Below are positions 1 through 64,000 of a stretch of 64,000 bases of DNA, one piece after another. The DNA is from Prevotella sp. GTDB taxonomy: Bacteria; Bacteroidota; Bacteroidia; Bacteroidales; Bacteroidaceae. A program made the position numbers and the translations under genes. Numbering within the stretch: the first letter of the stretch is position 1; each line of letters opens with the position of its first letter. The notes under the pieces are model-generated. The model worked only from the letters and a program-made list of their open reading frames with translations, had not been told where the DNA came from and did not search any database. The stretch spans positions 1-64,000 of the forward strand of contig JALEKD010000005.1 in the NCBI GenBank assembly GCA_022769285.1, read 5' to 3'.

Positions 1-1567
1 TCAGGTCTACGGGCAGAATAAGCGAGTTCCACATATTGTCGTTCAGCTTGCGGTTCAGATGCAGCACGCTGTTCTTGTATTCGTCTGTCGCCATGGTCAG
101 ATAGCGCAGGTCGGTAGACTCCTCGTCGAGAATCAGCTCCGGGTTGCGTCGCGGTCCGGCATAATACAGTTTGAAGTTGTCTACGGCGGTCAGCTCGTTG
201 TCGGCTACAGCCGGATTTCCGTCGGGTGTAGGGTCTACGTAGAAGCCTATGCGGAGCGTAACGGGATTATCGCTTGTTATTTCCTTCCCATTCGGGGCTT
301 TGTCGAGACATATCTGAACCTGGTTCTCATACTTTCCCTCGAAGAAGGCACGTCCGATACCGGCTCCTTCGTATGTATTGCCAAGCGTCTCGGCATCAGC
401 CTGACTTATACCGTCGAGGGTTGCTGCTGAGTATATTTTTTCAATCGGTTTGCCGTCGGCACCGAGCACTGTAATTAACAGGTTTGCAAGCGGTTTTTTA
501 TTCGTAGCGATGTTCTCCGAGCTGTTCGCTGTGCTGAATCCGTTGCATCGCAGCAGGTACCATCCTGCCTTGTGTACCTTCACGTCCTGGTAGATATTGA
601 AGCCGCGCAGGCCTTTGGTGTAGCAGTAGAAATACTGTCCGTATTTTTGTTGATGGGCTTCAGTTCTACCTATCCAACTCTCATCTTTTGTGTTGCCAAT
701 TACGTTATACGTCTTGTACATTTGTTTGTCTCCAAAGTATACGTGGCTCTTTACGTCATTGGATGAATTTTCACCTCCGATTAGCCATTTTGCAGCATCG
801 GTATCATTTATTCTGAAATCAGGACAAGTAAGAAGGAAAGAGGCATCGACAACCGATTTCATATGTGCAGGGGCTGTGTTGAAGAGCAGGTAATACTCAT
901 TCTTTGTAATCACCTTCCACTCCTGATTCTTGTATTCTGGGGTACCTTCCGTGGCTTTACTTGCATAATTGCAGATTTTATTCTCGTTGTCAGAATATGC
1001 CGTGAGATACCCTTGGCTAGAGATATTGACGAGATAAACCTTGTTTTTTTCTGTATAATCCGCGCCTTTTTCAAAGGTGACAATGCAATTCTTCCAGTCA
1101 GAACTTCCTCTGTCCATAAATACCCCATTTTTTCGAGTAAATTTTTCCCAGGCGATACCCATATATAAGCCCCCAGAAGAACCTGCCACTTTGCTTGCTA
1201 GAAAATACGTTTTTGAACCGCCATTCCAAGTCATATAAATGGAATGTGGTGAACCATCCAGTGCGGCTTGTGTGCCCCACAAACCACCAATACTCAGAAA
1301 CTTCTTCGCACCGACGTTATACAGAAACACAATCTTATCTCCATCGGTTTCAGCCGTTCCATTGCTTGTACAAATTGCTGACGAAGGATCAAAGCCCCAA
1401 AGGTTGTCAACACCTCCAATAGTATTTTCTGTTCCGTTGCTTTCCGGCGCTTTATTTTGTGCCGAGGCTACAGTAGCATTTGCAGCCATCAGTACTGCGG
1501 CCAAAGCGACAGCCGCAATGTTTCCTTTTGCCTTGGCAAAAGAAAATAAAGAATTTTTACTCTTCAT
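1..1567 (-). CDS. large secreted/surface protein, 3' end cut by window edge
   Basis: Reverse-complement frame from ATG at 1567 is open through position 2: MKSKNSLFSFAKAKGNIAAVALAAVLMAANATVASAQNKAPESNG...; signal peptide; TAACTTTG box upstream (CAAAGTTA 1666-1673). Absent from the ORF track because no stop lies in the window. Confidence 0.85.
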   Translation of the reverse strand, partial: MKSKNSLFSFAKAKGNIAAVALAAVLMAANATVASAQNKAPESNGTENTIGGVDNLWGFDPSSAICTSNGTAETDGDKIVFLYNVGAKKFLSIGGLWGTQAALDGSPHSIYMTWNGGSKTYFLASKVAGSSGGLYMGIAWEKFTRKNGVFMDRGSSDWKNCIVTFEKGADYTEKNKVYLVNISSQGYLTAYSDNENKICNYASKATEGTPEYKNQEWKVITKNEYYLLFNTAPAHMKSVVDASFLLTCPDFRINDTDAAKWLIGGENSSNDVKSHVYFGDKQMYKTYNVIGNTKDESWIGRTEAHQQKYGQYFYCYTKGLRGFNIYQDVKVHKAGWYLLRCNGFSTANSSENIATNKKPLANLLITVLGADGKPIEKIYSAATLDGISQADAETLGNTYEGAGIGRAFFEGKYENQVQICLDKAPNGKEITSDNPVTLRIGFYVDPTPDGNPAVADNELTAVDNFKLYYAGPRRNPELILDEESTDLRYLTMATDEYKNSVLHLNRKLNDNMWNSLILPVDL

Positions 1568-1894
1568 AATACTATCAATGTCTATTGTAGTTTTTTTCTT
1601 TAAAAATAGCGATTCATTAAAATGTGATTTATTACATCCGTAATAATAAAATTGAAAAATCGGTGCAAAGTTATGAAAAAAATATTATACAACAGCATTA
1701 CCCCCCCGTCCAGCATCACAACTTTTACTTTTATTAACACAAATAAACGTATTATTCGTGGCTTCAACTCGGCAAAAGACCAGGCTATGAGTAAGAAGGG
1801 ACTCGAAGACATGGGATTCTGTCATTTCGACTTATTCCGTTACGTCAGTAAATGATTCGTCTCTCCCTTATCCTTGCCTCCCTACTTTCGCAGG

Positions 1895-2290
1895 ATGGAA
1901 GCATTTCTCAAATTAGCCCTCCCCATAGGTTGGCAGTCCCTCTCTGACAGCCAACTCCTTTATTTCTTCCGCCGGTTCTCTCGCAACCTCCCCATGGAAG
2001 AAATCCTCACGCTCTGCCTGTTCAAGTGGGCAGACCTCCGTGTGTTGTGCTGTACTCCCCCCAAAAAAAAATGGCTCATACCTCGTCATGCGCCGCCATG
2101 CTCCCAAGCAACAGGCCCTCCTTCCGTCCTCCAAATTCAGACCGCCACTTGCGCCATTGACTACCTCCACTATTTCCCGATTATGTCCGTCCGCATCACA
2201 GCCATCGGCAAAGCACACGCTATCGACAGAGACTTCTTGGAAGTGCCGCTCGGTCAACTCTATAACTGCTTTTCTACTTCATTCATTCTC
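1895..2290 (+). pseudogene. degraded small Bacteroidales hypothetical protein (MEAFLKLALPIGWQSLSDSQLLYFF...)
   Basis: Coherent protein sequence moves between frames: MEAFLK...LFKWADLRVL in one frame, PPKKNGSYLVMRR in the +1 frame after a C6A9 run (2057-2071), then back to IDYLHYFPIMSVRITAIGKAHAIDRDFLEVPLGQ. Confidence 0.55.
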
Positions 2291-2334
2291 AACGATTTTT
2301 CTCTAAAAATTACTGCCTTTCAACTTTTTTGTTG

Positions 2335-2342
2335 TACCTTTG
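2335..2342 (+). promoter_or_regulatory. Bacteroidales -7 box (TACCTTTG), candidate pyrK promoter
   Basis: Matches TAnnTTTG; lies at the 5' end of the solo repeat copy; no clear -33 TTG. Confidence 0.45.
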
Positions 2343-2394
2343 CATAAGATAGGCTGCGCCTCGGCCATCCGAGCAAGCTCGTGGCGCTCGGTTC
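2335..2394 (+). repeat. diverged solo copy of the 64-bp repeat found at 58246-58524
   Basis: TACCTTTGCATAAGATAGGCTGCGCCTCGGCCATCCGAGCAAGCTCGTGGCGCTCGG matches the tandem-unit consensus at 51 of 57 positions by hand alignment. Confidence 0.85.
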
Positions 2395-2567
2395 GCCGTT
2401 ATCTTGACAGCGGATAGGTTTGGTGGCAGCCATTAGCACAGTGAGAATGGTGCCCGTTGCGTGCGCGTTATATATATAATAAGGTATAAGCGGCAGGCTG
2501 ATGCTGTTGGCTGTCGGCACGACTACTGAGGCATGTCCTTGTATCGTATTAATAGTAAAGGAGAGTT

Positions 2568-3344
2568 ATGAAAAAAGCGTGTTTGGACTTACGAGTAAGT
2601 TCGATAGAGAAACAGAACGAGAAATACTTCCTTCTGAAACTGACGCATCAGCTGCCACTGCCGCAGATGATGCCCGGTCAGTTTGTAGAAGTCAGGGTAG
2701 ACCACTCGCCGACGACCTTTCTGCGTCGGCCGATTTCTATTAACAACTATGTGGCCGAGGCCAATGAGCTGTGGCTGTTAGTGGCCCGCGTGGGCGATGG
2801 TACCCGCCAGTTGGGAACCCTCAGCGAGGGCGACGTGGTAAACTGCCTGCTGCCCCTGGGTAACGGCTTTACGATGCCGGCCCACACCGACAGTCGCGTG
2901 CTGCTGGTGGGCGGTGGCGTAGGCGTGGCCCCGCTGCTATACTTCGGAAAGAAAATCAGAGAAGCCGGTGCCCGACCCACATTCCTGCTCGGTGCCCGCA
3001 CCCAGGCCGACTTGCTGCAGCTGGAGTTGTTCGAGGAGCTGGGCGATGTACACGTTACCACCGAGGATGGCAGCTATGGCGAGAAGGGGTTTGTCACCAA
3101 TCACTCTGTGCTTGAAAGGGTGCGCTTCGACCAAATCTCCTGTTGCGGGCCCAAGCCCATGATGATGGCCGTGGCCCGCTATGCGGCCAAGAACGACATC
3201 TTCTGCGAGGTATCGTTAGAGAATATGATGGCCTGCGGCCTTGGCGCCTGTCTCTGTTGCGTCGAGAAGACCGTCAGCGGCAATCTGTGTGTATGTAAAG
3301 AGGGCCCGGTGTTTAATATTAAGAAGTTATTATGGCAAGTTTGA
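2568..3344 (+). CDS. pyrK: dihydroorotate dehydrogenase electron transfer subunit
   Basis: FAD-binding RRPISINN, C-terminal [27 protein letters not shown] [2Fe-2S] cysteines; followed by pyrD. Confidence 0.95.
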
Positions 3345-4243
3345 ATGTAAAGATAAACAACCTGGAACTCCCCAATCCTGTGATGACCGCCTCGGGCACT
3401 TTCGGGTATGGTTTGGAGTTCGCCGACTTGGTTCCGCTCAACGAGATAGGGGCCATTATCGTGAAAGGAACAACCCTGCATCCCCGCGAGGGCAACGACT
3501 ATCCCCGTATGGCCGAGGTGGCGTCGGGCATGCTCAACTGTGTGGGCCTGCAGAACAAGGGTGTGGACTATTTCTGCACCGAGATATATCCTAAGATAAA
3601 GGATATAGACACCCGAATTATCGTGAACGTGAGCGGAAGCTCGCCCGACGACTACGCAGAATGTGCCGCGCGCATAGATGCCCTCGGCAAGATACCCGCC
3701 ATCGAACTTAACATCTCGTGTCCAAACGTGAAGGACGGCGGAATGGCCTTTGGCGTTACCTGTGCCGGCGCTGCCAGCGTGGTGAGGGCCGTGCGCCAGC
3801 GGTATCATAAGACGCTCATCGTAAAGTTGTCGCCCAATGTGACAGACATAGCCGAGATAGCCCGGGTGTGCGAGGCTGAGGGTGCCGACAGTGTCTCGCT
3901 CATCAACACGCTTATGGGCATGGCCATAGATGTGGAGCGGCGCAAGCCCGTGCTGAGCATTAAGACCGGCGGACTGAGTGGCCCGTGTGTAAAGCCCGTC
4001 GCCCTGCGCATGGTGTGGCAGGTAGCCCGGGCGGTGAAGATACCGGTGATAGGGCTTGGCGGCATAAGCTGTGCCGAGGATGCCATCGAGTTTCTGATGG
4101 CCGGTGCCACGGCTATAGAGATAGGCACGGCCAACTTTATAGACCCTGCTATCGCCTACAAGGTCAAGGTTGGCATCGGCGAGTGGCTCGACCGCCATGG
4201 CTGTAACTCTATCCAGGAAATCATCGGTGCCATCAATGACTGA
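3332..4243 (+). CDS. pyrD: dihydroorotate dehydrogenase catalytic subunit (class 1B)
   Basis: [27 protein letters not shown]..., [50 protein letters not shown]; overlaps pyrK by 13 nt. Confidence 0.96.
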
Positions 4244-4354
4244 CGCGATGGCCACGGCCTTTCGCGCAGTGGTGGCGCGAGCCATAAAAAAGATGAAAAT
4301 TAAGCGGTAAGACTAAAATAATGAAAAATTAAATAGATTTTTCAGATTTTATGG

Positions 4355-4414
4355 TTACCTTTGTGTCACGTAGCGTCGCCGTTACGACGGCTTGAGCGCC
4401 AGGCACAAAGGTAA
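4355..4414. repeat. intergenic inverted repeat with two facing TACCTTTG boxes
   Basis: TTACCTTTGTG (4355-4365) and CACAAAGGTAA (4404-4414) are perfect 11-bp arms. Confidence 0.7.
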
Positions 4415-4489
4415 TTGTTTTTAGGACACTCGCCACCGAGGTGCTGCGAAGAGTAATAATAGTAACTACATTAAATTATATAATCAGGA

Positions 4490-5128
4490 ATGAAGCGATT
4501 TTTGTATATCTATCTGCTGTTCTTAGGCGTATGTTTCTTAGGAGCCTGCAATGACGGCGAAACTTATGCCGAGAAGAAAACCCGTGAACGCAATGCCATC
4601 GGCAAGTATATCGCCGACTCGGCCGTGACGGTCATCAGTGAGGCCCAGTTCAAGGCCAATGGCTACAAGACCGACGTGTCGAAGAACGAGTTCGTGCTTT
4701 TCGAGAGCAACGGTGTCTACATGCAGATAGTACGACAGGGCTGTGGCGAGAAACTCAAGGACGGCGAGACGGCTTACGTACTCTGCCGCTTTACTGAGCG
4801 TAACCTGCTTACCGATTCGGTACAGCTAACCAATGATATATTGTACTGGTCGGCCATACCCGACCGCATGTCGGTTACCAATACGTCGGGCACATTCACC
4901 GCGTCGTTCGATACCAACATGAGTGTTATGTACCAGGCTTACGGAAGCGCCTCGGTGCCCGGCGGATGGCTGGTTCCCTTTACCTATATCGACCTGGGAC
5001 GTCCAGAGACGGCCGACCAGGAGATAGCCAAGGTACGCCTTATAGTTCCGGCGGCTCAGGGCCAGACGTATGCCACGCAGACCGTCTACCCCTGCCTCTA
5101 TGACATAACTTATAAACGAGGAAGATAA
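4490..5128 (+). CDS. DUF4827-type lipoprotein (FKBP-like Bacteroidetes lipoprotein)
   Basis: Lipobox LGACN; EKKTRERNAIGKYIADSAVTVISEAQFKANGYKTDVSKNEFVLFESNGVYMQIVRQG. Confidence 0.75.
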   Translation: MKRFLYIYLLFLGVCFLGACNDGETYAEKKTRERNAIGKYIADSAVTVISEAQFKANGYKTDVSKNEFVLFESNGVYMQIVRQGCGEKLKDGETAYVLCRFTERNLLTDSVQLTNDILYWSAIPDRMSVTNTSGTFTASFDTNMSVMYQAYGSASVPGGWLVPFTYIDLGRPETADQEIAKVRLIVPAAQGQTYATQTVYPCLYDITYKRGR

Positions 5129-5145
5129 TACAAATCAAAACAAAG

Positions 5146-6531
5146 ATGACTTTAATCAAATCAATCTCTGGTATCAGAGGTACTATTGGCGGTCACACAG
5201 GCGACACGCTCAATCCTCTGGACATCGTGAAGTTCACTTCTGCTTACGCCACCTTTATTGGCAAGACCAAGAAAGCTAACAAGATTGTCGTAGGGCGCGA
5301 TGCCCGTATTTCGGGCATCATGGTGTCTAACGTAGTGTGTGGAACCCTCATGGGTATGGGTTTCGATGTGATAGACATCGGTCTGGCCACTACCCCTACC
5401 ACCGAGCTGGCCGTGCGTATGAGTGGGGCCGACGGCGGTATCATCATCACGGCCAGCCATAATCCGCGCCAGTGGAACGCCCTCAAGTTGCTCAATGCCG
5501 AGGGCGAGTTCCTGACTGCTGCCGATGGTAAGGAGGTACTTGCCATCGCCGAGAAAGAGGATTTCAATTATGCTGATGTTGACCATTTAGGCCACTATGC
5601 GCAGGACAATACTTTTAACGACCGACATATCAAGAGTGTACTGGCCCTGGAGCTGGTAGACGTAGAGGCCATTAAGAAGGCACACTTCAAAGTGGTGGTC
5701 GACTCGATTAACTCGGTGGGTGGTGTCATCCTTCCTAATCTGCTCGATGCCCTTGGGGTAGAGTACACGTTCCTTAACGGCGAGCCTACAGGCGACTTTG
5801 CACACAACCCAGAACCTCTGGAAAAGAACCTGAGCGGCATTATGGGCGAGGTGGCCAAGGGTGGCTACGACTTAGGTATCGTGGTAGACCCCGATGTAGA
5901 CCGTTTGGCCTTTATTCAGGAAGACGGCAAGATGTATGGCGAAGAGTACACGCTGGTTAGCGTGGCCGACTATATCCTGGATCATGTTAAGGGAGCCACG
6001 GTGAGCAACCTCAGTTCTACCCGTGCCCTGCGCGATGTTACAGAGAAGCACGGCTGCACCTACTACGCTTCGGCCGTAGGCGAAGTCAATGTTACCACTA
6101 AGATGAAGGAAGTGGGTGCTGTTATAGGTGGCGAGGGCAACGGTGGAGTTATCTATCCCGAGAGTCATTATGGCCGCGACGCTCTGGTAGGTATCGCTCT
6201 GTTCCTCTCTTCATTGGCTCAGAAGGGTATCAAGGCCAGTCAGTTGCGCCAGTTGTACCCCAACTACTATATAGCTAAGAACCGTATAGACCTGACGGCC
6301 GACACTGACGTAGACGCAATACTTGTCAAGGTCAAGGAGCAGTACGGCCAAGAACCAGGAGTAACTGTTACCGACATAGATGGTGTGAAGCTCGACTTCC
6401 CGGACAAGTGGGTACATCTTCGTAAGAGCAATACGGAACCCATCATCCGCGTGTACAGTGAGGCGGCTACCATGGCCGATGCCGATGCCTTAGGTAAGAA
6501 ACTCATGGATGTAGTTTACAGCATGCAGTAA
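5146..6531 (+). CDS. glmM: phosphoglucosamine mutase
   Basis: SISGIRGTIGG, TASHNP motif, DPDVDRLA metal loop, RKSNTEPIIRVY C-terminal motif. Confidence 0.93.
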   Translation: MTLIKSISGIRGTIGGHTGDTLNPLDIVKFTSAYATFIGKTKKANKIVVGRDARISGIMVSNVVCGTLMGMGFDVIDIGLATTPTTELAVRMSGADGGIIITASHNPRQWNALKLLNAEGEFLTAADGKEVLAIAEKEDFNYADVDHLGHYAQDNTFNDRHIKSVLALELVDVEAIKKAHFKVVVDSINSVGGVILPNLLDALGVEYTFLNGEPTGDFAHNPEPLEKNLSGIMGEVAKGGYDLGIVVDPDVDRLAFIQEDGKMYGEEYTLVSVADYILDHVKGATVSNLSSTRALRDVTEKHGCTYYASAVGEVNVTTKMKEVGAVIGGEGNGGVIYPESHYGRDALVGIALFLSSLAQKGIKASQLRQLYPNYYIAKNRIDLTADTDVDAILVKVKEQYGQEPGVTVTDIDGVKLDFPDKWVHLRKSNTEPIIRVYSEAATMADADALGKKLMDVVYSMQ

Positions 6532-6556
6532 ACCTCCATACCTTTTATATATAAAG

Positions 6557-6592
6557 AAGTCCCATGCGGTAATACCGTATGGGACTTTTTTA
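6557..6592. terminator. bidirectional intrinsic terminator between glmM and queG
   Basis: AAGTCCCATGCGGTAATACCGTATGGGACTTTTTT hairpin with T tract between convergent genes. Confidence 0.85.
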
Positions 6593-6608
6593 GGTTATGC
6601 CCTCTGCA

Positions 6609-7616
6609 TCAGCTATTATGGCTATCAGTCTGCCGCTGGCTCAGCGGCTTGTCGGAAAGACCGGCAGAGGTGATATCGGTACTGCGTATCTCGCCCTGCT
6701 TATTGAGCACAGCGCGTATATTGCGCATTACCCCGCTATACTTGGCCCGCTTTACGGCGCTGCCCTTGAACAGGCGTCGGTAGTCTTCCTCGGTGAGTCG
6801 GGCCCAGTCCTGGGTAGTCATCCTAAGTAACTCCTCATTGGGCTGAAGCTCTGGGGTAGAGCAGGGAGTGGCAAACTTGTTCCACGGGCAGGCCGTTAGG
6901 CAGCGGTCGCAGCCATAGAAGCAGTTGCCCATGGCTGCCTGTGCAGCCGGACTTATCTCGTTGCGATTTTCTATCGTCTGATAGCTCAGGCATCGCCCCG
7001 CATCCATAGTTACCTGACCGCCAGACGTGTGCAGGGCATGGGTGGGGCACGCATCGACACATCGGTGGCAGGTACCGCAGTGGCTGCTCATCGGTTCATC
7101 GTAGTCCAGCGCCATGGGCAGGAATATCTCGCCTAAGAAAAACATGCTTCCGGCCTTGGGGATGATAAGCTGCTGGTTGCGTCCTATCCACCCTAAACCC
7201 GCCCGCTGGGCCCAGTATTGTTCGAGCACAGGTGCCGTGTCTACAAAACACCGGTACTCGCTCAGCCCGAGGTTAGCAGCTAACTGGTGCATCAGCCGTT
7301 TCATAATATCGTGATAATCTTTGCCTAACGCGTAGCGTGCTATCTGTAGCTCGCCGTCGGGCAGCGTGTTGGCGGGGGCGTAGTTGAGTGCCAGCGAGAC
7401 TATGCTCTGCGTGCCGGGTACCAGGAGGCGCGGATCCAGACGCTTGGCCGTATGCTCGTACATGTAGTGCATGTCGGCGAAGCCCTGATGCTCCATACGC
7501 TGGACAAAACGGCGGGCGTAGTCATCATCGACAGCCTGCGCGCGGGCCACTCCACAAGCAAAAAAGCCGAGACTATATGCCTCGGCTTTTATTTTATTCG
7601 AATATCCTGAACTCAT
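6609..7616 (-). CDS. queG: epoxyqueuosine reductase
   Basis: IKAEAYSLGFFACG, two ferredoxin-like clusters (CGTCHRCVDACPTHAL, CDRCLTACPWNKF), AGLGWIGRNQQLI. Confidence 0.95.
   Translation of the reverse strand: MSSGYSNKIKAEAYSLGFFACGVARAQAVDDDYARRFVQRMEHQGFADMHYMYEHTAKRLDPRLLVPGTQSIVSLALNYAPANTLPDGELQIARYALGKDYHDIMKRLMHQLAANLGLSEYRCFVDTAPVLEQYWAQRAGLGWIGRNQQLIIPKAGSMFFLGEIFLPMALDYDEPMSSHCGTCHRCVDACPTHALHTSGGQVTMDAGRCLSYQTIENRNEISPAAQAAMGNCFYGCDRCLTACPWNKFATPCSTPELQPNEELLRMTTQDWARLTEEDYRRLFKGSAVKRAKYSGVMRNIRAVLNKQGEIRSTDITSAGLSDKPLSQRQTDSHNS
7560..7590 (-). terminator. intrinsic terminator after the deacetylase gene, inside the 5' coding end of queG
   Basis: Minus strand AAAAGCCGAG-GCATATAGT-CTCGGCTTTT plus T6: perfect 10-bp stem, 9-nt loop. 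Confidence 0.75.
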
Positions 7617-8205
7617 AGCCTTGTTCTTTCAGCCACTGCAGTGACTTGGGCAGTGCATAGTGTAGCTTGTCGATGCTTTTAAGCGAGTCGTGGAATGTGA
7701 TGATAGACCCGTTGCGGGCATACCGTTTCACATTGTTGAGCACATCCTCGCCCGTCATCCACTTGGAATAGTCGCGGGTTACCAGGTCCCACATAATGAT
7801 ACGGTACTTACGGTTAATCCACCAATATACCGTACGCCTCATTATCCCGTGAGGTGGCCTGAACAGGTGGGCGTGTATCAACTCGTTCGCCTTTTGCACA
7901 TTCATGGCATAGGTAATTGCCATGTGCTTGAATGCACCCAGGTGGTTAAACGTGTGGTTGCCAACTTGGTGCCCCTCGGACACAATGCGGTTATATAGGT
8001 CATGGTGGCGTAACACGTTCTCGCCCACCATAAAGAATGTGGCCTTAATGTCAAACTCCCTCAATGTATCGAGTATGAATGGGGTGGACTCGGGTATGGG
8101 GCCGTCGTCAAAGGTAAGATAGACGGCCTTAACCCGTTTGTCCATTCTCCATATTGCCTTGGGGTAAATCCACCGCAGCCACATTGAGGGTTGTTCTATT
8201 ATCAT
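7594..8205 (-). CDS. polysaccharide deacetylase family protein
   Basis: NodB-like: VYLTFDDGPIPESTPFIL, GHQVGNHTFNH, FRPPHG, IITFHDS. Confidence 0.92.
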   Translation of the reverse strand: MIIEQPSMWLRWIYPKAIWRMDKRVKAVYLTFDDGPIPESTPFILDTLREFDIKATFFMVGENVLRHHDLYNRIVSEGHQVGNHTFNHLGAFKHMAITYAMNVQKANELIHAHLFRPPHGIMRRTVYWWINRKYRIIMWDLVTRDYSKWMTGEDVLNNVKRYARNGSIITFHDSLKSIDKLHYALPKSLQWLKEQGYEFRIFE

Positions 8206-11200
8206 TGGGCTTGCTCCTGATTAGGGTCTATACCTCCGCGGTTGCGATACACAGTGTAGAGCGCGTTGAGCTGTTTCATCTGATTGGCAGCCTGTTTGCT
8301 GTCTACCAACTCGGTGATGGCAGCTACCTGCTGCATGATGTACAGCTGGGTCAGACACTCGTTATAGTACTGCGGGAAGTACTTGTCGTTAAGTGTTACG
8401 TACCACGACATGTACTGTGTGGCATCCTTCCACATGGCGTTGATGGTAGCCTTGGCCTTGGCCTTGTCGCCCACTAATGCGTAAGCCTTGGCGATGTCGG
8501 CGCCTCCGCCTATATAGCGCATGGGCAGGTTATAGGTAGGCAGGAACTTGGCCGCCTTGGCCAGTACGTTCTTGGCCTTCTGTATCTTGCCCTCCTCTAT
8601 CAGCTTCAGGGCCAGTGTGGCCAGCAGCTGTCGGTGGGTATAGCACATGCGGCGTACGGTCTCGTCCAGATACAGCCCTGGTTGCTCGAGTCCGCCAAAC
8701 TTATAGCGGTACATCACGTTGTTATACGTCTTCTCGGTGTCAAAGTTCTTGGCTCCCGGAGCGTTGGTGGTAAACGGCGTGATACGGTAGGCCAGTCCCT
8801 CCTGTACGAAGTTGTCTCCCAGGTTCATATAGTTCTCCTCGCCAACGGTCATGGCCACATATACGGGCCTGGTCCACTGACTGTGAGCCACAAGTTCCAG
8901 CATCATCAGGTCATTCTTGTACAGGGCGCGCTTGCCTTTAAGAGATATAACCATGCGGTCAGGAATGGTGTCCGACACCATCATCATGCCACTGCGCTTC
9001 ACGGCTTCCTTGTCTATGGTGACATAGAGCGTGTCGGTGGGGATGACGTGCATCGACGGGTCTTTGCCTTCTACCCAGTACTTCATCACGTTGGCTACCT
9101 CATAGGGGTTCTCGCCAAATGTCTTGCGGGCTTCGGCGGGGTAGTCATTGTAGAATTTCTGTATCTGAGCCTTGAACTCGGGCTTAACCTCTACATACTC
9201 GTTAGTGCCGGTACAGAACTGCAGACGGGGCCATGTGATGGGCAGTGAGGGAGAGTCGTAGGCGGGTCTCTTCATCTGGTCTATGTACCAATCGGTGGCC
9301 AGGTAGCTCAGGTTGCATACTCGGGCATCGGTGCGCACGCCCTCTACATCCTGGTTGTACCACAGGGGGAAGGTGTCGTTGTCGCCATTGGTAAAGATGA
9401 TAGGGTTGCCCTTGTCCTGGAGCGTCATCAGATAGTTCTGACCGAAGTCGCGGCAGGTGTAGCGGCCGCTGCGGTCGTGGTCGTCCCAGGTCTGGCTGGC
9501 CATCTGGATGGGCACCAGCAGACAGACGATGCTGGCCACAGCGCTGATGACCACACTCTCTTTCTTGAAGCGCTTCTTTATCTCGGCGATGATGGCTGCC
9601 ACACCCATGCCGCACCAGATGGCGAAGGCATAGAATGAGCCGGCGTATGCATAGTCGCGCTCGCGTGGCTGGCCAGGTGTCTGGTTCAGATAGATAACGA
9701 TGGCCAGACCTGTCATGAAGAACAGGAAGGCTACCACCCAGAACTGGCGGATGCCCCGGCGGCCTCGCGACCACTGCCAGAACAGTCCTATCAGGCCCAG
9801 CAGCAGTGGCAGACAGTAGAATACATTGTGGCCCTTATTGTTCTTCAGGTCATCGGGCAGCTTGTCCTGGTCGCCCAGGCGCCAGTTGTCAAACCACTTG
9901 AGGCCGGTAATCCAGTTGCCCTTCTCCAGGGCACCATGGCCCTGCACGTCGTTCTGACGGCCGGCGAAATTCCACATAAAATAACGCCAGTACATAAAGT
10001 TACACTGGTAGGAGAAGAAGAAGCGCAAATTCTCCCACTGAGTAGGCACCTTAACGGTCATGGGCTCACCACAGCGGTCATAACTTACCTCGCGGCCGTC
10101 AACGCCACCCATCCAGTCCTCATACTCCTGGGCATGGGCGCCGTCGTACATACGTGGGAAGTACATGTTCTGCGCGTAGAGATACTTATCCTTGGTGTTT
10201 ACGATGAAGTACGAGTCTTTCTCGTCCTTAGAACTCTTCTCCTTGCGGCTGTAGATGGGTGCGCCCTTCTGCATACGGGGCACGCACATGCCGTTCTGCT
10301 CGTCCAGGGCCACCTGCGAGGTGTAAGCCTGGCCGTAGAAGAGCGGGCGGTCGCCATACTGGTCGCGGCTCAGGTAGTTACCTAAGGTAAAGATGTCCTC
10401 GGGCGAGTTCTGGTCCATAGGCGGATTGGCTGCCGAGCGTATCACGATGAGCGCGTAGCTCGAGTAGCCTATCATCAGCATCAGCATACACAGCAGGGCC
10501 GTGTTCTTGATGCGCGATGATACCAACGCCACTTTCTTGCTTTTCACCCCGCGTTTGTAGTTGAGCACGAAGGCCAGGATGGCCAGCACCACGATGCCCG
10601 TGATGGCAGCCTGGATGCCATAGCCGTAGAAGGGTATGCCCAGCAGGGCCACCGACAGCAGGAAAGCCACGTTCTGACGCTTAAAGCTCTTGTCGGTATA
10701 GGTCTCGTAGATGGCCCATATCACGGTGGCTATCAGCAGGATGATGTAGATTATCTCACCTGTGTTGAAGGGGCATCCCAGTACATTGACGAACAGCAGC
10801 TCAAACCATCCGCCCACCGTGATGATGCCCGGAACCACGCCGTAGAGCACGGCTGCCACCAGCACAAACGAGATGAGCAGTGCGATGATAGAACCCTTGA
10901 GCTCCATGTTGGGGAACTTGCGGTAGCAGAACACCAGGACTATGGCAGGAATACACAGCAGGTTGAGCAGGTGTACGCCGATACTCAGTCCGGTCATATA
11001 GGTAATGAGCACCAGCCAGCGGTCCGAGTGGGGCTCGTCAGCGTGGTCTTCCCACTTGAGGATGAGCCAGAACACGATGGCCGTAAAGGCCGATGAGTAA
11101 GCGTAGACCTCGCCCTCGACAGCCGAGAACCAGAATGTGTCGCTGAAGGTGTATATCAGCGCGCCCACCAGGCCCGATGCCTCGATGGCTATCAGCTTAG

Positions 11201-11543
11201 AGGTGGTCAGTTCGTCCCAGGTCTTTATCACCAGCTTGCGCGTAAGGTGCGTGATGGTCCAGAACAGGAACATGATGGTTACGGCACTGAGCAGGGCACT
11301 CATCGTGTTGACCATGCGGGCCACCATCGACGGGTCGCTTACAAAGTGGGTGAAAAGATTGGCCGTGAGCATGAAGAAGGGGGCCCCGGGCGGGTGGCCT
11401 ATCTCCAGCTTGTACCCTGTAGTGATAAACTCAGGACAGTCCCAGAACGAGGCTGTTGGTTCAATGGTAGAGCAATAGACGAAAGCGGCTACCAGGAAGG
11501 CAACCCATCCGAGTACGTTGTCTACTAATCTGTACTGTTTCAT
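8202..11543 (-). CDS. DUF2723 multi-TM protein (PMT/O-mannosyltransferase-like) with C-terminal helical/TPR-like region
   Basis: MKQYRLVDNVLGWVAFLVAAFVYCSTIEPTASFWDCPEFITTGYKLEIGHPPGAPFFML; 1113 aa. Confidence 0.88.
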   Translation of the reverse strand: MKQYRLVDNVLGWVAFLVAAFVYCSTIEPTASFWDCPEFITTGYKLEIGHPPGAPFFMLTANLFTHFVSDPSMVARMVNTMSALLSAVTIMFLFWTITHLTRKLVIKTWDELTTSKLIAIEASGLVGALIYTFSDTFWFSAVEGEVYAYSSAFTAIVFWLILKWEDHADEPHSDRWLVLITYMTGLSIGVHLLNLLCIPAIVLVFCYRKFPNMELKGSIIALLISFVLVAAVLYGVVPGIITVGGWFELLFVNVLGCPFNTGEIIYIILLIATVIWAIYETYTDKSFKRQNVAFLLSVALLGIPFYGYGIQAAITGIVVLAILAFVLNYKRGVKSKKVALVSSRIKNTALLCMLMLMIGYSSYALIVIRSAANPPMDQNSPEDIFTLGNYLSRDQYGDRPLFYGQAYTSQVALDEQNGMCVPRMQKGAPIYSRKEKSSKDEKDSYFIVNTKDKYLYAQNMYFPRMYDGAHAQEYEDWMGGVDGREVSYDRCGEPMTVKVPTQWENLRFFFSYQCNFMYWRYFMWNFAGRQNDVQGHGALEKGNWITGLKWFDNWRLGDQDKLPDDLKNNKGHNVFYCLPLLLGLIGLFWQWSRGRRGIRQFWVVAFLFFMTGLAIVIYLNQTPGQPRERDYAYAGSFYAFAIWCGMGVAAIIAEIKKRFKKESVVISAVASIVCLLVPIQMASQTWDDHDRSGRYTCRDFGQNYLMTLQDKGNPIIFTNGDNDTFPLWYNQDVEGVRTDARVCNLSYLATDWYIDQMKRPAYDSPSLPITWPRLQFCTGTNEYVEVKPEFKAQIQKFYNDYPAEARKTFGENPYEVANVMKYWVEGKDPSMHVIPTDTLYVTIDKEAVKRSGMMMVSDTIPDRMVISLKGKRALYKNDLMMLELVAHSQWTRPVYVAMTVGEENYMNLGDNFVQEGLAYRITPFTTNAPGAKNFDTEKTYNNVMYRYKFGGLEQPGLYLDETVRRMCYTHRQLLATLALKLIEEGKIQKAKNVLAKAAKFLPTYNLPMRYIGGGADIAKAYALVGDKAKAKATINAMWKDATQYMSWYVTLNDKYFPQYYNECLTQLYIMQQVAAITELVDSKQAANQMKQLNALYTVYRNRGGIDPNQEQAQ

Positions 11544-11748
11544 TGTATGTTATTTGTAATAATTATGTTGTCAGTATCGGTTAGTACCGTCAGGCTCACC
11601 CTGATAGGCACTGCTGTCCCTGCCAGTACCATAGGGACATACATAACTGCAAAGTTACTGTTTTTATGCGAGAAAACGCCTTAAACCTACATGAATTGAT
11701 GCTGCGGCTCATTTTTTTATCCGTTTTTAGCATCTGCGGCACCGCTTT

Positions 11749-12007
11749 GAAAAGTAAAAAAGCAAAAGGCTAAAAAGGTAAAAGCGCTGCCAGAGTGCTG
11801 GCACTTGCTTGCTATGCCACGATAGGCACCGTAGAAAATGAAAAGACCGGTCTTTACGTTTCTAATGATGGCTCCCAACTTGCTAATGACGGCTCCGGGA
11901 AACGTGAAGGTCGGTCTCCACAAAATGGGTGATGTTTTCCGCCATTACGGAGTGGCTCTCCATTCCAGTGCTTTTTACATTTTTACTTCTCTTTCCTTTT
12001 ACTTTTC
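11749..12007. mobile_element. MITE-like intergenic palindromic element, copy A
   Basis: A-rich imperfect terminal inverted repeats (~40 bp), internal IR GACCGGTCTTTACGTTTC (11845-11862) / GAAACGTGAAGGTCGGTC (11899-11916), two 21-bp repeats 11859-11900; related copy at about 48117-48345. Confidence 0.55.
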
Positions 12008-12045
12008 TACCGGTGATGGCAACGGCGGGAACTGCGGGTAGACAC

Positions 12046-12084
12046 AAAAAAAATGGTGCTGCCCACCGTAGTGAGCAACACCAT
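12046..12084 (-). terminator. intrinsic terminator of htpG
   Basis: Minus strand ATGGTGTTGCTCACTACGGTGGGCAGCACCAT followed by T8. Confidence 0.85.
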
Positions 12085-12113
12085 CTGTATTACATTCATT
12101 TATGTGCTTGTCG

Positions 12114-14162
12114 TTACTTAATCAGGTTAACCGAGCGCTTGAGGAAGTCGCTCAGACGCTGGCCCTTGAGCATACCGTTCTGGAGCAGTGCCAGGTCAAT
12201 GAGCTGATGGATGATGTCGTTGCCGGCAGCGTACTCGCTCAGTATCTGAGTCTTCTTGGTGCGCTCATCGGCTATGGCCTTCAGCGTATTGGCCTTGTCG
12301 TCTTTCTCTTCCTGGGTTATTTCCTCGGGCTTCTTGTCCTTTTGGCTCTGGTTCAGGGCTGCCAGACGAGCCTCCTGTCCCCGCAGCTCGCTCAGCACAG
12401 GCTTCAGCGCCTCGTCGGTGGCCTTGTCTGTGCTCTCGAGTACTTTCTTGACCAGCGGATGGTCCGTATTGAGTACGAAAGAGTACGAGTCGGGCATCTG
12501 AGCATAGAAACTCATGCCCTGTTGGTACTTGCTGATGTCCTTCATACGGCGCATGTACTCGTTCTGAGTGATGGTTACGGGCTGACCGGTCTCTCCCAGC
12601 GGCAGCACGTCTACCGTAAACTCTGCCTTGTCTATCTTGGGCAGCTGCGAGCGGAACACCTCGGTCAGTTTGTCGCTCTCCTCTTCGCTCAGGTCGCTCT
12701 TCTTGGCGTCGTCCTTTACTATCAGACGGTCCACGATGTCGGCGTCAACACGGGTGAACCGTGTTTTCTCCGTCTTCTGCTCCAATAGCGACACTACTGG
12801 CGTGTCCAGGTCGCCGTCCAGCAGCAGTACGCTGTAGCCCTTGGCCTTAGCAGCCTCGATATAAGCGTATTGCTCGGTGGCGTTGTTAGCGTAGAGATAT
12901 ACCAGGTTGCCATCCTTGTCGGTCTGGTTGTCCTTGATGAGCTTCTGATACTCTTCTTGAGTGAAGTACTTGCCATCAACGTCCTTGAACAGTACGAAGT
13001 CCTTGGCGCGGTTGTAGAAGTCCTCCTGCGAGAGCATGCCGTAGTTGATGAAGAGCTTCAGGTTGTCCCACTTCTCCTCAAAGGCTTTGCGGTCTTCCTT
13101 GAAGAGACTCTGCAGACGGTCGGCCACCTTCTTGGTGATGTACGTAGAAATCTTCTTCACGTTGGCATCGCTCTGCAGATAGCTACGGCTCACGTTGAGT
13201 GGTATGTCGGGCGAGTCGATGACACCGTGGAGCAGTGTGAGGAAGTCGGGGACGATGCCCTCGACCTGGTCGGTCACGAATACCTGGTTGCAGTACAGCT
13301 GTATCTTGTTGCGCTGCAGCTCTATGTTGCTCTTGATGCGCGGGAAGTACAGGATACCCGTCAGGTGGAATGGATAGTCCACGTTGAGGTGTATCCAGAA
13401 CATCGGCTCATCGTGCATGGGGTAGAGCGTGCGGTAGAAACTCTTGTAGTCTTCGTCCTTGAGCGTGCTGGGGGCCTTAGTCCACAGCGGCTCCACGTCG
13501 TTGATGATGTTGTCCTCATCGGTTTCCACCTGCTTGCCGTCTTTCCACTCCGTCTTCTTGCCAAAGGCGATGGGGACAGCCAAGAACTTGCAGTACTTGT
13601 TGAGCAGGGCCTCGATGCGGGCCTTCTCCAGGAACTCTTTGCAGTCGTCGTCTATGTGCAGGATGATGTCGGTACCACGGTCGGCCTTCTCGGTCTCCTC
13701 CAGGGTGTACGATGGACTGCCATCGCAGCTCCACTTCACGGCCTTGGCCCCTTCTTTGTAGCTCTTGGTTATTATCTCCACCTTCTTGCTTACCATGAAG
13801 GCCGAGTAGAAGCCCAGGCCGAAGTGGCCGATGATGGCGTTGGCCTTATCCTTGTACTTCTCCATGAAGTCGTTGACTCCCGAGAACGCTATCTGGTTAA
13901 TGTACCGGTCCACTTCGTCTCCGGTCATGCCAATGCCCCTGTCGCTGATGGTCAGGGTGTCTTTTCCGAGCGTCACGTGTACCGTCAGGTCGCCCAGTTC
14001 ACCCTTGAAGTCGCCCTGAGCGGTCAGGGTCTTCAGCTTTTGCGTGGCGTCAACTGCATTGGACACCATCTCACGCAGAAATATCTCATGGTCTGAGTAA
14101 AGGAACTTCTTGATGACAGGAAAGATGTTCTCTGTCGTTACACCTATATTACCTTTTTGCAT
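12114..14162 (-). CDS. htpG: molecular chaperone HtpG (Hsp90)
   Basis: MQKGNIGVTTENIFPVIKKFLYSDHEIFLREMVSNAVDATQKL, GIGMTGDEV; the tracked start at 14267 is probably too far upstream. Confidence 0.95.
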   Translation of the reverse strand: MQKGNIGVTTENIFPVIKKFLYSDHEIFLREMVSNAVDATQKLKTLTAQGDFKGELGDLTVHVTLGKDTLTISDRGIGMTGDEVDRYINQIAFSGVNDFMEKYKDKANAIIGHFGLGFYSAFMVSKKVEIITKSYKEGAKAVKWSCDGSPSYTLEETEKADRGTDIILHIDDDCKEFLEKARIEALLNKYCKFLAVPIAFGKKTEWKDGKQVETDEDNIINDVEPLWTKAPSTLKDEDYKSFYRTLYPMHDEPMFWIHLNVDYPFHLTGILYFPRIKSNIELQRNKIQLYCNQVFVTDQVEGIVPDFLTLLHGVIDSPDIPLNVSRSYLQSDANVKKISTYITKKVADRLQSLFKEDRKAFEEKWDNLKLFINYGMLSQEDFYNRAKDFVLFKDVDGKYFTQEEYQKLIKDNQTDKDGNLVYLYANNATEQYAYIEAAKAKGYSVLLLDGDLDTPVVSLLEQKTEKTRFTRVDADIVDRLIVKDDAKKSDLSEEESDKLTEVFRSQLPKIDKAEFTVDVLPLGETGQPVTITQNEYMRRMKDISKYQQGMSFYAQMPDSYSFVLNTDHPLVKKVLESTDKATDEALKPVLSELRGQEARLAALNQSQKDKKPEEITQEEKDDKANTLKAIADERTKKTQILSEYAAGNDIIHQLIDLALLQNGMLKGQRLSDFLKRSVNLIK

Positions 14163-14206
14163 AATTAGTATAGTTTTAGTTATATCTGCTAACACTATAA
14201 CAAAAA

Positions 14207-14227
14207 GCGTGCCAACCTGTGGCACGC
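14207..14227 (-). terminator. intrinsic terminator of the ccsBA gene
   Basis: Minus strand GCGTGCCA-CAGGT-TGGCACGC followed by TTTTTG. Confidence 0.75.
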
Positions 14228-14290
14228 CGATTAAATATTTTGATGGTTCTGATGGCTGCAGCCTCATGGCCGGCGGCTGTCAGCCTCGGG

Positions 14291-16486
14291 TTAGTAGTAC
14301 GAGTGCATGCCCGTCATCAGATAGTTAACCCCGAAGTAGGTCATCAGCAATACCCCGAAGGCGCCCACCATATATATATGGTACACCACGGGTCGGGCCA
14401 TGGCCTTGACCGTCCCCCGGTGCATGGGCACGGCGTAGACCATCAGTGTGATGAGCGCCCAGACCTCCTTGGGGTCCCAGCTCCAGTAACTTCCCCACGA
14501 TACGTTGGCCCACACGGCGCCAATGAATATGCCTATGGCCAGGGTGGCAATGGCGGGGTAGAGCATGAGCTGGCTGAGCAGCATAAGTGACTGCAGGGCC
14601 TGTCGGCGAACGATGAGGGCCGTTACCGAGCATAGAAAACTGATGGACAGCAGGGCGTAGGCCAGCATGATGACCGACACGTGCAGGCTAAGCAGTGGCG
14701 ACCGCAGTACCGGCATCGTCGGGGTGATGTTGGGGTCCATCTCGCCGATGTGGCTCACTAACAGGAAAAAGCCGCCCAGTATCAGCCCGAAGGGCAACAT
14801 GATATGCCACCGCCGCGCGCTCACCGTGGCTATCAGCAGGATGGCCCAGGCCAGCGCCAGCATGGTCTCGTAGCCGTTGGCCAGCGGTATGGTGCCCCCT
14901 ATCAGCCATCGCAGGGCTATGCGGGCCGTGAGCAGCAACAGGAATACTATCGCCAGGGCATAGGCCACGCCAAACAGGCGCCCCGTCTTTCTGCCGCTCA
15001 CCATCCTCACCACGATGGCCACCATGAGCACCAGGCCCAGTGTCAGGCATGCCATGAACAGTATCTTGGTGACATCTACCCGGTTGTATAGGGCCTCTGC
15101 CTGCCGTTGGGTGGTCGTGGGCAGCGTGGTGCCGGCATGCAGCGTCTGGTACTTGGCCATCTTGTCTATCACCCTGTCCATGTCGGCATAGCGTCCGGCC
15201 AGCGCGTACTCGTACAGCACGCCGAATACGTTGCGTATGTACAGGCTGTCGGCTGCCGCAGTACCCCGTGGCAGCGCATCCATGGGTGCCAGCCAGCGGG
15301 TAGTGCCCCCTACGGTCTGCGGAAACAGCCGCAGCGAACTGCCGTGGCGCAGCTCCATGATGAGTTGTATGCGTTCGTCTACGTCGGCAGCCTGTTTGTA
15401 CAGCTTGCCATGGTTGCCGTCGTAGTACTGTTGGATGTAGGGCCCCAGGATGTAGCGACTGCTCTCGTAGGTGAAGAAACCCTTGAGCGACATGTAGTCA
15501 GCTAACTTCAGCTGGTTGCTCAGCGCCCCATCCTTGACGCGGATAAACTTCTCGTAGCTCCAGTCGTCGCCCCAGAATATCCATCCGCACAGCACCTGTT
15601 CAGCAGTAAGCCCCTGGTAGCTGTCGCGGCCGTATATCTTACGGGTAAAGTCTATCGCATAGGTCTGCAGCGTACATATACGGCCATTGTATAGTACACA
15701 CAGGCGGCCCATGCGCTCGGCCGTGGCCTTGGGTAGCGATGGCGCAGCCGTGGCCTGGGTCAGATTGGTGGCTAACAATGCCACGCCCAGCAGTCCGCGG
15801 CGCAGCCTGTCGTTGCGCAGCAACTGGCGAAAGGTTCCGCGCGGGTCGGCCAGCATCCCCACGAGCGACAGGGCCAGCAGTATGTAGCCCGCGTAGGTTA
15901 CGGGTATGCCGTATGGGTCGGCGTTTATGGTCAGCGTACTGCCCAGTTGGTCCTCGTCGTACGCTGTCTGGTAGAACCAGTACCCCCTGTGTCTCAGCAC
16001 ATGGTTCATGGATATGGCAGCCTGCTCGGGCTTGCCATGGTCGGTCACGGTGATGGCCGACTGGTAGTCGGCCTCCGTCTGTGTACCCGCGTCGTACACC
16101 ACGTTGAACCCTGTCAGTGTCAAGGCGAACGGCAGCTGCGTGGAAGTGCTTCCCCCCTTGGCCGCGTCACACTGCCACTCCGTGGTGGCCACTCCCCGGT
16201 GCAGGTGTATGGTGCCCTTGCGAGCCGTCAGATGCGTGAGCAGTGCCCCGGCCAGTATCAGCAGCAGCGAGGCGTGCATACACAGCAGCGACCATCTACG
16301 CATGTGCCGTCTGATAATCCATATCACGGCTATGACGGCAAGCGCGGCCCACAGTATGGTGAACCAGCCAGCTGAGTAGATGGTCGCTGCGGCGTAGTCC
16401 TGTCCCTTGCAGGTGGCTACCACAGTGGCTATGGCCATCACTACTGTAACGGCTATGTAGAGGGTGTAGAGTAGGTGTCGTGTCAT
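14291..16486 (-). CDS. fused cytochrome c biogenesis protein CcsB/ResB-CcsA
   Basis: C-terminal WGSYWSWDPKEVWALITLMVYAVPMH haem-handling motif; N-terminal ResB-like membrane/periplasmic region. Confidence 0.9.
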   Translation of the reverse strand: MTRHLLYTLYIAVTVVMAIATVVATCKGQDYAAATIYSAGWFTILWAALAVIAVIWIIRRHMRRWSLLCMHASLLLILAGALLTHLTARKGTIHLHRGVATTEWQCDAAKGGSTSTQLPFALTLTGFNVVYDAGTQTEADYQSAITVTDHGKPEQAAISMNHVLRHRGYWFYQTAYDEDQLGSTLTINADPYGIPVTYAGYILLALSLVGMLADPRGTFRQLLRNDRLRRGLLGVALLATNLTQATAAPSLPKATAERMGRLCVLYNGRICTLQTYAIDFTRKIYGRDSYQGLTAEQVLCGWIFWGDDWSYEKFIRVKDGALSNQLKLADYMSLKGFFTYESSRYILGPYIQQYYDGNHGKLYKQAADVDERIQLIMELRHGSSLRLFPQTVGGTTRWLAPMDALPRGTAAADSLYIRNVFGVLYEYALAGRYADMDRVIDKMAKYQTLHAGTTLPTTTQRQAEALYNRVDVTKILFMACLTLGLVLMVAIVVRMVSGRKTGRLFGVAYALAIVFLLLLTARIALRWLIGGTIPLANGYETMLALAWAILLIATVSARRWHIMLPFGLILGGFFLLVSHIGEMDPNITPTMPVLRSPLLSLHVSVIMLAYALLSISFLCSVTALIVRRQALQSLMLLSQLMLYPAIATLAIGIFIGAVWANVSWGSYWSWDPKEVWALITLMVYAVPMHRGTVKAMARPVVYHIYMVGAFGVLLMTYFGVNYLMTGMHSYY

Positions 16487-16567
16487 ATATATAATAATGT
16501 ATAGACACCGCCATGCCCGTCCTTACCCTTTCGGGAGGCCGGCCCATGGCAGTGTCGGATAGGTCGA

Positions 16568-18337
16568 TTATATAGACTGCAAGAATTTGACTACGGCGTT
16601 GCGCTCGCGGGTGCTCAGGTTGTAGAACTTGACCGCAGCGTTGTAGGCGTGGCTCTTCTTGCTGTAGCCGTGCCACATGATAGCCTCTATCTCGTTGCGT
16701 GCGCGACAGTCGTGCAGGCGGTCGCCGCGTCCGGTGTTGATGGTAGACAGGCCGCGACCCCAGAGCGGGGTGGTGCGACACCAGGAGTTGTGTATATCAT
16801 TCTCCATATACAGCTTGTGCTGTACAAAGTCGGAGTAGGGATATATCTTCTGGTTGGCGTAGCGTGGCAGGGCTTTGCCCTTGATGTTGTCAGATGTCCA
16901 GTAGTTGTCTTTGCCAGTGTTCCAGGATGGACGGTGACACTGGGTACAGCCTATCTGCATGAATACCTTCTTGCCAAGCTGCACCTCGGGGTCATTCAGG
17001 TTACGGGCACGTGGGATGGCCAGACCGCGGTGCCATACCATGAAGTCATAGTAGTCGTTGTCGGTCATTTCGGGTGCAAAGGTACCATACTTGTTGTTCA
17101 GCTGGTTGGTACTGGGATCCAGCAGATATTTAACCTTCTCGGCTATCTTCTCATCGGTATCAGCCCAGTAGGGCGAGGTGTGGTCGGCGCGTATCTTGGC
17201 TATCACGCTGGGTTCCTCGGACATGGCGGTGGCCCAGGCCGTAGTGGTGTACAGCTTGGGGCGGTCGCTGCGGGTCACGTTGGTTATGTTCCAGATGGCA
17301 TTGGCACCGGGGCCGTCCTGCAGGGTGGCACGTGTCAGCGCATAGGTGTATCGCTTCAGCATGGCAGGTACCTCCTTGACCGAGCCGTCGGTCTGGGTAA
17401 ACGGACGAGTGGTGGGGTAGCTGCCATCGGCCAGCCGGCCAGCCACAGAGAATGAGTAGAACGCGCCCTCGGCCATGTCGCCTTTGCTGCTGTCCCAGAA
17501 CTGAGGGTTCAGGTACTCACTTACGTCAAGGCCGGCTTTCTTCAGTGAGGCAGCCTCCTCCTTGTACTGGTCTATGATGTCCTGCTCGTCTATAGCGTCT
17601 ATGAGTCCGGTGCCAATGATGCCGATGGTCGACTCTAAGCGGAATGCCAGGTTCGTGGGCTTGGGATTGGTATGGAAGGCATCATCGTCTATGGTCACCA
17701 CGGGGTACTGCAGCGAGTAGGGAGTACCGTCGGGGAACTTCATGGGCAGTCCGCTGGGCATGGCGGCTACCTCGGACCAGCTTATATGTATGCCGCTCTC
17801 CTCGATAGGTGGCAGGAAGGGCGATGCAGCCTGCGTCTGCGGCATGCCGGTAACCTGTTGGTTGTAGGGACCATCGTTGCTGTTGGCGCCATCATTAGGA
17901 TGGTACACCACGAGCAGGTAACCGTTGCCGTTGGTGGCTGTGTACTTGTTCTGCCACTTGCCATGGCCGTAGCCTGGATGGCAGTCCATGCACGACTTGC
18001 GTACCGAGGCCGGGCCGAGGCCAGCAAAGGGCTTGGTACTGCCGTTGAAGTCGCGCTCGAAGAACATCTCTCCGTGCTTGAACTCATTGCTCAGACCCTG
18101 CTGGGTCACGGCAGGAGCCTCGTCCTCGTAGCACTTGGCGCCCACGTTGTCAGTGGTGCCGAGCTCGCCGCCAGGGTACCATTCGCTCTTGTCAAAATTG
18201 CCGATACTCTGGCCTACGTACTTATAGTCGTCGCCAGTAGTGACGGGGGTGTCATCGTCCGAGCACGAACTCATGCTCAGACAGGCACAGCCTATCATCA
18301 GGCTGCTGCTAATCAATGTCTGTAATTTCATATTCAT
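16568..18337 (-). CDS. di-heme oxidoreductase (DUF1111/DHOR-like) lipoprotein
   Basis: Two CxxCH haem sites (CMDCH, CTQCH); TRPLWGRGL; lipobox-like MSSCSDDD; start moved to MNMKLQTLISSSLMIGCACLSMSSC. Confidence 0.88.
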   Translation of the reverse strand: MNMKLQTLISSSLMIGCACLSMSSCSDDDTPVTTGDDYKYVGQSIGNFDKSEWYPGGELGTTDNVGAKCYEDEAPAVTQQGLSNEFKHGEMFFERDFNGSTKPFAGLGPASVRKSCMDCHPGYGHGKWQNKYTATNGNGYLLVVYHPNDGANSNDGPYNQQVTGMPQTQAASPFLPPIEESGIHISWSEVAAMPSGLPMKFPDGTPYSLQYPVVTIDDDAFHTNPKPTNLAFRLESTIGIIGTGLIDAIDEQDIIDQYKEEAASLKKAGLDVSEYLNPQFWDSSKGDMAEGAFYSFSVAGRLADGSYPTTRPFTQTDGSVKEVPAMLKRYTYALTRATLQDGPGANAIWNITNVTRSDRPKLYTTTAWATAMSEEPSVIAKIRADHTSPYWADTDEKIAEKVKYLLDPSTNQLNNKYGTFAPEMTDNDYYDFMVWHRGLAIPRARNLNDPEVQLGKKVFMQIGCTQCHRPSWNTGKDNYWTSDNIKGKALPRYANQKIYPYSDFVQHKLYMENDIHNSWCRTTPLWGRGLSTINTGRGDRLHDCRARNEIEAIMWHGYSKKSHAYNAAVKFYNLSTRERNAVVKFLQSI

Positions 18338-18460
18338 TCTTGTTGATGTTTTGTCAGTTATATCAGCAAAGTTATACGTGGCTATGGGGCCACGTACAAC
18401 TCTTCTGTGTGTCCTGTCAGCCGACACCATGAGAGCCGTGACGGCTGGCGGCATAGTGTC

Positions 18461-19771
18461 TTAGTTCTTCTGAATCCACTCCTTGGCCTCGTTGATGGCA
18501 TCGTTCAGCTCGTTGATGGCATCCATGGCCGCCTTGATTTTCAGCTCGGTCGCCTTGTCGTGGTTGTTGGCAAAGTCTACGAACTTGATGCTTCCCTCCT
18601 TGCAGGTGGTAAGCGCGCTGAGCGAGGCGTCCAGCTTGGTCTGTACGTCGGCTGCTACGGTGGGGTTATACTTATACAGATAAGCTATTACCGACTTGCT
18701 GTCGTAGTTGCTCTGCTCCAGATTGCCATAGAGGGCGTTCTTGATACTGATGATATTGTCATAGAAATCTTCGAACGACTTCTTGCTGTAAGGCGACTCG
18801 ATGTAGTCTGGCGAGTCGGGGCCCTCTTCGCCCTGCTCCGGACGACCTATGGCACAGCGGTACACCTGGCCCATCTTGGAGTTGGCCACTTCATCGCAGA
18901 TATTCATGCAGCCACCGTCCAGGATGGTACTGATAACACCACGCCAAGAAGTGTAGCTCTGTGTCTTGTTCAGAGTAAGCATGGCGTCGCCCGTGTAGGC
19001 ACCGTCAATGAGCAGTTCAAAACCGCGGTTGGTACAGCGGGCCACGTGGGTGGGGTTAGCCTGAGTGCCGAGCCATGCAGCCTCGAGCCAGCAGCAGTGG
19101 TCGTACAGGTCGCCGGCTACAGCAATGGCGAACTTGAGTTCCTGGGCACCGGTAACGTTGGGGTTCTTGGCTGCAAAGTCAGCATCGGTCTCCTTGCCCA
19201 GCAGGTCGGCTGTGGTGCGAGGAGCTCCGTTGCGAAAGAGGATGAACTCCAGTCCGTGGAAGCCCAGCGAGGAAGTCTCATCGTTGAGCGCGCTGACGGC
19301 GGCAATCTGCTGGTCAATCGTCTTGCCGCTCTCGAAGATGCTGGCGTATTGTGTGGCAAAGAAGGTGCCTAAGTCGGCACGGCTCAGAGGCCATGTGTCG
19401 ATGTGTGGGTCTATTCCGAATACTTCAGCAGGGCCATAGAGCCAAGCCTCAGACTTCTCCCACCAGGCGCGAGCCTCCAGGAACTTGTCGCAGGTGGTCT
19501 GTATCTGCGTCTCGGTCACACTACCGTTGGCCACAGATGCCTGCAGGCTCTGTACCAGCCCGAAGAACTCCTCGGTAGAGTTGGCCAGGTTGGTATAGGT
19601 AGGAAATACCACCTTGTTGATGTACTGCTGAGTTACACCCTCAAGCAGGGCGGTCTTCTCGTTCTCCTGTTGCTGTCCATTGCCCCCGTTGTCGTCCGAG
19701 CAAGAGGCAAAGGACACTGTCAGTGCCATGGCGGTGGCCACAGCAAAGGCGTAGCTTACAATCTTTTTCAT
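18461..19771 (-). CDS. imelysin family (peptidase M75-like) lipoprotein
   Basis: FASCSDDN lipobox; imelysin motif LGFHGLEFILF; RAWWEKSEAWLYGPAEVFGIDPHIDTWPL. Confidence 0.9.
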   Translation of the reverse strand: MKKIVSYAFAVATAMALTVSFASCSDDNGGNGQQQENEKTALLEGVTQQYINKVVFPTYTNLANSTEEFFGLVQSLQASVANGSVTETQIQTTCDKFLEARAWWEKSEAWLYGPAEVFGIDPHIDTWPLSRADLGTFFATQYASIFESGKTIDQQIAAVSALNDETSSLGFHGLEFILFRNGAPRTTADLLGKETDADFAAKNPNVTGAQELKFAIAVAGDLYDHCCWLEAAWLGTQANPTHVARCTNRGFELLIDGAYTGDAMLTLNKTQSYTSWRGVISTILDGGCMNICDEVANSKMGQVYRCAIGRPEQGEEGPDSPDYIESPYSKKSFEDFYDNIISIKNALYGNLEQSNYDSKSVIAYLYKYNPTVAADVQTKLDASLSALTTCKEGSIKFVDFANNHDKATELKIKAAMDAINELNDAINEAKEWIQKN

Positions 19772-19818
19772 CTTTAATAAAATAACTAATTTATGGGTTA
19801 TACTGATAATGGTGTCTG

Positions 19819-21141
19819 TTAGAGGAAGAAGCCCTGGTAAGCTATGCCGATAGAGACAGAGGGCTCGTTGTTGTAGCCAGCCTTGAGAAAGCGCTTAGAG
19901 TACTCGGCCTTGATGGCTATCTGGGGCACGGGGTAGTAGTTGATACCTGCGGCCATGCGCTTCTTGGCGGTATAGTCGAAGTGATTCTGGTTGGCACCGG
20001 GGATGTACGAGTTGTAGTACTCGTAACGGCCGAACACGTAGAACTTCTGGTTGTCGGCGCGTAGCTTAGCTATCTGCGAGAACACGTTGTAGCCAGCCTC
20101 GATGCCCACAGCTACAGCGTTCTTGCCCACAGGGGCTTTCTTGTAAGGCGAACTGCCGCCGGCGCTGTTAGCTTTGAGGTCGCTTATGCGTGCAGCATCG
20201 CCCAGGTAACCATAGTCAGCATTTCCGCGTACTATCCAGTTGTAGCGGTCGTAGCTGAAGTCGATGGCGCCGATGGCCAGAGTACCCTTGACACTCTTGT
20301 TAACCTGCCCGTCGGCCTCCATGTCGTGGGGGAAACTGTTGTGGAAAGTCTTGCCATAGTAGCCACTCAGGCCCACACGCAGACCAGGCAGTGTGTAGTT
20401 GTCTACCCGGGCAGCGAAACCATACTTGTTGGCTACCTTGAACTCAAAGGGCGACGTGGCGCCATTGTGAATCCAGGTGTCGCGGTCAAAGAGGAAGGCA
20501 TCCAGGCCAGCTAAGAACTGTAGTTCGTAGCGGAAGTCGCCCGAGCGGCCCCAGAAACTGATACCTGTATCGTGCCAGGTACAGGGCAGGATGGTGTTCT
20601 CGCCCTCGGGGCGGTAAACGGTGAAAAAGTTGAGCGGCTCGTGGTGCGCGTTGGTCAGTCCAACCGGTACCACGATGTGGCCCATCCTAACGTTGGCCCA
20701 GGGCGCAAAAGTCTTCTGTATCCAGAACTGCTCCAGCTCCACTTCACCGCCTTTCTCGGTCTCGGCTTCCCATTCGCCGCCCTCTTCCCATTCTTTCTCG
20801 ACAGATCCGCCAGAGCCGCCATGCTCAAACTCTATCTCGCTGGACATAGTCCAACCCTTGCCGAAGTCGTAGCTCAGGTAGACTACAGCATGGGGAATGT
20901 CAAAGCGGCCATGGCTGGGGTCGTTCTTGTATTGGCTGGGATTGCGGTAACGATACACGTTGTCGCTGTAGAAGTTACGTGACATGACGGCCTCGCCGTA
21001 GCCGCCGACGCTGAAACGGTGGCCCGAGGCGTGGGTGGTTACGCTGTCAAAGGCTGCTGTCTGGGCTGCTGCGGGCAGGACGCACAGACAGGTAAGCGCA
21101 CCGGCGCAGATACTGGCTCTCCAGGAAAAATCTCTTGTCAT
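19819..21141 (-). CDS. outer-membrane porin-like beta-barrel protein
   Basis: Signal peptide, FSVGGYGEAVMSRNFYSDN, MSSEIEFEHGGSGG, WIQKTFAPWANVRMGHIVVPVGLTN, aromatic C-terminus (IGIAYQGFFL). Confidence 0.8.
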   Translation of the reverse strand: MTRDFSWRASICAGALTCLCVLPAAAQTAAFDSVTTHASGHRFSVGGYGEAVMSRNFYSDNVYRYRNPSQYKNDPSHGRFDIPHAVVYLSYDFGKGWTMSSEIEFEHGGSGGSVEKEWEEGGEWEAETEKGGEVELEQFWIQKTFAPWANVRMGHIVVPVGLTNAHHEPLNFFTVYRPEGENTILPCTWHDTGISFWGRSGDFRYELQFLAGLDAFLFDRDTWIHNGATSPFEFKVANKYGFAARVDNYTLPGLRVGLSGYYGKTFHNSFPHDMEADGQVNKSVKGTLAIGAIDFSYDRYNWIVRGNADYGYLGDAARISDLKANSAGGSSPYKKAPVGKNAVAVGIEAGYNVFSQIAKLRADNQKFYVFGRYEYYNSYIPGANQNHFDYTAKKRMAAGINYYPVPQIAIKAEYSKRFLKAGYNNEPSVSIGIAYQGFFL

Positions 21142-21198
21142 CTTACGGAATAATAGGGTTATTAAAAAATGTTCACTTATCTAAAATTCTTTTGACTG

Positions 21199-21229
21199 CA
21201 AAGGTATTTCTATTATCCGTGATGGCCAA
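21199..21229 (-). promoter_or_regulatory. promoter of the porin gene cluster
   Basis: Minus strand TTG (21229-21227), 20-bp spacer, TACCTTTG (21206-21199). Confidence 0.7.
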
Positions 21230-21264
21230 TACCTAAAAAAAGGTAAAAACGGGAACCCCCGTAG

Positions 21265-21312
21265 ACGCAAAAAAGGCATCTGTACCCCTTTGTGGGTATC
21301 CAGATGCCTCTA
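21265..21312 (-). terminator. intrinsic terminator of rubrerythrin
   Basis: Minus strand AGGCATCTG...CAGATGCC then T6. Confidence 0.75.
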
Positions 21313-21353
21313 TGGGTAGAGCCGTGGCTGCAGCGGGCGGCCGTGGCGTGGCC

Positions 21354-21896
21354 TTAGATGTTGTCGGCCTTGATTTCAAAGTAGCTCTGAGGGTGGTTGC
21401 ATACCGGGCACACCTTAGGAGCCTGCTTGCCCACTACGATGTGGCCGCAGTTGCGGCAGATCCACACAGCGTCGCCCTCGCGCGAGAATACTACGGCATC
21501 CTCGATGTTCTGGAGCAGCTTGCGGTAGCGCTCCTCGTGGTGCTTCTCGATGGCAGCTACGCCCCGCATCTTGGCAGCTATCTCCACGAAGCCCTCCTCC
21601 TCGGCCTCCTGAGCCATGCGGTCGTACATGTCGGTCCACTCGTAGTTCTCGCCCTCAGCGGCAGCCTTTAGGTTGCTTACCGTGTCCTTGATGGCACCGC
21701 CCTCCAGGTACTTGAACCATATCTTGGCATGCTCCTTCTCGTTGTTGGCGGTCTCCTCGAAGAGGGCAGCTATCTGCTCGTAGCCATCTTTCTTGGCGCG
21801 CGATGCAAAGTAGGTGTACTTGTTACGGGCCTGCGACTCGCCGGCAAAGGCAGCCATCAGGTTTTTCTCAGTCTTGGTTCCTTTAAGTTCTTTCAT
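21354..21896 (-). CDS. rbr: rubrerythrin
   Basis: Ferritin-like di-iron domain ([19 protein letters not shown]) plus rubredoxin-like ICRNCGHIV...[12 protein letters not shown]. Confidence 0.95.
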
Positions 21897-21940
21897 AATC
21901 ATGTAGTGTTTAATGTATAATGTTTTTTCTGTTTCTGATG

Positions 21941-21972
21941 CAAAGTTAGTGTATTATCGATTATCGTCCAAA
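21941..21972 (-). promoter_or_regulatory. rubrerythrin promoter with palindrome centred on -33
   Basis: Minus strand TTTG (21972-21969), 20-bp spacer, TAACTTTG (21948-21941); IR ATTATCG-N6-CGATAAT at 21960-21979 and TCTATCGCTGGATAGA at 21981-21996. Confidence 0.7.
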
Positions 21973-22037
21973 CGATAATATCTATCGCTGGATAGAAAAA
22001 ATCTATGATTATGATAACGGCGGCGGTTTTATTTTCG

Positions 22038-22045
22038 TAACTTTG
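22038..22045 (+). promoter_or_regulatory. -7 box of oxyR (TAACTTTG)
   Basis: TAnnTTTG match upstream of a structured leader. Confidence 0.5.
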
Positions 22046-22132
22046 CAGCCAGTAGCCACTTTATAGTGGTGGCCTGTCCCGTGGCGATGGCTGCCTGGGA
22101 GCCAGCTATTATATATAATAAGGTATAGGACT

Positions 22133-23059
22133 ATGACATTACAGCAGATGGAGTATATTGTGGCGGTGTACAGGTTCCGCCACTTTGCCAAGGCGGCCGA
22201 GTATTGTGGGGTGACCCAGCCCACGCTGAGCGCCATGATACAGAAACTGGAGGCCGAGCTCGACATCAAGATATTCGAACGCTCCTCGCAGCAGGTGATA
22301 CCCACCGAGGTGGGTCGCAAGGTGGTGGAGCAGGCCTGGAAGGTGCTGGTGCGCGCCAACCGTATCAAGGACATTGTGCGCGAGGAGAAAGGCTCCTGTG
22401 AAGGCACCTTCCGCCTGGGCATACTGCCTACCATAGCCCCCTATCTGCTGCCCCGGTTCTTCACCCAGCTGGAACGCGAGCACCCGGAGACCGATATAAG
22501 GGTCATGGAGATGAAGACGGCCGACATCAAGCGGGCCCTGAGCCGGGGCGAGCTCGATGCGGCCATCTTAGTGAGCTTGGACGACATGGACAATTACGTC
22601 CAGACGCCGCTTTTCTACGAACAGTTCTTGGCCTATGTGTCGCGGGGCGACGCCCTGTACAGCCACCGGGCCATCAAGACGGCCGACCTGCATCACGAGT
22701 TCTTGTGGTTGCTGGACGAGGGGCACTGTTTCCGAGACCAGTTGGTCAAGTTCTGCAACCTACAGGCGGCTACCAGCAGCAAGCAGACCTACTCCTTAGG
22801 CAGCATAGAGACCTTTATGCGTATGGTAGAGGGTGGCCAGGGCGTAACCTTTATCCCCGAGTTGGCGCTGGAGCAGTTGTCGCCCGCCCAGCACGAGTTG
22901 GTGCGCCCCTTTGCCCTGCCCATACCCACCCGGCAGGTGGTGCTGCTCACCACTAAGACCTTTGTGCGTCACTCGGTGCTCAGCCTCATAGCCGAGGCCG
23001 TACGCACCCATGTGCCCGAGCGCATGCTTCACTTTAATAATACCGAGCAGCGCGTCTGA
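22133..23059 (+). CDS. oxyR: LysR-type peroxide sensor OxyR
   Basis: LysR HTH MTLQQMEYIVAVYRFRHFAKAAEYCGVTQPTLSAMIQKLE; GHCFRDQLVKFC keeps the two-cysteine spacing of E. coli OxyR GHCLRDQAMGFC. Confidence 0.9.
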   Translation: MTLQQMEYIVAVYRFRHFAKAAEYCGVTQPTLSAMIQKLEAELDIKIFERSSQQVIPTEVGRKVVEQAWKVLVRANRIKDIVREEKGSCEGTFRLGILPTIAPYLLPRFFTQLEREHPETDIRVMEMKTADIKRALSRGELDAAILVSLDDMDNYVQTPLFYEQFLAYVSRGDALYSHRAIKTADLHHEFLWLLDEGHCFRDQLVKFCNLQAATSSKQTYSLGSIETFMRMVEGGQGVTFIPELALEQLSPAQHELVRPFALPIPTRQVVLLTTKTFVRHSVLSLIAEAVRTHVPERMLHFNNTEQRV

Positions 23060-23100
23060 TGTGTCAGATACGCTGCCTATACATTATTATAAAATAGATT

Positions 23101-24384
23101 ATGATCCACTATAACCACCCATCACCCACCACCGTTTTTCTAAAGGCCGTCTTCGGCTCTCTAAAGACGGCTCCCAGCTTGCTAAAGATGGTCGCGGGCG
23201 CGCTCATGGTAGCCACAGGCTCGCTCATGACCGTTGCCGCCACCGCCGCCCCCCACTCTGGCCATTCCCGCACCACCATCAACACCTCCCTGCAGCACCT
23301 GGCCGAGCGGATGATGCGCGGCAAGCAGGGCAGCATAGTGGCCATAGACCCCGCCACGGGTGCCATTAAGTGTATGGTTAGCGCCTCGCCTCGGGGTGAT
23401 AGCCTCCAGCGCGCCGTGTCGGTAGCCTATTCACCCGGATCTACTTTCAAGGTGGCCCAGGCCATCGTCATGCTCTCCGAGGGAACCCTCAGCCCCACCA
23501 CACAGTACAGCTGTGCCCGCGGGTTTACCCAGGGCGGCATACACATAGGCTGCCATGCCCATACATCGCCCCGCGCCGTGGTGGGAGCCCTCGGCACATC
23601 GTGCAACGCCTTCTTCTGCAAGTCGTTTATGGACATGATAGGCAATGCCAAGTATCGCACGCGCGCCGAGGCCATAGACCGCTGGCATGCCTACATGAGT
23701 AGTTTCGGTCTGGGCCGTTGCTTAGGTACCGATGTGGGCCCCGAGGCTACGGGACTTATGCCCTCGGCAGACTATCTGAAGCGTGTACACGGCCAGTGGA
23801 CCCCGCAGACTATCATGTGGGTGGGCATGGGCCAGGGCGAGGTTACCGCCACGCCCATGCAGCTGTGCAACCTGGCCGCCGTGATAGCTAACCGCGGCTA
23901 CTACTACACGCCCCATCTCTGTAGGGCCACTCCGGACCACCCCATAGACTTGGCCTATAGGAGCAAGCACGTGGCCATGGGTACCCCGCAGGCTTACCAG
24001 ATTACCATACAGGGCATGCGTGCCGCCGTGGTTTCGGGCACGTGTGCCTCGATTAACCGTGCGGCTTACGCGATATGTGGCAAGACCGGCACGGCCGAGA
24101 ATGAGGGCGAGGACCACTCACTCTTCATCGGCTTTGCCCCCATGGACAAGCCCCGCATAGCCGTGGCTGTGGTGGTCGATAACGGGGGCTTCGGGGCCGA
24201 CATGGCGGCGCCCATGGCGTCGCTCATCATCGAGCGGTACCTTACCGGCCGGCTGCGCGAGTACTCTAAGTATCAGGTGGAGCACTGGGCCGGCCAGGCC
24301 GTGACACCCTATGTGCCGCCGACGGATACCGCCAAGGCGGTCAAGGCCCCAACGGCCAAGAAGCATAAAGCTCGGCATAAATAA
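23101..24384 (+). CDS. stand-alone penicillin-binding transpeptidase domain protein
   Basis: SPGSTFK (SxxK), SCN (SxN), CGKTGTAE (KTG); signal region of five 7-aa repeats; no obvious transglycosylase or dimerization domain. Confidence 0.85.
   Translation: MIHYNHPSPTTVFLKAVFGSLKTAPSLLKMVAGALMVATGSLMTVAATAAPHSGHSRTTINTSLQHLAERMMRGKQGSIVAIDPATGAIKCMVSASPRGDSLQRAVSVAYSPGSTFKVAQAIVMLSEGTLSPTTQYSCARGFTQGGIHIGCHAHTSPRAVVGALGTSCNAFFCKSFMDMIGNAKYRTRAEAIDRWHAYMSSFGLGRCLGTDVGPEATGLMPSADYLKRVHGQWTPQTIMWVGMGQGEVTATPMQLCNLAAVIANRGYYYTPHLCRATPDHPIDLAYRSKHVAMGTPQAYQITIQGMRAAVVSGTCASINRAAYAICGKTGTAENEGEDHSLFIGFAPMDKPRIAVAVVVDNGGFGADMAAPMASLIIERYLTGRLREYSKYQVEHWAGQAVTPYVPPTDTAKAVKAPTAKKHKARHK
23137..23241 (+). 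repeat. five tandem 21-bp (heptapeptide) repeats in the PBP signal region
   Basis: FLKAVFG SLKTAPS LLKMVAG ALMVATG SLMTVAA; related to the 21-bp units at 11859-11900. Confidence 0.7.
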
Positions 24385-24550
24385 GCGGTGACTGCTAAGC
24401 GTCCCCCTGCAGCAGTGACATCGGCCACGATAACGGCTATCCATAAAATGGGTGTATCGGTCGGCTTTATAATCATCGAGGCACCCTCTGTAGATATCTA
24501 CAGCGGAGTAAAGATTGACGGTACTTTACCCGCTGGTTAACAATATGATA

Positions 24551-24588
24551 GGTCAAGCCCCATCCTGCCATCAGGATGGGGCTTGACC
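24551..24588. terminator. strong shared hairpin between convergent genes
   Basis: GGTCAAGCCCCATCCTG-CCAT-CAGGATGGGGCTTGACC, perfect 17-bp stem; T tract weak. Confidence 0.6.
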
Positions 24589-24596
24589 GTTGCTAA

Positions 24597-26663
24597 CTAC
24601 TTGATGCAGTTCTGCGAAACAAACTTCTTGAACTCGGCTTGATAGCCATTAAACACGTTGATGTCTACTTCGCCCTTGATACCAGCCACGTGGCCATCGG
24701 GGCAGAGCTGCCAGTAAGCCAGGCGCACGTCGGGCTTGTACTCGCCGTAGCGGGCTATCCACACAGGATAGTGGCGCTTGATGTCGGGAGCGTAGGGCAG
24801 ATAGCGGTTAACAAACATCTGGCTGATGTACAGCACTGGAGCGGTGCCCGTGTGGCGCTCCACGATGCGTAGCCATGTGCCCACGCGCTGCCACAGTTCC
24901 GCCGGTCCGCCCATGCGCCGTATCTGCTGAGGCGAAGGCTCTACATCGAGCACCGGGGGCAGGTCGCCCTTGGTGAGGCGGGCGTAGCGGATGAAGTGGC
25001 GGGCCTGGGCCTGTGCTGGTGAGGTAGTAGAGAAGAAGTGGTAGCTACCCGTGCGCAGCCCGTGCTGGCGAGCCTGTCGGTAGTCGGCCGCATAGTAGCG
25101 GTTGCGCAGGCTGCTGCCCTCGGTGGCCTTGATGTAGATAAAGGAGATGGGGTAGTTGACCCGCCCGCTGATACGTTTGCGGCTGCTGTTGCCCAGATGG
25201 CTTATGCGCAGCTGGCTCCAGTCTATGCCGTACTTCTTGCGGCCTATCTCGTGCTGGAACCGCGATATGTCTATGCCGTAGATGCGGTCAGAGGTGTACA
25301 CCAGTCGCTCGCCGCGGTATACCCCGCGATGCCATTCGCCTACACGCAGTGAGGCGTTGAGCCCCGTCTGGCAGCCGAAGCCCTCCTTGCGGTCGGTGCG
25401 CCACTGGCCACTGTAGCTCAGACCACCGGGCTCGCGCAGAGTGCCGTGGCCGTTGGCCTGGGCACGGCTGTCCATATAGCCCGTGTACACCCGGCCCAAG
25501 GTGTCGCGCCGACTGCCGTAGTACAGCGTGTCGGCGCTGTACTTGCCATGGAGCACCATGCTGTCAGGATAGTAAGCCGTGCCCCAGCCCTGGCGCCGGC
25601 CCTTACGCCAGTAGCCGGCATAGGTGATGGTGCCCTTGCCACGGCTTATCCAGTAGCCCGTATAGCGGGCAGGCATGGTGCCGGCCCGGGCTATGAGCAG
25701 CCGGTGGGTAATGGGCAGGGTGGCGGCGGTGGCCATGCGCTGTGCGTAGCGCGCATAGTAGGTGGTGTAGGGGCCCATCAGCATGGCCTCGTCTATGCGG
25801 GTTATCCAGGGAAGCATACTGAGTGGTGCGGCGTCGGCCGGGGTAGTGCCCTCGGTGGTCTGCAGCAGCGTGTAGCCCCGCTTGGCATGCTGAGCCACGG
25901 TCTGGCAGCCCATGCGGTGTAGCTGGTGGCCGTCGGTGTAGATGACGGTGTAGCTGATGTGCTCGCTCACACTGATTTGGGCCTGTGGGCGTAGGGCCTG
26001 GCGTAGGGTGGCGAGCCGCTCGGCCAGTGTGCGTAGCTGGTCAGCCTGGTGGGCGGCGGCCTGGCGCAGGGTGGCAAGTTGCTCCTTGCGGCCCACGGTG
26101 TAGCTGGCTATGTCGTGGTAGCCCTCATCCTGTACACCGTGTACCTTGAGGTAGTAGTCCAGGTTGCCTATCTCGCGCTCCTGCTCGCGTATCTGCCGCT
26201 TCAGGGTATAACCGCCGTTGGCCTGGCCATCGCCCTGCCCATAGTAAGCCATCAGGGCTACGGTCAGGTCTATCTGTCGCTGTATCAGCAGGCTCAGCCC
26301 CGTGCTGTCGGTGCCATATACGGGTGTGGCGATGGGCGTGACCAGCCGGCCGAGGCACGAGGGGACGATGGCGTAGCGGTTGGCCCACACCGCGGGGGTG
26401 TACAGGGTATCGGTGGTCATGGGCTGCCAGCCCGTGCCCATGTGGTAGATGGTGTCGGCCCTCCGGGTGGCTAAGTTGGTTATCAGGGGCACCCGCCGGC
26501 CATTGACCGTCAGCGTGGTGGTACGTACCTGTTCTACCATAGCCACACTGCGGGCCCGGTAGGTATCGGCAGTCATGTGCCACCACCACGCGCCAAGGGC
26601 CGTGAGTGCTGCCACTATTATGATGATAAGGGTGCTTATGATAGTCTTTCTCTTCTGTGCCAT
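24597..26663 (-). CDS. membrane-anchored MORN-repeat protein with C-terminal GH25 lysozyme domain
   Basis: N-terminal TM; MORN-like GYWRKGRRQGWGTAYYPDG-type units; GIDISRFQ...FIYIKATEGSS...GSYHFF...PPVLDVE...PVWIARYG...YWQ GH25 motifs. Confidence 0.85.
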   Translation of the reverse strand: MAQKRKTIISTLIIIIVAALTALGAWWWHMTADTYRARSVAMVEQVRTTTLTVNGRRVPLITNLATRRADTIYHMGTGWQPMTTDTLYTPAVWANRYAIVPSCLGRLVTPIATPVYGTDSTGLSLLIQRQIDLTVALMAYYGQGDGQANGGYTLKRQIREQEREIGNLDYYLKVHGVQDEGYHDIASYTVGRKEQLATLRQAAAHQADQLRTLAERLATLRQALRPQAQISVSEHISYTVIYTDGHQLHRMGCQTVAQHAKRGYTLLQTTEGTTPADAAPLSMLPWITRIDEAMLMGPYTTYYARYAQRMATAATLPITHRLLIARAGTMPARYTGYWISRGKGTITYAGYWRKGRRQGWGTAYYPDSMVLHGKYSADTLYYGSRRDTLGRVYTGYMDSRAQANGHGTLREPGGLSYSGQWRTDRKEGFGCQTGLNASLRVGEWHRGVYRGERLVYTSDRIYGIDISRFQHEIGRKKYGIDWSQLRISHLGNSSRKRISGRVNYPISFIYIKATEGSSLRNRYYAADYRQARQHGLRTGSYHFFSTTSPAQAQARHFIRYARLTKGDLPPVLDVEPSPQQIRRMGGPAELWQRVGTWLRIVERHTGTAPVLYISQMFVNRYLPYAPDIKRHYPVWIARYGEYKPDVRLAYWQLCPDGHVAGIKGEVDINVFNGYQAEFKKFVSQNCIK

Positions 26664-26757
26664 GGTCAGTATGTGCTAAACGGCGGCGAATATATAAATA
26701 AAATGTGAGAACGGTTTATAAAAAGAAGAAAAAGCGTGGCCTTGGGGGTAGAAAACG

Positions 26758-26795
26758 TCGTAGGTGTTAGGGGCACCATGCCCGCTAACGCCTAC
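26758..26795 (-). terminator. hairpin downstream of aroC
   Basis: CGTAGGTGTTAGGGGC...GCCCGCTAACGCCTACG stem in minus reading. Confidence 0.5.
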
Positions 26796-26800
26796 GCAGC

Positions 26801-27877
26801 TTATAGATGTACCGTCTTGTTGAGCAGATACTGATCCAGTATCACCATGGCCGCCATAGACTCTACGATGGGCACGGCGCGTGGCAGTACGCACGGGTCA
26901 TGCCGTCCGCGCACTTGCAGTTGGGTGTCGTGGCCCGTTATGTCGACTGTCGGCTGAGGCCGCAGCAGTGTTGCCACGGGCTTGAAGGCTACGCGGAAGT
27001 AGATATCCTCGCCATTAGAGATGCCGCCCTGGATGCCGCCGCTATGGTTGGTAAGGGTGGCGATGTGGCCACTGCGGGCCGTAAAGATGTCGTTGACCTC
27101 GCTGCCACGGTGGCAGGCTCCGCTGAAGCCATCGCCATACTCAAATCCCTTGACGGCGTTGATACTGAGCATGGCGTTGCCTAACTGGGCGTGGAGTTTG
27201 CCAAACTCGGGCTCGCCCAGACCGACAGGACAGCCCTGGATAACACAGGTGATGACACCACCCACAGTATCGCCGTCGTTCTTTACCTGGAGTATCAGTT
27301 CCTCCATCTCGTGGGCCTTAAGAGGGTCGGGGCACCTCACGGGGTTGTCGTCTATGTGGCGGAAGTCGTAGGCATGGTAGTCGGGGCTCAGGCTGATGGT
27401 GCCGACCTGCGAGGTGTAAGCCGTAATGCTGATGCCAAACTGGCGTAGGGCCAACATGGCCAGCGTGCCGCCTACGCAGCGGCTGATGGTGATGCGGGCC
27501 GATGAGCGGCCACCGCCCCGGTGGTCGCGTATGCCATACTTATTATAATAGGTGTAGTCGGCATGCGAGGGACGGAACACCTGGCGCAGGTTGTCGTAGT
27601 CGTGCGAGTGCTGGTTGGTATTGCGTACCACGAAACCGATAGGGGCACCCGTGGACTGGCCCTCAAAGACACCGCTCAGCAGTTCTACGCGGTCGGCCTC
27701 GTGACGCTGGGTGGTGAGGCGGCTCTGCCCAGGCCGGCGACGGTCCAGCTGGTGCTGCACGAAGTCCATGTCGATGGCCACGCCAGCAGGATAACCGTCG
27801 ATAACACCGCCCACAGCCTCACCATGGCTCTCGCCAAAGGTGGTGAGGCGCAGTATATTGCCGAAAGTGTTGCTCAT
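26801..27877 (-). CDS. aroC: chorismate synthase
   Basis: [68 protein letters not shown]; start revised from 27976. Confidence 0.96.
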
Positions 27878-27902
27878 GTATAGTCTGTAATGGTGAGTAA
27901 GA

Positions 27903-28484
27903 TTATTTGCTGCATCCGTCGCCACAGTGGCCGCATCCACCGTCACCGCAGTTGTCACAGCCGCCACCACAGCCACCGCATCCGCCCTCGCCGCTCAGCA
28001 TGCGGGCCATCTGCTCAATCTCGCTGTTGGTGGCCAGGCGCGATTCGCGTATCTGGCCCTTGAAGTTAAGCGTCTTGCCAGCCAGGGGGTGGTTCAGATC
28101 GACCTTAACCTTACTGTCGCCGATGCTCAGAACCCGGCCCAGGAAGCGGTTGCCGTCCTCATTCTGTAGAGGAATGATGGCGTCGGGGTAGATGTGCTGG
28201 CTGTCGAAGCGTCCGTCTACGCAGAACATCTCTTTGTCCAGGTCTATGACGCGCGCATCGACATACTCGCCGTAAGCACGGTCGGGGGTGAGGGTGAAGT
28301 CAAACTCATCGCCTGTGGCCAGCGGGGCTATCTGGGCCTCGAAGTCCTCGAGCGTGGTTCCAAATCCGCTCAGGAATACAAAGGGCTTGTCGGCGCTGGT
28401 CTCCTCGACCAGTTTAGGGGTGGTGTTGGTTATATCAAAGAGCTTGTAAGCCACGCTGATATACTTGTTGTCTTGCTTGTCCAT
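27903..28484 (-). CDS. slyD: SlyD-like FKBP-type peptidyl-prolyl isomerase with Cys/Gly-rich tail
   Basis: [50 protein letters not shown]; tail [27 protein letters not shown]; start revised from 28637. Confidence 0.88.
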
Positions 28485-28512
28485 CTTGTTGCTGTCTGTG
28501 ATAGTTGTTAAT

Positions 28513-28549
28513 AAAAAAACAGGCGTGGCCATCGGCAGGCCCGCCACAC
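28513..28549 (-). promoter_or_regulatory. terminator-like hairpin in slyD leader (possible attenuator)
   Basis: Minus strand TAACTTTGCAG-GGTGTGGC...GCCACGCC-TGTTTTTTT: hairpin plus T7 directly after a -7 box. Confidence 0.5.
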
Positions 28550-28649
28550 CCTGCAAAGTTACTAATTTTCTGGCGCTTTTTTTGGCTTTTGTTGCGATAT
28601 TTTTAGCCATTCGCTTGGGGCTGTCGTTAATTTTCACTTATTTTGCAGT

Positions 28650-30806
28650 ATGAAGCGGCTTACTATCCTTATCCTCGGCCTGCTAGGCGGACTGAGCCTG
28701 TGGGCCCAGCGCCCCGACTACGCCAAGATGTCGCCTCTGGTGCGCAGTATCGTGCTGAGCCAGCAAGGCCAGGGCCAGCGCGTGGCCTCTGAGGGAGGTG
28801 CGCGCGATGCGTGGCTGTGTGCCTTTGTCGAGATAGAGGGAGCAGTCGACTCGCTGCTGAGGTCCCAGGGCATCACCTCGCTGGCCCACTTCGGCCCCAT
28901 ACACATAGCCCGTATACCCATAGGAGCCATAGGGCGGCTGTCGGCCCTGCCAGCGGTACGGCGCATAGAGGCCCAGCAGTCAGCAAGGGTTATGCTGGAC
29001 ACCATGGCCACCGTGCTGCGCGCCGACCGGGTCTACAGGGGCGAGGCGCTGCCCCAGGCTTATACCGGCAGGGGCGTGGTGGTAGGCGTGCAGGACATAG
29101 GGTTTGACTATACCCATCCCACATTTGTGGACACCATCGCCCAGCGCTGCCGCATACAGGCTGTGTGGGACCAGTTGGCTCCCGATGATGGGACGATGCC
29201 TTTAGGCACTGCCTACGAGGGCGAGGCCGTGTTAGCGCATGCCCACTCGGCCGACGGACAGGACCAGACCCATGGCACCCACACCACCGGCATCGCTGCC
29301 GGCAACGGCTACCGCTCGCCTTACCGTGGTGTAGCCTACGAGAGCGACATCTGTCTGGTGGCCAACGCTACATCGGACAACGCCAGCCTGATACCGCCAG
29401 ACAAAGTGTATCGCTATACCTATGCCACGGATGCCTTGGGCTTCAAGTACCTTTTTGACCGGGCCAGTCGTGATGGGCGCCCCTGTGTGGTGTCTTTCAG
29501 CGAGGGCTCGGGCCAGGATTTCAGGGGCGACGACCGCCTCTACTATCAGGTACTGGACTCGTTAGTGGGCCCGGGACGCATCTTGGTGGCCTCGGCTGGC
29601 AACGGTGGACTGGTAAAGAGCTACTTCAGCAAGCCTCGCGGGGTGGCCTCGGCCGGAACGTTTATCCGCCCGTCGGGGCAGCGTGCGGCCTTTACCGTCA
29701 AGGGGGCTCAGCGCTATGCCGTAAGACTGGTAAACTACGAGGCAGGCCCCGACACGCTGCTGCTCAGTTCGGCCCGGGTGGCCGCCGACTCGGTGTACAC
29801 CTGCCGGTGGGCTGGGGCGCGGGTTACGGCTACGGCCTATGCCTCGGCGTATGCTGCTACCGATACGGTGGTCGACGTGGTCATAGACAGCATAGCTTCG
29901 CGGACACTGTCGGCCGAGGTAGTGGGCGACGGGGCCGAGGTGTCGTTCTACCGGGTGGTGGGCGACCTGGTAACCCATGCGGCCAACGACCGGCTGACGG
30001 CTGGCGAGTGTACGCACAACATCGGTTCGCCCGCCAGTGCGCCGGCGGTTATCTGCGTGGGTTCTACGGCTTATCGGCAGGATATCTATACCTACCTGGG
30101 AGCCCACAGGGTGTACGACATGGGCCACAATGGCGAGCGAACCTATACCTCGTCGGTGGGGCCTACCTACGATGGGCGCATCAAGCCCGACGTAATGGCG
30201 CCCGGAACCAACATTGTGTCGGCTTACAGCAGTTACTATCTCGAAAATCACCCTAAGGCGTGGGACATCGTCAACTCTGATAAGGAACACTTTGACTACC
30301 ACGGACGTACCTATGCGTGGAATTACAACTCGGGCACCTCGATGTCTACACCCGCCGTGGCCGGGGCTATCGCCCTGTGGCTTCAGGCGTGTCCCACGCT
30401 CACTCCCGACGGGGTGCGCAGTCTGCTGGCCAAGACCTGTAGGCGCTACGACCCGTTGCTCGACTATCCCAACAACTACTATGGCTGGGGCGAGATAGAT
30501 GTCTACGCCGGCCTGCTCCATCTGTTAGGCTTAAACTCGGTCGAAGGGCTCTCGCAGCACCAGTCCCGTGGTGTGCAGATACGTCCGGTTAACGGGGGTG
30601 TGGCCCTGCGTTTTGACCAGGCTCCCCGGCGTGGCTTTACGGTGTCGGTCTATAGCGTGGGTGGTGGGGTAGTGTACCGCGGCACCTGTCCAGGTGGCCG
30701 CAGCGAGTACAGGGTGGCGCTGCCAGCCATGGCTCATGGTGTATATGCCGTCCAGGTAACCACGGGTACCCACGAAAGCACAGGCTCACAGTTGGTAAGG
30801 TACTAA
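28650..30806 (+). CDS. S8 family serine peptidase (subtilase), possible T9SS C-terminal sorting domain
   Basis: VVGVQDIGFDYTHP (Asp), HGTHTTGIAAG (His), GTSMSTPAVAGA (Ser); C-terminal beta-rich GVYAVQVTTGTHESTGSQLVRY. Confidence 0.9.
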   Translation: MKRLTILILGLLGGLSLWAQRPDYAKMSPLVRSIVLSQQGQGQRVASEGGARDAWLCAFVEIEGAVDSLLRSQGITSLAHFGPIHIARIPIGAIGRLSALPAVRRIEAQQSARVMLDTMATVLRADRVYRGEALPQAYTGRGVVVGVQDIGFDYTHPTFVDTIAQRCRIQAVWDQLAPDDGTMPLGTAYEGEAVLAHAHSADGQDQTHGTHTTGIAAGNGYRSPYRGVAYESDICLVANATSDNASLIPPDKVYRYTYATDALGFKYLFDRASRDGRPCVVSFSEGSGQDFRGDDRLYYQVLDSLVGPGRILVASAGNGGLVKSYFSKPRGVASAGTFIRPSGQRAAFTVKGAQRYAVRLVNYEAGPDTLLLSSARVAADSVYTCRWAGARVTATAYASAYAATDTVVDVVIDSIASRTLSAEVVGDGAEVSFYRVVGDLVTHAANDRLTAGECTHNIGSPASAPAVICVGSTAYRQDIYTYLGAHRVYDMGHNGERTYTSSVGPTYDGRIKPDVMAPGTNIVSAYSSYYLENHPKAWDIVNSDKEHFDYHGRTYAWNYNSGTSMSTPAVAGAIALWLQACPTLTPDGVRSLLAKTCRRYDPLLDYPNNYYGWGEIDVYAGLLHLLGLNSVEGLSQHQSRGVQIRPVNGGVALRFDQAPRRGFTVSVYSVGGGVVYRGTCPGGRSEYRVALPAMAHGVYAVQVTTGTHESTGSQLVRY

Positions 30807-30824
30807 ATTCATCAAAAATAGGTA

Positions 30825-30855
30825 TTGCGCCATCGGCTCTAATGGTGTACCTTTG
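30825..30855 (+). promoter_or_regulatory. orphan promoter of candidate RNA
   Basis: TTG (30825-30827), 20-bp spacer, TACCTTTG (30848-30855). Confidence 0.65.
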
Positions 30856-30861
30856 CACCCA

Positions 30862-30960
30862 GATGAAAGTTTGTTGATTATTCACTGAGTGATCATGATG
30901 TTTTGTATAATAATGGAATTGGAGAGACAGACAGGCGGTCGGTTCTCTCCTTTTCTTTTT
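30862..30960 (+). ncRNA. candidate ~100-nt small RNA
   Basis: Own promoter upstream; ends in GGAGAGA...TCTCTCC hairpin plus TTTTCTTTTT (30921-30960); internal TCACTGAGTGA; downstream gene has its own promoter. Confidence 0.45.
30921..30960 (+). terminator. intrinsic terminator of candidate RNA
   Basis: GGAGAGACAGACAGGCGGTCGGTTCTCTCC + TTTTCTTTTT. Confidence 0.7.
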
Positions 30961-31040
30961 CTATGGGGATGGAGCCCGCAGTTCCCGGAGTTATCCGCAG
31001 TGTCACTGGAGTCAGCTCGACTACGAAAATGGTGAAAATG

Positions 31041-31072
31041 TTTGGCCTATTCGTAGTAATTGTTTACTTTTG
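31041..31072 (+). promoter_or_regulatory. promoter of M48 metalloprotease gene
   Basis: TTTG (31041-31044), 20-bp spacer, TACTTTTG (31065-31072). Confidence 0.7.
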
Positions 31073-31095
31073 TGCCAATTTAAGCTAAAAATACA

Positions 31096-32028
31096 ATGAA
31101 GAATGTTAAATTATTGCTGCTTGTCTGGGTGGTAGCCTTGCTGGCGGCTTGTGGAACTACACGCACGGTACCTATAACGGGGCGTAAACAGAACCTGATG
31201 GTTTCTAACGAGGAGATAATGACCCTGAGCAATAAGGAATACACTCAGTATATGGCCTCGGCGAAGAAATCTACCAATGCTGCTAATACTGCTATGGTTC
31301 AGCGAGTGGGCAAGCGGTTGGCCACAGCCGTAGAGAACTATCTCAAAACCCACGGCCTGAGCAGCGAGGTAAAGGAGTACGGCTGGGAGTTCAACTTGGT
31401 GCAGGACAAGAGCGCCAATGCGTTCTGTCTGCCTGGCGGCAAGATAGTAGTGTACGAGGGTCTGCTTCCCTATACGCAGAACGAGGCTGCCCTGGCCGTC
31501 GTGTTGGGGCACGAGATAGCTCATGCGGTGGCCAAGCACAGCGCCGAGCAGTTGTCTAAGCAGATTAAGCAGCAGTATGGTACCAAGATACTGAGTGGAG
31601 TACTCAATGCTGCTACGGGGTCTAACGTGGGTAGCTATGCAGCCGTTCTGGCGCAGCAGGGGCTCAAGCTCCGCAATCTGAAATATAGTCGTGACCACGA
31701 GTCTGAGGCCGACCACATGGGGCTGATATTCGCTGCCATGGCTGGTTATGACCCCCAGGTGGCTATACCTTTCTGGCAGCGTATGTCTAACGGCAATAGT
31801 AACCAGAGTGATTTTCTCTCGGACCACCCTTCGGATGCCAAGCGTATTGCTGCTCTGCAACAGGAAATGCCCGAGGCGTTGAGATACTATCAGGCTGCAG
31901 CCAAGGCTACTCAGACTACCACGACCAGTAGGACTACGGCAGTCAAGAAGACCACGACTACCAAGAAGACTACCACCAAGAGCAGCCGTTCGACAACTGC
32001 CAAGAAGAGTAGCGCCCGCAAGAAGTAA
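31096..32028 (+). CDS. M48 family metallopeptidase lipoprotein with K/T/S-rich tail
   Basis: Lipobox LLAACG; GHEIAHAVAKH (HExxH); ESEADHMG; C-terminal TTTTSRTTAVKKTTTTKKTTTKSSRSTTAKKSSARKK. Confidence 0.92.
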   Translation: MKNVKLLLLVWVVALLAACGTTRTVPITGRKQNLMVSNEEIMTLSNKEYTQYMASAKKSTNAANTAMVQRVGKRLATAVENYLKTHGLSSEVKEYGWEFNLVQDKSANAFCLPGGKIVVYEGLLPYTQNEAALAVVLGHEIAHAVAKHSAEQLSKQIKQQYGTKILSGVLNAATGSNVGSYAAVLAQQGLKLRNLKYSRDHESEADHMGLIFAAMAGYDPQVAIPFWQRMSNGNSNQSDFLSDHPSDAKRIAALQQEMPEALRYYQAAAKATQTTTTSRTTAVKKTTTTKKTTTKSSRSTTAKKSSARKK

Positions 32029-32056
32029 CAGCTAATTACACATTATTATATATATT

Positions 32057-32515
32057 ATGTTAGAGATTAATTCGTATGAAGAGTTTGCCGCTCACCTGGG
32101 TCAGGAGTTGGGCACGTCGGACTGGCTGGAGGTAGACCAGGACCGGGTAAACATGTTTGCTGACGCCACGCTGGATCACCAGTGGATACATGTGGACATA
32201 GAGAGAGCCAAGGCCGAGAGCCCATACAAGGGTACCATCGTTCATGGTTATCTGACCCTCTCGCTGTTGCCATACTTCTGGGAGCAGATCATCAAGGTCA
32301 ACAACCTGAAGATGCTGGTTAACTATGGCATGGACAAGATGAAGTTTGGACAGGCCGTACCCGTGGGCAGCAGGCTCCGCATGGTGACCAAGCTACACGA
32401 GATAACCAACCTACGTGGAATATGCAAGGCCAGCATACAGTTCAAGATAGAAATAGAAGGCCAGCGTAAGCCGGCACTTGAGGGAATAGCCACTTTCCTT
32501 TATTATTTCAATTAA
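32057..32515 (+). CDS. MaoC family dehydratase ((R)-hydratase-like)
   Basis: FADATLDHQWIHVDIERAKAESPYKGTIVHGYLTLSLL hydratase-2 motif. Confidence 0.92.
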   Translation: MLEINSYEEFAAHLGQELGTSDWLEVDQDRVNMFADATLDHQWIHVDIERAKAESPYKGTIVHGYLTLSLLPYFWEQIIKVNNLKMLVNYGMDKMKFGQAVPVGSRLRMVTKLHEITNLRGICKASIQFKIEIEGQRKPALEGIATFLYYFN

Positions 32516-32566
32516 CAGGTTACTGACAGCATACTCTGGCCCTGTGCCAGAAAGCGCGTTAACAAT

Positions 32567-32608
32567 AACAACAAAGTCCTGACTTCTCTAAGCCAGGGCT
32601 TTGTTGTT
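32567..32608 (+). terminator. intrinsic terminator after maoC-like gene
   Basis: AACAACAAAGTCCTG...CAGGGCTTTGTTGTT stem. Confidence 0.7.
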
Positions 32609-32754
32609 TATAATAGCCTCTGTGCCTATAGAGTATTCGTTTATAATTGTATATATGTAAGTTAAATGTATTATTATAGTTAATATTGTTAAATCGGTGG
32701 TAAATAATTAACTTTTTGATGTTAATAAATTAAGTAATTTGCTACATTTGCAAT

Positions 32755-34314
32755 ATGAAGAAGAAAACAATATGGACTATAGCAATCATAATGGGAGTAT
32801 CGTTCCTGTTATTGCTTTTCCTTCAGCTCAAATATATCCAGGAGATGGTGAATATGAAGAAGGAACAGTTCGACGAGAGTGTAAACCGTTCTCTTTATCA
32901 AGCCTCGCGCAACCTGGAGCTGAACGAGACCCTGCGTTATCTGGAGAAAGATGTCAACGAGACCGAGCGCAAGGCTTATAAGAAAGACTCTGTGGGCACC
33001 CGTTCTGGTCAACCTGATGCCACGGTGCAGCAGTCGCATCAGTACGCTGCTGTAGGCAAGGACGGCACGGTCTATACATCGTTCGAGCTGAAGACCATAT
33101 CGTCTAATCCGGCCTCAAAGCCCAAGGCCATGATATTAGAGAATGACAAGGGATCCATATCAGAGGCTTCGCGCTCGCTCCAGGAAATCGTTAAAAACCG
33201 CTATGTATATCAGAAAGCGCTGCTGGACGAGGTTGTGGTTTCTATCCTCTATTCCGCTTCGGACAAACCACTCAAGGAGCGTATTAACTTTAAGCTGCTG
33301 GATCAGGATCTCAAGGCCGAGCTGATGAATAACGGCATTAATATCGGTTATCACTTCACCGTATCGACCCAGGATGGTCGCGAGGTGTACCGTTGCCCCG
33401 ACTACTCTGAAGAAGGCGAAGAGTACACTTACTCGCAGGTGCTGTTCCGCAATGACCCAGCCTCTAAGATGGGTGTCGTGAAGGTTCACTTTCCCGATAT
33501 GAACAGCTATATCTACTCGTCTATCCGCTTTATGATACCGAGTGTCATCTTCACGATAGTGCTGCTCATCACCTTTATCTTCACGATAGTAACTATCTTC
33601 CGCTCTAAGCGGTTGTCTGAGATAAAGAACGACTTTATCAATAATATGACCCACGAGCTGAAGACCCCCATTGCCAGTATATCGCTGGCAGCCCAGATGA
33701 TGAACGACCAGAGCGTAACCAAGAGTGAGACGATGATGAAACATCTGGCCGGAGTGGTACAGGATGAGTCCAAGCGGCTCCGCTTCTTGGTGGAGAAGGT
33801 CTTGCAGATGAGTATGTTTGACCGCAAGAAAGCCGTGTTCAAGAAGAAAAAGTTAGACCTTAACGAGATAGTGGAGAATATGGCCAACTCGTTTACCCTG
33901 AGGGTAGAGCATACTGGCGGAAAAATCTATACCGACATCGAGGCCGTAGACTCGGCAGTATATGTCGATGAGGTTCATTTCCAGAACGCCCTCTTCAATC
34001 TGATGGACAACGCCGTCAAGTATGGCAAGCCCGACCAGCCGTTGGACATCTACCTCAAGACATGGAATGACGACAACCACCTCTACTTCTCTATCCGCGA
34101 CACCGGTATCGGTATCAAGAAGGACAACCTGAAGAAGGTTTTCGAGAAATTCTACCGTGTCCACACCGGCAATGTCCATGATGTAAAAGGCTTCGGACTG
34201 GGTTTGGCCTACGTAAAGAAGATAATAGACCTGCACAATGGCGACATTAAGGTAGAGAGTGAACTGGGCAAAGGTACCACGTTTACCATTAAGTTGCCCA
34301 AGATAGACGACTGA
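32755..34314 (+). CDS. rprX: sensor histidine kinase, RprX-like
   Basis: Two TMs, NNMTHELKTPIASISLA (H box), GFGLGLAYVKKIIDLHNGDIKVESELGKGTTF (G box); followed by OmpR-family regulator. Confidence 0.85.
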   Translation: MKKKTIWTIAIIMGVSFLLLLFLQLKYIQEMVNMKKEQFDESVNRSLYQASRNLELNETLRYLEKDVNETERKAYKKDSVGTRSGQPDATVQQSHQYAAVGKDGTVYTSFELKTISSNPASKPKAMILENDKGSISEASRSLQEIVKNRYVYQKALLDEVVVSILYSASDKPLKERINFKLLDQDLKAELMNNGINIGYHFTVSTQDGREVYRCPDYSEEGEEYTYSQVLFRNDPASKMGVVKVHFPDMNSYIYSSIRFMIPSVIFTIVLLITFIFTIVTIFRSKRLSEIKNDFINNMTHELKTPIASISLAAQMMNDQSVTKSETMMKHLAGVVQDESKRLRFLVEKVLQMSMFDRKKAVFKKKKLDLNEIVENMANSFTLRVEHTGGKIYTDIEAVDSAVYVDEVHFQNALFNLMDNAVKYGKPDQPLDIYLKTWNDDNHLYFSIRDTGIGIKKDNLKKVFEKFYRVHTGNVHDVKGFGLGLAYVKKIIDLHNGDIKVESELGKGTTFTIKLPKIDD

Positions 34315-34374
34315 CAGATAGAGATAATCAACCATTAATAGATAATAATAATAACAATTTTAAACGATACCGTT

Positions 34375-35073
34375 ATGGATGACAATTTGAAGATTTTGCT
34401 TTGCGAGGACGACGAGAATTTGGGAATGTTGCTTCGCGAGTATTTACAAGCCAAGGGCTTCCAAGCCGTGCTTTGCCAGGATGGCGAGGTAGGGTACAGA
34501 GAGTTTACCAAGAGCAAGTTTGATATTGCCGTGCTTGACGTGATGATGCCCAAGAAAGACGGCTTTACTCTGGCGCAGGAAATCCGTCAGGTCAATGCCG
34601 AGATTCCAATCATATTCCTGACTGCCCGTACTCTCAAGGACGACATTCTGGAAGGCTTTAAGATTGGCGCCGACGACTATATTACCAAGCCGTTCTCTAT
34701 GGAGGAACTCGTATTCCGTATTGAGGCCATCCTGCGTCGTGTTCGTGGTAAGAAGAACAAGGAAGCTACCGTGTACAAGATTGGCCGCTTCACCTTTGAT
34801 ACCCAGAAGCAGTTGCTGACCATCGGCGACAAGCAGACCAAACTGACAACAAAGGAGAATGAGCTGCTGGCCTTGCTCTGCGCTCATGCCAATGAAATCT
34901 TGCAGCGCGACTTTGCCCTCAAGACTATCTGGATAGACGACAACTATTTCAACGCCCGCTCTATGGACGTGTACATCACTAAGCTGCGTAAGCACCTGAA
35001 GGATGACGACCAGATTGAGATTATCAATATTCACGGTAAGGGTTATAAGCTCATTGTTCCCGATGCCGAATAA
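34375..35073 (+). CDS. rprY: OmpR/PhoB-family response regulator, RprY-like
   Basis: ILLCEDDENLGMLLREYL, VLDVMMPKKDGF, winged-helix C-terminus RSMDVYITKLRKHLKDDDQIEIINIHGKGYKL. Confidence 0.88.
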   Translation: MDDNLKILLCEDDENLGMLLREYLQAKGFQAVLCQDGEVGYREFTKSKFDIAVLDVMMPKKDGFTLAQEIRQVNAEIPIIFLTARTLKDDILEGFKIGADDYITKPFSMEELVFRIEAILRRVRGKKNKEATVYKIGRFTFDTQKQLLTIGDKQTKLTTKENELLALLCAHANEILQRDFALKTIWIDDNYFNARSMDVYITKLRKHLKDDDQIEIINIHGKGYKLIVPDAE

Positions 35074-35105
35074 CTCTTTCTTGTGTTTCTGCTAAGAGAT
35101 ACATT

Positions 35106-35137
35106 GCCTCCTTGCCACATGGCGGGGAGGCTTTTTT
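35106..35137 (+). terminator. intrinsic terminator after rprY
   Basis: GCCTCCTTGCCACATGGCGGGGAGGC + T6. Confidence 0.85.
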
Positions 35138-35166
35138 GTTTCTGGCACGTGTAAAAAATATGGAAA

Positions 35167-35202
35167 TTGACATGGCCATGTCAACTATTATATCTACCTT
35201 TG
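35167..35202 (+). promoter_or_regulatory. GH3 gene promoter with perfect 18-bp palindrome over -33
   Basis: TTGACATGGCCATGTCAA (35167-35184) upstream of TACCTTTG (35195-35202). Confidence 0.65.
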
Positions 35203-35312
35203 TCCTAAAGGTTTAAGTGCGGTCGGCCGTTAATGCTTCTCGGTGCGTGGCAGTGGCCGTATCAGGTTCTACAGTGAAAGTGCATCTACCCATAAAACTA
35301 AATACTGATGAT

Positions 35313-37568
35313 ATGAAAATCAGATCTATTGCCCTGGCCATCGCGCTGATGACTGCAAATAATCTTCTGGCTCAGCAACTTACCCTGAGGGCCGATAACA
35401 TAGACGAAGTGCTTCAGGCCATGACCCTGAAAGAGAAAGTGCGGCTCTTGGTGGGACGCAATAATGACCATGGTGAAAGCGGAGTACCCGGCGCTGCCGG
35501 TGTTACCCAGGCCATACCCCGGTTGGGTATCCCAGCGCTTGTGCTGACCGATGGCCCTGCCGGCGTGCGTATCAGCCCGACTCGTTCGGGTACCAAGCAG
35601 ACTTTCTATGCCACGGGCTTTCCGGTAGGGACGGCTCTGGCCTGTACCTGGAACCCTGCCTTAGTTAAGCAGATAGGTCAGGCCATTGGCAACGAGGTGC
35701 TGGAGTATGGCTGCGATGTGCTCCTGGCTCCCGGTATGAACATCCAGCGCACGCCGCTCTGTGGGCGCAACTTTGAATACTACTCCGAAGATCCTGTCGT
35801 AACTGGTGTCATGGCTGCCGCTTATGTCAATGGTGTGCAGAGCAATGGCGTGGGTACCAGCATCAAGCATTTTGCCGTTAATAGTCAGGAGACCAACCGT
35901 ATTGAGGTTAGCGAGGTGGTGTCGCAGCGTGCGCTGCGCGAGATTTATCTGCGTGGTTTTGAGCTGGCAGTAACCACGGCATCTCCATGGACAGTCATGT
36001 CCTCGTACAATCGTATCAATGGCATCTGGACGCAGTCAAGTCACGACCTGCTCTCCACCATCCTGCGCGACGAGTGGGGCTATAAGGGCATAGTGATGAC
36101 CGACTGGACCAACGAGCATCGCTCCTCGTACGACCGAGTGGCTGCGGGCAATAACCTGCTGGCTCCGGGCTACGACTGGCAGGAGGCTGACATCATAAGG
36201 CATGTCGACAAGGGTGACCTGGACATCGCCACGGTCAACGCGCGTGTACGCCAGATGCTCGAGCTGATAGTGAAGACTCCGCACTTCAGAAACTACAAAT
36301 ATACCAATCATCCCGACTTGGAAGCCCATGCCCAGCTTACTCGCCAGAGTGCCGCCGAGGGCATGGTTCTTCTGAAAAACCAAAATCAGACGCTTCCTTT
36401 ACAGGGTGTCAAGAGTATTGCCCTCTTTGGCAACACCTCTTATAACTTTATAGCAGGCGGCACGGGCTCTGGCGATGTCCATAAGCCCTACGTGGTAGAC
36501 CTGAAGACGGGCCTCGCCCATGCCGGTTTTATCATAGACCGTGACCTCCAGACCGTTTATGAGCGTTCCCAGGCTTATAATGACGGCTTGCGCCAACTTG
36601 GGAACGGCTCCCGTATGGGCGAACAGAACTTTGACCGTTGCGTCATTGAGCGTTTGGCCCTGCGCAACGACCTGGCCATTATCACCATAGGCCGCCAGGC
36701 TGGCGAAGCTTATGACCGGCAGGTAGCTAATGACTTCGACATGACGCAGACAGAGCGCGAACTGCTGTCCAACGTGTGCAATGCTTTCCATGCTGTACAC
36801 AAGAAAGTGGTCGTGATACTCAATATGGGTAACGCGATGGAAACCGCCTCGTGGAAGGGTATGCCCGATGCCATCCTGATGGCTTGGCAGCCTGGGCAGG
36901 AGGGCGGCAATTCTGTAGCCGATGTCATTACGGGCAAGTCTACACCATCGGGCAAGCTTGCGATGACCTTCCCCGTCATGGCCTCTGATATTCCGGCTGT
37001 CAACAATTTTCCCACAGGTACCGGTGTCAAGCAGGGCGATAGCCGTCGTAACATAGACTACACCCTGCATGAGGAGGACATCTATGTGGGTTATCGCTAT
37101 TTTACCACCTTTGGCCAGCCCGTGTCTTACCCATTCGGCTACGGGCTCAGTTACACCACCTTTAGTTACAGCAAGCCTGTAGTTCAAGCTGTTGGCAATG
37201 GTTTCAGAGCCAGTATCGTCGTTACCAATACGGGTAAGGTTCCCGGTAAGGAGGCTGTCCAGCTCTACGTGTCGGCTCCAGCCAAGCAGCTTGCCAAACC
37301 ACTCCGCGAGCTCAAGGCTTTTGGCAAGACCCAGTTGCTGCAGCCTGGCCAGAGTGAGCGTCTGTACTTCCAGGTCAGCACCTACGACCTCGCCTCGTTT
37401 GTCTCGTCGTCATCTGAGTGGCAGACAGAGCCCGGGCGTTACTCGGTGCAGTTTGGCGCATCGTCCGAGGATATACGCGCTCAGGCCACTTATACTCAGA
37501 AGAAACTGTGGACCAAGCGGGTACGCAACGTGATGGCCCCAAACCATCCCCTAAAGTTAATCAGATAG
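35313..37568 (+). CDS. glycoside hydrolase family 3 beta-glucosidase
   Basis: Signal peptide; LVLTDGPAGVRI, KHFAVNSQETNR, GIVMTDWTNEH nucleophile motif, C-terminal FnIII-like domain; start revised from 35217. Confidence 0.93.
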   Translation: MKIRSIALAIALMTANNLLAQQLTLRADNIDEVLQAMTLKEKVRLLVGRNNDHGESGVPGAAGVTQAIPRLGIPALVLTDGPAGVRISPTRSGTKQTFYATGFPVGTALACTWNPALVKQIGQAIGNEVLEYGCDVLLAPGMNIQRTPLCGRNFEYYSEDPVVTGVMAAAYVNGVQSNGVGTSIKHFAVNSQETNRIEVSEVVSQRALREIYLRGFELAVTTASPWTVMSSYNRINGIWTQSSHDLLSTILRDEWGYKGIVMTDWTNEHRSSYDRVAAGNNLLAPGYDWQEADIIRHVDKGDLDIATVNARVRQMLELIVKTPHFRNYKYTNHPDLEAHAQLTRQSAAEGMVLLKNQNQTLPLQGVKSIALFGNTSYNFIAGGTGSGDVHKPYVVDLKTGLAHAGFIIDRDLQTVYERSQAYNDGLRQLGNGSRMGEQNFDRCVIERLALRNDLAIITIGRQAGEAYDRQVANDFDMTQTERELLSNVCNAFHAVHKKVVVILNMGNAMETASWKGMPDAILMAWQPGQEGGNSVADVITGKSTPSGKLAMTFPVMASDIPAVNNFPTGTGVKQGDSRRNIDYTLHEEDIYVGYRYFTTFGQPVSYPFGYGLSYTTFSYSKPVVQAVGNGFRASIVVTNTGKVPGKEAVQLYVSAPAKQLAKPLRELKAFGKTQLLQPGQSERLYFQVSTYDLASFVSSSSEWQTEPGRYSVQFGASSEDIRAQATYTQKKLWTKRVRNVMAPNHPLKLIR

Positions 37569-37607
37569 GCAGGACTGATAGATAGAATTAATATTATATA
37601 GATAGAT

Positions 37608-39167
37608 ATGAAACGAACCCTCATCCTACTGGTCAGCACCCTTATGGCCATCGCAGCCGGTGCCCAGGACAAATTTGCGATATGTAAGCATAGTAAGGCC
37701 AAGCCTTCTGTGGCCACCTACCATCTCTATGACCGTGCCCAGGTGGCTCAGGCCGATTTTGATGCCAATGGCATGCTGGTCGTGTCTTACCAGGGCGAAC
37801 AGCACAGCTACCCCCGGGCCGAGATAGACAGCATAGTCTTCACCCGGCCTGCAGGTTACGATGATATTATAGGCGTGCGGCCGTATAACAAGATGTTCCT
37901 TAGTGAGACGTTTGCCTCTTCGTTGGGTCATCTTGAGGTGGCCACCATCCGGGGTGTGGCTTGGGCTTACAGTTCTACGTACAAGTGCGCCATCGCCACG
38001 GGCTACAGTAACAAGAAGACCACTCCCTCGGAAAGTTATCTGTACACGCCGGCGTTCGACTTTACCAATACGACCAAGGCTACGCTCGAGTTTGACTACA
38101 AGATGAACTACCCAGGGTCCACTCATCGCGTGCTCATCACCGATGCTTTTACAGGCGACCCCGCCACCACCGAGTGGATTACCTTGGTAGACCATGGCGA
38201 TATAGAAAACCCTGGCAGCTTTAACACTACCAAGCATATCAGTTGTGTGATACCCTCGCGCTTCCTGGGCGAAAGCAATGTTACGGTAGCTTTCTACTAT
38301 AGCTGTAACACGTCATCCTCTACCTGGGAGCTGATGAATGTCAGGATGGCCGACCTCTCTCCCAGTCAGGGCGGCGACCAGCCCGACCAGCCTGGAGGCG
38401 ACGACCCGACCAATGTTAACCGTAACAATGTGGCCAAATCGGCCAACAAGGAAGTTTGGCGACTGGAGTTTCCTAAGATAGTGGGCGACGATATGAACCT
38501 GGTGATAACCCATAGTACCGCCAATTATGGCATTACCTATTCGTTAGAGTGGGACTGTGCCAAGCGCGCCAACCGCTGGACTTGTTATGAGATGTACCCG
38601 TCTAATAGTGTAAGCAATGTAAAACGCTCGGATGACTTCCGCGAAGACCCAGACATCCCTACTCAGTACCAGACCACTTTGGCCGATTACAGCGGTAGCG
38701 GCTATAGCCGTGGCCACCTCTGCCCGTCGTCCGATCGCCTCTGCTCGCGTGAGCAGAACAGCCAGACGTTCTTCCTCAGCAATATGCAGCCTCAGATACA
38801 GGCGCACAATGGCGGCGTATGGAACAAGTTGGAGATACGGGTGCGTGATGAGTGGAACCGCGACTCGAAGCGCGATACGCTCTATGTGGTCAAGGCGGCC
38901 ACCATTGACGATGCCAACATCCTGAAGCATACCAGCCGCGGACTGATAGTACCTAAGTACTTCTACATGGCCCTGCTCAGTGTCAAGGATGGCGTGTACC
39001 GCGCCTTGGGCATCTGGTCGCCACATGCCAGCGGCAGCACTACCGAGTTTATTACCATCGACGAGCTGGAGAAGCGTACCGGTATCGACTTTTTCTGTAA
39101 TCTGCCCGATGACATAGAGAACAAGGTCGAGGCTGCCTACGATGCTTCTTACTGGGGCAAACCATGA
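37608..39167 (+). CDS. secreted DNA/RNA non-specific endonuclease (NUC family) with N-terminal accessory region
   Basis: Signal peptide; YSRGHLCPSSDRLCSREQNSQTFFLSNMQPQIQAHNGGVWNKLE nuclease core. Confidence 0.9.
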   Translation: MKRTLILLVSTLMAIAAGAQDKFAICKHSKAKPSVATYHLYDRAQVAQADFDANGMLVVSYQGEQHSYPRAEIDSIVFTRPAGYDDIIGVRPYNKMFLSETFASSLGHLEVATIRGVAWAYSSTYKCAIATGYSNKKTTPSESYLYTPAFDFTNTTKATLEFDYKMNYPGSTHRVLITDAFTGDPATTEWITLVDHGDIENPGSFNTTKHISCVIPSRFLGESNVTVAFYYSCNTSSSTWELMNVRMADLSPSQGGDQPDQPGGDDPTNVNRNNVAKSANKEVWRLEFPKIVGDDMNLVITHSTANYGITYSLEWDCAKRANRWTCYEMYPSNSVSNVKRSDDFREDPDIPTQYQTTLADYSGSGYSRGHLCPSSDRLCSREQNSQTFFLSNMQPQIQAHNGGVWNKLEIRVRDEWNRDSKRDTLYVVKAATIDDANILKHTSRGLIVPKYFYMALLSVKDGVYRALGIWSPHASGSTTEFITIDELEKRTGIDFFCNLPDDIENKVEAAYDASYWGKP

Positions 39168-39208
39168 CGAGTAGTCCATCAGACCTAATAGTAAATATTC
39201 TGCATACC

Positions 39209-39239
39209 GTTAAGGCTCTCTTGACCAGAGAGCCTTAAC
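39209..39239 (+). terminator. intrinsic terminator after nuclease gene
   Basis: GTTAAGGCTCTC-TTGACCA-GAGAGCCTTAAC. Confidence 0.6.
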
Positions 39240-39425
39240 TATATTATATAAATAGGTGTGGGCCCGTACCCTCTCGGTAGAGCGGGGCAGCAACGACCAG
39301 CCCCGATGCTATTTCTGACTTTTTCGGACATTTTATTAGGAAAACTTTTGCCAACGTAAAGTTTTTTATCTACCTTTGCACGTCCATTGAGAACAACATG
39401 TGTAACTTTTAATATAAAAGAAAAG

Positions 39426-40496
39426 ATGAAAAAGTTAGTATTAATGTTTGCTGCTGCTGTGATGGCAGTTTCAGCATCTGCTCAGACTGTTACAGAGAGC
39501 AAGACTTTTGACAACTTCTACCTTGGAGTAAATGGCGGACTGGCCACCACGACCCGTCCGTCGGTTCTGGGCCCCGAGCATCACACTTGGCTCCGCGACA
39601 TTGCCCCTAACGCTGGCATCCGGGTAGGTCGCTGGTTTACCCCTGTGTTCGGTCTGGCTCTGGAGAGTAACGCTTACTTCAAGAATCTGCACCACGCCAA
39701 CGTACAGGGTACGCTGGTTAATGGTCTGAATACTTCGCTGCTGGCTACTGTTAACCTTAGCAACTGGTTTGGTGGCTACACTGGCGAGCCCCGCTGTTTC
39801 GAGGTTATCCCTGTATTCGGTTTTGGCTGGGGCCATACCTTCGGTACTCCCTCTGCTAACTGGAAGGCCGATGCCCTTACCTCTAAGCTGGGTGTAGACC
39901 TCGCTTTCAACCTGGGGGCAAAGCGCGCCTGGCAGTTCTACGTTGAGCCGTCTATAAACTGGGACCTCAACGGTAATGGTTACGAGGGTGTAGCTTACAA
40001 TATCAATCAGTCTATGTTCCAGCTTAACGTTGGCGTAAATTATAAGTTCAAGAACTCTAATGGTAGCCACAACTTCACGCTGGTTAAGCTGCGCGACCAG
40101 GCTGAGATTGACGGCCTGAACGCTCAGATTAACGACCTGCGCAACGAACTGGCCAAGAAGCCTAAGGAAGTAGTCAAGGAAGTAGTTAAGGAAGCACCAG
40201 TTCCTCAGGAAGTAAAGGTAGAGAACTTGGTATTCGTGACTTTCGCTCAGGGAAAGACCATTCTGACCAAGGAGGCCAAGGCAGCCCTCGATGGCGTAGC
40301 TAAGGGTAAGCACGTACAGATTGTAGGTACTGCTTCTCCTGAGGGTTCTAAGGAAATCAACGATAAAATTTCTCAGGGCCGTGCCGATGCCGTTGCCGCT
40401 TACCTCAGCAACCGTGGCGTTGTTGTTGACGAGGCTACTGGTAAGGGTGTTCAGGGTACTACCTCTAACCGTCTGGCTGTCGTTTATGTAAAGTAA
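39426..40496 (+). CDS. OmpA family outer membrane protein
   Basis: Signal peptide, N-terminal barrel, C-terminal VTFAQGKTILTKEAKAALDGVAKGKHVQIVGTASPEGSKEINDKISQGRADAVAAYL; start revised from 39387. Confidence 0.9.
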   Translation: MKKLVLMFAAAVMAVSASAQTVTESKTFDNFYLGVNGGLATTTRPSVLGPEHHTWLRDIAPNAGIRVGRWFTPVFGLALESNAYFKNLHHANVQGTLVNGLNTSLLATVNLSNWFGGYTGEPRCFEVIPVFGFGWGHTFGTPSANWKADALTSKLGVDLAFNLGAKRAWQFYVEPSINWDLNGNGYEGVAYNINQSMFQLNVGVNYKFKNSNGSHNFTLVKLRDQAEIDGLNAQINDLRNELAKKPKEVVKEVVKEAPVPQEVKVENLVFVTFAQGKTILTKEAKAALDGVAKGKHVQIVGTASPEGSKEINDKISQGRADAVAAYLSNRGVVVDEATGKGVQGTTSNRLAVVYVK

Positions 40497-40526
40497 TAGC
40501 CGACTAATTATAATCCAACCAATAAA

Positions 40527-40562
40527 AAAAGCTCCAATATCCTTTGGGTATTGGGGCTTTTA
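40527..40562 (+). terminator. intrinsic terminator after ompA-like gene
   Basis: AAAGCTCCAATATCC-TTTG-GGTATTGGGGCTTTT. Confidence 0.8.
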
Positions 40563-40652
40563 TTGTACTTTTGCGTAGTTATTGGCAGCTGGCTGATGGT
40601 CACGATGGCATAGCAGATGACGGCCCCATGGGCCCTAATAACGTAACAAGAT

Positions 40653-41423
40653 ATGGAAACAACTAAGATAGGTAAGTACAGGTTCCTGGCCGAACCCTTT
40701 CATTGTGATTTTGATAGCCGCCTCTTCATGGGCCACCTGGGCAATCATCTGCTTAACGCTGCCGACTTCCATTCTACCGACCGTGGATTTGGCATGAACT
40801 ACTTGATGCCTCGCCACAAGACTTGGGTGTTGTCGCGTTTGGCTATCGAGATGTGCGAGATGCCTGCTGCTTACGACCAGTTTGATGTAGAGACCTGGGT
40901 AGAGAGCGCCATGCGCTATTTTACTGCCCGCAACTTCGCCATCACCTCGCCCGATGGTCGCACCTATGGCTATGGCCGTAGCGTGTGGGCCATGATAGAC
41001 ACGCAGACTCGCCAGCCTGCCGACATCCTTGCCATTCATGACGGCAAGATTAACGATTATATAGAGGTCGATTACCCTTGCCCCGTCGACCGTCCGTCAA
41101 GGGTCAAGATGAGTGCTGCCGCACAGCGCGTCGAGGCTGTCCGTACCCACTATAACGATGTGGATATCAATGGCCATATTAACAGCGTGAAGTATATCGA
41201 GCATGCACTCGACCTGTTTCCTATAAGTCAGTATCGTGACTATTTTCTGAAACGGTTCGAGATGGCGTATGTGGCCGAGGCTCATGGTGGAGATGTCTTG
41301 GTATTCTATCTGGAACAGACGGCCGATGGCGAGTATAGCATCAAGATAACCAAGCAGGTGGATGACGATAAAGAGGAAACCGAGGTGGCTCGCGGCAGGG
41401 CCGTCTTCATTCCAAAGGCATGA
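40653..41423 (+). CDS. acyl-ACP thioesterase family protein
   Basis: Hot-dog fold FatA/B-like sequence: LIANA-type NHLLNAADFHSTDRGFGMNYL, THYNDVDINGHINSVKYIEHALD. Confidence 0.88.
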   Translation: METTKIGKYRFLAEPFHCDFDSRLFMGHLGNHLLNAADFHSTDRGFGMNYLMPRHKTWVLSRLAIEMCEMPAAYDQFDVETWVESAMRYFTARNFAITSPDGRTYGYGRSVWAMIDTQTRQPADILAIHDGKINDYIEVDYPCPVDRPSRVKMSAAAQRVEAVRTHYNDVDINGHINSVKYIEHALDLFPISQYRDYFLKRFEMAYVAEAHGGDVLVFYLEQTADGEYSIKITKQVDDDKEETEVARGRAVFIPKA

Positions 41424-41439
41424 CCTGCGCGACGGCAGG

Positions 41440-43335
41440 TCAGCCCTTGCGTATCTGTCCGTCTTCTACTACTATCTCTTCTTCGCTAACCATATCGGCA
41501 AGGGTTGCATGAAGTATTTTCTCAGGCAAGTTGAGGCTGTGTAGCACCGTGATAGGGTGTAGCTCGCCGTCGGCTATGCAGCTTAGGATGGCCTGGTGCG
41601 CCTCTTCCTGCTGTTGGCTGTTTATGCGGCCGTAGTGCTCGGCACACACATCGCACCGGTGGCAGTCGGTGCTGTCTTTTTCTCCAAAATAACGCAGCAG
41701 CTGCCGGCTGCGACACTCTTTGTCATTCTCTATATACGCTATCATCGCCTGGATGCGCTTGCTGTAGTTCTCTTTGCGCTCTTCGTAGATGTCGCGGCCC
41801 AGAACCACCTCTTCGGGGGCCACGCGCTCGCAGAGGTAAGTAATATAAGGCGACTTGCGCTGTGGTATAAAGTGTACGATGTGGCGCTGGTTGAGCTGTT
41901 TGAGTACAAAGTAGACCTGCTGATGCTCCAGACCGCTTTGTAGGGCTATGAGCGAGAGATCTATGTACACGTAGTCGGTAAACAGGCCACCATAGCAGCG
42001 CAGCAGGGCCGTGATGACCCGCTCCTCGTAGTCGGTGGTCTGCTCCAGACGGTACAGCTCGTCGCGTTTGAGCAGAAACAGGATGCGTGCCCGTGCGTCT
42101 GGGTCGGTCTCGTACACTATATAGCCCGCCCGTTGCAGTATACGCAGGGCCGAGTCGGTTCTGATGGTAAAGAGGTGATAGATTTGGCAGAATTTGTCGA
42201 GGCTGAAAGCTCCTGTGAAGCCACGCCCGCTGCCCAGCCCTATCTGGAAGTAGTAGGCCAGATGCTCGTAGACCTCGCGGATGAAGTCCTTGTCGGGATA
42301 GTTGTCATCTATGCGCTTGTTGAGCTTTACCTTGTCGCTCGTGTCATACAGCAGCACGGCGTAGGCATGCTGCCCGTCGCGCCCGGCACGCCCGGCCTCC
42401 TGGAAGTAAGCCTCGATAGAGTCGGGGCAGTCGTAGTGGATGACCACGCGCACGTCAGGCTTGTCGATACCCATGCCAAAGGCATTGGTGGCGACGATGA
42501 CACGCTTGTCGTTGTGCTGCCACTCGTCCTGGTGCTTGTCCTTGATGGCAGGGTCGAGCCCCGCATGGAAGTAGTTGGCCGAGATGTGGGCCGACTCTAA
42601 GTAGCGAGCTATCTCGCGGGTACGCTTACGGCTGCGTACATACACGATGGCCGAGCCGCCCACGGCCTGCAGTATGTGCAGCAGCTCATGGTCCTTGTCG
42701 CTACAATGGCGGATAACGTACCCGAGGTTCTTGCGTTCAAAACTCATACTGAATACGTTACGCGTCTTGAACTTCAACTTCTTCTGTATATCCTCGACTA
42801 CCTCGGGGGTAGCCGTGGCCGTCAGCGCCAGCACGGGTACGTCTGGCAGCAGGTGCCGTATGTCGGCTATGTGTAGGTAACTGGGGCGGAAGTCGTAGCC
42901 CCACTGGCTGATACAGTGAGCTTCGTCTACGGTGATGAAACTCACAGGAATGTGCCTGAGCTTAGCCAGAAAAATATCAGAAGTGAGGCGCTCAGGCGAG
43001 ATATAGAGAAGTTTGGTTTCGCCGAAGATGCAGTTCTCTAAGGTTACGATTATCTCCTGGCGCGACATGCCCGAGTAGATGGCAGCGGCCATGATGCCTC
43101 GTTCCTGCAGGTGCACGATCTGGTCTTTCATCAGGGCGATGAGCGGGGTGATGACCAGGCACACCCCCTTGGCTGCGAGCGCCGGAACCTGAAACGTTAT
43201 CGACTTGCCACCGCCCGTGGGCATCAGGCCGAGCGTGTCCCTGCCCGCCCCGATGCTCTCTATGATGGGCCGCTGTATGCCGCGGAAGTCCTCGTAGCCC
43301 CAGTACGCTCTTAGCAGTCGTTCATATTCGTTCAT
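41440..43335 (-). CDS. recQ: RecQ family ATP-dependent DNA helicase
   Basis: TGGGKSITFQVPAL, DEAHCISQWGYDFRPSY, QEAGRAGRDG, zinc-binding CDVC; start revised to MNEYERLLRAYWGYEDFRGIQ. Confidence 0.94.
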   Translation of the reverse strand: MNEYERLLRAYWGYEDFRGIQRPIIESIGAGRDTLGLMPTGGGKSITFQVPALAAKGVCLVITPLIALMKDQIVHLQERGIMAAAIYSGMSRQEIIVTLENCIFGETKLLYISPERLTSDIFLAKLRHIPVSFITVDEAHCISQWGYDFRPSYLHIADIRHLLPDVPVLALTATATPEVVEDIQKKLKFKTRNVFSMSFERKNLGYVIRHCSDKDHELLHILQAVGGSAIVYVRSRKRTREIARYLESAHISANYFHAGLDPAIKDKHQDEWQHNDKRVIVATNAFGMGIDKPDVRVVIHYDCPDSIEAYFQEAGRAGRDGQHAYAVLLYDTSDKVKLNKRIDDNYPDKDFIREVYEHLAYYFQIGLGSGRGFTGAFSLDKFCQIYHLFTIRTDSALRILQRAGYIVYETDPDARARILFLLKRDELYRLEQTTDYEERVITALLRCYGGLFTDYVYIDLSLIALQSGLEHQQVYFVLKQLNQRHIVHFIPQRKSPYITYLCERVAPEEVVLGRDIYEERKENYSKRIQAMIAYIENDKECRSRQLLRYFGEKDSTDCHRCDVCAEHYGRINSQQQEEAHQAILSCIADGELHPITVLHSLNLPEKILHATLADMVSEEEIVVEDGQIRKG

Positions 43336-45052
43336 CCTCGGCTGGCCGTATGTCCTCGATCTGCAACTGGATGGCATTGTGCTTGAATACGTTGTCCTCG
43401 AGCGTGTATGCTATGTCGAAACTGCGCTTCGACTTGATGTAGCGGGCCGAGGCGCTCTGCCCGAAGGCTATTCCCTTGACCACGTTGCTTGACTTAGAGT
43501 CCACGAGTTCCAGTTTGATGTGCTCCTGTTCGCGTCCCACGACCTTACTGGTACCATAGTCGTACACGTTGAGCGTGCAGAAGAGTGGTTTGGGGTTGCC
43601 CGGTCCGAAGGGCGAGAACTTCTTCAGGTCATTATGCAGGCGCTTAGTGATATCCTTGAAGTCTATAACGGCGTCGATGTTCAGGTTAGCCTCGGTCTGT
43701 TCGGGCAGGATGTGCTCGTCGACGTAGCGCTGAAACGCCTGTCTGAACTCCTTGACCCTATCCCATCTCAGGGTGAGTCCGGCAGCATACGTATGTCCGC
43801 CAAAGTTGACCAGCAGGTCACGGCAGCTCTTGATGGCCGAGTAGATGTCAAACCCGGTGACGCTGCGGGCCGACCCGGTGGCAAATTCGCCCTCCCGGGT
43901 GAGCACCACGGTAGGTCGGAAATATATTTCCGTCAGTCTTGAAGCCACGATACCGATAACTCCCTTCTTCCAGTTCTCGTCATAGAGCACGATACTGGAC
44001 TGGTGCTTCTGGTTCTCGAGGCGGGCCACTATCTGGTTAGCCTCTTCGGTCATCTGCTTGTCTATATCCTTGCGCTGCTCATTGTACTCGTTGATGTTCT
44101 TGGCTTTGTGCAGGGCAGCGCCGAGGTCTTTCTCCACCAGCAGGTCCACGCTCTCGCGCCCGTTCTCCATACGGCCCGATGCGTTGATGCGCGGGCCTAT
44201 CTTGAAGATAATGTCGCTCATGGAGAGTTCGCGGTTGTTGAGCCCGCAGATGTCTATGATGGCTTTCAGACCCACGCTGGGGTTCTGGTTGAGCTGTTTG
44301 AGCCCATGAAAGGCCAGGATGCGGTTCTCGTCGACCACCGGCACGATGTCAGCGGCTATGCTTACCGCACAGAAGTCCAGCAGCGGGATAAGCCGCGAGA
44401 ATGGTATGCCGTTGTTCTTGGCAAAAGCCTGCATGAACTTGAACCCCACGCCACACCCACACAAGTGCTTGAAAGGGTAGGGGTCGTCCTCACGCTTGGG
44501 GTTGAGGATGGCCACGGCATCGGGCAGGGTCTCGTCGGGTACATGGTGGTCACATATAATGAAGTCGATGCCCTGCTGTTTGGCATAGGCTATCTCCTCG
44601 ATGGCCTTGATACCGCAATCGAGTATAATAATCAACTTTACTCCCGTTTCCTTTGCATGGTCTATTCCTTTCTTGCTTACTCCGTACCCCTCGTCATAGC
44701 GGTCGGGGATGTAGTACTCGATATTAGAATAGAACTGCTGCAGAAACTTGTACACCAGGGCCACGGCTGTACAGCCATCTACATCGTAGTCGCCGTAGAC
44801 CAGTATGCGCTCCTTACGCCCCATGGCATCGTTGAGTCTGTCTACGGCCACGTCCATGTCCTTCATCAGAAATGGGTTGATAAGGTCGGCCAGCTGTGGC
44901 TTGAAGAACCGCTTGGCCGCCGACTCGGTGGTGATGCCGCGCCGTATGAGCAGCGTGGTGAGTATGGAGCTCATGTTGAGCTTTTCGCCCAGCTCCTTAG
45001 CCGCTTGTGCCTCTTCTGGTGTGGGAGATTTGTAGTTCCATTTGAAGTGCAT
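43322..45052 (-). CDS. recJ: single-stranded-DNA-specific exonuclease
   Basis: YGDYDVDGCTAVAL, ICDHHVPDETLPDAVAILNPKR, GPRINASGRMENG, GFDIYSAIKSC...FGGHTYAAGLTL. Confidence 0.95.
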   Translation of the reverse strand: MHFKWNYKSPTPEEAQAAKELGEKLNMSSILTTLLIRRGITTESAAKRFFKPQLADLINPFLMKDMDVAVDRLNDAMGRKERILVYGDYDVDGCTAVALVYKFLQQFYSNIEYYIPDRYDEGYGVSKKGIDHAKETGVKLIIILDCGIKAIEEIAYAKQQGIDFIICDHHVPDETLPDAVAILNPKREDDPYPFKHLCGCGVGFKFMQAFAKNNGIPFSRLIPLLDFCAVSIAADIVPVVDENRILAFHGLKQLNQNPSVGLKAIIDICGLNNRELSMSDIIFKIGPRINASGRMENGRESVDLLVEKDLGAALHKAKNINEYNEQRKDIDKQMTEEANQIVARLENQKHQSSIVLYDENWKKGVIGIVASRLTEIYFRPTVVLTREGEFATGSARSVTGFDIYSAIKSCRDLLVNFGGHTYAAGLTLRWDRVKEFRQAFQRYVDEHILPEQTEANLNIDAVIDFKDITKRLHNDLKKFSPFGPGNPKPLFCTLNVYDYGTSKVVGREQEHIKLELVDSKSSNVVKGIAFGQSASARYIKSKRSFDIAYTLEDNVFKHNAIQLQIEDIRPAEDERI

Positions 45053-45209
45053 TTATGTATTATTCTTATTTTATCTGTAGTGAGGGGTGTTGTGGGGAGT
45101 GTCACGATACTAATGCGTGCCCAAAATTACAAAAATAATACAAGAAAACGGCAGCTTCTGACCAAAAAATCAGAAACCGCCGTTATTTTTGCTTGCGCCG
45201 AAGTGGCTC

Positions 45210-46415
45210 TTAGATGCCTAACTTCTTACGTATATCCTTAGGGATGGCGTTCTTATTAACCATGAAGTCCATCGTGTTGGCGATAATGAAGTTCTTGGTC
45301 ATGTACCATATACCCTTGTATTCGCCGGTTTCGCCCCAGGAGTTCTTAACCATGTAGTATTCCTTGCCGTTCTGGTCTTTGGCGATGCCGTAGATGAGCA
45401 TGCCGTGGTCATCGGTCAGTTCCCAGTTGTCATAGCGCTCCTGGCGCTGTTCCTGGGTGGGCACCAGTTCGGGCACGTTAACGCCCAGCGAGTCTATTAG
45501 GCTCGTCTTCTTGGTCTTGGACAGCTTGAGCCAGCGGGCCATGTCGCTGCCGGTCAGGCTCTCCATCTTCTTGGTGTCATAGAAGTAAGCCAGGCCCTGG
45601 CGGGTAAATCCCTCTTCCGACACGTCGCCTCCCCAGGCCACCGTGTAGCCGTTCATCACGGCATTGTCTATGATGCGGGCCATGTCGTCCATGGGCACGT
45701 TCCAGGAGAGCGGGTTGCGCCAGTTATCCTGTACCTCTACGGCAAAGGCAGTCCAGAATGGGTGATGGGTGTAGCTTGTTATAGACACATAGTCGTCCCA
45801 GTTGAGTCCCAGGCTGGCTGCGAAGGTCTTGGGCGTGTACTTCTTGCCCTCGTAGGTGAAGTTCTCAGGACATTTGCCGAGGTAAGCGTCCAGAATACCC
45901 TGGAGGCCAACCTTCCACTGACCGGAGATTTTCTTGGCGCTGCTTGTTGCAATGGCCTTAACATAAGGCTCCATCACGGCGAAGAACTCATTGAAGTTAT
46001 TAAGAGAGTCGCCGTACAGACTGCCAGGGAAAGGCATGATGCCCTGAGGTACGATACCGTAGTGCTGGATGCAGTAGAGAGGGTCGTAAGCCGAACCGCC
46101 CTGCGAGAACTGGCAGTCACCGTGCAGGCGCACCACCTGGATGGCGCGGTCCATGTAAGTCTTGCTGGCCACGAAGCTCTCGTCCAGGTCGTAGGTCTTG
46201 CCAGTGGCCTTAAGGATTTCAGCCTCGAAGAAACTCAGTGTCGAGTAGTCCCAGCAGGTACCCGAGCGGTTCTGGTCCTTGATGCTTGTGATTTTGTTCT
46301 CTTTCACCACGGTAAACTTAGGCTTGTTGGGGTTCTCCTTGGCAGCCTTGGTTTCCTGTGCGTTTGCGCTCATTGCCATCAGGGCAACCAGCGCCATCGT
46401 CATAAGTTTTCTCAT
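45210..46415 (-). CDS. C1-family aminopeptidase C / bleomycin-hydrolase-like cysteine peptidase
   Basis: QNRSGTCWDYSTLSFFEAE (Cys), DDHGMLIYGIA (His), MVKNSWGE (Asn). Confidence 0.9.
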   Translation of the reverse strand: MRKLMTMALVALMAMSANAQETKAAKENPNKPKFTVVKENKITSIKDQNRSGTCWDYSTLSFFEAEILKATGKTYDLDESFVASKTYMDRAIQVVRLHGDCQFSQGGSAYDPLYCIQHYGIVPQGIMPFPGSLYGDSLNNFNEFFAVMEPYVKAIATSSAKKISGQWKVGLQGILDAYLGKCPENFTYEGKKYTPKTFAASLGLNWDDYVSITSYTHHPFWTAFAVEVQDNWRNPLSWNVPMDDMARIIDNAVMNGYTVAWGGDVSEEGFTRQGLAYFYDTKKMESLTGSDMARWLKLSKTKKTSLIDSLGVNVPELVPTQEQRQERYDNWELTDDHGMLIYGIAKDQNGKEYYMVKNSWGETGEYKGIWYMTKNFIIANTMDFMVNKNAIPKDIRKKLGI

Positions 46416-46461
46416 TGTTTGCGTTATGTTTTATAATATGTTGTTTATTGGTTGTGGCGCC

Positions 46462-47865
46462 TTACTTGTTGCCTGCCATGAATGCCTCTACATCCTTGGG
46501 ATGATAGGGTATGCGCTCCTTGCCTATAAAGCGGGCCCCGGTGGCGGTGATGAGCAGGTCGTCCTCGATGCGTATGCCTCCGAAGTCCTTGTAGGTGTCC
46601 AGCGTGTCAAAGTTAAGGAAGTCCTTGCAGTGGCCGGTGGCTCGCCACTCGTCTATAAGGGCCGGTATGAAGTAGATGCCCGGCTCGTCGGTTACCACGA
46701 AGCCCTCCTGCAGTCTGCGGCCCATGCGCAGGCAGTTAGTGCCAAACTGCTCCAGGTTGGGACGCGTCTCCTCGTCGAAGCCCACGTTCACCTGGTCCAG
46801 GTTCTCCATGTCGTGTACGTCCATGCCCATCATGTGACCCAGGCCGTGGGGCAGGAACATGGCGTGAGCCCCCTCGCGGACAGCCGCGTCGGTGTCGCCC
46901 TTGGCCAGGCCCAGCTCCTTGAGCCTGTCGAATATGAGCCGGCACACCGAGAAGTGTACGTCGGCGTACTTGACACCCGGCTTGGCCACCTCGAGGGCAT
47001 GGTCGTGAGCCGCCTCTACTATGGAGTATATATCCAGCTGCCGCTGCGTAAAGGTGCCACTCACTGGATAGGTGCGGGTGTTGTCTGAGCAGTAGTTGTT
47101 AATGGTCTCGGCGCCCGCGTCGCACAACACCAGTCGGCCGCTTTCCAGGGGAGCCATAGAGGGGTTGCCGTGCATTATCTCGCCATGCTGTGAGAAGATA
47201 GTGGGGAAACTTACCATCGCCCCGTACGAGTTGGCTATGCCATCTACCTGTCCGCCGACGTACTTCTCCGTTACGCCGGGCCGGGTGAGCCTCATGGCCG
47301 TGGTGTGCATCTTGTAGCCTATCACGGCGGCCCGCTCCAGCTCGTCTATCTCTTGCTGCTCCTTGGTAGAGCGCATCTTGACCACGGCCCTGATGAGCTC
47401 CATCGATGCTGCGTCCTTCTGCTGGTTGGGGTGTATGCCCAACAGGTCGAAAACCATCAGCTTGATGTCGTAGCGGTATGGCGGCAGGAAGTGTATGGTC
47501 CGCTTCTTGATCAGCGCGTCGTTACACAGCGTGCGCATGGCTTTCATGGGGGCTGTGTGGGCCACGCCCACTTGTGCGGCCATATCGGCCACGCTGTCTA
47601 CGTCCCCGTACCACACTATATCCTCTATGTCTATGTCGTTGCCCACCAGCGTTTCCTGGTCGTTGTCGATGTCTATGACACCCACCAGGCCGTCGCGTTG
47701 CAGCCCGAAGTAGTACAGGAATGTGGAGTCTTGACGAAAGGGATAGTAGCCGTTGTTCGGAAAATTGGCCGGCGACTCATTGTTGCCGAATAAGATGATA
47801 ATACCACTTTTTACCAGTTTCTTCAGTTCCGCCCGTCGACGGATATAAGTTTCTTTACTAAACAT
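46462..47865 (-). CDS. pepP: aminopeptidase P family (M24) Xaa-Pro aminopeptidase
   Basis: GRLVLCDAGAE, HGLGHMMGMDVHD, GFVVTDEPGIYF, GGIRIEDDLLIT metal-site motifs. Confidence 0.92.
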   Translation of the reverse strand: MFSKETYIRRRAELKKLVKSGIIILFGNNESPANFPNNGYYPFRQDSTFLYYFGLQRDGLVGVIDIDNDQETLVGNDIDIEDIVWYGDVDSVADMAAQVGVAHTAPMKAMRTLCNDALIKKRTIHFLPPYRYDIKLMVFDLLGIHPNQQKDAASMELIRAVVKMRSTKEQQEIDELERAAVIGYKMHTTAMRLTRPGVTEKYVGGQVDGIANSYGAMVSFPTIFSQHGEIMHGNPSMAPLESGRLVLCDAGAETINNYCSDNTRTYPVSGTFTQRQLDIYSIVEAAHDHALEVAKPGVKYADVHFSVCRLIFDRLKELGLAKGDTDAAVREGAHAMFLPHGLGHMMGMDVHDMENLDQVNVGFDEETRPNLEQFGTNCLRMGRRLQEGFVVTDEPGIYFIPALIDEWRATGHCKDFLNFDTLDTYKDFGGIRIEDDLLITATGARFIGKERIPYHPKDVEAFMAGNK

Positions 47866-48116
47866 TTCTAACCTTGATTTATACTCTTTTCTCTGTCTGG
47901 GACCATGACCGATGGCGGGGGTGCTGTGGGCACGATAGCCCCTATAGTGCTACAAAGTTACAGATATTACAAATAGTAACCAAAGAAAAAGCCATAAAAA
48001 TAACGGCCACGCCCTATTTTGGGGCAATAGGTAAAAGCGGCAACTCCCTAAGTCCCCCCTCAAGGGGAAATCATTGCAGACACATGCTCCCAGACCTCTA
48101 AAATGGGAGTGGAGAG

Positions 48117-48345
48117 CGTAAATGTGGAGACTGGTAGCCACTCAGGGATAACGGGAACTATTCCTAAAAACGTGGAGACCGGTCTTTATGTTTCTCGGAG
48201 CCACCTTTAACGAGCTGGAAGCCGTTATTAGAAACACAAAGGCCATCCTTTTTATTTTTCGCGACAGCCATTGGTGTGTAGAAAGCCGGTGCCTTCACGC
48301 AGGTAGTGCTTTTTACTTCTTCACCCTTTTATCTTTTTACCTCTC
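48117..48345. mobile_element. MITE-like intergenic palindromic element, copy B (inverted relative to copy A)
   Basis: Minus-strand TTTCTAATAACGGCTTCCAGCTCGTTAAAGGTGGCTCCGAGAAACATAAAGACCGGTCTCCAC aligns to copy A at 49 of 63 positions by hand; flanks also align. Confidence 0.5.
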
Positions 48346-48438
48346 AAAATCTTTTTTACCTTTAAAATTCTGCTCTCCGAGGGGGATAAAACGGCCGAAA
48401 TGATTAACTTTGCCGTTGGAAAACCTACAGGACAACTT

Positions 48439-49290
48439 ATGAAGATAGGAGAGAATACTGGATTAGTGTTAGAGGGCGGCGGTATGCGCGGCGTGTTTAC
48501 CAGTGGAGTGCTCGATGCCTTTATGGTTCATCAGCTCTACTTTCCCTATGTCGTGGCCGTGTCGGCCGGAGCCTGCAATGGCATGTCATACATCAGCCGT
48601 CAGCCTCGCCGGGCCCGTATCTCTAACATCGACTACCTGGCCCGCTATCATTACATCGGTCTGCGCCATCTGGTTACCCAGGGCTGCATCTTCGACCGTA
48701 AGCTACTCTATGACAAGTTCCCCAATGAGTTTATCCCCTTCGACTTTGATACCTACTTCAAGTATGCCGACCATTTCGAGATGGTTACTACCAACTGCCT
48801 TACCGGCCGGGCTATGTATCTCAGCGAGACCCACGACCGCCAGCGCGCCCTGGACATCGTCAAGGCTTCGAGCAGCCTGCCCTACGTGAGCAAGATAGTC
48901 ATGGTAGACGGCGTACCTATGCTCGACGGCGGCATTGTCGACTCCATCCCCCTGCGCCGTGCCGAGGAGTTGGGCCATGAGCGCAACGTGCTGATACTGA
49001 CACGCAACCGCGGTTACCGTAAGACGGGCCGCGACCACAAGATACCCCATTTCATCTACAAGAACTATCCCCGGCTGCGCGTGGCTTTGAGCCGTAGGCT
49101 TGAGACTTACAATGAGCAATTGGCTTATGTGGAGCAGGCCGAGGCCGAGGGTCGCGTGGTGTGCATACGCCCTGAGCGCCCCGTCGAAGTAGACCGTATC
49201 GAGAAAGATACAGCCAAGTTAGAGGCCCTCTACGAAGAGGGCTATCGTCTGGGCGAGCAGTTCTGCCAGCAGGAAGGGCAGTTATGGTAA
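48439..49290 (+). CDS. patatin-like phospholipase family protein
   Basis: LVLEGGGMRGVFTSGVLDAF, VSAGACNG, VDGVPMLDGGIVDSIPL; -7 TAACTTTG at 48404-48411 favours start at 48439 rather than 48400. Confidence 0.9.
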   Translation: MKIGENTGLVLEGGGMRGVFTSGVLDAFMVHQLYFPYVVAVSAGACNGMSYISRQPRRARISNIDYLARYHYIGLRHLVTQGCIFDRKLLYDKFPNEFIPFDFDTYFKYADHFEMVTTNCLTGRAMYLSETHDRQRALDIVKASSSLPYVSKIVMVDGVPMLDGGIVDSIPLRRAEELGHERNVLILTRNRGYRKTGRDHKIPHFIYKNYPRLRVALSRRLETYNEQLAYVEQAEAEGRVVCIRPERPVEVDRIEKDTAKLEALYEEGYRLGEQFCQQEGQLW

Positions 49291-49534
49291 GGGTAGCCCT
49301 TGCGTGGCCCAGCCACGGCTGTTGCCTTACACCTTATTAATATATACGCGCGCGCGTAAGAGCACCGTAAGCCTCCGGGCAGATAAGATAAAATTCTTTT
49401 TATGCGTGCTTTTCAAGAAAAAAGCGTACTTTTGTAACCGATAGTCGGCGTGACGGCTCCCGTGCGGGTTATCGCAGGGATGTCACGGGCTATATATAAC
49501 GAGCTGATTACTAACAATTCTAATAACAATAGAT

Positions 49535-50251
49535 ATGGCTACACCGCACATTTCAGCCGCCAAGGGCGACTTTGCCAAGACCGTACTGATGCCGGGCGAC
49601 CCCCTGCGCGCCAAGTTTATCGCAGATACTTTTCTTGAGACCCCCAAGCTGGTAACCTCTGTACGCAACGTACTGGGATACACCGGTCTCTACCACGGAA
49701 AGCCTGTGTCAGTCATGGCCAGCGGCATGGGCATGCCCAGCATGGGCATCTACTCGTACGAGTTGTACAGTTTTTATGACGTAGATAACATTATACGTAT
49801 AGGGTCGGCTGGCAGCTACCGCGAGTGGCTCCACGTAATGGACGTGGCCCTGGCCAGCTCGGCCGTGAGTGACTCTACCTATGCCCGCATACAGGGTGGA
49901 TGTACCGACAGGGTCATCCTGCCCAGTCCGGAACTCAACCAGGTTATCGAGGCCAAGGCCAAGGAGCTGGCCATAGAGTGCAAGCCCTGCGTGGTTCACT
50001 CCAGCGACGTATTCTACGGCGACCCGTCGCAGGGAACATGGCAGGACATCGCCGAGCGTACCGGCTCAGACTGCGTGGAGATGGAGAGCTTCGCCCTGTT
50101 CCACAATGCGCACATGCTGAACAAGCGTGCTGCCTGCATACTTACCATTAGCGACTCGTTCGTAGACCATACCGAGCTCTCGGCCGAGGAGAGGCAGAAC
50201 TCGTTTACCAAGATGATGACCCTGGCCCTCGAGAGCGCCATCGTGTTATAA
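49535..50251 (+). CDS. deoD: purine-nucleoside phosphorylase
   Basis: MATPHISAAKGDFAKTVLMPGDPLRAKFIADTFLE, SGMGMPSMGIYSYEL, RIGSAGS, CVEMESFALF. Confidence 0.96.
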   Translation: MATPHISAAKGDFAKTVLMPGDPLRAKFIADTFLETPKLVTSVRNVLGYTGLYHGKPVSVMASGMGMPSMGIYSYELYSFYDVDNIIRIGSAGSYREWLHVMDVALASSAVSDSTYARIQGGCTDRVILPSPELNQVIEAKAKELAIECKPCVVHSSDVFYGDPSQGTWQDIAERTGSDCVEMESFALFHNAHMLNKRAACILTISDSFVDHTELSAEERQNSFTKMMTLALESAIVL

Positions 50252-50339
50252 GACATACTTTTACTGATAAGTGCCTCACCCGGCCCGGCTGTCGTCCCGA
50301 CGGTGGGACTGGGCGGGCATCCTGTGTATTCATATCATA

Positions 50340-52292
50340 ATGATTTCGATAGAAAACCTCAGCGTTGAGTTCAGCGCCCGCCCGCTGTTTCATGATGTGA
50401 GCTTTGTCATCAACGACCGCGACCGTATCGCCCTGGTAGGAAAGAACGGCGCCGGAAAGTCCACTATGCTCAAAATACTGTGCGGCCTGCAGAAGCCCAC
50501 GTCCGGTACCGTGGCCATACCTGGCGATACCACCATAGGGTACCTTCCGCAGGTTATGAAGTTGGCCGATGACACTACCGTGGTCGAGGAGGCGCGCAAG
50601 GCGTTTGCCCAGACCACCCGTATGAAGGCTCGCATAGAGCGCATGCAGCAGGAGATGGCCGACCGGACCGACTACGAGAGCGACAGTTACGCTCAGCTGG
50701 TCGAGAAGTTTACTCTGGAGCACGACCGTTACATGATGCTGGGCGGCGATAACTACGAGGCCGCCCTGGAACGCACCCTTACCGGACTGGGCTTTCAGCG
50801 AAGCGACTTCGACCGGCCCACACGCGAGTTCTCGGGAGGGTGGCGTATGCGCATCGAACTGGCCAAGATACTGCTGCAGCAGCCCGATGTGCTGCTGCTC
50901 GATGAGCCCACTAATCACCTGGACATCGAGAGCATCCAGTGGTTGGAACAATTTTTGGCCCAGTCGGCCAAGGCGGTGGTGCTGGTAAGCCATGACCGCG
51001 CCTTTATCAACAATGTCACCACCCGGACCATCGAGATAACCTGTGGACATATCGAGGACTACAAGGTCAAGTACGACCAGTATGTGGTGCTACGTGCCGA
51101 GCGGCGCGAACAGCAGCTCCGTGCCTACGAGAATCAGCAGAAGGAGATAGCCGACATCAAGGACTTTATTGAGAGGTTTCGCTACAAGCCCACTAAGTCT
51201 GTCCAGGTACAGAGCCGTATCAAGCAGCTGGCTAAGATAGTGCCCATCGAGGTTGACGAGGTCGACAACTCGGCTATGCACCTCAAGTTTCCGCCCTGTC
51301 TGCGCAGTGGCGATTATCCAGTTATCTGCGACGATGTCCGCAAGGCTTACGGCGACCATGTCGTCTTCTCCGGTGTCAACCTCACTATCAAGCGCGGCGA
51401 GAAAGTGGCCTTCGTGGGTAAGAACGGTGAAGGCAAGTCGACCCTTGTCAAGTGCATCATGGGCGAAATACCCTTCGACGGAACCCTGAAGGTGGGCCAC
51501 AATGTCCAGATAGGCTATTTTGCCCAGAATCAGGCTCAACTGCTGGATGAGAACCTCAGTATCTATGACACGATAGACCGTGTGGCCACGGGTGACATGC
51601 GCCTCAATATTAATGACCTGCTCGGTGCCTTCATGTTTGGCGGCGAAGTGTCTGAAAAGAAAGTGCGTGTACTGAGCGGAGGCGAGCGGAGCCGCCTGGC
51701 CATGATACGGCTGTTGTTGGAACCGGTCAACCTGCTCATACTGGATGAGCCTACCAATCACCTGGACATGCCCTCGAAAGACGTGCTCAAGGAGGCCATC
51801 CGCGCGTTCGATGGTACGGCCATTATAGTAAGTCATGACCGCGAATTTCTCGACGGCCTTGTCACCAAAGTCTATGAGTTTGGCCAGGGTCACGTGCGCG
51901 AGCATCTGGGCGGTATCTACGACTATCTGCGCGCCCACAATGCCGAGACCATCCATGAGGCACTTAGTGGCCAGGGGCCGTCAGGGCCTTCTCCCGCACC
52001 GTCGCCCCAGCCGGCACAGGAGCCGCCCGTACCTTCCAAGCAGTCGTATGCCGAGCATAAGGAACAGCAGAAACGGCTGCGCAAGGCCCAGCGGGCCGTA
52101 GAGGACTGTGAGCGCGACATAGCCAAGATGGAGGCTCGGCTGAAGGAACTGGACGAGCTGCTCATGCAGCCCCAGAACGCATCGGACATGACACTGGTAA
52201 CCGAGTACACTACCACCCGTCAGGCCCTGGACCGTGCCAACGAGCAGTGGATGGTGCTGTCCGAGCAGTTAGAGGCTCTGCAGCAGGCATAG
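50340..52292 (+). CDS. ABC-F family ATP-binding protein
   Basis: Two ABC domains: GKNGAGKST / LLLDEPTNHLD and GKNGEGKST / LILDEPTNHLD; C-terminal coiled coil; start revised to MISIENLSVEF. Confidence 0.94.
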   Translation: MISIENLSVEFSARPLFHDVSFVINDRDRIALVGKNGAGKSTMLKILCGLQKPTSGTVAIPGDTTIGYLPQVMKLADDTTVVEEARKAFAQTTRMKARIERMQQEMADRTDYESDSYAQLVEKFTLEHDRYMMLGGDNYEAALERTLTGLGFQRSDFDRPTREFSGGWRMRIELAKILLQQPDVLLLDEPTNHLDIESIQWLEQFLAQSAKAVVLVSHDRAFINNVTTRTIEITCGHIEDYKVKYDQYVVLRAERREQQLRAYENQQKEIADIKDFIERFRYKPTKSVQVQSRIKQLAKIVPIEVDEVDNSAMHLKFPPCLRSGDYPVICDDVRKAYGDHVVFSGVNLTIKRGEKVAFVGKNGEGKSTLVKCIMGEIPFDGTLKVGHNVQIGYFAQNQAQLLDENLSIYDTIDRVATGDMRLNINDLLGAFMFGGEVSEKKVRVLSGGERSRLAMIRLLLEPVNLLILDEPTNHLDMPSKDVLKEAIRAFDGTAIIVSHDREFLDGLVTKVYEFGQGHVREHLGGIYDYLRAHNAETIHEALSGQGPSGPSPAPSPQPAQEPPVPSKQSYAEHKEQQKRLRKAQRAVEDCERDIAKMEARLKELDELLMQPQNASDMTLVTEYTTTRQALDRANEQWMVLSEQLEALQQA

Positions 52293-52331
52293 GTCATCGA
52301 CAGATTACACATTATTATATATATAGTAACA

Positions 52332-54365
52332 ATGAAAATGAAACAATTCATTCCGATGGTTCTCATGGTGTCGGCACCCCTTATGGGCATGGGACAGACT
52401 AAGTCGGGACTCGTCATGTCCAACTTGGACACGGCCGTCAAACCTGCTGACGACTTCTACCGCTTCGCCACGGGCGGCTGGCAGAAGAATAACCCGCTTC
52501 CCGCTGCTTACAGCCGTTTTGGCAGCTTTGACCAGTTGCAGGAGAACAACAACAAGCGTATCAACAGCATCCTGAGCGACTTGCAGAAGAAGCATTACAA
52601 GAACGGTACCATCGAGCAGAAGTTGTCTGACTTCTACCGTCTGGCCCTGGATGTAGACCGCCGTAACCGCGAGGGCATCGCCCCCGTCAGACCTGTGCTT
52701 GACGAGATTGAGGGCGCCCGCACCGTGGCTGCCCTGCGCCAGCTGCAGCTTAAATATGCCGACCAGGGCTATGGTGTCCAGTTTGGCTCTTACTTCAGTG
52801 CTGACGACAAGAATGTGAGCATGAATATCTTCTCTGTCTCACAGGGCGGCATGACCCTGGGCCAGAAAGACTATTATATCAACAACGACTCGGCCACGGT
52901 AGCTATCCGCCAGGCTTACCGCAAGCACATCGCCCGCATGTTTGGCCTCTACGGCTTCAGTCAGGCCGATGCCCAGCGCAAGGCCGAAGCCGTATTCCGT
53001 CAGGAAACGCTGATAGCGCTCATCTCCAAGAGTGCTACCGAGCTGCGCGACCCGCAGGCCAACTATAACAAGATGACCTTGGCAGAGTTCGAGACGGCTT
53101 ACCCCGACATACCATTGGCTCAGCTGGCCCAGGCAGAGGGCATTAAGCGCGAGTACATAGATACGCTCATCGTGGGACAGCCCTCCTTTATGGCCGGACT
53201 GGACAAGCTGATGACGCTGCAGACTGCCGATGAGCTGCAGGCTCTCATGGAGTGGGATGTCATACAGAGCTCGGCAGGCTATCTTACCGATGCTATCCGC
53301 GAGGCTAACTTTGACTTCTTCGGCAAGACCATGAGCGGTCGCAAGGAAGACTTCCCACTCTGGAAGCGTGCCACCAACCAGGTAGAGGCCCAGATGGGCG
53401 AGGCCCTGGGCCGTATCTATGCCCAGCGCTACTTCCCCGAGTCGTCTAAGAAGATTATGGAGCAGTTGGTCAAGAACCTTCAGGTATCTCTGGGACAGCG
53501 TATCGATGCCCAGTCGTGGATGAGCGAGGAGACCAAGGCCAACGCCCACCGCAAGTTGGATAAGTTCTATGTCAAGATAGGCTATCCCAACAAGTGGACC
53601 GACTACAGCCGGCTCGTCATCGACCCTTCCAAGAGTTTCTACGACAATGTGATGGCTTGCCGCAAGTTTGCTCACGATAAGCATATTGCCGACAAGGCCG
53701 GTAAGCCAGTTGACCGCGACGAGTGGTTTATGAATCCCCAGACCGTCAACGCTTACTACAATCCTACTACCAATGAGATATGTTTCCCCGCAGGTATCCT
53801 GCAGTACCCCTTCTTTGACCCCAAGGCCGATGAAGCATTTAATTACGGAGCTATCGGCGTGGTTATCGGTCACGAGATGACCCACGGATTTGATGATCAG
53901 GGTCGCCAGTACGATGCCGATGGCAACTTGAAGGACTGGTGGACCGCCCAGGACGCTGCGGGCTTCAAGAAACGTGCCGATATGTACGCCGACTTCTTCA
54001 GCAACATCAAGGTGCTGCCCGACCTCAATGCCAACGGTCGCTTTACACTGGGCGAGAATCTGGCTGACCATGGCGGCTTGCAGGTAGCGTTCAACGCCTA
54101 TCGTAATGCTACTGCCCACAAGCCCCTCAAGGTCAAGGACGGCTTTACTGCCGACCAGCGCTTCTTTATCGCTTATGCCGGTGTATGGGGCCAGAACATT
54201 ACCGACCAGGAGATACGTAACCGGGTAAAGCGCGACCCTCATGCGCTCGGTGAGTGGCGTGTCAACGGAGCCCTGCCTCACATCGACGCCTGGTACAAGG
54301 CTTTCGGTGTCAAGGAGGGCGACAAGCTCTTCATTCCCAAGGCCAACCGCCTGGACCTCTGGTAA
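52332..54365 (+). CDS. M13 family (neprilysin/PepO-like) metallopeptidase
   Basis: VIGHEMTHGFDDQGRQYD (HExxH), ENLADHGGLQVAF, C-terminal KANRLDLW. Confidence 0.95.
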   Translation: MKMKQFIPMVLMVSAPLMGMGQTKSGLVMSNLDTAVKPADDFYRFATGGWQKNNPLPAAYSRFGSFDQLQENNNKRINSILSDLQKKHYKNGTIEQKLSDFYRLALDVDRRNREGIAPVRPVLDEIEGARTVAALRQLQLKYADQGYGVQFGSYFSADDKNVSMNIFSVSQGGMTLGQKDYYINNDSATVAIRQAYRKHIARMFGLYGFSQADAQRKAEAVFRQETLIALISKSATELRDPQANYNKMTLAEFETAYPDIPLAQLAQAEGIKREYIDTLIVGQPSFMAGLDKLMTLQTADELQALMEWDVIQSSAGYLTDAIREANFDFFGKTMSGRKEDFPLWKRATNQVEAQMGEALGRIYAQRYFPESSKKIMEQLVKNLQVSLGQRIDAQSWMSEETKANAHRKLDKFYVKIGYPNKWTDYSRLVIDPSKSFYDNVMACRKFAHDKHIADKAGKPVDRDEWFMNPQTVNAYYNPTTNEICFPAGILQYPFFDPKADEAFNYGAIGVVIGHEMTHGFDDQGRQYDADGNLKDWWTAQDAAGFKKRADMYADFFSNIKVLPDLNANGRFTLGENLADHGGLQVAFNAYRNATAHKPLKVKDGFTADQRFFIAYAGVWGQNITDQEIRNRVKRDPHALGEWRVNGALPHIDAWYKAFGVKEGDKLFIPKANRLDLW

Positions 54366-54506
54366 CATCGTCGTCAGGGAAACCATAGATAGCATCAGGG
54401 CTGCCAAAAAATATTTGGCAGCCCTTTGCTTTGTCAACTTATTTTGCTATTTTTGCAGCGACAAATGGTATCGCGCCGTTTGTACACATTATTTAAATAG
54501 ATTATT

Positions 54507-55415
54507 ATGCCGTTGATACTGCCCTCCGGGTTTCCCGCCATATCCACCCTTGCCACCGAAAACATTCCCCTCACCCTTACTGACGGTAAGGCTGCTGCGG
54601 GCAGCGTAGCTCCGATACGCATAGCGGTGCTAAACCTGATGCCGCAGAAGATAGAGACTGAGACCGACATCGTGCGCATGCTCTCGTACTCGGCGCATAC
54701 CATCGACCTGAAGTGGATGAAGCTGCGCAGCCATGTATCTACCCACGTGCCATCTGGGCACATGGACACATTCTATGAGTTTGCCGACAACCTGATGGCC
54801 CAGCCCCTGGATGGGCTCATCGTGACAGGGGCCCCGGTAGAAACCATGGCCTACGAGGCGGTAGACTACTGGACTGAGCTTACCGCCATACTCGACTGGG
54901 CCCGCACGCATGTGCGCAGCACGCTATACTTATGCTGGGGAGCCATGGCGGCTCTCTACTATTTCTACGCCATACCCAAACATCTTCTTCCCACCAAGTG
55001 CTTCGGTGTGTTTGACACCATGCCGAGCAGCGGGGGCCTGCCCATCTTCCGCGGGATGGACGATGTGTTCCGTATGCCCAACAGCCGGCATACCGAGATA
55101 CATGCTGCTGATGTAGAGGCCACCCCGGGCATCAGCGTGATAGCCCACTCGCCCGAGGCAGGGGTGTCTATCGTAGCTTCCAGTCATGGCCACGAGTTCT
55201 ATGTACTCGGCCACCTGGAATATCCTGTCTGGACGTTGGGCAATGAGTATCGCCGCGACTTGGGTAAGCGCGATGACGTAGATATTCCACAGCACTATTA
55301 TCCCAACGATAATCCGGCCTGCCAGCCGCAGGCTACCTGGCGCTCGGCGGCCACCTTATTTTATAACAACTGGGTACAGTATTACGTGGCGCCGACTGCA
55401 TCCGTAAGCAAGTGA
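54507..55415 (+). CDS. metA: homoserine O-succinyl/acetyltransferase
   Basis: IRIAVLNLMPQKIETETDIVRML, GLIVTGAPVE, YLCWGAMAALYYFY, SSHGHEFYVLGHLEY. Confidence 0.95.
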   Translation: MPLILPSGFPAISTLATENIPLTLTDGKAAAGSVAPIRIAVLNLMPQKIETETDIVRMLSYSAHTIDLKWMKLRSHVSTHVPSGHMDTFYEFADNLMAQPLDGLIVTGAPVETMAYEAVDYWTELTAILDWARTHVRSTLYLCWGAMAALYYFYAIPKHLLPTKCFGVFDTMPSSGGLPIFRGMDDVFRMPNSRHTEIHAADVEATPGISVIAHSPEAGVSIVASSHGHEFYVLGHLEYPVWTLGNEYRRDLGKRDDVDIPQHYYPNDNPACQPQATWRSAATLFYNNWVQYYVAPTASVSK

Positions 55416-55423
55416 TGACAAGT

Positions 55424-57253
55424 ATGAGAAAACTTGAACTGTTAGCTCCTGCCAAGAACTTAGAATGTGGCATCGCCGCCATCGACTGCGGGGCTGATGC
55501 CATATATATAGGGGCAGCGCGCTTCGGGGCCCGTGCGGCTGCCGGCAACTCGGTAGAGGACATAGCCGCTCTGTGTCGCTATGCCCATGTTTTTGGTGTC
55601 CGTGTGTACGTGACGCTTAACACCATTATCTACGACAGCGAGCTGGCCGACACCTTGGCACTGGCCGAATGTCTGCGCCAGGCTGGGGTCGATGCCATTC
55701 TTGTACAGGACATGGGGCTTGTGGGGCGAGTGTCCTTGCCACTGCACGCGTCGACCCAGTGCGACACCCGGACGGCCGACAAGGCGCTGTGGCTGCGCTC
55801 TTTGGGCTTCAGTAGGGTAGTATTGGCCCGCGAGCTGTCGGCCAACGAGATACAGGCCATACACCAGGCAGCCCCCGACCTCGAACTCGAAGTGTTTGTC
55901 CATGGTGCGCTCTGTGTGAGCTATTCCGGTGTATGCTATGCATCGCAGTACTGCTTTGGGCGCAGTGCCAACCGGGGTGAGTGTGCTCAGTTCTGCCGCC
56001 TCAAGTTCGACCTCATTGATGCCGATGGTCGCGAGATAGAGCATCAGCGTCACCTGCTCTCGCTTAGGGACCTCTGTCAGATAGATGCCCTTGAGCAGTT
56101 GGCTGATGCTGGCGCCTGCTCTTTTAAAATCGAAGGCCGCCTGAAAGATGCTGACTACGTCAAGAACGTAGTGGCTGCCTATTCGCGCCGCCTGGATCAG
56201 TTGGTGGCCAGCAGGCCCCACGACTACTGCCGGACTTCGCGCGGGCGGGTGGAGTACCACTTCGAGCCCAATCTTCATAAGACTTTCAACCGTGGCTATA
56301 CCCACTACTTCCTGAATGGGCGTCAGCCCGACATTGCCAGCTTTGACACGCCCAAGGCCATGGGCGAGTACGTGGGCCGGGTCAAGGAGTTGCGCGGCAA
56401 CTCATTCAGCGTGGCCGGTGTAGCAGACTTCGCCAATGGCGATGGCCTCTGCTTCATCAATGCCGACCATGAACTGGAGGGCTTTCGGGTGAACCGTGCC
56501 GAGGGCAACCGCCTTTATCCTCAGAAGATGCCGCCGATGCTCCGTCCGGGCATGGCCCTGTATCGTAACAGTGATGTGGCCTTTAGTAAGGTGCTGGCCG
56601 GCAGGGTAGCCGAGCGCAAGGTGCCGGTCGACATGACCCTCTCGCTGTCGCCCACGGGTTTTGTCTTGCAGGCGCAGCAGGCGCGTGCTGAGGTGGCGTT
56701 CGACCACCAGGAGGCCCGCACCGGTCAGCACGACAATATCGTGCGTCAGCTGTCCAAGTTGGGCAATACCCCTTACACCTTGGGCCATCTTACCATAGCC
56801 GATGGGGCCGACGGGCTGTTTATCCCATCCAGCCTGCTGTCCGACTTGCGTCGCATGCTCGTCGAGCAGCTCCAGCAGACCGTCCCCGATGCCTCTGGCG
56901 AGGCTCCGGCAGCCTGTCCCCAGCCTGGCGATGCCCCCCTGTCGCATGGTTGGCAACGCGAGTACCTGCAGTACCCCTACCTGTACAATATAGCTAACCA
57001 GTCGGCGCGTGCCTTCTATCAGCGGCGTGGCCTCTCACCCTTGGCCCCAGCTTACGAGCTCTCGCCCACGTCCCGCCCACTCATTATGCAGTGCCGTCAC
57101 TGTCTGCGCTACGCCTTAGGCTACTGTGTACGCCGTGGAGGACGCAAGCCCCAGTGGCGCGAGCCCCTTTATCTGCGTCTGGGCGATGGCCGACGCTTTG
57201 AGTTGAAGTTCCAGTGTGACGAATGTCAAATGAATATTTATGCCGAAGAATAG
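55424..57253 (+). CDS. peptidase U32 family protein (RlhA/YdcP-like with C-terminal extension)
   Basis: MRKLELLAPAKNLECGIAAIDCGADAIYIG, VHGALCVSYSGVCYASQYCFGRSANRGECAQFCR, SFKIEGRLKDADYV. Confidence 0.92.
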   Translation: MRKLELLAPAKNLECGIAAIDCGADAIYIGAARFGARAAAGNSVEDIAALCRYAHVFGVRVYVTLNTIIYDSELADTLALAECLRQAGVDAILVQDMGLVGRVSLPLHASTQCDTRTADKALWLRSLGFSRVVLARELSANEIQAIHQAAPDLELEVFVHGALCVSYSGVCYASQYCFGRSANRGECAQFCRLKFDLIDADGREIEHQRHLLSLRDLCQIDALEQLADAGACSFKIEGRLKDADYVKNVVAAYSRRLDQLVASRPHDYCRTSRGRVEYHFEPNLHKTFNRGYTHYFLNGRQPDIASFDTPKAMGEYVGRVKELRGNSFSVAGVADFANGDGLCFINADHELEGFRVNRAEGNRLYPQKMPPMLRPGMALYRNSDVAFSKVLAGRVAERKVPVDMTLSLSPTGFVLQAQQARAEVAFDHQEARTGQHDNIVRQLSKLGNTPYTLGHLTIADGADGLFIPSSLLSDLRRMLVEQLQQTVPDASGEAPAACPQPGDAPLSHGWQREYLQYPYLYNIANQSARAFYQRRGLSPLAPAYELSPTSRPLIMQCRHCLRYALGYCVRRGGRKPQWREPLYLRLGDGRRFELKFQCDECQMNIYAEE

Positions 57254-58244
57254 ATTATCCTGGGCGCGGATAGCCTTAGCCGCCCTGTTGGTGCTGTTGG
57301 TAAGTTCGTGTTACCACCGGCCCCATCGGTACTCCAGTCTGTTGTTGCAGCGCAGTACTCCGCAGACCGATACGCTGTCGTTCTACGCCCTGCATCACTA
57401 TACAGTCAACTACAACTTCTTAGTAAAGACCGACTCGCTGTCGCTCATGGTCCAGCAGCCCGAGGAGATGTTGGGCTGCTTGCCTACCGATACCTTTACG
57501 GTACACAAGGGCGACCGCCTTGTGGTGGCCGACTTCCGCATGCTGTCTCAGGATCCCACCGACTCCGTCTGGGTACAGGTGGCTACGGCTGCGCGCCGCT
57601 TCGGATGGATTCACGAGAGTGCGCTGCTGCCATCGGTGGTTCCCGATGACCCTATTTCTGAGTTTATCTCCGTCTTCTCGGACACCCACCTGCTCATTTT
57701 CCTTATCGTCATTTGCATTATCTCGGCCGCTTACCTCATCCGTAAGCTGCGGCGTATGGATGCGCCGATAGTACACTTCCGCGACATCCACTCGTTTTAC
57801 CCCACGCTGCTCACGCTGCTCGTGGCCTCGGCGGCCACGCTCTATGCCAGCATACAGACCTTCGCCCCCGATGTGTGGCGTTACTTCTACTACAACCCCA
57901 CGCTTAACCCACTCTCCGTGCCCATTATCTTAGCCGTGTTCCTTACCTTAGTGTGGCTGATGCTTATCGTAGGTGTGGCCGTGTTAGACGATGTGAGGGC
58001 CCAGTTGCCTGTGGGCGAGGCCATCGTGTACCTGTCAGGGCTGGCAGCCGTTTGCGCGGTCGACTATATCGTGTTTAGCATTACTTCGCTTTACTTTGTG
58101 GGTTATCTGCTCCTCGTTTTCTACTTCTGGTACGCCATCCGCCAGTACCTGCGCCATGGCCGCATCGTCTGTGTGTGTGGCCAGTGTGGTGCACCGCTTC
58201 AGCACAAGGGCCGCTGTCCTCACTGCGGGGCGATCAACGACTGA
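57240..58244 (+). CDS. membrane protein with SH3-like periplasmic segment and C-terminal zinc ribbon
   Basis: Lipobox-like LVSSCY; KGDRLVVADF...WVQVATAARRFGWIHESALLP; multiple TMs; CGQCGAPLQHKGRCPHCG. Confidence 0.75.
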   Translation: MPKNRLSWARIALAALLVLLVSSCYHRPHRYSSLLLQRSTPQTDTLSFYALHHYTVNYNFLVKTDSLSLMVQQPEEMLGCLPTDTFTVHKGDRLVVADFRMLSQDPTDSVWVQVATAARRFGWIHESALLPSVVPDDPISEFISVFSDTHLLIFLIVICIISAAYLIRKLRRMDAPIVHFRDIHSFYPTLLTLLVASAATLYASIQTFAPDVWRYFYYNPTLNPLSVPIILAVFLTLVWLMLIVGVAVLDDVRAQLPVGEAIVYLSGLAAVCAVDYIVFSITSLYFVGYLLLVFYFWYAIRQYLRHGRIVCVCGQCGAPLQHKGRCPHCGAIND

Positions 58245-58245
58245 G

Positions 58246-58524
58246 GGCGCTCGGCTTGTACTATTTTTGCATAAAATAGGCTGCGCCTCGGCCATTAGAG
58301 CAAGCTCATGGCGCTCGGCTTGCACTATTTTTGCATAAAATAGGCTGCGCTTCGGCCATTAGAGCAAGCTCATGGCGCTCGGCTTGCACTATTTTTGCAT
58401 AAAATAGGCTGCGCCTCGGCCATTAGAGCAAGCTCATGGCGCTCGGCTTGCACTATTTTTGCATAAAATAGGCTGCGCCTCGGCCATTAGAGCAAGCTCA
58501 TGGCGCTCGGCTTGCACTATTTTT
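58246..58524 (+). repeat. 64-bp tandem repeat, 4 full copies plus partial fifth
   Basis: Unit GGCGCTCGGCTTGCACTATTTTTGCATAAAATAGGCTGCGCCTCGGCCATTAGAGCAAGCTCAT at 58246, 58310, 58374, 58438, then partial from 58502; only two point differences among full copies. Confidence 0.97.
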
Positions 58525-58603
58525 CCTCATAAATGAGGACTAAGGGTACGGATAATTATATGTACCTTTGCAGCTGTAACAAACCATACAATTTTATAGA
58601 TAG

Positions 58604-61051
58604 ATGAATAGTCAAGGAGCGGCGGCTTTAGTGGCGCTGATGATAGCGTCGGCCGGACATGTTATAGCTGATAACAGGATAACCCATATAGATAATCCAT
58701 CGGTCAACGACACCTCGCGGGTGGTTGACATCGACGAGGTAGTTATTGTGTCTCAACCCAAGGAGAGTTTCCGTCTCCGTAAGCAGCCTGTAAGCAGTTC
58801 CATGTTTTCTGGTGGTGAACTGCAGCGCATGGGCCTCCGCGCCTTGCGCGATTTGTCGCTCTACGTTCCCTCGTTCTCGATGCCTGCTTATGGGTCGCGT
58901 TACACCAGCTCGATATACATACGTGGCATAGGCTCACGCATCAGCAGTCCGGCCGTGGGCATTTACTCCGACGGTCTGCCGCTGATGAGCAAGAGTGCCT
59001 ACAACCATCACAACTACGAGTTGGGCCGTGTCGATGTGCTCCGGGGCCCCCAGGGTACCCTCTATGGCATCAATACCGAGGGCGGACTGATACGTACCTA
59101 CAGCCGCGACCCCCTTACTTGTCAGGGCACCCATCTGCGCATTGGGGCCAGCAACCACTTCGGACGCAATGTAGAGGTGGCCCACTATGCCCGCCCTAAT
59201 GACAAGTTGGCTTGGTCGCTCGCGGGTTTTTATAACGGTCAGAACGGTTACCTCACTAACGCCACCACCGGCCAGAGAGCCGACCAACTCAACGAGGCGG
59301 GCGGCAAACTGCACTTAGTGGGCTTGCCCACCGCCACCCTCAAGCTCGACTATATCCTCGACTATCAGTACACCCGCCAGAACGCCTTCCCCTACGGGGT
59401 GTGGAACCCGCAGACTGACGAGACGGCCTTGCCCTCGGCTAACCGCCAGGGCAACTACCGCCGTAACATGCTCCACACCGGCCTGATACTTACCCAGCGG
59501 TGGGGCGGTGTCACCTTCAGTTCTACCACCAGCTACCAGTATCTCAAGGACTACATGGCGATGGACAATGACTATCTGCCGGCCGATTTCCTGCAACTCG
59601 AGGAGCGCCAGCATCAGAATACGGTTACCCACGAGATGGTTTTTAAGGGCGCTGTGCCCCTTGGCACCGGACGCGACAGTCGTTCGTGGCACTGGACAGC
59701 CGGCTCGTTTACCACCTATCAGTGGAACAAGACCGAGGCACCGGTAACCTTTTATGCCGACATGAACACCTTGGTGGCCGGACAGATACAGACGGCCATG
59801 TACCAGGCTATGGTACAGTCCATGGCAGCCCGCTTTGTGGCATCGGGGATGAGTGAGGCTCAGGCCAAGGCACGGGCTGAGCAACTTATAGCCAGCCACG
59901 GCGGGGTGAGCATGACGGTCCAGCTGGGCACCATCCCCGGCCAGTTCCACCTGCCCACGTTCAACCAGGGCATCTTCCACGAGTCGGCCATAGACCTTAC
60001 CCCTAGGCTCACGGCCACCCTCGGACTGCGCTATGATTACTCGTGGGTCAAGTTGGGCTACGACACCCAGGCCCAGATGACCTGTGACGCCCTCGTCATG
60101 GGCGCGGCGGCCACAGCCAAGCTTACCTCGCACCTGGTTCACTCGTGCCACAATGGCTACAGTCAACTGCTACCCAAGGCAGGGCTGAGTTACCGGCTGG
60201 GCAGTCATGGCTCCAATGTCTATGCAGTGCTCAGCAAGGGCTATAGGGCTGGCGGCTTCAATTTTCAGATGTTCTCCGACATTCTTCAGACCGAACTGCG
60301 CAACAATTCCAGTCAGCGCGGCGATTACGACATACCCCATACCGACGATGACTATCAGCGCATAGCGCAGACCATATCGTACGCCCCCGAAACCACATGG
60401 AACTACGAGGTGGGAGCCCACCTTAACCTATTGGGCAACAGCCTACAGATGGATATAGCGGGTTATCTTATGCAGATACACAATCAGCAGTTGTCTGTGA
60501 TGGCTGGCAACTACGGTTTTGGCCGTATGATGGTCAATGCCGGCCGTAGCCGCAGTCTGGGTGTCGAACTCTCGCTGCGTGGGAGCCATCTGGACAATCA
60601 TCTTACCTGGGCCCTGAACTACGGCTATACCAACTCCGAGTTTCGCGACTATACCGATGCTGTTACCGAGGACGGTGCCACACGTACGGTGAGCTACCGT
60701 CACCATCGGGTGCCGTACATACCGCTGCATACACTGGCCGCTAATGTCGACTATCGTATCGCCCTGCGTGCAGGCAGCCTCCAGGCCTTAGTGTTAGGGG
60801 CCAACCTCCAGGCCCAGGGACGCACCTACTGGGACGAGACCAATGTGTACAGCCAGAAAGCCTATGCCCTGTTGGGTGCCCATGCCGATGTGTGCTGGCC
60901 CAAGGTCACCGTGAGCCTGTGGAGCCGCAATATGACCAGTGCCCATTACAATAGTTTCGCTATAGAGAGTGCCGCCAGCGGCCAGTCGCTTGTTTTCGCC
61001 CAGCAGGGCAGCCCATTCCAGTTGGGCGTCGACGTGCGGTTCGACTTCTGA
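58604..61051 (+). CDS. TonB-dependent outer-membrane receptor
   Basis: Plug domain LRALRDLSLYVPSFSMPAYGSRYTSSIYIRGIGSR, VDVLRGPQGTLYG; barrel ending in FQLGVDVRFDF; TACCTTTG box at 58562. Confidence 0.94.
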   Translation: MNSQGAAALVALMIASAGHVIADNRITHIDNPSVNDTSRVVDIDEVVIVSQPKESFRLRKQPVSSSMFSGGELQRMGLRALRDLSLYVPSFSMPAYGSRYTSSIYIRGIGSRISSPAVGIYSDGLPLMSKSAYNHHNYELGRVDVLRGPQGTLYGINTEGGLIRTYSRDPLTCQGTHLRIGASNHFGRNVEVAHYARPNDKLAWSLAGFYNGQNGYLTNATTGQRADQLNEAGGKLHLVGLPTATLKLDYILDYQYTRQNAFPYGVWNPQTDETALPSANRQGNYRRNMLHTGLILTQRWGGVTFSSTTSYQYLKDYMAMDNDYLPADFLQLEERQHQNTVTHEMVFKGAVPLGTGRDSRSWHWTAGSFTTYQWNKTEAPVTFYADMNTLVAGQIQTAMYQAMVQSMAARFVASGMSEAQAKARAEQLIASHGGVSMTVQLGTIPGQFHLPTFNQGIFHESAIDLTPRLTATLGLRYDYSWVKLGYDTQAQMTCDALVMGAAATAKLTSHLVHSCHNGYSQLLPKAGLSYRLGSHGSNVYAVLSKGYRAGGFNFQMFSDILQTELRNNSSQRGDYDIPHTDDDYQRIAQTISYAPETTWNYEVGAHLNLLGNSLQMDIAGYLMQIHNQQLSVMAGNYGFGRMMVNAGRSRSLGVELSLRGSHLDNHLTWALNYGYTNSEFRDYTDAVTEDGATRTVSYRHHRVPYIPLHTLAANVDYRIALRAGSLQALVLGANLQAQGRTYWDETNVYSQKAYALLGAHADVCWPKVTVSLWSRNMTSAHYNSFAIESAASGQSLVFAQQGSPFQLGVDVRFDF

Positions 61052-61102
61052 CCCCCTATCCCAGTGCGGGGCGTGGCCCCGCTGATACTCTTGCTATAGG
61101 CT

Positions 61103-62422
61103 ATGAATGTAGTAGACCACCAGATATTCCGATTGGCCATCCCTGCCATAGTGACCAATATCACCGTGCCCCTGTTGGGGCTGGCCGACCTTACCATCGT
61201 GGGCCACATGGGCAGCACGGCCTATATAGGGGCCGTGGCGGTAGGTTCTATGGTGTTCAATGTCATCTATTGGGTATTCGGGTTCCTTCGCATGGGTACC
61301 AGCGGGCTCACCTCGCAAGCCTTAGGTGCCGGTGCCCCGCGGGCCATCGTCAGTCTGCTGCGCCAGTCGCTCACGGCCGCCATGGCCATAGCCCTGGCCA
61401 TGCTGATAGGGCAGCGTGGCCTGTTAGCCCTGGCCATGCTGGCCATGAAGCCCCAGGCCGATGTGGCCCAGGCGGTAGATACCTACTTCTCTATCTGCAT
61501 CTGGGGAGCCCCGGCCATGATGGGCCTGTATAGTCTTACCGGCTGGTTTATAGGCATGCAGAATACGCGCATACCTATGTACGTGTCTATCGTGCAGAAT
61601 GTGGCTAATCTGGTGGCATCGGTCGCCCTGGTCTATGGTGCAGGAATGTACATCGAGGGTGTGGCCATGGGCACCCTGATAGCCCAGTGGACAGGTTTTC
61701 TCATGGCCATCTACTGTCTGTGGCGTAGCCATTTGCTGCCTGTTGTCCCCTACGGCTTGCGTGGCGATAATGATGGTGGCAACCAGGGCTTCCTCCACTT
61801 CTTTGCCGTTAACCGCGACATCTTTCTGCGTACCCTTTTCCTGGTTTCGGTCAACTTGTTTTTTACCTCGGCAGGTTCGCGTCAGGGAGCCCTGACCCTC
61901 TCGGCTAATACCCTGCTGCTGACCCTCTTTACCATTACCTCGTTTACTATGGACGGACTGGCCTATGCGGCCGAGGCGTTAGGTGGCCGCTGCTGTGGAG
62001 CCCACGACAGGGCCGGATTCAGTCTGTTGGTGCGCCGGCTCTTCCTCTGGGGCGGTCTATCTGCGGTGTTGTTCACGTTGGTGTATATCCTTGGCGGAGG
62101 CGCCTTGCTCAGACTGCTCACCTCCGATGCCCCGGTTGTGGCCGAGGCCCTTCGTTATCTGCCCTGGGCGGCCGTCATCCCCCTGGCAGGCGTGTCGGCC
62201 TTTTTGCTTGACGGCCTGTTTATCGGTCTTACCGCCACCCGTGCCATGCTGTGGTCGTCTGTGCTGTCAGCCCTGCTGTTCTATGCCGTCTACCTGGTCT
62301 TTACGCCCCTCATGGCCAACCATGCCTTGTGGATGGCCTTGATAGTCTATCTGTCCATGCGCGGCATCATCCAGGCCGTTATGCTTCGCCGCTCCTCGCC
62401 CGTCTGGCGTAGGTTTGAGTAG
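61103..62422 (+). CDS. MATE family efflux transporter (DinF-like)
   Basis: 12-TM pattern; AIPAIVTNITVPLLGLADLTIVGHMGSTAYIGAVAVGS; GTSGLTSQALGAG. Confidence 0.92.
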   Translation: MNVVDHQIFRLAIPAIVTNITVPLLGLADLTIVGHMGSTAYIGAVAVGSMVFNVIYWVFGFLRMGTSGLTSQALGAGAPRAIVSLLRQSLTAAMAIALAMLIGQRGLLALAMLAMKPQADVAQAVDTYFSICIWGAPAMMGLYSLTGWFIGMQNTRIPMYVSIVQNVANLVASVALVYGAGMYIEGVAMGTLIAQWTGFLMAIYCLWRSHLLPVVPYGLRGDNDGGNQGFLHFFAVNRDIFLRTLFLVSVNLFFTSAGSRQGALTLSANTLLLTLFTITSFTMDGLAYAAEALGGRCCGAHDRAGFSLLVRRLFLWGGLSAVLFTLVYILGGGALLRLLTSDAPVVAEALRYLPWAAVIPLAGVSAFLLDGLFIGLTATRAMLWSSVLSALLFYAVYLVFTPLMANHALWMALIVYLSMRGIIQAVMLRRSSPVWRRFE

Positions 62423-62528
62423 GCTCCCCAGGCAGCATCTGGTAGCATGGTATCCCATAGATGGGCAATAGCCTCCCGTAAATAAGCAATGACAATCTGA
62501 ATGTTTGATTCCTGGCTCCATTCTAAGT

Positions 62529-62591
62529 CTGCGGACGTGCGTCCGAAACCTTAGAATATACATCCGAAACTTTAGAACGCACATTCTCTGT
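62529..62591. repeat. 21-bp periodic intergenic repeat, about three units
   Basis: CTGCGGACGTGCGTCCGAAAC / CTTAGAATATACATCCGAAAC / TTTAGAACGCACATTCTCTGT; encodes heptads (LRTCVRN LRIYIRN FRTHILC) in one frame. Confidence 0.6.
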
Positions 62592-62675
62592 CTCAGCATC
62601 CACGGGGCGAAGGTCGGCCGCGTTCGGCAGACCGATTTCCGGAAAAACAAGGCATACGAAAGAAACGATAAGGCA

Positions 62676-62709
62676 CAAAAAAAGCAAGGCATGGATGTCA
62701 AGCCTTGCT
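62676..62709 (-). terminator. intrinsic terminator of the pseudouridine synthase gene
   Basis: Minus strand AGCAAGGC...GCCTTGCT followed by T-rich tract. Confidence 0.75.
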
Positions 62710-62712
62710 TTA

Positions 62713-63384
62713 TTATTCGGGTGCGAGCGCTCGCCAGAGCGCATCGGATGGGGTAGGGGCCTTGATGGCTATTCGCTCTTTGGTCACAGGGTGTACAAAG
62801 TCTATCTGCTTGGCCATAAGAGATATTCCGCCATCAGGGTTAGAGCGTGGCGCGCCATACTTCAGGTCTCCCCGGATGGGACAGCCCATGTGCGCCAACT
62901 GGCAGCGTATCTGGTGGTGTCTGCCCGTCATCAGGTGTATCTCCAAGAGTGTGTACCGGTCGGTCTTGCCAATGATGCGGTAGCTCAGAAGGGCTCGCTT
63001 GGCCCCCGGCACATCATGGTCGTGTGCATAGCTCTTGTTCTGTTTCTCGTTGCGCACTATCCAGTTCTCCAAGGTACCCTCGGGCTGCACCGGTGTATTC
63101 TTGACGATGGCCCAGTAGGTCTTGTGTATGTCGCCGGTACGAAACAGGTCGTTCAGGCGGGTCAGGGCTTTCGACGTGCGGGCAAAGAGCACCAGGCCAC
63201 TTACCGGGCGATCCAGGCGGTGTACCACGCCGAGGAAAACGTTCCCCGGCTTGTGATACTTCACCTTGATATAGTCCTTCACCGTCTCTGCGAGCGGTTT
63301 GTCGCCGGTCTTGTCGCCCTGTACGATTTCTCCGCTACGCTTATTGACGATGATGATGTGGTTATCTTCGTAAACTACTTCCAT
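62713..63384 (-). CDS. RluA-family pseudouridine synthase
   Basis: GVVHRLDRPVSGLVLFARTSKALTRLNDLF catalytic Asp motif; TGRHHQIRCQLAHMGCPIRGDLKYGA. Confidence 0.94.
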   Translation of the reverse strand: MEVVYEDNHIIIVNKRSGEIVQGDKTGDKPLAETVKDYIKVKYHKPGNVFLGVVHRLDRPVSGLVLFARTSKALTRLNDLFRTGDIHKTYWAIVKNTPVQPEGTLENWIVRNEKQNKSYAHDHDVPGAKRALLSYRIIGKTDRYTLLEIHLMTGRHHQIRCQLAHMGCPIRGDLKYGAPRSNPDGGISLMAKQIDFVHPVTKERIAIKAPTPSDALWRALAPE

Positions 63385-64000
63385 TACATGTTCATTCCGC
63401 CGTCTACCTGGATTACCTGGCCGCTTACATACGATGACAGGTCAGATGCCAGATACAGTGCCGTATTGGCAATGTCGTCGGTAGTACCGCCACGACGCAG
63501 AGGAATCTTGTTAGTCCACTCCTTGCGGATGTCATCGGGCAGAGCCTGAGTCATGGCAGTATCTATGAAGCCCGGGGCGATGGCATTGGCGCGTATGCCC
63601 TTAGGGCCCATCTCCTGGGCGATACTCTTGGCCAGGGCTATCAGTCCTGCCTTAGAGGCAGCGTAATTGGCCTGACCGGCATTGCCGTGTACGCCTACTA
63701 CAGAGGCCATGTTGATGATAGAGCCCTTGCGCTGGCGCATCATCACGGGTACACAGGCGTGGATAAAGTTGAAGGCGCTCTTCAGGTTGACGGCTATCAC
63801 AGCGTCCCACTGCTGCTCGGTCATGCGGAGCATCAGTCCGTCCTTTGTAATGCCGGCATTGTTGACCAGAATGTCTACCGACCCAAATTCTTCCTTAACC
63901 TTGCCCACTACATCGGCTGTCTGTGCAAAGTCGGCAGCGTTGCTGGCATATCCTTTAGCCTTTACGCCCAGGGCAGCGATTTCGCGCTCTGTGGCCAGGC
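63384..64000 (-). CDS. fabG: 3-oxoacyl-[ACP] reductase, 5' end beyond window
   Basis: NNAGITKDGLMLRMTEQQWDAVIAVNLKSAFN, YAASKAGLIALAKSIAQE, APGFIDTAMT; frame stays open to 64000, so the tracked start at 63908 is internal. Confidence 0.93.
   Translation of the reverse strand, partial: LATEREIAALGVKAKGYASNAADFAQTADVVGKVKEEFGSVDILVNNAGITKDGLMLRMTEQQWDAVIAVNLKSAFNFIHACVPVMMRQRKGSIINMASVVGVHGNAGQANYAASKAGLIALAKSIAQEMGPKGIRANAIAPGFIDTAMTQALPDDIRKEWTNKIPLRRGGTTDDIANTALYLASDLSSYVSGQVIQVDGGMNM

Follow-up and report, generated by a model that had tools for sequence, protein, structure and literature searches.

A tandem array of hairpin units in a Prevotella genome as a probable member of a genus-wide repeat family associated with promoter -7 boxes

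A tandem array of 64-bp units in a 64,000-nucleotide stretch of Prevotella sp. DNA (the window) is probably a member of a genus-wide group of hairpin repeats that have promoter -7 boxes as their points of attachment, move or copy, and expand in tandem; we put the probability of this reading at roughly 0.6. The family is best read as a non-autonomous hairpin repeat of the REP/BOX/MITE kind with an affinity for -7 boxes, and the array itself has the appearance of repeat DNA that is spreading, not of a switch built for the gene beside it. No description of the family was found in the open-licence literature, and it is apparently undescribed.

The array begins one base after the stop codon of a membrane protein gene, and 79 bp separate its end from the start codon of the downstream gene, which encodes a TonB-dependent receptor (Table 1). 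TRF reports a period of 64, 4.4 copies, 98% matches, no indels and a score of 544, the runner-up tandem array within the window scoring 58, and the units are 98–100% identical to each other. The earlier note's account of four 64-bp units and a partial one directly after a stop codon is borne out by TRF and the sequence, and the motifs that it listed (TATTTTTG, TATTTTTGCATAAAATA and GCCAT-TA-GAGC-AA-GCTC-ATGGC) are found in every full unit. A Pfam search with the upstream protein gave no match. The window also holds a second, single-copy member of the family, with box TACCTTTG, arm AAGATAG and closing arm TTATCTT.

Table 1. Features of the array, its neighbours and the second family member (positions within the window)
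Feature	Position	Strand	Basis or remarks
Tandem array	58246..58524	+	Four full 64-bp units and a 23-bp partial unit; TRF, sequence, unit-by-unit matches
Full units	58246-58309, 58310-58373, 58374-58437, 58438-58501	+	
Partial unit	58502-58524	+	23 bp
First TAnnTTTG box	58262..58269	+	Sequence; lacks a correctly spaced -33 TTTG
Further TAnnTTTG boxes	58326-58333, 58390-58397, 58454-58461	+	
Last box	58518-58525	+	Reads TATTTTTC
Hairpin 1	58273..58331	+	AAAATAG...CTATTTT; fold in box-to-box register, covariation
Hairpins 2-4	58337-58395, 58401-58459, 58465-58523	+	
TonB receptor gene promoter	58529..58570	+	Comparison with orthologous intergenic regions
Receptor promoter motif	58529-58542	+	ATAAATGAGGACTA; relatives read ..GGATTG
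Receptor promoter -7 box	58563-58570	+	TACCTTTG; 20-nt spacer from the motif
Upstream gene	57240..58244	+	334-aa membrane protein with C-terminal zinc ribbon
Downstream gene	58604..61051	+	815-aa TonB-dependent receptor; Pfam PF00593 and PF07715
Second family member, single copy	2335..2404	+	End approximate

The natural register of the unit runs from box to box. Read in this way, the array consists of exactly four complete hairpins, the fourth closed by the partial copy, and each unit forms one long hairpin with outer arms AAAATAG...CTATTTT and the inner stem GCCAT-UA-GAGC-AA-GCUC-AUGGC. The GCCAT..ATGGC hairpin described earlier is present in each unit, but it is merely the inner part of this longer structure. 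A single 64-mer in the register originally used folds no better than shuffled sequences (z of -0.14); in the box-to-box register the window unit reaches only -0.9, and five other units reach -1.8 to -3.0. The same fold was obtained in every species tested. Its plan comprises outer arms AAnnTAG/CTAnnTT, an inner stem bulged by 2 nt on its 5′ side, and a 2-nt loop; the bulge is retained in most folded examples, which makes the hairpin strand-asymmetric. Units are 64 bp long here, 66–67 bp in most relatives and 73–77 bp in some, giving a non-coding unit of about 60–77 bp across the family. An Rfam search returned no match to the unit above the gathering score, only a tRNA gene beside one array.

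The stems are maintained by compensatory changes. Among the outer-arm pairs of 122 distinct units, 717/732 cells are Watson-Crick, which gives the units terminal inverted repeats of the kind that define MITEs; the inner six pairs are Watson-Crick in 647/732 cells, a count biased toward paired cells in that the inner stem was located via its own pairing. Several pair types occur at most of the variable stem positions, although rows from one array or from related species are not independent and the number of events is overstated accordingly. A selected sense-strand RNA helix is expected to show G.U in excess of A.C. Among the non-Watson-Crick stem cells 7 are G.T and 18 are A.C, so that there is no wobble signature of a sense-strand RNA, and covariation extends to the base pair next to the 2-nt loop, a pair that RNA cannot form. 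Together with the asymmetric bulge, this pattern of substitution points, though not conclusively as against RNA, to a hairpin at the level of DNA. A 19-bp palindrome, CTATTTTTGCATAAAATAG, was also considered as the conserved object and rejected: in the 40 cases where the two boxes differ, to which the comparison is limited, the arm follows the right-hand box, as in a hairpin, in 22 and the left-hand box in 15. For most of the left-box cases, what stands as the right box is a chance match or degenerate (e.g. TTAATTTG); once these were discarded on visual inspection, about 19 cases favoured the right and 3 the left.

Promoters of Bacteroidetes have the form TTTG/TAnnTTTG, with transcription starting 4–5 nt past the -7 box (PMC6847099; see also PMC12632263). 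Of the 86 arrays whose upstream flank could be read, 25 have TTTG at a spacing of 19/20 nt ahead of the first box, against a mean of 0.6 for each alternative spacing (binomial p about 4e-25). Internal and last boxes, 148 in all and not independent since units inside the same array are almost identical, never have TTTG or TTG, the -33 element of sigma-ABfr promoters, 19–20 nt upstream. As the -33 TTTG occurs at first boxes only and transcription starts 4–5 nt downstream, the first boxes represent host promoters, which places the units at and past the start point, in the leader. Units are usually found immediately downstream of the -7 box of a host gene and in the orientation of that gene: a same-strand gene start lies at most 260 nt away at 73/89 sites, compared with 28/89 on the opposite side. 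Neighbouring genes of the arrays include ftsE, a NAD kinase gene, transporter and subtilase genes, a Cas9-like gene and tRNA genes, and the few neighbours that were checked share no functional theme. A degenerate unit lies about 220 bp upstream of the start of the Cas9-like gene (L048 897-3800, on contig C5 of the window's own genome).

The unit was expected to recur elsewhere, and it does so widely. BLAST against its own genome gave about 75 matches distributed over about 40 sites, many of them at contig ends, with near-complete identity within arrays and 80–92% between sites. These are dispersed hairpin repeats in intergenic DNA, as in the REP/RAYT group. The core pattern TAYYTTTGYANAARRTA was found in 94/100 genomes of the genus, with 49 copies here and a range of 0–57, the richest genome having 57 and the low counts (0–5) being possibly chance matches to promoters; a reversed-pattern control gave 0–2 copies. 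With a stricter pattern, 101 genomes of the taxonomic family showed abundant copies solely in the same genus and in g39 (30 copies in G207), and isolated matches, 1–2 each, in four other genera. Contigs C26 and C6 of the window's own genome both terminate inside arrays of one and the same unit, and arrays therefore appear to break the assembly. The ends of G000 contigs C2, C6, C23, C26 and C29 fall in or beside arrays, so that in this draft assembly the array lengths at those ends are lower bounds. A plasmid search found no match to the unit. Eight unannotated 'phage' records do match it, and in the three inspected (MT836513, MT836089 and MT835658; L309-L311), which are unverified fecal 'phage' scaffolds, the unit precedes chromosomal-looking sequence with tmRNA-like sequence and LysR-type and hydrolase-type reading frames, as judged from sequence. 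These flanks indicate that the three records are probably bacterial DNA filed as phage, and carriage of the unit by phages was set aside.

Differences between the sister species G017 and G107, which are about 92% identical across their best shared loci, reveal how the units come and go. The two differ in presence or copy number of units at 5/5 loci compared, a figure that is not a rate since the choice was confined to loci with units in one or both of the species. One unit is opposed to none at the ftsE locus and at L288 versus L289, and two to none at L292 versus L293. The copy-number variation predicted from the near identity of the window units is seen between these species at other loci, with three units versus two at tRNA-Arg (L294 versus L291) and two versus four in L146 versus L162; tandem units of variable copy number are the mark of a minisatellite, or VNTR. 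Homology on the left extends to the first box and restarts on the right at the last box. With regard to a target-site duplication of the kind made by MITEs, boxes stand on both sides of the units and a single box stands at empty orthologous sites, but the two end boxes often differ in sequence. Some empty sites retain a partial or whole arm, as a scar would. The presence/absence cases may reflect gain or loss alike. Paired changes from GGCAT/ATGCC to AACAT/ATGTT distinguish essentially all units of L146 and L162, which indicates that arrays evolve in concert.

At the window locus itself, the upstream zinc-ribbon membrane protein gene is present in 112/120 genomes of the genus. Relatives in which the receptor follows this gene have a short spacer without an array (e.g. 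L174, L183, L184 and L190), in which ATAAAT.AGGATTG, or a variant of it, is separated by about 20 nt from TAnnTTTG. In the window, the stop codon is followed by the array of about 280 bp and then by CCTCATAAATGAGGACTA-N20-TACCTTTG. The window array is thus specific to its lineage among the genomes compared, the best ortholog among which is 60–63% identical. Unlike most others, it lies upstream of a promoter rather than downstream, and its effect on the receptor is therefore probably small.

Several other readings of the array have to be weighed against a mobile hairpin repeat. Units could constitute a functional 5′ leader, each forming a 5′-terminal stem-loop that makes the mRNA more stable or tunes its translation or processing, with arrays supplying the stem-loop in graded copy number. 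We regard this as unlikely, though well worth considering: units closely follow a genuine -7 box in sense orientation, with the start expected 4–5 nt past it (PMC6847099) and hence with the outer arm at about +1; the fold is common to all species tested, its stems are kept by paired changes, and its strand-asymmetric bulge is compatible with a functional RNA. The lack of a G.U excess and the covariation of a loop-closing pair that is impossible in RNA argue against such a leader, as do the presence or absence of units at the same gene in sister species, their location ahead of tRNA genes, whose leaders get removed, and the position of the window array upstream of its gene's promoter. A passive minisatellite, immobile and duplicated in tandem by slippage, with an ancestral similarity between sites, would fit the contrast in identity within arrays and between sites as well as the changes of copy number at orthologous loci; it is nevertheless improbable, given a sequence common to about 40 sites per genome and the existence of empty orthologous sites.

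The two readings that tie the array to its immediate neighbours have little to commend them. The earlier note suggested that each unit might be a start site or a bound operator, and control of the TonB receptor by repeated operators or by alternative start sites in the array would accord with the box and dyad in each unit and the location upstream of the receptor gene. The in-unit boxes, including the first box of the window array, all lack the -33 element, relatives conserve the downstream receptor promoter without an array, dyad bases vary in pairs instead of being fixed, and the neighbours checked have no function in common; control of this kind is very unlikely. Least probable of all is a terminator or insulator of the upstream gene, also suggested earlier. 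The array adjoins the stop codon and folds as hairpins, but a terminator scan gave no terminator-like site, relatives lack the array at the same place, and arrays elsewhere, those of ftsE and tRNA genes among them, separate a promoter from the gene that it serves.

The repeat family works like REP, BOX and MIRU elements. REP elements are short, dispersed, imperfect hairpins with bulges that occupy intergenic DNA in tens to hundreds of copies per genome. The present family resembles them in being short, dispersed, bulged and intergenic, and differs in its head-to-tail arrays, in ends that are -7 boxes and in that no linked Y1 transposase was found. BOX of Streptococcus pneumoniae and Correia of Neisseria are likewise dispersed hairpin-formers near gene starts, able to alter expression; their sequence and modular plan are different, and they are not anchored on a -7 box. 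The MIRU minisatellites of mycobacteria are tandem intergenic units of similar size beside stop and start codons, with variable copy number, but their units are not hairpins ending in promoter boxes. Within the Bacteroidales, BrickBuilt of Porphyromonas gingivalis is an intergenic MITE that contains a tandem minisatellite and has proposed promoter activity (PMC4596501). Its 23-nt repeats are embedded in a MITE that has a leader, a tail and inverted ends like those of IS elements (PMC4596501), whereas the present family consists of 60–77-bp hairpin units, without leader or tail, spread genus-wide.

For a mobile hairpin repeat, a mechanism can be proposed in which each added unit, closed by its own copy of the -7 box, would supply a new box for the next. 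Spread would proceed through processing of single-stranded DNA hairpins by some enzyme, in the manner of REP elements, and arrays would grow locally by slippage or unequal recombination. The units would be mainly neutral or selfish, with secondary effects on host-gene leaders; effects on expression are plausible from their position. In a bolder and tentative form, the hairpin would target the housekeeping -7 element of the Bacteroidales, integrating from box to box through a single-strand recombination enzyme, recreating the box, stacking in tandem and rewriting core-gene leaders (ftsE, tRNA and others) throughout the genus. A resident RAYT/Y1 transposase is not supported as the driver: G017 has 24 pattern matches and yet no match to a Y1 (IS200/RAYT-type) transposase, and in G000 and G010 the Y1 genes have no nearby units, the nearest among the matches listed being more than 7 kb away.

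Other repeats were encountered in the window, in the rest of its genome and in a relative. A second class of the family has an AT-rich apical hairpin with a complete promoter, TTTTG-N19-TAnnTTTG, and amounts to a dispersed ready-made promoter (L037, L043 9647-9751, L059 3069-3182, L062 and L063 in the same genome; L064 in a relative). Composite intergenic repeats beside units of the TTCTTTT/TGTTTTTG type contain palindromes, for example GCGCCTACAGCGCG and GGGCGTTGCCCCAGG (L034 26-227, L037 3343-3480, L042, L053 and L054, all in the same genome). Another dispersed and partly tandem repeat resembles TCCGAAACTTTAGAATGTACA (window 62542-62584; L041 about 420-470; L063 about 2910-2960).

With dozens of copies in several species, the repeat family thus occupies promoter and leader regions of core genes in a large Bacteroidales genus; it varies from one sister species to another, and breaks in assemblies coincide with it. 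Whether the units affect expression or are mobile, caution is warranted over short-read copy numbers and leader annotations at array sites. If they alter expression, they would be a ready source of promoter-level variation; if they are mobile, anchoring on the -7 box would be an unusual choice of target.
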